NCBI RefSeq assembly: GCF_021731785.1
Contig: NZ_JAKFWS010000142.1
Coordinates: 1-36,034 of the forward strand
Direction of reading: 5' to 3'
Source: Methylocystis sp.
Lineage (GTDB): Bacteria > Pseudomonadota > Alphaproteobacteria > Rhizobiales > Beijerinckiaceae
DNA: 36,034 nt
In this document: positions 1 to 36,034 of the stretch, piece by piece
Position numbering within the stretch: the stretch's first letter is position 1
How the letters are laid out: each line of letters starts with the position of its first letter
Position numbers and translations under genes: made by a program
Notes under the pieces: model-generated
The model's input: the letters and a program-made list of their open reading frames with translations, nothing else
Databases searched by the model: none
What the model was told of the DNA's origin: nothing

Positions 1-1872
<1,872 letters not shown>

Positions 1873-2493
1873 TTTCACCTCCATGACGAGAGCCGCGGCA
1901 AGCCGGGCGCCGTCGCCAATATCTATGCATCCTCCGCCAGAGGCGAAGAGACGCCTCGACCAGCGCGGGATGAGATTAGAAGTAATCTAGGTCAGGATGG
2001 CGCAATCGCCAAACGGGCGTCACAATTCGCCAAAAGAAGACACGGATGCGCTGTGTCGCCGCCGGCTAAACAAATGCTTCGGCTCAGCTTTCTTCGACCG
2101 ACCGAGCCCTTGCCGGTAGCCTTGTCAGGATGGCGTCAGGCGCCTCTCCGGCTTTGGCGCGAGTCAAAAGTCAGAACATGACAGCCGGTCGCGGCGCGAG
2201 CGACGACATGCTCGCCGAGAGCGGCGAGGCGGCGCCTCAAAGTAAAGCTTATGTTGCTGACGGATAATCGTCATTGCGGCGCACAGACGCCAAAAACTTG
2301 GCCAATTAGTCATTGATTGAAATCGGGTTAATGGCTCTCTGCCGATTTGGCGGGCCGATTGATGAGCGGCAATGCAGGTGCATCGCAACAGCTTTTCCCA
2401 CTTGGCTAATTTCAGAGTCGATGCGCTAATTTGTCGCGCCTGCTCTAGATGCGGTCATTCATTCCCCGGGCAGCGAGCCATAGGATAGAACCC
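1873..2493. other. Long non-coding stretch upstream of ftsH
   Basis: No gene of normal size is supported here on either strand. The part next to ftsH should carry its promoter, but I cannot point to a clear -35/-10 or heat-shock promoter. It contains the dyad listed at 1973-1988 and a direct repeat of GCTAATTT at about 2404 and 2430. A 29-codon frame starting at 2178 has no ribosome site. The base composition is a little more AT-rich around 2240-2340 than in the neighbouring genes. tilS, the usual upstream neighbour of ftsH, is absent. Confidence 0.6.
1973..1988. repeat. Inverted repeat in the ftsH upstream region
   Basis: AGATTA and TAATCT are perfect 6-bp arms separated by GAAG, about 100 bases upstream of the ftsH start. 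It stands out as an AT-rich dyad in GC-rich surroundings, as repressor or activator sites often do. No regulator can be named; chance cannot be excluded for 6-bp arms. Confidence 0.3.
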
Positions 2494-2577
2494 ATGAACG
2501 CCATCTCAGCGATTCTTTCGATCTTCGCCGCCGCCGCCGCCATCACGCTGGCGATCACCGCGATCGTCAACGCCTGA
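2494..2577 (+). CDS. Possible 27-residue hydrophobic peptide
   Basis: A short frame with ATG at 2494 preceded by AGGA with an 8-base spacer, which is a good ribosome site. The peptide begins MNAISAILSIF and ends AITAIVNA; it is almost entirely Ala, Ile, Leu, Val and Thr and could form one membrane helix with a short polar start. It contains no recognisable domain. It runs toward the luxI-like gene on the other strand, ending 125 bases before that gene's stop. It could be a small membrane protein, or simply a chance frame in non-coding DNA. Conservation of the frame in related genomes would settle it. Confidence 0.38.
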   Translation: MNAISAILSIFAAAAAITLAITAIVNA

Positions 2578-2702
2578 GCACGCTCATCGCCTGAAGCTTC
2601 GCCCGTCGTTTGGCGGCGAGGGGAACCTTGGGATCGACTGCGGAGCGCCTTTGCGTCTTGGACTGGCCCTGAGGGCTGTCCGATCTCCGTTCGAATTGGA
2701 GA

Positions 2703-3353
2703 TCAGCGCCCGCGAAAGCGTGCGCTTTCGAGATTGGCCAAATTGACAAGCCGGCAAGCGTCCGCGCCGGCGAGATAGGAAAATTGCGCGTCCATCGCGG
2801 CGCCGACTTCATAAAGAGCGACACATATCTCCTCGCCGTCCAAGCTCATTGGCGGCGTTAACGTTTCACCGGCGCAGCCGCGAAAAGACAGCAATCTGTG
2901 CGCACCGCTGTCGAAAACGCCAATCACATGCGTCAGCGCAGCGGCCTGCGCGATCTCATTCAACGCAACGCCTATTTCGCCGACGGCGCGATCGATGATC
3001 TTTTCCTGGGCCTGACAATTTTCGATCGCCTCGAGCGACAGGCCACTCGCTTCCCAGATCAGCGGACTTTCAATTCGCAGAGACTGCGGCGCGCTTGCCG
3101 CGAAAGCGTCGTTCAACATCGTCACGCCGGTCGTCGGCAAAAGCCTCAGCGCGCCGACGATGCGTTCTGCATCATTAATCGCAAGAACGTAAAGCGGATC
3201 GAGCGAATCAAAATAATCGACGACCGACAGTCGACTGACTGCGCCCAACGGGCGATCGAGACGGGCCCGAGCCGCGCTCAGGCGCAGGTCATACATTTCG
3301 TCGGCGAGTCGAGGAAAGAGCGCGCGCGATTCGCCGGGAAGCAGCGCAATCAT
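2703..3353 (-). CDS. Divergent LuxI-family N-acyl-homoserine lactone synthase
   Basis: LuxI-type enzymes make acyl-homoserine lactone signals from S-adenosylmethionine and an acyl-ACP or acyl-CoA. The start ATG at 3353 is chosen because it overlaps the luxR stop as ATGA and gives the family's usual N-terminus (MIALLPGESRALF); a longer frame to 3428 lies inside luxR. Length 216 residues is normal. Recognisable landmarks by eye: Arg24, Asp46 and Asp49 in VDYFD, the block GALRLLPTT with Arg70, Phe84, and Glu101 in WEASGL. Odd points: the family's near-invariant Phe28 is Ala28, Trp34 is Arg34, the Glu43 position is Val44 and the Arg following the WE motif is Gly104. The fold call is confident, but activity, substrate and product are uncertain; it could make an unusual signal or be inactive. 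A 7-bp hairpin (2682-2704) overlaps its stop codon. Confidence 0.82.
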   Translation of the reverse strand: MIALLPGESRALFPRLADEMYDLRLSAARARLDRPLGAVSRLSVVDYFDSLDPLYVLAINDAERIVGALRLLPTTGVTMLNDAFAASAPQSLRIESPLIWEASGLSLEAIENCQAQEKIIDRAVGEIGVALNEIAQAAALTHVIGVFDSGAHRLLSFRGCAGETLTPPMSLDGEEICVALYEVGAAMDAQFSYLAGADACRLVNLANLESARFRGR

Positions 3354-4141
3354 CGCTCGCGCCAGTCGATCGAAGCCGCGAGCCGAATCGGTTCGAACGA
3401 CGGACAAGGCGGCTCCGCGCCACGCCACATCGAACCTGTTCCAACCGCTTTTTGGACAGCAGCATCGACGGTGGGGGCGTCAAGCCGCGCACGCGCCGTC
3501 TCCATCCAGAACCGCGCCGCGCTCGAGCTGGCACCGATGGCGAGACCAATCTCGTCGTCGGTTTTTCTCAAAGCCTTGAGGCGTAGACAGGCAAGCTCGC
3601 GGTCCATCAACTGGTCGCTGCGCGAATCTCTAGCCGACGAGCCGCGTCGCACCATCGCGTGGAAGATCGCGCTCGCGATCATGAGCCGGCGCGTCACAGC
3701 ATGGCGCGACATTTCCGAGGCGCCGGATCCTCGGACGCAAACGCTGAACAATGCGTATTCGCCATCGCAGCCGCGCAACGGGATGGAGACACCATTCGAG
3801 TCGACATCGAGTTCGAGCGCTTCGCCGAGCAGTTTTCGAATGATCGGATCGTCACGCTCCAAAGCGCCCCAGCGCACAGGCGCTATGCCGCCCAAACCGG
3901 CGCGTAGAAGCGGCCCGAGGTCGACGCGGCCGGACTGGACATGAAGCTTACGCCAGGACGGGCCGCAAGCAGCAGAAAGCAGAGGCCGGCCGACGACGCC
4001 CGTCAGGAGATTGAAGGCGACATAAGCGACGTCGGCGAGGTCCGTCGCACGCAGGAATTCGTCGAGGAAGCTGTTGAGAATGGATCGTCTGTCGGCGCGC
4101 GCGAGCCGGTCGATAAGATCGAAAACGTCTTCGCAATACAT
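3350..4141 (-). CDS. LuxR-family regulator with autoinducer-binding domain
   Basis: 263-residue regulator with an N-terminal autoinducer-binding domain (about residues 15-165) and a C-terminal LuxR-type helix-turn-helix (about 178-235). Family landmarks seen: Trp63, Trp91, Gly117 in NGVSIPLRG, and Glu182 and Leu186 in the HTH. Unusual substitutions against TraR/LuxR: the Tyr61 position is His67, the ligand-contacting Asp of the DP pair is Gly76, and the conserved Gly of the HTH is Arg192. The recognition helix reads SSSAARFW instead of the usual TVxxH pattern. It ends in a 30-residue tail. The stop overlaps the luxI start (ATGA), so the two are co-translated. It has no good ribosome site at 4141, but an in-frame TGA just upstream limits the start. 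Ligand and targets are unknown; self-regulation through the dyad at 4174-4198 is an inference. Confidence 0.85.
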   Translation of the reverse strand: MYCEDVFDLIDRLARADRRSILNSFLDEFLRATDLADVAYVAFNLLTGVVGRPLLSAACGPSWRKLHVQSGRVDLGPLLRAGLGGIAPVRWGALERDDPIIRKLLGEALELDVDSNGVSIPLRGCDGEYALFSVCVRGSGASEMSRHAVTRRLMIASAIFHAMVRRGSSARDSRSDQLMDRELACLRLKALRKTDDEIGLAIGASSSAARFWMETARARLDAPTVDAAVQKAVGTGSMWRGAEPPCPSFEPIRLAASIDWRER

Positions 4142-4173
4142 TTGCGCGCATCACGCCGGAACCGGAAAACGCT

Positions 4174-4202
4174 CTAATACAGCGCTGGTCCGTATCAGGC
4201 AA
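4174..4202 (-). promoter_or_regulatory. Candidate promoter and overlapping dyad upstream of luxR-luxI
   Basis: On the minus strand TTGCCT (4202-4197) and TATTAG (4179-4174) are separated by exactly 17 bases, a plausible sigma-70 promoter (4 of 6 matches in each box). A dyad overlaps it: CTAATAC at 4174-4180 and GTATCAG at 4192-4198, with 6 of 7 positions paired across an 11-base centre. The -10 box lies inside one arm. It sits 33-57 bases upstream of the luxR start, where a lux-box-like operator would be expected, although the 25-bp span is longer than a classical lux box (18-22 bp). Confidence 0.45.
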
Positions 4203-4246
4203 TCGCCGCGCCCAATCGATCTCAGTAAAGTGGGGCGCGGCGCGCC

Positions 4247-4278
4247 AAAAAAAGAGCCCGGCGTTGGCCGGGTTCTTT
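4247..4278 (-). terminator. Rho-independent terminator of the outer-membrane protein gene
   Basis: Read on the minus strand, AAAGAACCCGG pairs with CCGGGCTCTTT (11 bp with one G-U pair) around a 6-base loop, followed by a T-rich run. It begins 23 bases after the barrel gene's stop and separates it from the luxR promoter downstream. Confidence 0.85.
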
Positions 4279-4300
4279 CCGTAAAGATCGCTCAGGTCGA

Positions 4301-5197
4301 TCAGTATTTGGCGACGACCGGGGCGGCGCCCCAGTTGAAGTGATAGTTCACGCCAGCGCGAACGATATTGCCGTTATAACGATTGTTAATCTGCGGCGCG
4401 ATGCCGTAACGGGAGAAGCCGAAGTTGCTACCCACCAGCACGCCAGCGGCATAGTTTACGTTACCGAGATCGTAATACAGGTATTCGACCTTGGCGGACC
4501 AGTTCGGCCAGAACATCCATTCAACGCCGCCACCAACCGTCCAGCCGACCCTGGTATCAGAGAAGGCCCCCGATGTAAGGCCGAACAGCTGCGAACCCAA
4601 GCCCACGTCACGGAATTGGAGCATGCTCACGGAGGACTGAACGCCCCCATATGCCAAACCACCCGTTCCATAGAGAAGGAACGTTGGCGTGAACAGCCAA
4701 CCCAACCGACCGCGTACGGTGCCGATATAGTCGAGACGATTGGAAACATTATAGACTGTGCTCAAGGGATCGCCGTTAAGGGTCACAACGGCATTCCACG
4801 CTGTTCGGGAGCTGTTATTGCTCGCGATTCCCTGGATATCTGCTTCGACGCCCGCGACCACCGCGCCATTGTAAAACTGCCAGTTGTAACCGATCTGGCC
4901 GCCGCCGAGGAAACCGCCGTTGTTATTCCCTCCGATAAGCGCGCTACCCGACAGCGCCGCCCTCAGCACAATGTCAGGGTTAAACCCCGCGGGATTATAA
5001 ATCGGCGCGGACGTGATCCGAGTATTGGTGCTGCTAGCCCAACCTCCTCCCGCGTTCAGACCGACATAGAAGCCCGTCCACATCGGGGGCGGCGGCGGGG
5101 GCGGCGGCGGGGGCGCCTTGTAGTGGGGAAGATCGGCCGCCAATGCCGGGCCGGTCAGCGCAAGCGCCAAGGCGACTGCGGAAAGAGACTTTTTCAT
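4301..5197 (-). CDS. Outer-membrane beta-barrel protein, Omp25/31-like
   Basis: 298-residue porin-like barrel of the opacity/Omp25 type, exported through Sec and inserted in the outer membrane. The signal peptide starts MKKSLSA and ends GPALA with cleavage before ADLPHY. A linker with ten consecutive prolines follows at about residues 28-37, then MWTGFYVGLNAGGGW, the typical first strand. The C-terminus (RAGVNYHFN then VVAKY) has the aromatic alternating pattern of a last strand. The start at 5197 is chosen because GTGAGGA upstream is its ribosome site; the GTG at 5209 belongs to that site. It has its own terminator at 4247-4278. Such proteins are often abundant structural or adhesion proteins; no specific substrate can be inferred. 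Confidence 0.88.
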   Translation of the reverse strand: MKKSLSAVALALALTGPALAADLPHYKAPPPPPPPPPPMWTGFYVGLNAGGGWASSTNTRITSAPIYNPAGFNPDIVLRAALSGSALIGGNNNGGFLGGGQIGYNWQFYNGAVVAGVEADIQGIASNNSSRTAWNAVVTLNGDPLSTVYNVSNRLDYIGTVRGRLGWLFTPTFLLYGTGGLAYGGVQSSVSMLQFRDVGLGSQLFGLTSGAFSDTRVGWTVGGGVEWMFWPNWSAKVEYLYYDLGNVNYAAGVLVGSNFGFSRYGIAPQINNRYNGNIVRAGVNYHFNWGAAPVVAKY

Positions 5198-5221
5198 TAG
5201 AATCCTCACTGCCTAGATTGA

Positions 5222-5238
5222 GGCGAAAATCCTTCGCC
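5222..5238 (-). repeat. Small hairpin in the leader of the outer-membrane protein gene
   Basis: GGCGAA and TTCGCC form a perfect 6-bp stem with a 5-base loop about 15 bases upstream of the ribosome site of the barrel gene. If it is within the transcript it could affect translation or mRNA stability, but the stem is short and there is no known motif. Confidence 0.3.
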
Positions 5239-5683
5239 GAACTGCCCCGGTGGAACCAAAAAGCGATCGCTCGCTATAGGCCCAATCAATCAGTCGCGGC
5301 AGCGCACAGTCAATTCAAAAGCCCCTGAATCCGCGGGCGCTCGATCGGAATTTCGACGAGTGTGGCGCCAGAGCCACAATCAAATCCTGGAGGGGCGTGA
5401 TCGCATCGATACGTCGATGCCGAAAACGGCAAAGGGGGGCGAAAACGGCTGCTAAGCCGCCATCGTAACGGCGCACAACGAGAGCGCTGAGGGGATGATT
5501 ACGCCGCAGTCGATGGACGGTCGCGACAAGCATTCTTCAATAAGCTACCGGCCGTCCGCCGGCGTCGGATTGCTGCGCTGCAGAAAATCGGCCGCAGGTT
5601 TGTTGCGTCGGGGTTCCGCGCGCGAGTGTGAGACGATTGGCGAGCCAAAGAATATTTGCTCTATTCAGGAAAGTAAGTAATTC
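5239..5683. other. Intergenic stretch upstream of the outer-membrane protein gene
   Basis: No supported gene. It lies between the start of the barrel gene and the stop of the PAS gene, both on the minus strand. It should hold the barrel gene promoter, but I find no convincing -35/-10 pair. A 23-codon basic frame at 5397 with a GGAGGGG too close to its GTG was not accepted. The stretch from 5640 to 5690 is relatively AT-rich. Confidence 0.5.
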
Positions 5684-6274
5684 TCATAGCGCTTTACTGT
5701 AGTCGAACCTGTCACATTCGCCATCGGATGCAGCCAGCCGCTCGGCCGAGCCCAGGCGCCAGCCATCATCCGAAGCTTCGCAGGCTTTTTCGGACGGCGT
5801 CCACGAAGCGAGGAGGTCGAGTCGCCCGATCGGGCAAAGTCCCAGCCACGTTAGCGGCTGAACCGGCGCAAGCGACCCGAGAACGCGCGCACATCTGTTG
5901 CCGAAATGGCGCAAAGGCAAGAGCAGAAGTTCGAATTCAGCCCGTTCGCCGGCCCCCGCGCAAACAGCATGCGCCAAGAGAGGCGTTTCCTTGAAGATGA
6001 CCTGGCGAACCGCCTCGCCAATGTCGTGACGATACTGGGCTGTCCACCAGCTCAGGAACGGGCGGCCCTTCTGGTCGTCCAGCCAGAGCGCGTTCACCCG
6101 CGCGCCGCAAAGCCGAAGCGGAAAGCGGTGCTCGACATCCACTTCGATGATGAATGTGTCCGCCAGGATATGGCGAATCGCAACGGGGTCGATGTCCGCT
6201 CGATCCGGCGCCCTCCGTTCGCCCTTCAGCTGATCCCAATAGTCGTGAAGATTCCTCGTAACCGGCAATTTCAT
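5684..6274 (-). CDS. PAS_5-type PAS-domain protein
   Basis: 196-residue soluble protein resembling the single-domain PAS_5 family (PF07310) common in Rhizobiales. The core (about residues 5-150) includes LHDYWDQLKGERRAPDRADI, then DPVAIRHILADTFIIEV, the RLCGARVNALW segment and an LLPLRHFGN strand; these are characteristic of the family. No kinase, GGDEF or output domain follows, so it is likely an adaptor or sensor in a regulatory pathway; function is unknown. The start at 6274 begins the conserved N-terminus; longer frames run upstream into low-complexity Arg-rich sequence. The C-terminal 45 residues are not conserved to my eye. It is divergent from the rhomboid gene. Confidence 0.75.
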   Translation of the reverse strand: MKLPVTRNLHDYWDQLKGERRAPDRADIDPVAIRHILADTFIIEVDVEHRFPLRLCGARVNALWLDDQKGRPFLSWWTAQYRHDIGEAVRQVIFKETPLLAHAVCAGAGERAEFELLLLPLRHFGNRCARVLGSLAPVQPLTWLGLCPIGRLDLLASWTPSEKACEASDDGWRLGSAERLAASDGECDRFDYSKAL

Positions 6275-6603
6275 CTGAATTCGCCCGACGCTTGCGCGCC
6301 CCTGCCCAGGATTGGCACGCCGCCCCCGCAGCCTTGCATCTGCTCGCCTAAACAGCAGGGGTCGTGCCATCGCCACAGCGGCGGATTCGGCGCTGACGCC
6401 GGGCTGTTCGCCAATGCAAAAAAGAGCAGCTAAAGCAGGAAGCTGCAGCGTCTATTGGCGTTGTTCCGATCCCTCGGTCGTCTACCATGCAGTTTCGCCG
6501 CCGCCGACGGGCGCTTCAAATCGGGACGCTCGCCGACTCCGCTCGCGCTAGATTAGCATTGAGGCTCTGCGGGCCTTCGCCAGGCAGACGGACAGGAGCG
6601 CAC
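6275..6603. other. Divergent intergenic region between PAS and rhomboid genes
   Basis: 329 bases between two diverging starts, so it should hold both promoters. I find no strong promoter boxes, hairpin or small ORF with a good ribosome site. The last bases include AGGAG at 6594-6598, the ribosome site of the rhomboid gene. Confidence 0.5.
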
Positions 6604-7299
6604 GTGGCCGCACAGCGCGAACGGATTTTCAATTTGCCGAAAGTGACGAAGACGCTCATCTTCGCGTTGACGGCCATACAGTTTGTCGTCGCCTACGCTC
6701 CTGCGGACTTCGCTCAGTGGCTGTTGGCGACATTCGCCTTCATCCCGGCGCGCGTGACGACCGAAGGCGGCGTCGAATACGCCACCATGCTGACCTATGC
6801 TTTTCTGCATGGCGACTGGACGCATCTCGTGGTCAATGTGTGCGCCCTCGCCGCCTTCGGAACGCCGGTCGAACGGCGATTCGGCTCGGCGCGCTACCTA
6901 CTCTTTCTCGCTGCGAGCGCAATTTCCGGCGCGCTGTTCTTTTTTGCGCTGCATCCTTACGAGATCGCCCCGGTTGTCGGCGCATCTGGCGCAATCTCAG
7001 GAACAATGGGCGCGATCGTGCGTTTCGCATTTACGCCAGGAGCGCGACTGGCGGACGAAAGGGGCAATCCGCGGGCGCCATACGACGAGGGACCGGGTTC
7101 CACTTCGCTGTCGCAATTGCCGCTCAACCGGCAGGCGATGTTTTTCCTCGTTGCATGGCTAGCGGCGAACTTGCTTCTTGGCGCATTTCCGCAGGCGGCC
7201 GGCGCGTCGAGCGCCATCGCCTGGGAAGCGCATATCGGGGGATTTTTGTTCGGCCTGGTCTTTTTCCGTTTTTTTGATTGCGTGGGCCGATATCCTTAA
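6604..7299 (+). CDS. Rhomboid-family intramembrane serine protease
   Basis: 231-residue polytopic inner-membrane protease that cleaves transmembrane segments of other proteins. The catalytic dyad is visible: Ser128 in GASGAISG and His210 in EAHIGGF. The conserved loop motif is WTHLVVN at residues 72-78 (His74, Asn78). About six hydrophobic segments are predicted from the sequence, with a soluble insertion at about 145-172 before the last two. The GTG start at 6604 is chosen for its AGGAG ribosome site at 6594-6598; the frame is open further upstream but without support. The CBS-domain gene follows 60 bases downstream in the same direction and may be cotranscribed. Substrate unknown. Confidence 0.92.
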   Translation: MAAQRERIFNLPKVTKTLIFALTAIQFVVAYAPADFAQWLLATFAFIPARVTTEGGVEYATMLTYAFLHGDWTHLVVNVCALAAFGTPVERRFGSARYLLFLAASAISGALFFFALHPYEIAPVVGASGAISGTMGAIVRFAFTPGARLADERGNPRAPYDEGPGSTSLSQLPLNRQAMFFLVAWLAANLLLGAFPQAAGASSAIAWEAHIGGFLFGLVFFRFFDCVGRYP

Positions 7300-7359
7300 G
7301 TTCGCAGTGACGCCTTTCGGCCGGCGAGGAGCCCGGTCGAGAGCCAAGAGGAGGGCCAG

Positions 7360-7791
7360 ATGACGATCGCCAACATACTCGCAGAGAAAGGAAGAGAGGT
7401 GGTGACTGCGAGCGCCGGCACGACGCTGCAAGAGGCGGCTCAGCTCATGATGCGCTTCAGGATCGGCGCGCTTGTCATACTCGACGACAGCGGCCGATTG
7501 ATCGGTCTCATCGCCGAGCGGGACATCGTTTCGGCGGTTGCGCTGGACGGTCCGGAGGCGCTGACGCAACCCATATCGTCCTTTATGCAGCAACATCCGC
7601 AACCGGCCCGGGAAGAGGACGCGGTCGAGAATACGATGCGCGTGATGACGGTCGAGAGGCGCCGGCACATTCCCGTGGTCCAGGAGACCCATCTCGTCGG
7701 CCTCGTCTCGATCGGCGACGTCGTGAAATACCGGATACGCGTCATCGAGGAGGAACACCGCTCGATGCGCGAATACATCGCCCAGGCGTAG
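7360..7791 (+). CDS. CBS-pair domain protein
   Basis: 143-residue protein made of two CBS domains (about residues 5-60 and 75-130), the stand-alone form that binds adenosine nucleotides and acts as an energy or redox sensor. Typical motifs are GALVILDDSGRLIGLIAERDI in the first and RHIPVVQETHLVGLVSIGDVVK in the second. GAGGAGGG upstream gives a strong ribosome site. It follows the rhomboid gene by 60 bases. Partner protein unknown. It is convergent with the patatin gene; the perfect palindrome at 7801-7822 starts 9 bases after its stop. Confidence 0.93.
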   Translation: MTIANILAEKGREVVTASAGTTLQEAAQLMMRFRIGALVILDDSGRLIGLIAERDIVSAVALDGPEALTQPISSFMQQHPQPAREEDAVENTMRVMTVERRRHIPVVQETHLVGLVSIGDVVKYRIRVIEEEHRSMREYIAQA

Positions 7792-7800
7792 ATCGCGCTG

Positions 7801-7822
7801 CGTTGGACGAATTCGTCCAACG
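7801..7822. repeat. Perfect 22-bp palindrome between convergent genes
   Basis: The half CGTTGGACGAA is followed immediately by its reverse complement TTCGTCCAACG. There is no central loop and no T-run, so it is not a classical terminator. It lies between the stop of the CBS gene (7791) and the stop of the patatin gene (7895). As RNA it could form a hairpin with an effective tetraloop; as DNA it has the form of a dimeric protein-binding site. Confidence 0.75.
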
Positions 7823-7894
7823 TCGCAGGCCGCGGCAGGGCTAGAACGCGCGCTACGCCAACGGCCAGGGGTCGCTAGTGCGCAGCGCGCTCTT

Positions 7895-8947
7895 CTATTT
7901 GACGCCGCTCGCCAGCGGGATGTGAGCGAAAATGTTCGGCAGCGCTCGCTTCGTCGCCTCGCGCCCGACGTGGATGAGCTGCTCCGCCCTGTGGAAATCG
8001 AACATTCCGACTTCTTCCATGCGCGCGGTGATGGTCGCGTCCGGCGGGTCGCCGGCCAGCCGCGAACGCAAGATTCGGTCTTGGATGATATTGAAGGCGT
8101 CGATCATCGCTGTGGCGACATTTGGCGCGTCGCTCGCCTGGCGGTCGAAATAGCGCGGCAGGAAACGATCTGCGAAGGAGAGGTCGGCCTTTTCTCCAAA
8201 TGGCCCCGCCTCCACCGCACGTTTTTGCGCCGCCGGATCGTCGCGAATGACGCGCGCGCGATACATCGTGTCGGCGGTGACGTTCACGGCGATCACATAT
8301 TCGGCGCCGAGAGCGCGGCAGACGGTGACCGGCACCGGATTGACCAGCGCGCCATCGAACAGCCAGCGGTCGCTGATGCGCACCGGCTCAAAGATGCCCG
8401 GCAAAGCATAGGACGCCCGGATCGCGAGCGACAGAGAACCGTGCTGCAGCCAAACCTCGTGGCCGGTGCCGACTTCGGTCGCCACGGCGGCGAACGGGAT
8501 CGGCAGCTCTTCGATGTCGATGTTTGCGAGCTCTTTTTCCAGCGCGGACCGTAGCCGTTCGCCGGTGATCAGGCTGGCGCCGGAAAAGGAAAGGTCCATG
8601 AGCGTGAAGACGCGCCGCTTGGTCAGCGACAGGGCAAAGGCTTCGATCGCATCAAGCTTGCCGGCGGCGTAGCATCCCCCGATCACCGCGCCGATCGAGG
8701 TGCCTGCGATCACATCCGGCGAGATCCCATGGTCCACAAGCTCGCGCAGCACGCCGATATGCGACCAGCCGCGCGCCGCGCCTGCGCCAAGCGCCAATCC
8801 GATTGTCGGCTGTCCGCGTCTCTCCCGCTTCGCCTCTGTATCCGCCTTGCGAACGACGGTGGTCGGAGGAGCTTGGGGTTCGTCCGTCATCGCGCTACCC
8901 GCGTCGGAGCCGTGATCTTGGAGGTTGCTTGAGCGTAGCGATAACAT
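7895..8947 (-). CDS. Patatin-like phospholipase (RssA/NTE type)
   Basis: 350-residue serine hydrolase of the patatin family, which deacylates phospholipids or related lipids. The catalytic parts are visible: the oxyanion loop GAGAARG at 54-60, nucleophile Ser84 in GTSIG and Asp198 in DGA. The patatin core spans about residues 48-215, followed by a helical tail of about 130 residues typical of the longer RssA-like forms. No signal peptide. The ATG at 8947 is preferred because AGGA stands 8 bases upstream; an internal ATG at 8890 has a poor site. It is convergent with the CBS gene. Specific substrate is not inferable. Confidence 0.9.
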   Translation of the reverse strand: MLSLRSSNLQDHGSDAGSAMTDEPQAPPTTVVRKADTEAKRERRGQPTIGLALGAGAARGWSHIGVLRELVDHGISPDVIAGTSIGAVIGGCYAAGKLDAIEAFALSLTKRRVFTLMDLSFSGASLITGERLRSALEKELANIDIEELPIPFAAVATEVGTGHEVWLQHGSLSLAIRASYALPGIFEPVRISDRWLFDGALVNPVPVTVCRALGAEYVIAVNVTADTMYRARVIRDDPAAQKRAVEAGPFGEKADLSFADRFLPRYFDRQASDAPNVATAMIDAFNIIQDRILRSRLAGDPPDATITARMEEVGMFDFHRAEQLIHVGREATKRALPNIFAHIPLASGVK

Positions 8948-9068
8948 GCCTGTGTTCCTGCTCCGCCATCTCTTCGGGCTCGAAGCGGCGCAAGTTATAT
9001 TTGGACAACAGCCTGCGCCTCGAAAATGGCTTCCAGGTTAACTTTCCGCCAAATAGCGACGCCCGGCT

Positions 9069-9461
9069 CTAGGCGCCGTCGGCGGAGAATACCAGCGCGC
9101 CATCGCCGTTGAGCGCCCGATAGAAGCAGGATTTCCTCCCGGTATGACAGGCTTTGCCGTCGCCGCCGACGTCGACCTCGAGCAGCAGGGCGTCCTGATC
9201 GCAGTCGACGCGCAATGACAGAACCTTTTGGGTCTGGCCCGAAGTCTCGCCCTTGCGCCACAATTCACGCCGCGACCGCGACCAATAATGGGCGAAACCC
9301 GTCTCGATCGTCTTCTCGAGCGCGAGTTCGTTCATATAGGCGACCATCAGCACGTCGCGCGTCGCGGCTTCAACGGTGACGCAGACGATGAGGCCGTGCG
9401 CGTCGAATCTCGGCGCGAAGACGACCCCCTCCTCCACGTCCTCTTTAAGGGCCTGCGACAT
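9069..9461 (-). CDS. hisI: Phosphoribosyl-AMP cyclohydrolase
   Basis: 130-residue HisI, which opens the adenine ring of phosphoribosyl-AMP in the third step of histidine synthesis. The family motifs are all present: [19 protein letters not shown], the metal-binding [12 protein letters not shown] and [11 protein letters not shown] with its zinc-binding cysteines. The HisE domain is not fused. The start ATG shares one base with the folE stop (TGATG at 9463-9459), so it is translated directly after folE. The pairing with folE is common in alphaproteobacteria and is outside a his operon. Confidence 0.96.
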
Positions 9462-10090
9462 CAGCGCGCTCCGCGCAGCAGCGTGTAGAAATGCGCCTGC
9501 TGAGCCGGATCGTCGCGGAACACGCCGGAAAACTGCATGGTGACGGTCGACGATCCCTGTTTCATCACGCCGCGCATCGACATGCACATATGTTCGGCTT
9601 CGACCATCACGGCGACGCCGCGCGGCGCCAGCGCTTCGTCGATCGCCGCCGCAATCTGCGCCGTCATCGCCTCCTGGGTCTGAAGCCGGCGAGCGAAAAT
9701 CTCGACGAGCCGGGCGAGCTTGGAGAGGCCGACCACGCCGCCGTTCGGGTAATAGGCGATGTGCGCCTTGCCGACAAAGGGCACGACATGGTGTTCGCAG
9801 TGGGACGTGAAGGGAATGTCGCGCACGAGCACGAGATCGTCGTAGCCTTCGACCTCCTCGAACACCTTCGACAGAACCTCGTCGGCGCTTTCCCGATAGC
9901 CGCTGAAGAATTCTTCATAGGCCTTGACCACCCGGCGCGGCGTGTCGCGCAGCCCCTCGCGGTCGGGATCGTCGCCTGCCCAGCGCAGCAGCATGCGCAC
10001 GGCGGCCTCGGCCTCCGCGCGGCTGGGACGTTCGAGCTTTAGGGGCGGTTCGAACGAAGAAAGGGGAAAGGTCTTAACCACGTCATCCAT
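9461..10090 (-). CDS. folE: GTP cyclohydrolase I
   Basis: 209-residue enzyme that converts GTP to dihydroneopterin triphosphate, first step of tetrahydrofolate synthesis. Zinc ligands are Cys98 and His101 in HCEHH and Cys169 in HMCMSMRG, so this is the zinc-dependent type IA enzyme. Other conserved blocks are [12 protein letters not shown] and [20 protein letters not shown]. It is upstream of hisI with a one-base overlap. The IscU-like scaffold gene diverges from it across a 253-base gap that should hold both promoters. Confidence 0.97.
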
Positions 10091-10343
10091 GTGGCGCCTC
10101 CGACTAACAATCGCCGACCGCCTTCAAAAGGGCGTCGGCCGTCTGGTGCCTTGCACGAAGCGTGCAAGTCCCGGTCCCTCAAATCGTCGCCCTCTCCGGT
10201 GGTTCGAGATCACGCGAGAATTCGAGACTACGCGGCCTTTGACGGCCCCGGCGGGCCAGCCGCTTTCGCGAAGGCGCGCAAAATCCTATATAGAGTTTCA
10301 TCGAGGCGATGGTAAGGCCTTCGCTTGAAACGCGCCGGCGGCG
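10091..10343. promoter_or_regulatory. Divergent promoter region of folE and the IscU-like gene
   Basis: 253 bases between diverging starts. It contains a hairpin CTTGCAC/GTGCAAG at 10150-10168 with a 5-base loop and a TATATA at about 10288 that could be part of a promoter for the plus-strand gene, although no good -35 box is at the right distance. No riboswitch is recognised. Confidence 0.35.
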
Positions 10344-10769
10344 ATGCTCGACAACATATATAATCAACGCATTCTGGAGCTTGCCGGAAATATTCCGCGC
10401 CTCGGCCGGCTGCCGCAGCCGGACGCGACCGCCTCCGCCTATTCCAAGCTCTGCGGCTCGACGATCACCGTCGATTTGAAGCTGCGCGACGGCAAGGTGG
10501 CGGACTATGCGCATGAATTGAAGGCCTGCGCCTTGGGTCAGGCGTCGGCCTCGATCATGGCCCGCAATGTAGTCGGCTCGACCCCGCAGGAGCTGCGCGA
10601 GGCGCGCGACGTGCTGCGCCGAATGCTCAAGGAGAACGGCCCGCCGCCGACCGGCAAATGGGCCGACCTCGCGGTGCTGGAGCCGGTGCGCGACTATAAG
10701 GCGCGCCACGGCTCGACGATGCTGGCCTTTGACGCCGTGGCGGACGCGGTGGGGAAGGCGGAGGCTTGA
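10344..10769 (+). CDS. IscU/NifU-N-like iron-sulfur scaffold, lacking the third cysteine
   Basis: 141-residue protein of the IscU/SufU fold, which in active members assembles Fe-S clusters. The start MLDNIYNQRILELAGNIPR and the blocks KLCGSTITVDLKL and LKACALGQASASIMA are typical of the alphaproteobacterial subgroup found beside folE/hisI. Cys37 and Cys62 are kept, but the third ligand is gone (RHGSTML, Gly123/Ser124, where IscU has HCS), and the Asp following the first Cys in IscU is Ser39. It therefore probably does not act as a standard three-cysteine scaffold; it may be a carrier, a SufE-like accessory protein or bind metal differently. The family's usual gene context is kept. Confidence 0.85.
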   Translation: MLDNIYNQRILELAGNIPRLGRLPQPDATASAYSKLCGSTITVDLKLRDGKVADYAHELKACALGQASASIMARNVVGSTPQELREARDVLRRMLKENGPPPTGKWADLAVLEPVRDYKARHGSTMLAFDAVADAVGKAEA

Positions 10770-10852
10770 TCGCATGCCGAAGGCCTGAAGCACTCATTCT
10801 GTCGCTAACGCACCTTCAATAGCCGTCTCTCGCGCAGTCAAGGTCTTCCCAG

Positions 10853-12109
10853 TTGATCTCACAGGATGCGGAACGGACGACCGGCCGCCTGGGCGCCCTC
10901 GGCTGGTGGCGCGCGACTCCCCTTTATCTGCGCATTCTGGGGGCCGTCGCACTGGGGCTTGCCGTCGGCGTCCTGCTTGGCGACCAGGCGGCGCCGCTCG
11001 AAATTCCCGCGAAGCTCGTTCTGCGGCTCCTCGGAGCGCTTGCCCCTCCGCTGATCCTGCTGGCGATCGTGCAGGCGCTGATGCGCGCGCATCTTGGCGG
11101 CCGGCAGGCGCTGCGGCTGGTTACGCTGCTGTTGACGAACACGCTGGTGGCGATCGGCATCGGCCTCCTTGTCGCCAATGTCCTTCAGCCCGGTTCATGG
11201 TCGAGCCCCGCGCCGGCGCATGCGCCCGCCAAGGCCACGGCCGCGGTCGATCCCCTCGCGCAATTTCTGGACAATGTGCCAAAGAGCATCGGCGGGCCGT
11301 TTTCCGACAATGGCGCGGTGATGGGCGTCATCTTCATTGCCGTGGCGCTCGGCGTCGCCTTGAGAAGCCTGCGACATTACGAGGTGCGCACGGTCGAAGA
11401 CCTCGTGCACGTCGCGCTGACCAGTCTGATCACCATTCTGCACTGGATCATCGACCTCGTGCCGCTGGCGGTGTTCGGCATCGTCGCCAGCATCATCGGC
11501 GTGAAAGGCTTTGGCGATTTTCTCGCGCTCGGAGGCTTCGTCGTCGCCGTGCTCGCGGCGCTGCTGCTGCAAGCCGGCTACTACCTCATTCGCGTGCGCC
11601 TCGGGTCCTGGGCGCGACCGCTCTATGTGCTGCGCGGCGTGCGGGACGCTTTGGTGATGGCGTTTTCGACGGGCAGCTCCACCGCCACCATGCCGGTGAC
11701 CTACGCGCGTCTGCGCGAAAATGTCGGGCTGCGCGAGGAGTCCGCCAGCATGGGCGCGCTGGTGGGCGCGAATTTCAACAATGACGGCACGGCGCTCTAT
11801 GAAGCCATGTCGGCGTTGTTCGTCGCGCAATTGCTCGGCATGCATTTGACGCTCAGCCAGCAGTTCATCGTCGTGGTGACGTCCGTCGTCGCATCCGTCG
11901 GCGCGGCCGGCATTCCGGAAGCGGGTTTGGTGACGATGACCATGGTCTTCAAGGCCGTGGCGCTGCCCACCGACTACATCGCCATACTTTTTACCGTCGA
12001 CTGGTTCCTGGACCGCTGCCGGACTGCCATCAACGTCATGGGCGACGTTACGGTCAGCTGTCTGCTGGACGGAAAAACGCGCGAGGGGCCGGAGACGCGA
12101 CCGCCCTGA
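10853..12109 (+). CDS. Dicarboxylate/amino acid:cation symporter (DAACS family)
   Basis: 418-residue inner-membrane transporter of the GltP/DctA type, moving dicarboxylates or acidic amino acids with H+ or Na+. About eight hydrophobic helices are visible. The signature substrate region is [17 protein letters not shown] (serine-rich hairpin) followed by [22 protein letters not shown], and a second re-entrant region precedes [19 protein letters not shown]. The start TTG at 10853 is the only reasonable in-frame start with AAGG upstream. The usual NMDGT motif reads NNDGT. It precedes ruvC by 38 bases in the same direction; functional linkage is not implied. Exact substrate uncertain. Confidence 0.9.
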
Positions 12110-12147
12110 GGCTCGCCCAAACGCCCCTTTCCGCCTACGCTCGCAGC

Positions 12148-12651
12148 ATGACCCCTGCCCCGATTCGCATCCTCGGCATTGATCCCGGCCTGCGCAACAC
12201 CGGCTGGGGGGTCATCGCGGCGCAGGGTTCGCGGCTCTCCTTCATCGCCTGCGGGCGCGTGCGCTCGGACGCCAGCCTCAACATGGGCGAGCGGCTGCGG
12301 CAATTGCACGACGGGCTGATGGGCGTCATCGCCGACCATGCGCCGCAGGAAGCGGCGATCGAAGAGACCTTCGTCAATCGCGATCCGCAGTCGGCGCTCA
12401 AACTCGGACAGGCGCGCGGCGTTGCGCTCACCGCCGCTGCCCTCGCCGGCCTCGTCATCGCCGAATACGCCGCCAATCTCGTAAAGAAAACGGTGGTTGG
12501 CGCCGGCCATGCCGACAAGGCGCAAGTGCAGATGATGGTGCGCGTGCTGTTGCCGGCGAGCGCGGCGACGAGCGCCGACGCCGCCGACGCGCTGGCTGTC
12601 GCGATCTGCCACGCCCAGCATCGCGGGGCGCGACTGCGAGTTTCCGCATGA
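12148..12651 (+). CDS. ruvC: Crossover junction endodeoxyribonuclease RuvC
   Basis: 167-residue Holliday-junction resolvase, acting as a dimer with RuvAB at the end of recombinational repair. Catalytic acidic residues are visible: Asp12 in GIDPG, Glu72 in IEETFVN, and the Asp pair in [14 protein letters not shown] near the C-terminus. Length matches the family. The gene begins a ruvC-ruvA-ruvB run; its stop overlaps the ruvA start as ATGA. No SOS (LexA) box was recognised upstream. Confidence 0.97.
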
Positions 12652-13262
12652 TCGGCAAGCTCAAGGGCCTTATCGACTCCTATGGCGAGGATTTCGTCAT
12701 CCTCGACGTCAACGGCGTCGGCTATGTCGTGCATTGTTCGACGCGCACGCTGCAAAAACTGCCGCGCGTCGGCGAGGCGTCCGCGCTCGCCATCGAAACG
12801 CAGGTGCGCGAAGATTCGATCCGGCTCTTCGGCTTTTCGAGCGAAGCCGAGCGCGACTGGTTCCGGCTGCTGCAGACCGTGCAGGGCGTCGGCGCCAAAG
12901 TGGCGCTGGCGATCCTGTCGATTCTTCCGGCGAGCGATCTCGCCTCCGCCATCGCCCTGCAGGACAAGGCGACTGTCGCCCGTGCGCCGGGCGTCGGGCC
13001 CAAGCTCGCCGCGCGCATCGTCGCGGAACTGAAAGATCAGGCCCCCGCCTTCGGCACCGTCGACCCCGCCCTCGCGCGGCTCTCCGGCGAGGAGCCCGAA
13101 GGCGCGCCATCGGCGGCGCGCGACGCGATTTCGGCGCTGGTCAATCTCGGCTATGGGCGCCCGCAGGCGGCCGCCGCCGTGGCGGAAAGCCTCAAGCAGC
13201 TGGGCGAAGCGGCCGAGGCCGGGGCGCTGATCCGTCAGGGTCTGCGCGAACTCGCGCGCTGA
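12648..13262 (+). CDS. ruvA: Holliday junction DNA helicase subunit RuvA
   Basis: 204-residue junction-binding subunit that loads RuvB on four-way DNA. Domain I (OB fold) opens with [26 protein letters not shown]. The two helix-hairpin-helix motifs are [17 protein letters not shown] and [18 protein letters not shown]. Domain III at the C-terminus [12 protein letters not shown] binds RuvB. The start overlaps the ruvC stop (ATGA), so translation is coupled. Confidence 0.97.
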
Positions 13263-13339
13263 GCGCGCGCGATCAAGGCCAGAAGTTCCTCGAAATCGTC
13301 GAGGGACATATACTCATATTGCGAGGACGGGCGATTCAC
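13235..13339 (-). pseudogene. Short antisense ORF resembling the N-terminus of a Uma2-type protein
   Basis: A 34-residue frame begins at GTG 13339 with GGAG 8 bases upstream and ends inside the 3' end of ruvA. Its first part contains [15 protein letters not shown], which reminds me of the start of Uma2-family (DUF820) endonuclease-like proteins, then it diverges and stops. This could be the truncated remnant of such a gene left between ruvA and ruvB, or a chance frame. The similarity is from memory and not searched. Confidence 0.28.
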
Positions 13340-13386
13340 GGCGCGGCTCCGTTTGCCGCATCTTAGCACAGCGCCTGCGCCAGCGC

Positions 13387-14442
13387 ATGGGAGCCGCCCG
13401 TTTGACCACGCCAGCGCGTCTTGTCAGCCCTGAGCAGCGCGACGACGACGCCGACGCGTCGCTTCGCCCCCTGTCGCTTTCGGACTTTACGGGCCAGGAG
13501 GCGGCGCGCGCCAATCTCAAGGTGTTCATCGGGGCCGCCAAGACACGCGGCGAGGCGCTCGACCATGTGCTGCTCGTCGGCCCGCCGGGATTGGGAAAGA
13601 CGACGCTGGCGCAGATCGTGGCGCGCGAGCTTGGCGTCAACTTCCGCTCGACCTCCGGCCCCGTCATCGCCAAGGCCGGCGATCTCGCCGCGCAGCTCAC
13701 CAATCTCGAACCGCGCGACGTGCTGTTCATCGACGAAATCCACAGGCTCAATCCGGCGGTGGAGGAAATCCTCTATCCCGCAATGGAGGATTTCCAGCTC
13801 GACCTCATCATCGGCGAGGGTCCGGCTGCGCGCTCGGTGAAGATCGATCTTGCGAAATTTACTCTCGTCGGGGCGACGACGCGCGCGGGGCTCTTGACTA
13901 CGCCGCTGCGCGACCGCTTCGGCATTCCGATACGGCTCAATTTCTACACGCCGGAAGAACTGGAGCTGATCGTCAAGCGGGGCGCGCGCGTGCTTGGCGT
14001 CGGCCTCGACGACGCCGGCGCGAAAGAGATCGCACGGCGCTCGCGCGGCACGCCTCGTATCGCCGGTCGCCTTTTGCGGCGCGTGCGCGATTTCGCCATC
14101 GTTGAAGACGCGGGATCGATCACGCGCAAACTCGCCGACCGGGCGCTGTCGCTGTTAGAGGTCGATTCGATCGGTCTCGACATCATGGACCGGCGCTACC
14201 TTGATCTGGTCGCCGTCAATTTCGGCGGCGGTCCCGTCGGCATCGAAACGATCTCCGCGGCGCTGTCGGAGCCGCGCGACGCGATCGAAGACATCATCGA
14301 GCCGTTTCTATTGCAGCAGGGCTTTTTGCAGCGCACGCCGCGCGGGCGCCTGCTGACGCCGCACGCCTTCCGCCACCTCGGCCTCGCCGAACCGGCGCGC
14401 CCCGCCGCGCAATTCGGATTGTTCGGAGAAGACGAAAACTAA
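13387..14442 (+). CDS. ruvB: Holliday junction branch-migration ATPase RuvB
   Basis: 351-residue AAA+ motor that drives branch migration with RuvA. Walker A is GPPGLGKTT (about residues 64-72), Walker B is [10 protein letters not shown], sensor 1 is VGATTRAG, and the arginine finger region is [15 protein letters not shown]; the C-terminal winged-helix ends with [16 protein letters not shown]. The ATG at 13387 lacks a ribosome site, while the TTG at 13402 has GGGAG 8 bases upstream and would give the family's usual start (TTPARLVSP), so the true start may be 13402. A 124-base gap separates it from ruvA. In many relatives ybgC and tolQ follow; here a minus-strand block intervenes. Confidence 0.97.
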
Positions 14443-14448
14443 TACGCG

Positions 14449-14556
14449 TCAAGCGGTGAGCACGAAATAGATCATTGCGCCGAATAAGAGAACGGCGGCA
14501 ATTTCGCCGGCATGCTCTAGCGCCTTCAGCGCATGGCTTAGAAATTTCGAGTTCAT
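14449..14556 (-). CDS. 35-residue single-span membrane peptide
   Basis: A very good ribosome site GGAGGAAG stands 5 bases before the ATG at 14556. The peptide begins MNSKFLSHALKALEHAG with a basic, amphipathic start and continues with a hydrophobic stretch AAVLLFGAMIYFVLT, fit for one membrane helix. No family recognised. It is downstream of the peroxiredoxin and persulfide dioxygenase-rhodanese genes in the same direction, with a 95-base gap, and its stop is 6 bases from the convergent ruvB stop. It is too short for most gene finders and may be unannotated. It could be a small regulatory partner of a membrane complex; function unknown. Confidence 0.68.
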   Translation of the reverse strand: MNSKFLSHALKALEHAGEIAAVLLFGAMIYFVLTA

Positions 14557-14651
14557 AATGCTTCCTCCATGAAAAGCTTATGTGGCGTCTCAAGCTGCGC
14601 TTTCCAGCCGATGCCGCCAGCTCGACCGATAGATCGAAGTAAATGTCAAAA

Positions 14652-15689
14652 TTAACGCACGATCGGTCCACCGGCCTTCAGCCAAGCGTCGAGGCCGCCC
14701 TGAATGTGGCGGGCCGAGGTTATTCCCGCTTCCTGCGCGGCTTCCACCGCCATCGCAGAGCGCTCGCCGAAGGCGCAATAAAAAACGATGCGATTACCGG
14801 TGGCAACCGCCAATTCATGCAGCAATCCGCCGTCACGAATGTTCTCCTCCAACTCGCCGTAGGGCATATGCAGCGAGCCTGGGATGACGCCCTGAGCGTC
14901 CCGTTCATGCGCTTCACGCAGATCGACAAGAGCGATTGAGGGCTGACCGAGAACGCCGAACGCCTCTTGAGGGGTGAACGCCCAGCCGCGCTGCGCAATC
15001 TCCTCCTGATGCAGACCGATATGTCTGTTGGCAGGCACCGCCACATCCATCATTTTCGGATTGGGCAAATGCAGACTGTCCATCAGCGCGACATATTCGT
15101 CGACGGATTTGACCTGCAAACGCGGATTGAACGCCCGCTCCTCCTCGATCGTGCTGACCGTATCACCCTTATAGTCATGGCCGGGATAGACGAGCGTCGC
15201 GTCCGGGAACTTCAATAGCTTTCCAAAGATTGATTCGTATTCGGCCCGCGCGTCGCCGTTCTGGAAATCCGTGCGTCCCGTGCCGCGGATGAGCAGCGTG
15301 TCGCCGGTGAAGACCCTGTCCGCCATCGCGAAACTATATGAATCGTCCGTATGCCCCGGCGTATAGAGGACTTCGAGCTCGACGCCCGGAATTCGGATGC
15401 GGTCGCCTTCGCGAACGCGCATCGACACCACGTCGGCGGCGCTTCGCTCGCCCATCACGGTTATGCAATGCGTGCGGTCGCGAAGCGCCCCCAGTCCGGT
15501 GAGGTGATCGGCATGCGTATGTGTGTCGACGGCCTTCACCAGTCGGACATCGAGCTCGCGGATCAGCTGCAGATAACGATCAACCTTGTCGAGCACCGGA
15601 TCGATGATCAGCGCCTCCGCGCCGTGATTGCCGGCGAGGAGATAGCTGTAGGTGCAGGAAACGCTATCGAACAGCTGTCTGAAGATCAT
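14652..15689 (-). CDS. Persulfide dioxygenase-rhodanese fusion (MBL-fold, ETHE1-like)
   Basis: 345-residue fusion. The N-terminal metallo-beta-lactamase domain (about 1-235) is of the ETHE1/Blh persulfide dioxygenase type, oxidising glutathione persulfide to sulfite; metal ligands are visible in THTHADH (His57, His59, Asp61, His62), His113, Asp130 and His171. The C-terminal rhodanese domain (about 240-345) carries the active-site Cys305 in CAFGERS, so sulfane sulfur can be transferred to or from thiosulfate, cyanide or thiols. This arrangement belongs to the sulfide-detoxification enzymes. It is 27 bases downstream of the peroxiredoxin gene and likely cotranscribed with it. No sqr gene is in the window, so the sulfide-quinone reductase step would be elsewhere. 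Confidence 0.92.
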   Translation of the reverse strand: MIFRQLFDSVSCTYSYLLAGNHGAEALIIDPVLDKVDRYLQLIRELDVRLVKAVDTHTHADHLTGLGALRDRTHCITVMGERSAADVVSMRVREGDRIRIPGVELEVLYTPGHTDDSYSFAMADRVFTGDTLLIRGTGRTDFQNGDARAEYESIFGKLLKFPDATLVYPGHDYKGDTVSTIEEERAFNPRLQVKSVDEYVALMDSLHLPNPKMMDVAVPANRHIGLHQEEIAQRGWAFTPQEAFGVLGQPSIALVDLREAHERDAQGVIPGSLHMPYGELEENIRDGGLLHELAVATGNRIVFYCAFGERSAMAVEAAQEAGITSARHIQGGLDAWLKAGGPIVR

Positions 15690-15716
15690 GGCGCGCGCCT
15701 CGCGCCTTCGCCCGAA

Positions 15717-16376
15717 TCACTTCGGCTGCGGAACGATGCGGAGATAAGGCCGCGGCGCGTTCCAGCCGTCCGGATAGATTTTCTTCGCCTCGTCGTCGGA
15801 CACCGAACCGGCGATGATGACGTCGTCGCCCGGCCGCCAATTGACGGGCGTCGCGACCTTATGTTTGGCGGTCAGTTGCAGCGAGTCGATGACCCGAAGC
15901 ACTTCGTCGAAGTTGCGGCCCGTCGTCATCGGATAGACGATGATGAGTTTGATTTTTTTGTCTGGTCCGATAACGAACACGTTACGCACGGTCTGATTGT
16001 CGGCCGGCGTCCTGTTGCTGGCGTCGCCCGAGGCGGCCGCCGGCAGCATGCCGTAAAGCTTCGATATGCCGAGGTTGGTGTCGCCGATCATCGGATAATG
16101 CGGGGTCGCGCCCTGCGTTTCGGCAATGTCGACCGCCCATTTCGCGTGGTTGTCGACCGGATCGACGCTCAAGCCGATGACCTTGACGTTGCGCCGCTTA
16201 AATTCGGGTTCGAGCTTGGCCATATAGCCGAGCTCGGTCGTGCAGACAGGCGTGAAATCCTTGGGATGCGAGAACAGGATGCACCAGGAATCGCCGATCC
16301 AATCGTGGAATTTGATAGGTCCCTGCGTGGTGTCGGCTTCAAAATCCGGCGCCGTGTCGCCAATCTGGAAAGACAT
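15717..16376 (-). CDS. 1-Cys peroxiredoxin (Prx6-type)
   Basis: 219-residue peroxidase that reduces H2O2 and organic hydroperoxides. The peroxidatic Cys45 lies in the motif PVCTTE, and the family's long C-terminal domain continues to PRPYLRIVPQPK. There is no resolving cysteine in the usual C-terminal place (the other Cys, Cys32, is in SWCILFSHPKD), which indicates a 1-Cys mechanism using an external thiol such as glutathione. The gene starts a minus-strand unit with the persulfide dioxygenase-rhodanese gene 27 bases downstream. Upstream is a 264-base gap shared with the thioesterase gene. No OxyR site is recognised. Confidence 0.95.
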   Translation of the reverse strand: MSFQIGDTAPDFEADTTQGPIKFHDWIGDSWCILFSHPKDFTPVCTTELGYMAKLEPEFKRRNVKVIGLSVDPVDNHAKWAVDIAETQGATPHYPMIGDTNLGISKLYGMLPAAASGDASNRTPADNQTVRNVFVIGPDKKIKLIIVYPMTTGRNFDEVLRVIDSLQLTAKHKVATPVNWRPGDDVIIAGSVSDDEAKKIYPDGWNAPRPYLRIVPQPK

Positions 16377-16640
16377 GTGGGAGCTCCTCAGCTATTGTTC
16401 GCCCGCTTTACGCAAGTTCTTTGCCGCCCTGTCACCGCGTATATTGGTTAAATGCGACCATTTGTCAGTATCAATAACGGCGGCGCTCACGCCACGCCTT
16501 TCTCCGCCAGAAGCGCGGCTTGCGAAAAAGTCGCACCCGGCCTTTCGCATCGACCGCACTCTAAACTTTTGAGACCGATCACGTTATCACTATTTGGGCG
16601 AACCCGCCCAGATTCAGCGTGATCTAACCCGCCAGCAGCT
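16377..16640. promoter_or_regulatory. Divergent region between peroxiredoxin and thioesterase genes
   Basis: 264 bases that should hold two divergent promoters. It contains a hairpin TGGGCG-AACC-CGCCCA at 16595-16610, 30 bases before the thioesterase start, and a relatively AT-rich stretch at 16435-16480. No known operator is recognised. Confidence 0.35.
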
Positions 16641-17066
16641 ATGAACGCCACCGCGCCGTGTCAGTCCCTCTCCATTCGCGTCTATTACGAGGACACCGAT
16701 TTTTCCGGGCTCGTCTACCACGCGTCCTATCTTCGCTTTATGGAGCGGGCGCGCACGGAAATGCTGCGCGCGCTCGGCCTCGATCAGCGGGTGTTGCTCG
16801 AAGGCGCGGCCGGCGCGCCGATTTTTTTTGTCGTACGCGCAATGGACGTCGACTTCCAAAGGCCGGCGACCATGGACGACCTGCTGACCGTCGAAACCGA
16901 GACTGTTGACCTCGGCGGCGCATCGCTGACCCTTGAGCAGCGGGTGATGCGGGACGCGGAACTTCTCGTTCGCGCCAAAGTCAGGGTGGTGTGCGTTGAA
17001 GCCGGCCGCGCGCGCCGCCTTCCCCCCGAGGTGCGCGCCAAATTTGAGCGCTTGCTGCCGATTTAG
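16641..17066 (+). CDS. ybgC: YbgC/FadM-type hotdog-fold acyl-CoA thioesterase
   Basis: 141-residue thioesterase of the 4-hydroxybenzoyl-CoA thioesterase family, usually called YbgC and often linked to the Tol-Pal system. The signature RVYYEDTDFSGLVYHASYLRFMERARTE is clear in parts, with the catalytic Asp in EDTD (Asp18/Asp20). The substrate is probably a short acyl-CoA or acyl-ACP used in phospholipid metabolism. Usually found after ruvB and followed by tolQRAB-pal; here it is followed by alr instead and the tol genes are not in the window. Confidence 0.9.
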   Translation: MNATAPCQSLSIRVYYEDTDFSGLVYHASYLRFMERARTEMLRALGLDQRVLLEGAAGAPIFFVVRAMDVDFQRPATMDDLLTVETETVDLGGASLTLEQRVMRDAELLVRAKVRVVCVEAGRARRLPPEVRAKFERLLPI

Positions 17067-17123
17067 GGTATAAATCTCGCCGCCATCTGGACGCCGCCTT
17101 TTGCGGACTAAAATGGCGTCGAG

Positions 17124-18260
17124 ATGGGAATCATCGAACCCGCTACGCGACTGCGGCCCCGGACCGAGACTTCGGACCCGGCGGAAACCGGCGTTCTGAC
17201 CGTCGATCTCGCCGCGCTCGCCGACAATTGGCGAACAATGGCGCGACTCGCGCCCGGCGCGGAATGCGGCGCGGTGGTGAAGGCCGACGCCTATGGGCTG
17301 GGGCTTACGCCCGTAATGCGCGCGCTGCGCGCGGCCGGCTGCCGAACCTTTTTCGTCGCCAATGTGGTGGAGGGTGAAACAGCGCGGGCCGTTGCGCCCG
17401 ACGCAACGATCTATGTGCTGGACGGCCTCGTTCCCGGTGCGGCGCGGCGCCTCGCCGCCGCCGATCTCATTCCCGCCTTGGGCTCGCTCGGCGAAATCGA
17501 GGAATGGGCGGCGGCGGGCGGCAAACCCAAAGCCGCGATCCATTTTGACTCAGGCATGAATCGTTTCGGCCTTCCGATCGACGAGGCGGCGGCGGCCGCC
17601 GAGCGCGCGCGGAAGATCACGCCGACCCTGGTGATGAGCCATTTTGTCAGTTCGCAGATCCGTGACGCGGACCGCAACGCACGGCAGATCGAGGCATTCC
17701 TCGACGCCCGCGCGCGCTTCGCCGACATTCCGGCGTCGATGTCGAATTCTTCCGCCGTCTTCCTGCCGCAGCGGCCGCATTTCGATCTCATCCGGCCCGG
17801 CTACGCGCTCTATGGCGGGAATCCGACGCCCTATGCCGAATGTCCGATGCGTCCGGTCGCGCGGCTGAACGCGCGCATTCTGTCGACGCGAGAGATCGAG
17901 CCCGGTGCCTGCGTCGGCTATGACGCGCTTTGGTCGGCGCAAAAGCGCACGCGGATCGCGACGATCGGCGTCGGCTATGCGGACGGCGTGCCGGCCGGCG
18001 CCAGCGCCTGTGCCGGAAAGCCGGCAGGGGAAGCGCTGGTCGGCGGAGTCCGCTGCCCCTTCATCGGCCGCGTCTCGATGGACTACATCGTGCTCGATGT
18101 CTCCGATGCGCCGAAAGACGCCGCGCAACGCGGGGAATGGGTTGAGTTGCTCGGCGACAAGATCTGCATCGAGGATGCGGCGTCCCGCGCCGGGACGATC
18201 GGCTATGAGATTCTCACCCGGCTCGGAGCGCGATTCTCGCGCCGCTACCTGGGCGGTTAA
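17124..18260 (+). CDS. alr: Alanine racemase
   Basis: 378-residue PLP enzyme making D-alanine for peptidoglycan. The PLP lysine is Lys53 in VVKADAYGLG and the catalytic Tyr is Tyr266 in CVGYDALW; GRVSMDYIVLDVSD and IGYEILTRLG near the C-terminus are also typical. The N-terminus has about 25 residues before the core, so the start is not fixed; the upstream ribosome site is weak. It follows the thioesterase gene by 57 bases and is convergent with maf, 3 bases apart. Confidence 0.96.
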   Translation: MGIIEPATRLRPRTETSDPAETGVLTVDLAALADNWRTMARLAPGAECGAVVKADAYGLGLTPVMRALRAAGCRTFFVANVVEGETARAVAPDATIYVLDGLVPGAARRLAAADLIPALGSLGEIEEWAAAGGKPKAAIHFDSGMNRFGLPIDEAAAAAERARKITPTLVMSHFVSSQIRDADRNARQIEAFLDARARFADIPASMSNSSAVFLPQRPHFDLIRPGYALYGGNPTPYAECPMRPVARLNARILSTREIEPGACVGYDALWSAQKRTRIATIGVGYADGVPAGASACAGKPAGEALVGGVRCPFIGRVSMDYIVLDVSDAPKDAAQRGEWVELLGDKICIEDAASRAGTIGYEILTRLGARFSRRYLGG

Positions 18261-18263
18261 GAC

Positions 18264-18902
18264 TCACGCCATCGCAATCCACAGCGCGAGCACGGGGTAT
18301 CCCTCTCCCGCAAGCAGAGACACGGTCTCGTAAAGCGGCAGTCCGACGATCGCGGTATACGACCCGACGATCTTCACGACGAAGACGCCAGCGCGCCCCT
18401 GGATGGCGTAGGCGCCGGCCTTGCCGCGCCACTCGCCGGTCGAAAGATAGGCTTCGATCTCGGTCGAGCCGAGGCGCTTGAAGCGCAGCCGCGCCTCGAC
18501 GAGCCGCTTGCGCTCGAAGCCGCGCGGGGTGACGAGGCTCACCGCCGAATAGACCCGATGCTGGCGTCCGGAAAGGAGCTGTAGGCACTCCTCGGCCTCC
18601 TCCCGCGTCTCCGCCTTGGGCAGGATGCGCCGTCCGACGGCGACGACGGTGTCCGCGGCGATCAGATATGAGTCTTTCAGTTCGGCTCGCGTCGCCCTGA
18701 GCTTGGCGGCGGCAGCGGCCTTCTCGCTGGCGATTCGCGTGGCGTAGGCGCGCGGCGATTCTCCACGGTGCGGCGTCTCGTCGATGTCGGCGGGCAGCAG
18801 CGCGTCGGCGTCGAGCCCGGCCTGCTGCAACAGCGCCAGGCGCCTAGGCGAAGCTGATGCGAGGATGAGCTTGGGACGGGCGATTGGAGGATGGGCTGTC
18901 AA
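18264..18902 (-). CDS. maf: Maf-family nucleoside triphosphate pyrophosphatase
   Basis: 212-residue house-cleaning nucleotide pyrophosphatase that hydrolyses modified or non-canonical nucleotides (dTTP/UTP or m7GTP type). Signature ASASPRR near residue 16, AADTVV at about 83-88 and KAGAYAIQG toward the C-terminus are conserved. The start is TTG at 18902, supported by GGAG 8 bases upstream and the position right after infA. infA lies 24 bases upstream on the same strand, a frequent alphaproteobacterial pair. Subfamily (YhdE or YceF) is not distinguished here. Confidence 0.93.
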
Positions 18903-18926
18903 GAATGTCGCTCCGCCAAAAGAAAA

Positions 18927-19145
18927 TTACCGGAAACGATATGTTATACGGCCCTTGGTCAAATCATAAGGGGTCATTTCGACGAGCACCTTGTCGCCGG
19001 TCAACACGCGGATACGGTTCTTGCGCATCTTGCCGGCGGTATGGGCGATGATTTCATGGTCGTTTTCGAGCTTGACGCGAAACATCGCGCTCGGCAGCAA
19101 TTCGGTGACGACGCCGGGGAATTCGAGCAGTTCTTCCTTGGCCAT
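18927..19145 (-). CDS. infA: Translation initiation factor IF-1
   Basis: 72-residue OB-fold factor that binds the 30S A site during initiation. The whole sequence matches the family: [42 protein letters not shown] and [13 protein letters not shown]. It is followed by maf after 24 bases. Upstream, a 218-base gap separates it from uvrB. Confidence 0.99.
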
Positions 19146-19301
19146 GTGGTTCCTTGTAAGGCGCTATCCGTCGCGAGGCCGGCCGCGCGGCTTAAGATAG
19201 CGCGAAAAATGCGAAAAACCCGCTGCCCCGGCCGGGGAGCGGACTTGAGCGCGGACCCTAATCGAGAACGAAGGATTTGTGAACCGCGGAGTTTTACGCG
19301 C

Positions 19302-19333
19302 GATCCCTTCTCCCATTTACGGGAGAAGGGATC
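19302..19333. repeat. Perfect 13-bp inverted repeat between uvrB and infA
   Basis: GATCCCTTCTCCC and GGGAGAAGGGATC are exact reverse complements around a 6-base loop, 31 bases beyond the uvrB stop. No T-run follows on either strand, so it is not a classical terminator, but its place just after uvrB suggests transcription termination or mRNA 3'-end protection. The style (GGGAGAAGGG hairpin) is like dispersed palindromic repeats of alphaproteobacterial genomes. Confidence 0.8.
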
Positions 19334-19363
19334 GACTGCATCATCTCGACTACGAATCGCCGC

Positions 19364-21961
19364 TCACTTCGGCTTGCCCTTCACCGTGCGCGTGCCTGGC
19401 TTGCCGCCCGACGAGCGTGGCGAGACGCGCGGCGGCGGCATGAGCCGACCCACGGGCCGCGCTTCGCCGCCGCCGAAATTATGCGGGCCCATGTCGGCGT
19501 CGGTCGGCTTATGGGCGCGGGTCGCGAGCTTTTCCTCTTCGTCGCGGCGTATGGCGCCGCGCCCTCCCCGCCCGAAGGACGCGCGAAACTGCGGGCTCGC
19601 CTCGGCGAGCAATTCGGCGCGCTGCAGCCGCTGGATTTCATCGCGCATTCGCGCCGCCTCTTCGAAGGCGAGATCCGCCGCCGCCGCCTTCATGCGCTTT
19701 TCGAGATCGGCGATCGTCGCCGCGAGATTATGGCCGGGCGCGATGTCATAGCCAGTATCGACCGTCACATGGTCCTGCTCGGCGACCGACCCGAGAATGT
19801 CGGCGATGCCGCGCTTGATCGACGCCGGTGTGATGTTGTTCTCGCGATTGTAGGCTTCCTGCTTGGCGCGGCGCCTGTTGGTCTCGTCGATCGCGCGTTT
19901 CATCGAGCCGGTGATCTGATCGGCATAGAGGATGACGCGGCCGTCGATATTGCGCGCGGCGCGGCCGATGGTTTGCACGAGCGAGGTTTCCGAACGCAGA
20001 AAGCCTTCCTTATCGGCATCGAGAATCGCGACAAGCCCGCATTCGGGAATATCCAGACCCTCACGCAAGAGATTGATGCCGACGAGCACGTCAAAGGCGC
20101 CGAGCCGCAGATCGCGGATGATTTCGATGCGCTCGATGGTGTCGATGTCGGAATGCATGTAGCGCACGCGCACGCCGTTTTCGTGCAGATATTCGGTTAA
20201 GTCTTCCGCCATGCGCTTGGTGAGCACGGTGACCAGCGAGCGATAGCCGATCTGCGCCGTGGCGCGCGCTTCGTCCAGGAGATCGTCGACCTGGGCGCGC
20301 GCCGGACGCACTTCGACGGGCGGGTCAATCAGCCCGGTCGGGCGAATGACCTGTTCGACGAAGACACCGCCGGTCTGATTGAGCTCCCAATTGCCCGGCG
20401 TCGCCGAGACCGCCACGGTCTGCGGCCGCATCGCGTCCCATTCCTCGAAGCGCAAGGGCCGATTGTCCATGCAGGACGGCAAACGGAAGCCATATTCGGC
20501 GAGCGTCGCCTTGCGGCGGAAGTCGCCCTTGTACATGCCGCCGATCTGCGGAACCGACACATGGCTCTCGTCGGCGAAGACCAACGCATTGTCCGGCAGA
20601 TATTCGAACAGCGTCGGCGGCGGCTCGCCAGGCTTGCGGCCGGTGAGATAGCGCGAATAATTCTCGACGCCGGCGCAGGAGCCGGTCGCCTCCATCATTT
20701 CGAGGTCGAAACGGGTGCGCTGCTCGAGCCGCTGCGCCTCGAGCAGACGGCCTGAGCGGTACAGTTCTTCGAGTCTCGCGCGCAGCTCGTCCTTAATCGC
20801 CTTGATCGACTGCAGCAGCGTCGGGCGAGGCGTGACATAATGCGAGTTTGCGTAGACCTTCACGAATTCGAGATCGACCGTCTTCTTGCCGGTCAAAGGA
20901 TCGAATTCGGAAATCGACTCGACCTCGTCGCCAAAGAAGCTCACGCGCCAGGCGCGGTCCTCATAGTGAGCCGGGAAAATATCGACGGTGTCGCCGCGCA
21001 CCCGAAAAGTTCCGCGGATGAAATCCGCGCCGGTGCGGCGATAATGCAGCGCGACGAGATCGGTGACGAGCTGCCGCTGCTCCAGCTTCTCGCCGAGCGT
21101 CACCGAGAAGGTCATCGCCGTATAGGTTTCGACCGACCCGATGCCATAGATGCAGGAGACCGAGGCGACGATGATGACGTCGTCGCGCTCCAACAGCGCG
21201 CGCGTCGCCGCGTGGCGCATGCGGTCGATCTGCTCGTTCACCGACGATTCTTTCTCGATATAGGTGTCCGACCGCGGCACATAGGCTTCGGGCTGGTAAT
21301 AGTCGTAGTAGGAGACGAAATATTCGACGGCGTTATTCGGAAAGAAGCTCTTGAACTCGCCATAAAGCTGGGCGGCAAGCGTCTTGTTCGGCGCGAGAAT
21401 CAGCGCCGGCCGCTGCACGCGTTCGATCACGCTCGCCATGGTGAAGGTCTTGCCCGAGCCGGTGACGCCGAGCAGCACCTGGTCGCGTTCCTGCGCGGCG
21501 ATTCCCTTGACCAGCTCCTCGATCGCCGCCGGTTGATCGCCCTTCGGCGTATAATCCGAAACCAGCTCGAACCGCACGCCGCCTTCGGACTTGGGCGGCC
21601 GCTCGGGCCGATGTGGCGTCCAGGGTTTTTGATCGCGGAGGTTCGGGTCGCCAAGGCGCAGCAATTGCGCAAGGCTCTCGGCGGTGGCCTCGACGCCGCC
21701 GATATTTTGAGCGCCGCTTCCTGAAGTCGCGCCCTCGGCATGTAACCCTTCGCCGAGCCCGTATTTCTCGATCTCCTCCTCATCGAGCCCGTGGATCGAG
21801 GCGGCGTCATAGGCGGCTTGCGAAGCTTCGCCGAATCCCGGCGCGAGCGCGGGATTGAGGAGTTGCATGAGATGCGGCGCGAGCGGCGCAACCTCCGGCT
21901 TCGCCGCCTTGGCGCGCGTCGGCCGCGCCGGGTCTCTGGGCTTTTTAGGGGGAGAGGCCAT
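19364..21961 (-). CDS. uvrB: UvrABC excision-repair protein UvrB
   Basis: 865-residue DNA-damage verification helicase of nucleotide excision repair. Walker [11 protein letters not shown] ends with Lys171, the beta-hairpin region [12 protein letters not shown] is intact, and the DEAD-like motif is FADESHVS. The UVR motif is at the C-terminus near [23 protein letters not shown] in part. It is longer than E. coli UvrB (673): about 130 extra residues precede [14 protein letters not shown], and there is a basic, Gly/Pro-rich tail. Such extensions occur in Rhizobiales. The ATG at 21961 gives a Pro/Lys/Arg-rich start; the open frame to 22021 is not supported by a ribosome site. VapBC diverges upstream. 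Confidence 0.96.
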
Positions 21962-22066
21962 GGCGCCAATATGGGGCCAACGCCCGTGGGATGGAAGCGG
22001 CGCTAAGATGCTTGCAGCCAATGCGCCGGCAAACTACAATGTGTATCGGACATGAGGATCATACAC

Positions 22067-22261
22067 ATGCGCACCAACATCGTCATCGACGACAAGCTCA
22101 TGCAAGAGGCGCTGCGCGCGACCGGCCTGAAAACCAAGAAAGAGGCCGTCGACCTGGCGCTACGGACGCTGCTGCGGCTTCAAAAGCAGACACAGATGCG
22201 AAAACTGCGCGGCAAGCTCGACTGGCGCGGCGATCTCGACGCGATGCGGAGAGACAATTGA
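22067..22261 (+). CDS. vapB: VapB-type antitoxin
   Basis: 64-residue antitoxin with an N-terminal ribbon-helix-helix domain starting MRTNIVIDDKLMQEAL and the motif TKKEAVDLALRTLLRL, typical of type II VapB. It binds DNA and neutralises the partner toxin. The ATG at 22067 is chosen because GAGG lies 9 bases upstream; the earlier ATG at 22052 overlaps that site. Its stop overlaps the vapC start (TTGA). It is divergent from uvrB. Confidence 0.9.
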   Translation: MRTNIVIDDKLMQEALRATGLKTKKEAVDLALRTLLRLQKQTQMRKLRGKLDWRGDLDAMRRDN

Positions 22262-22653
22262 TCCTAGTCGATTCCAGCGTTTGGATTGACTATTTCCGCG
22301 GAGTCGCGTCGCCTGAGACTGATCGTCTTGACGGACTGCTCGAAGAGGAATTGCTCGCGATCGGCGATCTGATTTTGACCGAAGTGCTACAGAGCTTCGA
22401 TCGAGATCGAGACTTCAACCAAGCTCATGAATTCTTGACGGCGCTGACAATCGTGGAACTCGGCGGAAGGGAAATCGCCGTGCGCGCCGCAAAAAATTAC
22501 CGCAAGCTGCGCGCCCTGGGCGTGAGGCCGAGAAAGACAATCGACACGATCATCGCGACGCGCTGCATCGAAAGCGGATGGCCGCTGCTCTATAGCGACA
22601 GAGATTTCGATCCATTCGTCGCGCGCCTCGGCTTGCAATCGGTCATGGAGTAG
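22258..22653 (+). CDS. vapC: VapC-type PIN-domain toxin
   Basis: 131-residue PIN ribonuclease, probably cutting tRNA or rRNA. Acidic active-site residues are visible: Asp5 in VDSSVWIDYFRG, Glu42 in LTEVLQ, Asp96 in RKTIDTIIA and Asp114/Asp116 in YSDRDFDPF. All four are kept, so it looks active. The start is TTG at 22258, overlapping the antitoxin stop by two bases (TTGA), which implies translational coupling and a toxin level below that of the antitoxin. Confidence 0.92.
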   Translation: MILVDSSVWIDYFRGVASPETDRLDGLLEEELLAIGDLILTEVLQSFDRDRDFNQAHEFLTALTIVELGGREIAVRAAKNYRKLRALGVRPRKTIDTIIATRCIESGWPLLYSDRDFDPFVARLGLQSVME

Positions 22654-22708
22654 CCGCTGAGGTTGGCCAATGCCGCGGCCGCGCTATTTACCTTGACGGG
22701 AGGCCACG

Positions 22709-22999
22709 ATGCGCAGAAGTCGATTGAGAATGAATAAGCTTTTTTCCGACACGCTCAAAATGGGTTTCGCGGCCAATCAGGTCATCGGCTTGCGGCTGAT
22801 GAAGATCGCCACGGGCGGCGCGCATGGCAAGCGCGAAAGCGATCTGATGGTGAGCGAAAAGCTCGAAGCGGCGGCCGAGGCCGGCCTCGCGGCCGCGATG
22901 AGCATGGCGACAGGACAACCGCATCGCGCCGCCGAACGCGCCCTCGCCGTTTACGCCAAGCGCGTCAATCGCAATCACAAGCGATTGACGAAGGGCTAA
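22709..22999 (+). CDS. Small basic helical protein of unknown function
   Basis: 96 residues with a strong GGAGG site 6 bases before the ATG. The core has LFSDTLKMGFAANQVIGLRLMKIA, then ESDLMVSEKLEAAAEAGLAAAMSMATG and a basic tail of Lys and Arg. It looks mostly helical and Ala-rich; I recall similar unnamed Rhizobiales proteins but cannot name a family, and a phasin-like role is only a resemblance in composition. It follows vapC in the same direction by 55 bases, but without other evidence of linkage, and is convergent with the next gene at a gap of 3 bases. Confidence 0.72.
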   Translation: MRRSRLRMNKLFSDTLKMGFAANQVIGLRLMKIATGGAHGKRESDLMVSEKLEAAAEAGLAAAMSMATGQPHRAAERALAVYAKRVNRNHKRLTKG

Positions 23000-23002
23000 C
23001 GA

Positions 23003-23590
23003 CTATCCGACCCGCTTTCCCGCCTGTGCTCGCGGCGCGTTGCGGCGGCGGCGCCACATGCCCAGCGCGGCGACGGCGCCGACCAGCGACATCAGTCCCA
23101 GCGCGACATACCATTCCACCGTGTCGCCGACGGAGAAGTCATATTGACCGACATATTCCTTGGCGCCGTCGTCGCTGGTCGCCCTGACGAGAGCGACATA
23201 GTTTCCTTCGCTGACGAAATTATGGGTGAAGCTCGCCGTGCCTTTGTCCGCCAGATATTTCTTCGGCGGCAAGACGGCGACCGTGTTGGCGTCGAGATCG
23301 TCGCGCCAGTCCTTCTGCCCGACGCTCCGCAGCACGCGAATTTCGATGTTCATGTCGCGCAGCTCGACCTGCTGCGCATCGAGAATGATGATCGTCGGGC
23401 CCAGCGACGGCACATGCCGGCAAAATATCTCGTCGGTCCCGTTCTCCTGAAAGGCGCTGAACATCATTTGCGTCGGACCGACGCTCATCACGCAATGGCG
23501 GGGATGCTCCGCCTTGATCTGCGCCCGGGCCGCGCCCGTCCCCAGGCAGACCGCGACGACAAACGGGACGAGAATGCGTTTCCTCGTCAT
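23003..23590 (-). CDS. Exported protein with C-terminal membrane anchor, unknown function
   Basis: 195 residues. The ATG at 23590 is chosen for its GGAGGG site 5 bases upstream. A signal peptide (MTRKRILVPFVVAVCLGTG then AARAQ) is followed by a periplasmic, beta-rich region with Cys residues, an NYVALVRATSDDGAKEYVGQYDF segment in part like an Ig-like domain, and one C-terminal transmembrane helix (WYVALGLMSLVGAVAALGMW) with a basic tail RRRRNAPRAQAGKR in the cytoplasm. The topology is N-out/C-in. No family can be named. It follows the ABC transporter gene in the same direction with a 130-base gap and may be expressed with it. Confidence 0.75.
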   Translation of the reverse strand: MTRKRILVPFVVAVCLGTGAARAQIKAEHPRHCVMSVGPTQMMFSAFQENGTDEIFCRHVPSLGPTIIILDAQQVELRDMNIEIRVLRSVGQKDWRDDLDANTVAVLPPKKYLADKGTASFTHNFVSEGNYVALVRATSDDGAKEYVGQYDFSVGDTVEWYVALGLMSLVGAVAALGMWRRRRNAPRAQAGKRVG

Positions 23591-23719
23591 CGGACCCTCC
23601 GGGCATGACGACAACGCCGCCCTTCAGCCTACACGACCGCCTCGCCTATGGATGCATCATTTGCTGAAAACTGGGGCGCGCGATGCAGTCCGACCAGAGC
23701 GGGAGAGAAGCGACCGGCG

Positions 23720-25633
23720 TTACGCCTCCAATTCCTCGCGCTCCGCCTCCAGCAGTTTCGCGCGCGCCTCCGCCGCCTCGCGCTGGCGATTCCACATGCC
23801 GGCGTAATGCCCGCCAAGCGCCAGCAGCTCCTTATGCGTCCCGCGCTCGACAATGCGGCCGTGATCGAGAAACAGGATTTCGTCGGCGTCGACGATCGTA
23901 GAGAGCCGATGCGCGATGACCAGCGTCGTGCGGCCCCTGGCGACGCGCCGCAGCGCCTCCTGAATCTCATGTTCGGTGAGGCTGTCGAGCGCCGACGTCG
24001 CTTCGTCGAGGATGAGAATCGGCGGGCCTTTTAGAATGGTGCGCGCGATCGCCACGCGCTGCTTCTCGCCGCCTGAAAGCTTCAGCCCGCGTTCGCCGAC
24101 CTGCGCGCCATAGGCCTCCGGCACGCTTTCGATGAAGCGGTCGATCTGCGCGAGCCGCGCCGCGTCGCGCACCGCTTCGTCGCTCGCGTCCCACCGTCCA
24201 TAGCGAATGTTGTAGCCGATCGAATCATTGAACAGCACCGTGTCCTGCGGCACCATGCCGATCGCCGCGCGCAGGCTCTCCTGCGTCACGTCCAGAATGT
24301 TCTGGCCGTCGATCATGATGCGCCCGCCTTGCGGCTCGTAGAAGCGATACATCAGCCGGGAGATCGTCGACTTCCCCGCCCCCGAAGGGCCGACGATCGC
24401 GACGGTCTGTCCGGGCTCAGCTTCAAAACTTACGCCCTTCAAAATCGGCCGGTTCGGCTCGTAGTAGAACGAGACATCGTCGAAAACTATCCGTCCGTCG
24501 CGCACGACGAGCGGCTGCGCGCCGGGCTTGTCCAAAATCTCGGGGCTCTGCGCCAGGATCGAGAACATCGTTTCGATGTCGATGATCGCCTGCCGCACCT
24601 CCCGGTAGAAGGTGCCCATGAAATTTAAGGGCTGCGCCAACTGCCCCATCATCAGGTTGATCAGGACGAAATCGCCCACCGTGTTGCGGCCGGCCTCGAT
24701 GCCATAGACGCACATCACCATCATGGCGGTGAGCCCGAGGATATAGATCACGGTTTGGCCGGCGTTGAGCACCGCAAGCGAGACATAGGACTGCGTGCTC
24801 GCCTGCTCGTAGCGGATCATTGATCCGTCGTAGCGCTCCGCCTCTCGCCTTTCGGCGCCGAAATATTTGACCGTCTCATAATTCAACAGGCTGTCGATCG
24901 CCTTCTGATTGGCGTCGGTGTCGCTATCGTTCATTCTACGCCGAATGGCGATCCGCCAATTGGTGGCGAGCGTCGTGTAGAGAAAATATCCGGCGAGAGT
25001 CGCGAGCAGCACTAGCCCATAGCGCCAATCGAATTGATAGACGAAAATGCCGAGCACCAGCGCCACTTCCATCACGGTCGGCGCGCCGGTCGACATGATC
25101 AGACGCGACAACGTTTCGATGCCATTGCGCCCGCGCTCGAGCACGCGCGTCAGCCCGCCGGTCTTTCTACCGATATGGAAGCGTAGCGACAGTTCATGCA
25201 TGTGAACGAAGAGATCGGTCGCCAGCCGGCGCACGGCATGCATCGCCACAGCCGCGAAAATGCCGTCGCGCATCTGCATCAGCACGACGGTGACGATGCG
25301 CATGGCGCCCATCAGCAGCGTGAAATAGATCGCGGCGGCCCCAACTTTCCCCCACGCGCCGGGACCGCCTTCGGCAAGCGCGTCCGTCGCCCACTTGAAG
25401 GCGTAAGGCGTCGCGGCGTTGAACAGCTTGCTGAGGACGAGCAGCACGAAAACCGCGGCCACCCGGAACTCCAGATCGGCTCGGCCGCGTGGCCAGAGAT
25501 AGGGCCACAAATGCCGTATCGTCTTGAAAAGAGACGACTCCGACAATTGTTGATCGGCAACAGGCGGGGGCGCGGCGTCTTCCGGATCGAGCGCGTTCGG
25601 GTCGCTCGATTCGCCTTGATCGGGTCTGAACAT
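23720..25633 (-). CDS. Atm1-type ABC transporter (permease-ATPase fusion)
   Basis: 637-residue half-transporter that works as a homodimer, of the Atm1/HMT1 class, usually exporting glutathione conjugates or glutathione-metal complexes. The membrane domain has six helices (about 60-340) and the Atm1-typical segment NLMMGQLAQPLNFMGTFYRE. In the ATPase domain, Walker A GPSGAGKST is at about 415-423, signature LSGGEKQ at about 519-525, and Walker B ILILDEATSALD follows. The start at 25633 is preferred over the ATG at 25678, because GGAG lies 5 bases upstream; the longer form would start inside the palindrome at 25673-25686. The N-terminal 25 residues are acidic and unstructured. Divergent from the LOG gene. 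Confidence 0.93.
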   Translation of the reverse strand: MFRPDQGESSDPNALDPEDAAPPPVADQQLSESSLFKTIRHLWPYLWPRGRADLEFRVAAVFVLLVLSKLFNAATPYAFKWATDALAEGGPGAWGKVGAAAIYFTLLMGAMRIVTVVLMQMRDGIFAAVAMHAVRRLATDLFVHMHELSLRFHIGRKTGGLTRVLERGRNGIETLSRLIMSTGAPTVMEVALVLGIFVYQFDWRYGLVLLATLAGYFLYTTLATNWRIAIRRRMNDSDTDANQKAIDSLLNYETVKYFGAERREAERYDGSMIRYEQASTQSYVSLAVLNAGQTVIYILGLTAMMVMCVYGIEAGRNTVGDFVLINLMMGQLAQPLNFMGTFYREVRQAIIDIETMFSILAQSPEILDKPGAQPLVVRDGRIVFDDVSFYYEPNRPILKGVSFEAEPGQTVAIVGPSGAGKSTISRLMYRFYEPQGGRIMIDGQNILDVTQESLRAAIGMVPQDTVLFNDSIGYNIRYGRWDASDEAVRDAARLAQIDRFIESVPEAYGAQVGERGLKLSGGEKQRVAIARTILKGPPILILDEATSALDSLTEHEIQEALRRVARGRTTLVIAHRLSTIVDADEILFLDHGRIVERGTHKELLALGGHYAGMWNRQREAAEARAKLLEAEREELEA

Positions 25634-25672
25634 ATGTCTCCGAATGGATGGGGCCGCGGACGCGGCGTTTTG

Positions 25673-25686
25673 CGTCATATATGACG
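25673..25686. repeat. Perfect 14-bp palindrome in the atm1/LOG divergent region
   Basis: CGTCATATATGACG is a perfect palindrome in the 100-base gap between two divergent genes, 39 bases upstream of the preferred Atm1-type start. Its dimeric-site form and place suggest an operator; the regulator cannot be named. If the Atm1 gene started at 25678, the palindrome would cover its start codon. Confidence 0.6.
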
Positions 25687-25733
25687 TTTAGAAGCAATGC
25701 GCACCCCGTGCGAAGCGCTGCGAGAGAAACGAT

Positions 25734-26330
25734 ATGCGGGAAATTAAAAACATCTGCGTTTATTGCGGCTCCTCGATCGGCGCCGATCCGCGCCATACCG
25801 TGGCGGCGCGCGCGTTGGGCGCAGCGCTCGCCCGCGCCGGCATCGGACTCGTCTATGGCGGCGGCGCGATCGGTCTGATGGGCGTATTGGCGAAGGCGAC
25901 GATCGCCGCCGGCGGCGTCGTCACCGGCGTCATCCCCGAATTCCTCGACGACCGCGAAATCCCCTTTGCCGGCGCGACGGAGCTTATCGTCGTCAAGGAC
26001 ATGCATACGCGTAAACGCCTGATGTTCGAACGCTCCGACGCCTTTGTCGCGCTCCCCGGGGGCGTCGGCACGCTGGAAGAATTGACCGAGCAGCTGACCT
26101 GGATTCAGCTTGGCCGGCACACCAAGCCTCTCGTCATCGCCGACATCGCCGGCTTCTGGCGGCCGCTGCTGTCGCTATTCGCCCATATGCACAATGAGGA
26201 GTTCATCCGCGAAGACTATGACGTGCGCTATCTCGTCGCCGAACGCGTCGAGGACATTCTGCCGATGATCTTCGCGGCGATCCGGCATACGCCCGACATC
26301 AGCGAGACAGCGGTCACCGAGCGGCTTTAG
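25734..26330 (+). CDS. LOG-family nucleotide phosphoribohydrolase (TIGR00730)
   Basis: 198-residue Rossmann-like protein of the LONELY GUY family, which releases cytokinin bases or cuts AMP to adenine and ribose 5-phosphate. The catalytic motif PGGVGTLEE (about residues 108-116) and the nucleotide-binding VYGGGAIGLMG are intact, plus KRLMFERSDAFVALPGG. It is divergent from the Atm1-type gene and convergent with citramalate synthase: its stop TAG overlaps the other gene's TAA in TTAG (26327-26330). Whether it makes cytokinins or only recycles nucleotides cannot be told. Confidence 0.94.
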   Translation: MREIKNICVYCGSSIGADPRHTVAARALGAALARAGIGLVYGGGAIGLMGVLAKATIAAGGVVTGVIPEFLDDREIPFAGATELIVVKDMHTRKRLMFERSDAFVALPGGVGTLEELTEQLTWIQLGRHTKPLVIADIAGFWRPLLSLFAHMHNEEFIREDYDVRYLVAERVEDILPMIFAAIRHTPDISETAVTERL

Positions 26331-27979
26331 CCCTGCGCCGGCGGCGCTGGCTTGGCGCCCGAAACGAGCAGCTTGTAGTTGATCGCGTCGACGAGCGCCT
26401 CGAAGGACGCGTCGATGACATTGGCCGAAACGCCGACCGTCGACCACCGTGCGCCTTCGTCATCCGCGCATTCGACCAGAACGCGCGTCACCGCGTCGGT
26501 GCCGCCCTGGAACACGCGGACGCGATAATCGACCAGCCGAACGTCCTCGATGAAGCGCTGATAGGCGCCAAGATCCTTGCGCAGCGCCAGATCGAGCGCG
26601 TTGACCGGACCATTACCTTCGGCGGCGGATATGCGGCTCTCGCCATGCACGTTGATTTTGACGATCGCCTCGGCGCCTTGGTCCTCAAAGCCGCCATTCC
26701 TCGCAAAGCGGCGATCGACCGCGACGCTGTAGCGCTCGATGTCAAAGAAATGCGGCGCTTCGCCGAGCACGCGCTTCGCGAGAAGGAAGAACGACGCGTC
26801 GGCGCCTTCATAGGCGTAGCCCTGCGCTTCCTTCTCCTTCACCTCGTCGAGAAGACGCGTCAGCCGCGGATCGTCCTTGTTGAGGACAACGCCAAGCCGC
26901 GCGAGTTCGGAGACGATGTTGGAACGTCCCGCCTGATCCGACACCAGCACGCGCCGCACATTGCCGACCGATTCCGGCGTGACGTGCTCATAGGTGCGCG
27001 GATCGGTCAGCACCGCCGAGGCGTGAATGCCGGCCTTGGTCGCGAAGGCGCTGGCCCCGACATAGGGCGCGTGGCGGTTCGGCGCGCGATTGAGAAGCTC
27101 GTCGAGCGCATGGCTGACACGCGTCAGATGCGCCAGCTTCTCCTGAGTCACGCCGATCTCGAAGCGCTCGGAAAATTCGCTCTTCAACAACAGCGTCGGA
27201 ATGATCGTTGTAAGATTGGCGTTGCCGCAGCGCTCGCCAAGCCCGTTCAGCGTTCCCTGTATCTGCCGTGCGCCGGCGCGCAGGGCGGCGAGCGAATTCG
27301 CCACCGCCTGCCCCGTGTCGTCGTGGCAGTGCACGCCGACGCGGTCTCCCGGAATTTGTCTGACGACCTCAGCGACGATGGCTTCGATCTCATGTGGCAG
27401 CGCGCCGCCGTTGGTGTCGCAAAGCACGATCCACCGTGCGCCGGCCTCGTGCGCGGCCTTGGCGCAGGCAAGCGCGTAGTCGCGATTGGCCTTGAATCCG
27501 TCGAAGAAATGCTCGCAGTCGACCGCAACCTCTTTACCGCGCGCGACAGCTGCTTTTACGGATTGCCTAAGGCCTTCGAGATTGTCCTCTTCCGTGGAGC
27601 GTAAGGCGACCCGGACCTGAAAGTCCCAGCTCTTGGCGACAAAGGTGACGACATCGGCGCCGCTGTCGAGAAGCGCCGCGACCCCCGGATCATTGTCGAC
27701 CGAGCGGCCCTGCCGGCGAGTCATGCCGAAGGCGGCCAAGCGCGCGCGCAGCTTCGGACGATGTGCAAAAAATTCCGTGTCGAGCGGATTGGCGCCGGGA
27801 TAGCCCCCCTCGATATAGTCGATGCCGAGATCGTCGAGCATGGCGGCGATCTGACGCTTGTCGTCGAGCGAAAAGTCGACGCCCGTCGTCTGCGCGCCGT
27901 CGCGCAGCGTCGTATCGTAAAGCGTCAGCCGCTCTTTCGCCGGCTCCTTGACCCGCCCCTTTGCCGGCTCTTTGGCCAT
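26327..27979 (-). CDS. cimA: (R)-citramalate synthase
   Basis: 550-residue DRE-TIM enzyme joining acetyl-CoA and pyruvate to (R)-citramalate, the threonine-independent route to isoleucine. The catalytic start LYDTTLRDGAQTTGVDFS and YIEGGYPGANPLD are typical of the CimA type (TIGR00977), with metal ligands in HCHDDTGQA and GLGERCGNANL. The C-terminal regulatory LeuA dimer domain (about 430-540) is present, so feedback inhibition by isoleucine is possible. The ATG at 27979 overlaps the stop of the GNAT gene (TGATG); a longer frame to 28042 lies within that gene. It is convergent with the LOG gene. Confidence 0.95.
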   Translation of the reverse strand: MAKEPAKGRVKEPAKERLTLYDTTLRDGAQTTGVDFSLDDKRQIAAMLDDLGIDYIEGGYPGANPLDTEFFAHRPKLRARLAAFGMTRRQGRSVDNDPGVAALLDSGADVVTFVAKSWDFQVRVALRSTEEDNLEGLRQSVKAAVARGKEVAVDCEHFFDGFKANRDYALACAKAAHEAGARWIVLCDTNGGALPHEIEAIVAEVVRQIPGDRVGVHCHDDTGQAVANSLAALRAGARQIQGTLNGLGERCGNANLTTIIPTLLLKSEFSERFEIGVTQEKLAHLTRVSHALDELLNRAPNRHAPYVGASAFATKAGIHASAVLTDPRTYEHVTPESVGNVRRVLVSDQAGRSNIVSELARLGVVLNKDDPRLTRLLDEVKEKEAQGYAYEGADASFFLLAKRVLGEAPHFFDIERYSVAVDRRFARNGGFEDQGAEAIVKINVHGESRISAAEGNGPVNALDLALRKDLGAYQRFIEDVRLVDYRVRVFQGGTDAVTRVLVECADDEGARWSTVGVSANVIDASFEALVDAINYKLLVSGAKPAPPAQG

Positions 27980-28488
27980 CAATGCGCGCTCCCTGCGGCA
28001 GGCGCCGCCAGCGCCTTGGTCATCGTCGTATTGCCGAGCCATCGGCCGCCGATCTCGATCGTGTTGCGCGTTTTGGCCACATAGCCGCGCGCGGCGAAAA
28101 AATCGCGGGCGGCGTCGGAGGCGTCGACGCTGAGCGTCGCCGTCCCGCGCGCCCCGGCGAGCTTCTCGATGGCCTCGGCGAGCGCAGATCCAACGCCTTG
28201 GCGCGCCATGTCGGGCCGGACATAAAGCATGTCAAAAACCGTGTTGTCGCGCAGCGACGCAAACCCGACGATGTCGCCTTTGACAAGCGCGACGATGGTC
28301 AGCTCGGCCGCAAGCCGCGCCCCGAACGCCTCTACGTCGTCGGCCTCGGACGCCCAGGCCTCGCGCTGCCCGTCGTCATAATCCTCCTCGGCGAGTTCGT
28401 CGACGCTGTCGCGAAACAGCGCCGCGAGCGTCGCAGCGTCGGCGGGCATATAGGGGCGCAAGCCCGGCGTTGACGAACTCGGCGCCAT
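27979..28488 (-). CDS. GNAT-family N-acetyltransferase
   Basis: 169-residue acetyltransferase with the usual GNAT core: FRDSVDELAEEDYDDGQREAW near the start, strand VGFASLRDNTVFDMLYVRP, then the acetyl-CoA motif DMARQGVGSALAEAIEKLA and the C-terminal FFAARGYVAKTRNTIEIGG. The substrate is not known. The start ATG at 28488 is 2 bases after the stop of a 44-residue membrane peptide, and its stop overlaps cimA; the three are probably one transcription unit. Confidence 0.9.
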   Translation of the reverse strand: MAPSSSTPGLRPYMPADAATLAALFRDSVDELAEEDYDDGQREAWASEADDVEAFGARLAAELTIVALVKGDIVGFASLRDNTVFDMLYVRPDMARQGVGSALAEAIEKLAGARGTATLSVDASDAARDFFAARGYVAKTRNTIEIGGRWLGNTTMTKALAAPAAGSAH

Positions 28489-28490
28489 CG

Positions 28491-28625
28491 TCAGACGATC
28501 TCCAAGGCGCGCAGCAAATGCCAGGCGATGAAGGCCGCAAGCGCAAGGATCAACACCTTGAGCAAGAGATAGAACGCCCAATGGCGCTTGAACGGCAGCG
28601 TCTTTTTCCAGTCGTTATTGGACAT
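28491..28625 (-). CDS. 44-residue single-span membrane peptide
   Basis: The frame begins MSNNDWKKTLPFKRHWAF with a basic, polar head and continues with a hydrophobic helix YLLLKVLILALAAFIAWHLL before the end. The ATG at 28625 has AAAGG upstream at a suitable distance. The stop is 2 bases from the GNAT start, and downstream is cimA, so it belongs to a coupled group. No family recognised. Too short for most gene finders. The polar-head plus single-helix pattern is typical of small inner-membrane proteins; function unknown. Confidence 0.7.
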   Translation of the reverse strand: MSNNDWKKTLPFKRHWAFYLLLKVLILALAAFIAWHLLRALEIV

Positions 28626-28648
28626 CGGATACGCCTTTCTGGTCACCA

Positions 28649-28692
28649 CACCCGGTTCGCTTCGCGAACCACCCTCCCGTCAAGGGGAGGGA
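28649..28692. repeat. Palindromic repeat element, copy 1
   Basis: CACCCGG is followed by TTCGCTTCGCGAA and then CCACCCTCCC..CAAGGGGAGGGA, so two hairpins stand side by side. Copy 2 at 28778-28822 has the same layout in the opposite orientation. It lies in the 210-base gap between cysS and the 44-residue peptide gene. Such GGGAGGG hairpins are dispersed repeats in many alphaproteobacterial genomes. Confidence 0.7.
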
Positions 28693-28777
28693 CGGGCCTG
28701 CATCAGCACAACGCAGGATTTCATAGAGTACGACTTGCACCATTGATTGGATGCTATGTGAAGTCGCGCCGTTCCTC

Positions 28778-28822
28778 TCCCTCCCCCTTGCGGGGAGGGT
28801 GGCGCGCGCAGCGCGCCGGGTG
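28778..28822. repeat. Palindromic repeat element, copy 2 (inverted)
   Basis: Reverse complement reads CACCCGG, then GCGCGCTGCGCGCGC, then CACCCTCCCCGCAAGGGGGAGGGA in part, matching the layout of copy 1. The inner hairpin differs in sequence but keeps pairing (compensatory change), which indicates selection for structure or a family of related elements. It ends 14 bases before the cysS stop. Confidence 0.7.
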
Positions 28823-28835
28823 GGGGAAAGCGCGC

Positions 28836-30236
28836 TCATCGCTTCACCTCCCAGGTCGTCGTGCCGTCCTTATTGTCCTTGAGCGCGATGCCCATGGCGG
28901 CGAGTTCGTCGCGGATGCGATCGGACTCAGCCCAGTTTTTTGAAGCGCGGGCGGCATTGCGGGCGAAGATACGCATTTCAATTTCTTGTCCCTGCAATGT
29001 GAAAGCGCCGGGTTCAGCCCTCAGAACGTAGCGCTTCGCGGGAAGTCCAAAAATTCTTAGTGAACCCGCGAGGATCGAAGGATCCCGAACGGAGTGCAAT
29101 TTTGACAATGCAAGCGGCGTGTTCAAATCGTCGAGCAGTGCCTGCACTACCTCAGGAGATATAACTGTTGCCGTCGCATCGCCTACGCGTTCGAGCAAAC
29201 GCGTCAAATTAGTCTCCGCTTCCTCCAACGCCTTTACCGTCCAATCGATCGGCTGGCGATAATGCGTGCGCAGCATGGCGAGGCGCAGCACTTCGCCCGG
29301 CCACTTCCGCCCGCCGAACTTCTCCGTATGCAGCAGTTCGTGGATGGTCACGAAATTCCCCAGGCTCTTGGACATTTTCTCGCCCTCGACCTGCAGGAAG
29401 CCGTTATGCATCCAGTAATTCGCCATCACGTCACGCCCGAAGGCGCAGCAGCTTTGCGCGATCTCGTTTTCGTGATGCGGAAAGACGAGGTCGATGCCGC
29501 CGCCGTGTATGTCGAAGGTTTCGCCAAGATGCGCGGCTGACATTGCGGAACATTCGATGTGCCAGCCCGGCCGCCCTCGGCCCCAAGGACTTTGCCAACC
29601 CGGCTCGTCGTCCTTCGAAGGCTTCCACAGCACGAAATCCATATCGCCGCGCTTGTAGGGCGCGACGTCGACACGCGCGCCGGCGATCATCTCGTCGAGC
29701 GAGCGCCGCGACAGACGCCCGTAGCTTGGCATGGATGTCACATCGAACAGCACGTGGCCGTCAGCGGCATACGCGTGACCAGAATCGAGCAAGCGCTGAA
29801 TCAATCGAACCATGTCGATCTGCTTGTCGTCGTTCCTGATGTAATCTGTAGCGCGCGGCTCGATGGTCGGGTTCAAACATCCAAGAGCACGAACGTCTTC
29901 GTGGAATATGTCGATGGTCTGATCGGTCAGTTCTCGAATGGAAATCCCGCGTTCGAACGCCCGCGCGTTGATCTTGTCGTCGACGTCGGTGATGTTGCGG
30001 ACGTACGTAACCTTAGTTTCGCCCTTGCCGCCGTCCCACACGCCTTGTTTGGCGAGATGGCGCAGCAATCGAAACAACACGTCGAAGACGATGAGCGGCC
30101 TGGCGTTGCCGATATGGGCATAATCGTAAACCGTCGGCCCGCAGACATACATGCGCACCTGCGCGGGATCGATCGGACGGAATTCCTCCTTCGTCCGGGT
30201 CAGCGTGTTGTAGATTTTTAGCGCAGGCGTCGACAT
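28836..30236 (-). CDS. cysS: Cysteine-tRNA ligase
   Basis: 466-residue class I aminoacyl-tRNA synthetase. HIGH motif is YAHIGNAR at about residue 40, KMSKS is [10 protein letters not shown] at about 280. Zinc ligands are consistent with Cys32 in [11 protein letters not shown] and the region GWHIECSAM plus HHENEIAQS. The end has the DALR-like anticodon region. The ATG at 30236 starts the family's usual N-terminus ([14 protein letters not shown]). Codons are a little more AT-rich around 29000-29200. Monocistronic appearance. Confidence 0.97.
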
Positions 30237-30507
30237 GAATTTCCCCGCAAGGCCGCCGGCCGGGGCGTCGTTTCATGTCGTTTGGAGAGACGTGACGGCT
30301 CCGGCCAGCGTGATCGCTAGCTGATAATGGTCTCGCGACAAATGGTGAACCGAAGCGTCATGGCGGCGACCATGCGCTAAAGCGCGGCGCCGCGCAAGCG
30401 CGAGCCGGCTCGGGGACTTGCTTTGGCCGCGAGCGGCTTAACCGGCGTTTTACCGCTCTGCGCTAGCTCTGATGTCGAGCTGTCGGGTCGCGTGGGGTTT
30501 GTTGGTC

Positions 30508-30840
30508 ATGCCAAAGTTTGTAGCGCCGGTTGGACGGCGCGCATTTGCGCTGCTGTTCGCCGGAGTTTTGATCGTCGCCGGCTGCTCGTTCAGCGCCTAT
30601 GCCGAGCCGGGCCCAGGCGCCGCTTATGTCATCTCGGACCAAGAGGGCTACGGCCTGCTGGAATGCCTTACCGGCAAAGCAGACTGCGGCCAAATCGTCG
30701 CCGATTCCTGGTGCGCGGCGCATGGCCATGGCGCGGCCAGAGCATTCGGCCGCGCCGACGATGTGACCGCCTCGACCGATGTGAAGGCGACGGGCGCGTC
30801 AATCCAGCCCGACGCCGCCATCGTCGCATGCATGGATTAG
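30508..30840 (+). CDS. Small exported protein, possible lipoprotein, unknown function
   Basis: 110 residues beginning MPKFVAPVGRRAFALLF with a basic head and hydrophobic stretch. The stretch ends VAGC, which fits a lipobox, and SAYAEP, which fits signal peptidase I; either is possible. The mature part contains GAAYVISDQEGYGLLEC and CGQIVADSWCAAHGHGAA, with four or five cysteines that may form disulfides. I recall similar unnamed Rhizobiales proteins. The stop TAG overlaps the stop of the convergent creA-like gene (TTAG at 30837-30840). Confidence 0.75.
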   Translation: MPKFVAPVGRRAFALLFAGVLIVAGCSFSAYAEPGPGAAYVISDQEGYGLLECLTGKADCGQIVADSWCAAHGHGAARAFGRADDVTASTDVKATGASIQPDAAIVACMD

Positions 30841-31361
30841 CGGTTCAGAAACTCTCCGCACTGCGGGACGTCGTTCTGTCCCGTCCAGGGTTGGATCGCG
30901 ACAGTCGAGGTCGAGCTTTCGGGCGAGCCGTCCACGAGCTTGTCCGAATAGACCATATAGACGAGCACATTGCGCTTAGAATCGCACCCGCGCACGATAT
31001 GCATTCGCTTGAACAGCAGCGAACGCCGCTCGCTGAACGCCGTATCGCCCTGGCCGAATTTCTCCTTGAATTTGATCGGACCGTATTGCCGGCAGGCGAG
31101 CGAAACCTCCGACGACTGCTCCGCCACGCCGAACATGCCGGCGACGCCGCCTTTTTCATGCGCCGTATAATAGCAGGCGACCCCGTCGATGATCGGATCG
31201 TCGATCGCGTAGGTGGCGAGCTTGTCATTCGGGGTCAACAGCTTGAAATCGACCGATTTGCGGAAAACGAGATCCGGCCCGTTATCCGCAAGAGCCGGCG
31301 CGGCGCCGAAAGAAAGCGTGAAAATCGTCGGAATCAGTGCAAGCAGTATGGAACGCTTCAT
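30837..31361 (-). CDS. creA: CreA family protein
   Basis: 174-residue exported protein of the CreA family (unknown function, periplasmic). The signal peptide starts MKRSILLALIPTIFTLSFG and ends at ALADNG. Conserved blocks include CYYTAHEKGGVAGMFGVAE, SLACRQYGPI and GCDSKRNVLVYMVYSDKLVDGSP. The ATG at 31361 has GGAGG 7 bases upstream. Longer frames up to 31616 are not supported. The stop TAA overlaps the stop of the convergent gene at 30840. A 299-base gap lies upstream before the DUF2865 gene (divergent). Confidence 0.9.
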   Translation of the reverse strand: MKRSILLALIPTIFTLSFGAAPALADNGPDLVFRKSVDFKLLTPNDKLATYAIDDPIIDGVACYYTAHEKGGVAGMFGVAEQSSEVSLACRQYGPIKFKEKFGQGDTAFSERRSLLFKRMHIVRGCDSKRNVLVYMVYSDKLVDGSPESSTSTVAIQPWTGQNDVPQCGEFLNR

Positions 31362-31660
31362 TTCGGCAACCTCCAAGGCGACGCCGTCGCCGATATGGGC
31401 GAAGTAGCGCCGCAAGTGAAGGGCTTCGACCCTGGACGAGGCAAAAAATTCCGCGCGCCCATGGGGGTTGACTCCCGCGCCGGCGCCTTGTTGCCGACAT
31501 GATGCGCGGGACAATCTACAGGCGTTTGCGCTGGGCCGGGTATTGGCGAAAATGGCGATTCGTCGCAAGAGGGCGCATACCGCAGAATGCGCCGCGGGCC
31601 GCCGCACAAGCGGCACGGCGTTTTGCGCGCATGTGAAAGAACCAAAAGTTCAATGGGGCC
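31362..31660. other. Divergent gap between creA and the DUF2865 gene
   Basis: 299 bases between diverging starts; should contain both promoters. No clear promoter boxes, operator or hairpin with a tail found. Frames that cross it are extensions of neighbouring frames without ribosome sites. Confidence 0.45.
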
Positions 31661-32773
31661 GTGATCATAGATATCTCTTCAACCAATGACGCCTCCAAGC
31701 GGACCCTGCTGGCGGTCATCGCCGTCGCGGCGTTCGGCCTCTTCGCCGTTTCGCCCGCCGCCGCCGAAAGTCCCTACTGCACGGAGTTGCGCGCCCAGAT
31801 CGCCCGCGCCAGCGCCGGCAATCACGCCGGCCGCTACCAGGCCGCCGCCGCCAGGCAGCGCGGCGAATATGCCCGCGTCGCCGCCAAAGCACGGGCGTTC
31901 GGCTGCGATCGCGGCCAATTTCTGTTTTTCGGCGACCCCCCGTCGCCTCAGTGCGGACCCATCAACGCGCAACTCAATCAGCTTTCGAGCGCCATCGCCG
32001 CCTCTGAACGGGCCGTCTCCGACGACGGCGGCCAGCGCCAGGCGCTCACCGCCCGCTATGAGGCCGAGTGCCGCAATCCCCAGCCCGCGCAGGCGCGCCT
32101 GGCGCGACCGCGCGGTTTCTTTGAGGAGCTGTTCGGCGTCGGGCCGGCCGAGAATCCGACGATCATGGAGCCTGATCCGGGGCTCGAGCAATTGGACGAG
32201 ACGCCGCGCGGGGGCCCGATGGCGATCTGCGTGCGCCAATGCGACGGCGGCTTTTTCCCGATCAGCTATGCGGCGCGCAGCTCCAATCTCGACGATCTCG
32301 CGGCGATGTGCCGGGCGCTCTGTCCAAACGCCGAAGTGAAGCTCTATACGGCGTCGCAATGGAAGGGCCTCGGCTCCGCTCTTTCGATCGACGGAGAGGC
32401 CTATTCGGACCATCCCAACGCCCATAAATTCGAGAAGGTCTACGATTCGGCCTGCGGCTGTAAGCCGCCCGGACAGTCTTGGGCCGAAGCGCTCGCGGGG
32501 GCCGAGCGGCTCATCGCCGAGCGTCACGCGAAGGATCAGGTCGTCACCGCCGAGCAGGCTGAGCAATTGTCGCGCCCGCAGGCGCCCGGCGTTTCGCGGG
32601 GACGGAAGGCGAAAGGGCCTGTCCCGGCGCCAGAGCCGGCGGCGGTCGCGCCCGCGGCGCAGACGCCGGCCGGCGCTGAGGAAGGGGCCGCCGCTGCGCC
32701 GGAAACCTATCGCGAGGTCGTCGGACCCGACGGAATTAAGCGTCGCGTGCGGGTGGTCGCGCCGGCGTTGTGA
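31661..32773 (+). CDS. DUF2865 domain exported protein
   Basis: 370 residues beginning with GTG at 31661 (GGGG just upstream). A signal peptide ends near AVSPAAAESP. The Gln/Ala-rich helical region (about 40-150) with CysxxG patterns precedes the DUF2865 core ICVRQCDGGFFPISYA at about residue 190, followed by CRALCPNAEVKLYTAS and the CGCKPPGQSW block; the several cysteines suggest disulfides or metal binding in the periplasm. The C-terminus is Pro/Ala-rich and ends RVRVVAPAL. DUF2865 is common in Rhizobiales; function unknown. It is convergent with cckA, 33 bases apart. Confidence 0.88.
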   Translation: MIIDISSTNDASKRTLLAVIAVAAFGLFAVSPAAAESPYCTELRAQIARASAGNHAGRYQAAAARQRGEYARVAAKARAFGCDRGQFLFFGDPPSPQCGPINAQLNQLSSAIAASERAVSDDGGQRQALTARYEAECRNPQPAQARLARPRGFFEELFGVGPAENPTIMEPDPGLEQLDETPRGGPMAICVRQCDGGFFPISYAARSSNLDDLAAMCRALCPNAEVKLYTASQWKGLGSALSIDGEAYSDHPNAHKFEKVYDSACGCKPPGQSWAEALAGAERLIAERHAKDQVVTAEQAEQLSRPQAPGVSRGRKAKGPVPAPEPAAVAPAAQTPAGAEEGAAAAPETYREVVGPDGIKRRVRVVAPAL

Positions 32774-32806
32774 GGCGGAGGCGGGGCGCACTCATCAGTT
32801 CTGGCG

Positions 32807-35329
32807 TCACGGCATATGCGCCTTCACCGTCTCGATCAGCTGTTTGATCGAGAACGGCTTGGCCAGGAATCCGAAGTCGCCTTCGGGAAGATTCTTGGCG
32901 AAAGCCTCTTCCGCGTAACCTGAGACGAAGATGACTTTCGCCGCGACCCCGCGCTTGCGCAGTTCGGCGAACATGGCGGGGCCGTCCATCTCCGGCATCA
33001 CCACATCCGAGACGATGAGATCAATCTTGCCGTCGACGCGATTGACGACCTCGAGCGCTTCCATGCCCGTCGCCGCTTCGAGCACGGTGAAACCGCGCGA
33101 CGTTAGCGCCCGAGAGCCGATCGAGCGCACGGCGTCCTCGTCTTCGACCAGCAGAATCACGCCTTGGCCAGTGTAGTCCGTGGCGGCCTTGGGCGAATCC
33201 GACTTTTGGGCCGTCTCCTTTTCCTCCGGCACATATCGCGGCAGGAAAATGCGGAAAATCGTGCCGCGCCCGACCTCGCTGTCGACGAACAGGAAGCCGC
33301 CGGATTGCTTGACGATGCCGAAGACCGTCGAAAGTCCGAGCCCCGTGCCTTTGCCGACCTCCTTCGTAGTGAAAAATGGTTCGAAGATTTTTTCTTTCAC
33401 GTCCGCCGGAATGCCGCTGCCCGTGTCGGCGACCTCGATCAGCACATAATCCGCCGGCGGCAGCGCCGCTTCGCCGATGGCGGCGCATTCGGAAGCGACG
33501 ACATTGCGCGTGCGGATCTGGACGCGGCCGCCAGACTCGAGCATGGCGTCGCGCGCGTTGACGACGAGATTGATGATCACCTGTTCGAACTGGGTGATGT
33601 CGGCCTTGACGAACCACAGGTCGCGGCCGAGCCGCAATTCGAGTTCGTTCTTCTCGCCGACGATGCGGCGCAACAGATTTTGCACTTCGGAGAGCGCGTC
33701 GCCGAGCTGCAAGACTTGCGGACGCAGAGTCTGGCGGCGGGAAAACGCGAGCAATTGGCGCGTCAGTCCAGCGGCGCGATTAGCAGTTTCCTTGATCTGC
33801 CGGATGTCGCGAAATGCCGGATCGGTCGGCCGGTGACTGGACAGCAGCAAGTCCGAATAGCCGATGATCGCGGTCAGCATATTGTTGAAGTCATGCGCGA
33901 TGCCGCCGGCGAGCTGGCCGACCGCGTTCATCTTCTGGGACTGTGCGAACTCCTCCTGCAGTTTGCGTTGCTCGGTCGTGTCGAGCGCATAGACCATCGC
34001 GCCTTTCTTGCCGGCGTCTTCGGCCGAGGAAACGAAGAAACGCGCCGATCGAGGACCGCCGCCGGCCTCGTCTTCGAACATGACATTAACCGGGCGCACT
34101 TCGCCCTTGCCTTCAATGGCGTCCTCGATCGCCGCGCGCAGCGCCGGGCCGTCGCGTTCGCCGAGTCCCGCAAGCACCGACCAGGGCGCCGCGGCCCCGC
34201 CCTGCCCCGACTTCACGGCCTGCGGCAACAAATTCATGAAAGCGGCGTTCGACGTCAGCACGCGGCCCTCGCCGTCGAGCGTTGCCATCGCCATCGGGGT
34301 CGAATTGAAAAAGCGCGCGAACCGAACTTCGGCGGCACGCAAATTCTCTTCCGGCTGTTCGCCGGACGCGCGGTTGAGCGCCAAGGTGCGCGAGGGGCCC
34401 GCTTGCCCGTCCTGGCCGAAAGCCACCTGATGCAGCAGCCTGACGGGGAGCGCCTTGCCGTTGCGGCACCGTAGGTCGAGGTCGATCTGCTCGGTGCGCA
34501 CGTCCCCAGGGGAGCCGGATACCGCCGCGAGAAGCGCCGCGCCATTGTCGGCGATAATTGAAGAAAGCGTCGCGCCGCCGGATCCGACCTGAGTGAGATC
34601 GTAACCCAGCCAGCCGGCCAGCGTTTTGTTCATGTAAGAGACGGCGCCGTCGGGATCGGCGGAGAAAAAACCAGCCGGCGCGTGATCGAGAAAGTCGATC
34701 GCATGCTGGAGTTCCTGGAAGACGTTCTCCTGCCGCTGTCGATCGGCGGTTACGTCGGCGACGGTCCACAGACAGATACGGTCTCCAGTCGCCGGCAGCG
34801 GCCGGACGCGAATCCGATACCAGCCGACGTGCCCCTGTCCAGAGAGCGGCGGCGACAGCCGCAAATCTTCGCTGTGGGAAACGCCAGCGCGCGCCGCCTG
34901 CGCCAATCTGTAAATCGCCTCCGAGACTTCAGGCGGTCCCGAGAACAGCCTCTCGACGACCTGAACGCCGGAAGAGTCTTTCGCGGCGCACATCGCTCGA
35001 TAGGCTTCGTTGGCGTAGACGATGCGCCCGTCGCCCCTTGCGACGAGAAGCCCCTCGCTCGAGGTGTCGGCGATGAACTTCGTCAGATCATTGTTCGCGA
35101 CGCGGCCGGAGAACTGGATCAATCCGATGGCGTACGCGCAAAGAAAGAAGATTCCGGCGACTCCGAAGATCGCCAGCGCCAGCACAGTGACGCGCGGCGC
35201 GAGATCCGAAGGAGTCAAGTAATAGGCGGCGATCGCTCCGACCAGCGCAATGACGAGGGCGAGCGTCAATCCCACATTCGGAGGCCGCTCGCTGCGCTCT
35301 ATGGCCGAGGATCCCGTCCTGTCGGTCAT
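32807..35329 (-). CDS. cckA: Hybrid histidine kinase CckA
   Basis: 840-residue membrane hybrid kinase/phosphatase that, via ChpT, controls CtrA phosphorylation and the cell cycle. Two membrane helices lie at about 20-40 and 48-72. PAS-type domains follow (about 85-190, 205-320, 330-450). The phosphorylated His479 is in [19 protein letters not shown], the ATPase has [10 protein letters not shown] and [20 protein letters not shown], and the receiver domain has Asp775 in [10 protein letters not shown]. The domain order and the HDFNN type are CckA-specific. The ATG at 35329 starts the family-like N-terminus. The upstream gap holds a full CtrA box and three GANTC sites. Confidence 0.96.
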
Positions 35330-35393
35330 TTGTTAACCACCCGCCATATCTCGCTATCGCCGAGCGCGACGGCCGTGCTAACGCTGGCGTCGT

Positions 35394-35481
35394 GACTCAG
35401 CGGACGCTTGTAGAATCATCTGAACAATGGCCGTGGACGACAACAATAGCAACGCCGCAAGTGGGAATAGGACACTGATTC
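35394..35481. promoter_or_regulatory. Three GANTC (CcrM) sites in the cckA upstream region
   Basis: GACTC at 35394-35398, GAATC at 35413-35417 and GATTC at 35477-35481 lie within 88 bases. GANTC is the CcrM methylation motif used for cell-cycle-timed transcription in alphaproteobacteria. A chance occurrence would be one per several hundred bases in this composition; the group is suggestive only. Confidence 0.4.
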
Positions 35482-35489
35482 GTCGCACA

Positions 35490-35505
35490 TTAACCATTCA
35501 TTAAC
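35490..35505. promoter_or_regulatory. CtrA-binding box
   Basis: TTAACCATTCATTAAC matches the full CtrA consensus TTAA-N7-TTAAC: TTAA at 35490-35493 and TTAA at 35501-35504 with exactly 7 bases between, then C. It lies 161 bases upstream of the cckA start and 76 bases upstream of the FliO-like start. CtrA could regulate either gene; control of cckA would be feedback in the CckA-ChpT-CtrA pathway. Confidence 0.75.
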
Positions 35506-35580
35506 CTTTTTTCAGCGCTTGCCAGAAATGCTGTTAATTTGGCAAGGTTCACGCGCGTTCGAACCAGAGATCAGCCGTTC

Positions 35581-36034
35581 ATGCCCGATAAGTTCACTCA
35601 GCTGCTGCCGGCGCTTGGAGCGCTTGTCGCGTTCCTCGTCGCAGCGGTTCTCGTTCTATATATTTTCCGTCTGATATTCGGACGCCGCATCCGTGCTCCC
35701 GGCGGCCGCAACCGCGCCCGGCGCCTGGACATTGTCGACGTCTTTGACGTCGATCGCGAGCGCCAGCTCGTCATTGTGCGGCGCGACAACACCGAACATT
35801 TGCTTCTGATCGGGGGCCCCAACGACGTCCTGGTCGAGGGGACAATCAACCGGCTCGAGGGCGCCGTCGGCCGCCCGCCGGAAACGCGCGCTGGTCCGGC
35901 CGCCGCAAACTGGCCGGCCGGGCCCACATCTTCTTCGAGAGAATTGGAAACGCCGCTGCCGACTCCGGCCGCAGCCGCGGCCCTCAATCTGCCGCCGGAT
36001 CTTTTTGCGCCGGCGCCGACAAAGTCTCCTACGC
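35581..36034 (+). CDS. FliO-like membrane protein (3' end beyond the window)
   Basis: 151 residues are visible from the ATG at 35581, cut by the window edge. One transmembrane helix near residues 10-31 (LGALVAFLVAAVLVLYIF) is followed by a basic segment and a small beta domain: LDIVDVFDVDRERQLVIVRRD then NTEHLLLIGGPNDVLVE, which resembles the FliO/YscT-associated domain of flagellar biosynthesis proteins. A long Pro/Ala-rich region follows. Alphaproteobacteria often carry such a gene next to cckA outside the flagellar cluster, so its role may not be flagellar assembly. It shares the upstream region with cckA, including the CtrA box. Confidence 0.8.
   Translation, partial: MPDKFTQLLPALGALVAFLVAAVLVLYIFRLIFGRRIRAPGGRNRARRLDIVDVFDVDRERQLVIVRRDNTEHLLLIGGPNDVLVEGTINRLEGAVGRPPETRAGPAAANWPAGPTSSSRELETPLPTPAAAAALNLPPDLFAPAPTKSPT

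Follow-up and report, generated by a model that had tools for sequence, protein, structure and literature searches.

Receptors of the LuxR type hold the amide of acyl-homoserine lactones (AHLs) through a conserved Asp (D70 in TraR numbering), and FeeM, an N-acyl amino acid synthase with a LuxI-like fold, uses acyl-ACP without S-adenosylmethionine (SAM). FeeM is among the entries tabulated in PMC9654057. Phe28 and Trp34 of the LuxI family are termed absolutely conserved in PMC3704786, and in LasI (Arg23, Phe27, Trp33) the equivalents of these two residues are described as crucial for SAM binding (PMC4655403). The account of CepI in PMC6079302 assigns loop 30–41 a role on the SAM side, with negligible activity of a Glu29-to-Gln mutant and only a small drop in kcat for some mutants of the SAM-side region. 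For the receptors, PMC4338825 gives nine invariant residues (W57, Y61, D70, P71, W85, G113, E178, L182 and G188, TraR numbering), describes the lux box as a 20-bp palindrome and proposes non-AHL ligands as possible for LuxR solos with altered D70; positive autoregulation is presented as common for LuxI-family synthase genes (PMC10790750).

The window, i.e. the whole 36,034-nt stretch of Methylocystis sp. DNA that was analysed (GCF_021731785.1, contig NZ_JAKFWS010000142.1), carries a luxR-luxI-like pair in which key residues of both families are replaced. The features given below with coordinates all lie on the minus strand. The luxR-like gene (3350..4141; 263 aa, with a PF03472 domain at residues 25–161) is followed by the luxI-like gene (2703..3353; 216 aa from the ATG at 3353), the luxR stop and luxI start overlapping in an ATGA (3350..3353). 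An alternative GTG start for luxI at 3428, present in the list of open reading frames, is unnecessary, as all 13 relatives of the same divergent type align from the ATG at 3353. The upstream flank is an outer-membrane beta-barrel (porin) gene (PF13505; 4301..5209), separated from luxRI by a terminator-like hairpin 3′ of the porin gene (4257..4272), and a promoter-like element recognised by sequence conservation, TTGCCT-N17-TATTAG, is found upstream of luxR (4174..4202). Downstream lies ftsH (Peptidase_M41, AAA, FtsH_ext; 1..1884, clipped by the window edge). Both flanking genes are common to canonical Methylocystis loci.

Family membership of the two proteins is clear in Pfam, with 52.2 bits for LuxI against PF00765 (cut-off 24) and 38.6 bits for LuxR against PF03472 (cut-off 23); the PF00765 cut-off is exceeded by 7/7 divergent LuxI proteins scanned. 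Best PDB matches are LasI for the former (E 7.9e-6) and, for the latter, 3szt (E 1.3e-4), a quorum-sensing control repressor that we take to be QscR. PHROGs gave a single weak match, for LuxR, and every NCBIfam match was far under its cut-off. AlphaFold2 applied to the window LuxI and six relatives reached a pLDDT of 46.8, too poor for pocket inspection or fold search. The window's genome has two PF03472 genes, the second being a solo on another contig (C7), and one PF00765 gene in total; redundancy through a second luxI was considered and rejected on this PF00765 search.

Comparison of 39 genomes of the genus Methylocystis, including the window's own, identified one luxI homologue each in 26, none with internal stops, comprising 14 of a divergent type (the other 13 with 64–83% LuxI identity to the window) and 12 canonical (42–50%). 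A porin-family ORF lies upstream in 12/14 divergent and 8/12 canonical regions; on the downstream side, 9/14 and 10/12, respectively, have the ftsH neighbourhood, several regions being clipped by contig ends. In an rpoB tree of 33/39 genomes, 13 of the 14 genomes with the divergent pair are placed on one side with support 1.0, together with G020, G029 and G030, which lack luxI; the remaining divergent-pair genome, G027, has no rpoB and is therefore outside this tree. Support is low (0.53) for placing G020 and G030 in the half of the clade that contains the window. In the LuxI tree the divergent sequences form a clade (UFBoot 98) whose stem measures 0.86 substitutions per site and which belongs to a joint Methylocystis group (UFBoot 84); its attachment within the canonical set, beside G037, is at odds with the rpoB tree and may reflect long-branch attraction. 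From the shared flanks and the two trees, the divergent pair is the in-place orthologue of the ordinary Methylocystis luxR-luxI, its clade-wide changes having been acquired jointly, in a single event on the stem of the clade.

In both the LasI alignment and the family alignment, the window LuxI has Ala28, Arg34 and Gly104 in the columns of Phe28, Trp34 and Arg104, and retains Arg24, Asp46, Asp49, Arg70, Phe84, Glu101 and Ser103. No shifted equivalents of Phe28, Trp34 or Arg104 appear in a proper alignment, which excludes misalignment. Phe28 is absent from all 14 divergent proteins (Ala in 11, Val in two, Ser in one), as is Trp34 (Arg in 12, His and Gln in one each), while all 12 canonical proteins retain Phe28, Trp34 and Arg104. 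Arg24, Asp46, Asp49, Arg70, Glu101 and Ser103 are present in 14/14 divergent proteins. Gly104 is private to the window, the other 13 having Arg; its codon is GGC, compared with CGC in the two nearest relatives, a difference that could be an assembly error. Counting LuxI sites with at least 94% conservation among 33 other homologues (partial sequences L045 and L053 excluded) gives 38, of which every divergent protein retains 19, and positions 28, 34, 36, 43, 87 and 172 are lost in all 14. The SAM-loop segment (codons 24–49; 3207..3284) also contains a one-residue insertion in the divergent proteins.

The window LuxR retains 6/9 invariant family residues, with His67, Gly76 and Arg192 in the alignment columns of TraR Y61, D70 and G188. 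Asp76 is gone from all 14 divergent proteins (Glu in nine, Ala in three, Gly in two), Tyr67 from five and the helix-turn-helix (HTH) Gly192 from four, all with Arg192, in the window's subclade; loss of Gly114 is seen in the window alone. For LuxR, 43 sites reach at least 90% conservation among 32 other homologues; 20 are kept and seven lost in all 14, the latter including the ligand Asp and three HTH-region sites (188, 201, 224). The GerE HTH domain scores 41.8–46.3 bits in 3/3 canonical LuxRs scanned versus above the 23.5-bit cut-off in only 1/7 divergent LuxRs (27.8 bits), and Pfam gave no GerE match in the window LuxR. A preliminary description of the pair had listed replacements in both proteins from the window alone, and every residue it named is as stated in the LasI, TraR-column and family alignments. 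It gave its six changes equal standing, but the losses of Phe28, Trp34 and Asp76 extend to the whole clade (14/14), whereas Gly104 (1/14), Arg192 (4/14) and the loss of Tyr67 (5/14) do not.

Loss of the lux-box-like palindrome and of the region between the two genes, not visible from the window alone, is the strongest functional clue. Canonical loci have a luxR-luxI spacer of 57–129 nt containing a lux-box-like palindrome, the 20-bp ACCTCCCATTTTYGGGAGGT and variants, which starts 77–85 nt upstream of luxI and is clear (0–1 mismatches) in 11/12 loci; three of these genomes (G003, G018 and G019) have two boxes each. At the corresponding position G037 has a match with 4 mismatches, which alone is no better than chance. 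Set against the lux-box consensus, the ACCT-N12-AGGT form of the palindrome fits a lux box, and it is presumably bound by LuxR. In all 14 divergent loci the best box match has 4–7 mismatches, at scattered positions. A whole-genome scan allowing up to one mismatch found the box in 11/12 canonical genomes and 1/14 divergent ones (G021, at a site outside the luxRI locus), with no match in the window's genome; a reversed control pattern gave one match in 39 genomes. The ATGA coupling of the window is shared by 11/14 divergent loci in total; luxR of G005 and G013 stops 46 nt earlier. Upstream of luxR, TTGCCT-N17-TATYA is found in 14/14 divergent and 0/12 canonical loci. This element was not reported by the promoter scan tool, and its conservation suggests that it is a promoter. 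A conserved 27-codon frame facing luxI is present at 14/14 divergent and 11/12 canonical loci.

We favour, with moderate confidence, a reading in which one ancestral remodelling ended canonical autoinduction and left a maintained, relaxed pair with altered or weak signalling. As the sequences show, this event removed the palindrome and spacer, with luxR and luxI becoming one, mostly overlapping, operon. LuxI also had its SAM-loop aromatics replaced, and LuxR its amide-contacting Asp together with much of its DNA-binding domain. Transcription would probably be from a constant promoter upstream of luxR. The LuxI-like protein is most likely still a folded acyltransferase, with the acyl/catalytic face largely intact and the SAM site weakened or altered, and its acylated product would be made at low level and without autoinduction. 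Any reading of this product by the LuxR-like protein would not involve the ancestral DNA site. The pair is a maintained yet dispensable trait that part of the lineage has lost.

The pair is missing in 3/17 clade genomes and is therefore dispensable in this lineage. In G020 the porin and ftsH flanks are present but the pair is not, G029 retains only residues 1–57 of luxR, with a porin copy ~150 nt further on, and G030 has no luxI genome-wide, its locus being clipped by a contig end. Irregular copies include that of G021, whose luxR lacks 18 residues in frame within the ligand domain, and that of G028, where luxR continues into luxI in a single open frame, either genuinely or through an error in the draft. 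Both luxI and luxR are open in 14/14 divergent genomes; the preliminary description was right that both proteins had changed with both genes intact, and disruption of the frames in most relatives is not seen.

Both genes are under purifying selection, at a clearly relaxed level. Maximum-likelihood codon models gave an omega of 0.311 for luxI and 0.311 for luxR across the 14 divergent genomes, compared with 0.062 and 0.051 across 10 canonical genomes (G018, with a short luxR and a near-copy of G019, and the deep G037 being omitted). Omega = 1 was rejected for both genes (2dlnL 58–122, with kappa scanned on a grid), and strongly so in both halves of the divergent clade. Pairwise estimates, for which G007 was also omitted, are 0.26–0.36 versus 0.115 for luxI and 0.39 versus 0.09 for luxR, with high canonical dS (medians 1.06 and 1.43) that makes the canonical omega values less reliable; the divergent pair thus exceeds the canonical one five- to sixfold in the maximum-likelihood values and two- to fourfold in the pairwise values. 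The opposite trend is seen for rpoB (0.030–0.035 divergent versus 0.077 canonical) and ftsH (0.024 in five divergent genomes versus 0.063 in seven canonical ones), so the relaxation is not genome-wide. Two flanking genes in the divergent group, encoding a PAS protein (0.35–0.41) and a rhomboid protein (0.24–0.28), are as loosely constrained as luxI. Single changes on the window branch number 5 nonsynonymous and 16 synonymous in luxI (change ratio 0.11) and 21 and 28, respectively, in luxR.

Slow joint decay, in which the circuit became useless after loss of the lux box and both genes drift under weak residual constraint toward loss, is possible, although we consider it less likely. It would account for the raised omega of both genes, counter to the rpoB and ftsH trend, the eroded LuxR HTH domain, the absence of the pair from G020, G030 and (apart from the luxR remnant) G029, the joint frame of G028, the early luxR stops of G005 and G013 and the luxR gap of G021, as well as the further loss of Gly192 within the window's subclade and two losses private to the window, LuxI Arg104 and LuxR Gly114. 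However, it fits poorly with the strong rejection of omega = 1 in both halves of the clade, the low luxI ratio on the window branch, a luxI that is open in every divergent genome with its six clade-wide residues in place, and the promoter-like element kept in 14/14. Joint decay, one of two options offered in the preliminary description, fails in its strict sense because both genes reject omega = 1, but the relaxed constraint (0.31 versus 0.05–0.06) is real and the pair has gone from 3/17 genomes. The data neither establish nor refute the other option, a pair co-evolved for an unusual signal, and the preliminary interpretation as a whole is partly supported.

Ordinary AHL quorum sensing could also persist at this locus if the losses are tolerated, with the enzyme joining SAM to an acyl thioester and LuxR using new DNA sites, which we judge improbable. 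Family scores still over the Pfam cut-offs, the several catalytic-face residues kept, the CepI SAM-side mutants with little loss of kcat and the existence of LuxR solos with a changed D70 are all consistent with it. The wider family argues the other way. In an order-level background of 50 sequences (30 best-scoring and 20 hand-chosen weak matches from the low end of the search, out of matches in 111 genomes), Phe28, Trp34 and Glu43 are kept in 30/30 of the best-scoring LuxI matches and Arg104 in 28/30, the remaining two being cut by internal stops. Phe28 is also found in 17 and Trp34 in 16 of the 20 weak matches, one of which is truncated in this region; the two lowest-scoring have Tyr at position 28 and may belong to another subfamily. 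Because all 30 of the best order-level matches keep both residues, their absence from the divergent clade is not a matter of chance. Position 30, which probably corresponds to CepI Glu29, is Ala in 14/14 divergent proteins and acidic (Asp or Glu) in the 10 canonical genomes used for comparison. The description of Phe28 and Trp34 as absolutely conserved (PMC3704786), with LasI equivalents crucial for SAM (PMC4655403), and the joint change of both partners and the DNA site also weigh against ordinary AHL signalling.

Conversion of the AHL circuit in place is a speculative possibility to which we give very little weight. The enzyme would have given up SAM and kept its acyl-transfer face, acylating another amine (e.g. 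an amino acid, as in a FeeM-like reaction), and LuxR would sense the non-AHL product. Loss from LuxR of the Asp that holds the AHL amide would be in keeping with this. The LuxI losses are also concentrated on the SAM side, where 4/7 conserved sites in residues 24–49 (28, 34, 36, 43) are lost in all 14 proteins compared with 2/31 elsewhere, most other conserved sites being kept (Fisher p 0.006, for a segment picked after the alignment had been seen, guided by PMC4655403 and PMC6079302). However, conservation of the SAM loop within the clade is loose: its pN/pS is 0.43, compared with 0.10 in canonical genomes, and it is no better conserved than the rest of LuxI, residues 1–23 being tight (0.16). 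This pattern favours a SAM site released from constraint over a new one under sharp selection. If conversion were nevertheless true, an AHL circuit would have been turned into a different signalling chemistry, with the canonical sister lineages as built-in controls. Two further candidates can be set aside: horizontal replacement by a foreign pair is rejected for now, with flanks common to canonical loci and a LuxI tree that groups the clade with Methylocystis, and a pseudogene pair is ruled out by an open luxI in 14/14 genomes, an omega of 0.31 and rejection of omega = 1.

The remodelled, maintained pair has observations against it as well. The lax SAM loop is what would be expected if SAM chemistry had ceased to matter, and the 3/17 absences, the G021 gap, the Arg104 change in the window, the omega values of the PAS and rhomboid genes and the failure of the scan tool to report the promoter-like element also count against it.

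Searches for literature on Methylocystis together with LuxI found none (most subscription papers being outside their scope), and titles and abstract openings on methanotroph AHLs, missing conserved residues and degenerate luxI gave no description of such a pair. The surprise, beyond two odd proteins, is an autoinduction circuit dismantled in place in one methanotroph lineage with both genes open and constrained. Set beside canonical sister species with the same locus, the 14-genome clade is a natural experiment that asks which components of an AHL circuit are dispensable, those lost here being the box, the SAM site of the synthase, the receptor contact and the HTH. LuxI-like function without the SAM-loop aromatics thereby becomes testable, as does whether quorum sensing has been converted or abandoned in these ecologically important methanotrophs.

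Compared with known systems, the divergent LuxI resembles synthases of the LasI/EsaI/TofI type in its PF00765 domain and in the Arg24, Asp46, Asp49, Arg70 and Glu101 columns, but has lost Phe28 and Trp34 clade-wide and, in the window, Arg104. The window LuxR similarly shares with QscR/TraR/LasR-type receptors (PF03472 plus GerE) a PF03472 domain over the cut-off and six of the nine invariant residues, but is without the Tyr, the Asp and the HTH Gly, and its HTH is not recognised by Pfam. LuxR solos with altered D70 have the same change at this position in a retained domain; unlike them, the divergent LuxR has a luxI-like partner gene in the same orientation. With its LuxI-like fold and use of acyl-ACP without SAM, FeeM is a possible functional model for the divergent LuxI. 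The canonical Methylocystis pair itself (G003, G012, G023 and others) has the same locus, gene order, orientation and family domains as the divergent pair, but differs in retaining Phe28, Trp34 and Arg104, the LuxR Asp, a full GerE HTH and a spacer with the palindrome, all under stronger constraint.

Facing luxI in the window is a 27-codon frame (2494–2577, + strand; MNAISAILSIFAAAAAITLAITAIVNA), probably encoding a small membrane peptide, which is kept in all 14 divergent loci, those whose luxR-luxI pair has lost conserved residues, and in 11 of the 12 canonical loci, which carry an ordinary pair. The DNA surrounding this frame is also retained in two genus genomes that have lost luxRI, G020 and G029. 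G029 has a deletion at the locus (L166:966–1698), where luxR residues 1–57 remain and a second porin copy follows ~150 nt further on, an arrangement perhaps generated by recombination of tandem porin genes with each other. In G028, a single uninterrupted open frame spans luxR and luxI (L059:688–2136), possibly a natural LuxR-LuxI fusion or a frame error of the draft assembly. Neighbours of luxRI in the window include genes for a PAS_5 protein (5684–6376, − strand) and a rhomboid protease (6487–7299, + strand), for which omega (a measure of constraint) is also rather high in the window's lineage.

The window's genome has no PF00765 (LuxI family) gene other than the window copy. It also encodes a LuxR solo (contig C7, L146:9070–9900), with good matches to PF03472 (autoinducer-binding) and GerE (HTH); a VirB4-like (TrbE/VirB) gene lies ~1.4 kb away and a second type IV secretion gene is also nearby. 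The lux-box-like palindrome preceding canonical luxI has additional copies distant from luxI in L175 (G007), L182 (G023) and L186 (G012), which may be other targets of canonical LuxR; two of these three regions, L175 and L182, look by eye like putative prophage.

At order level, proteins of L221 (G375) and L222 (G399) match PF00765 very weakly; they carry Tyr at position 28, lack Trp34 and possibly represent a distinct LuxI-like acyltransferase subfamily.
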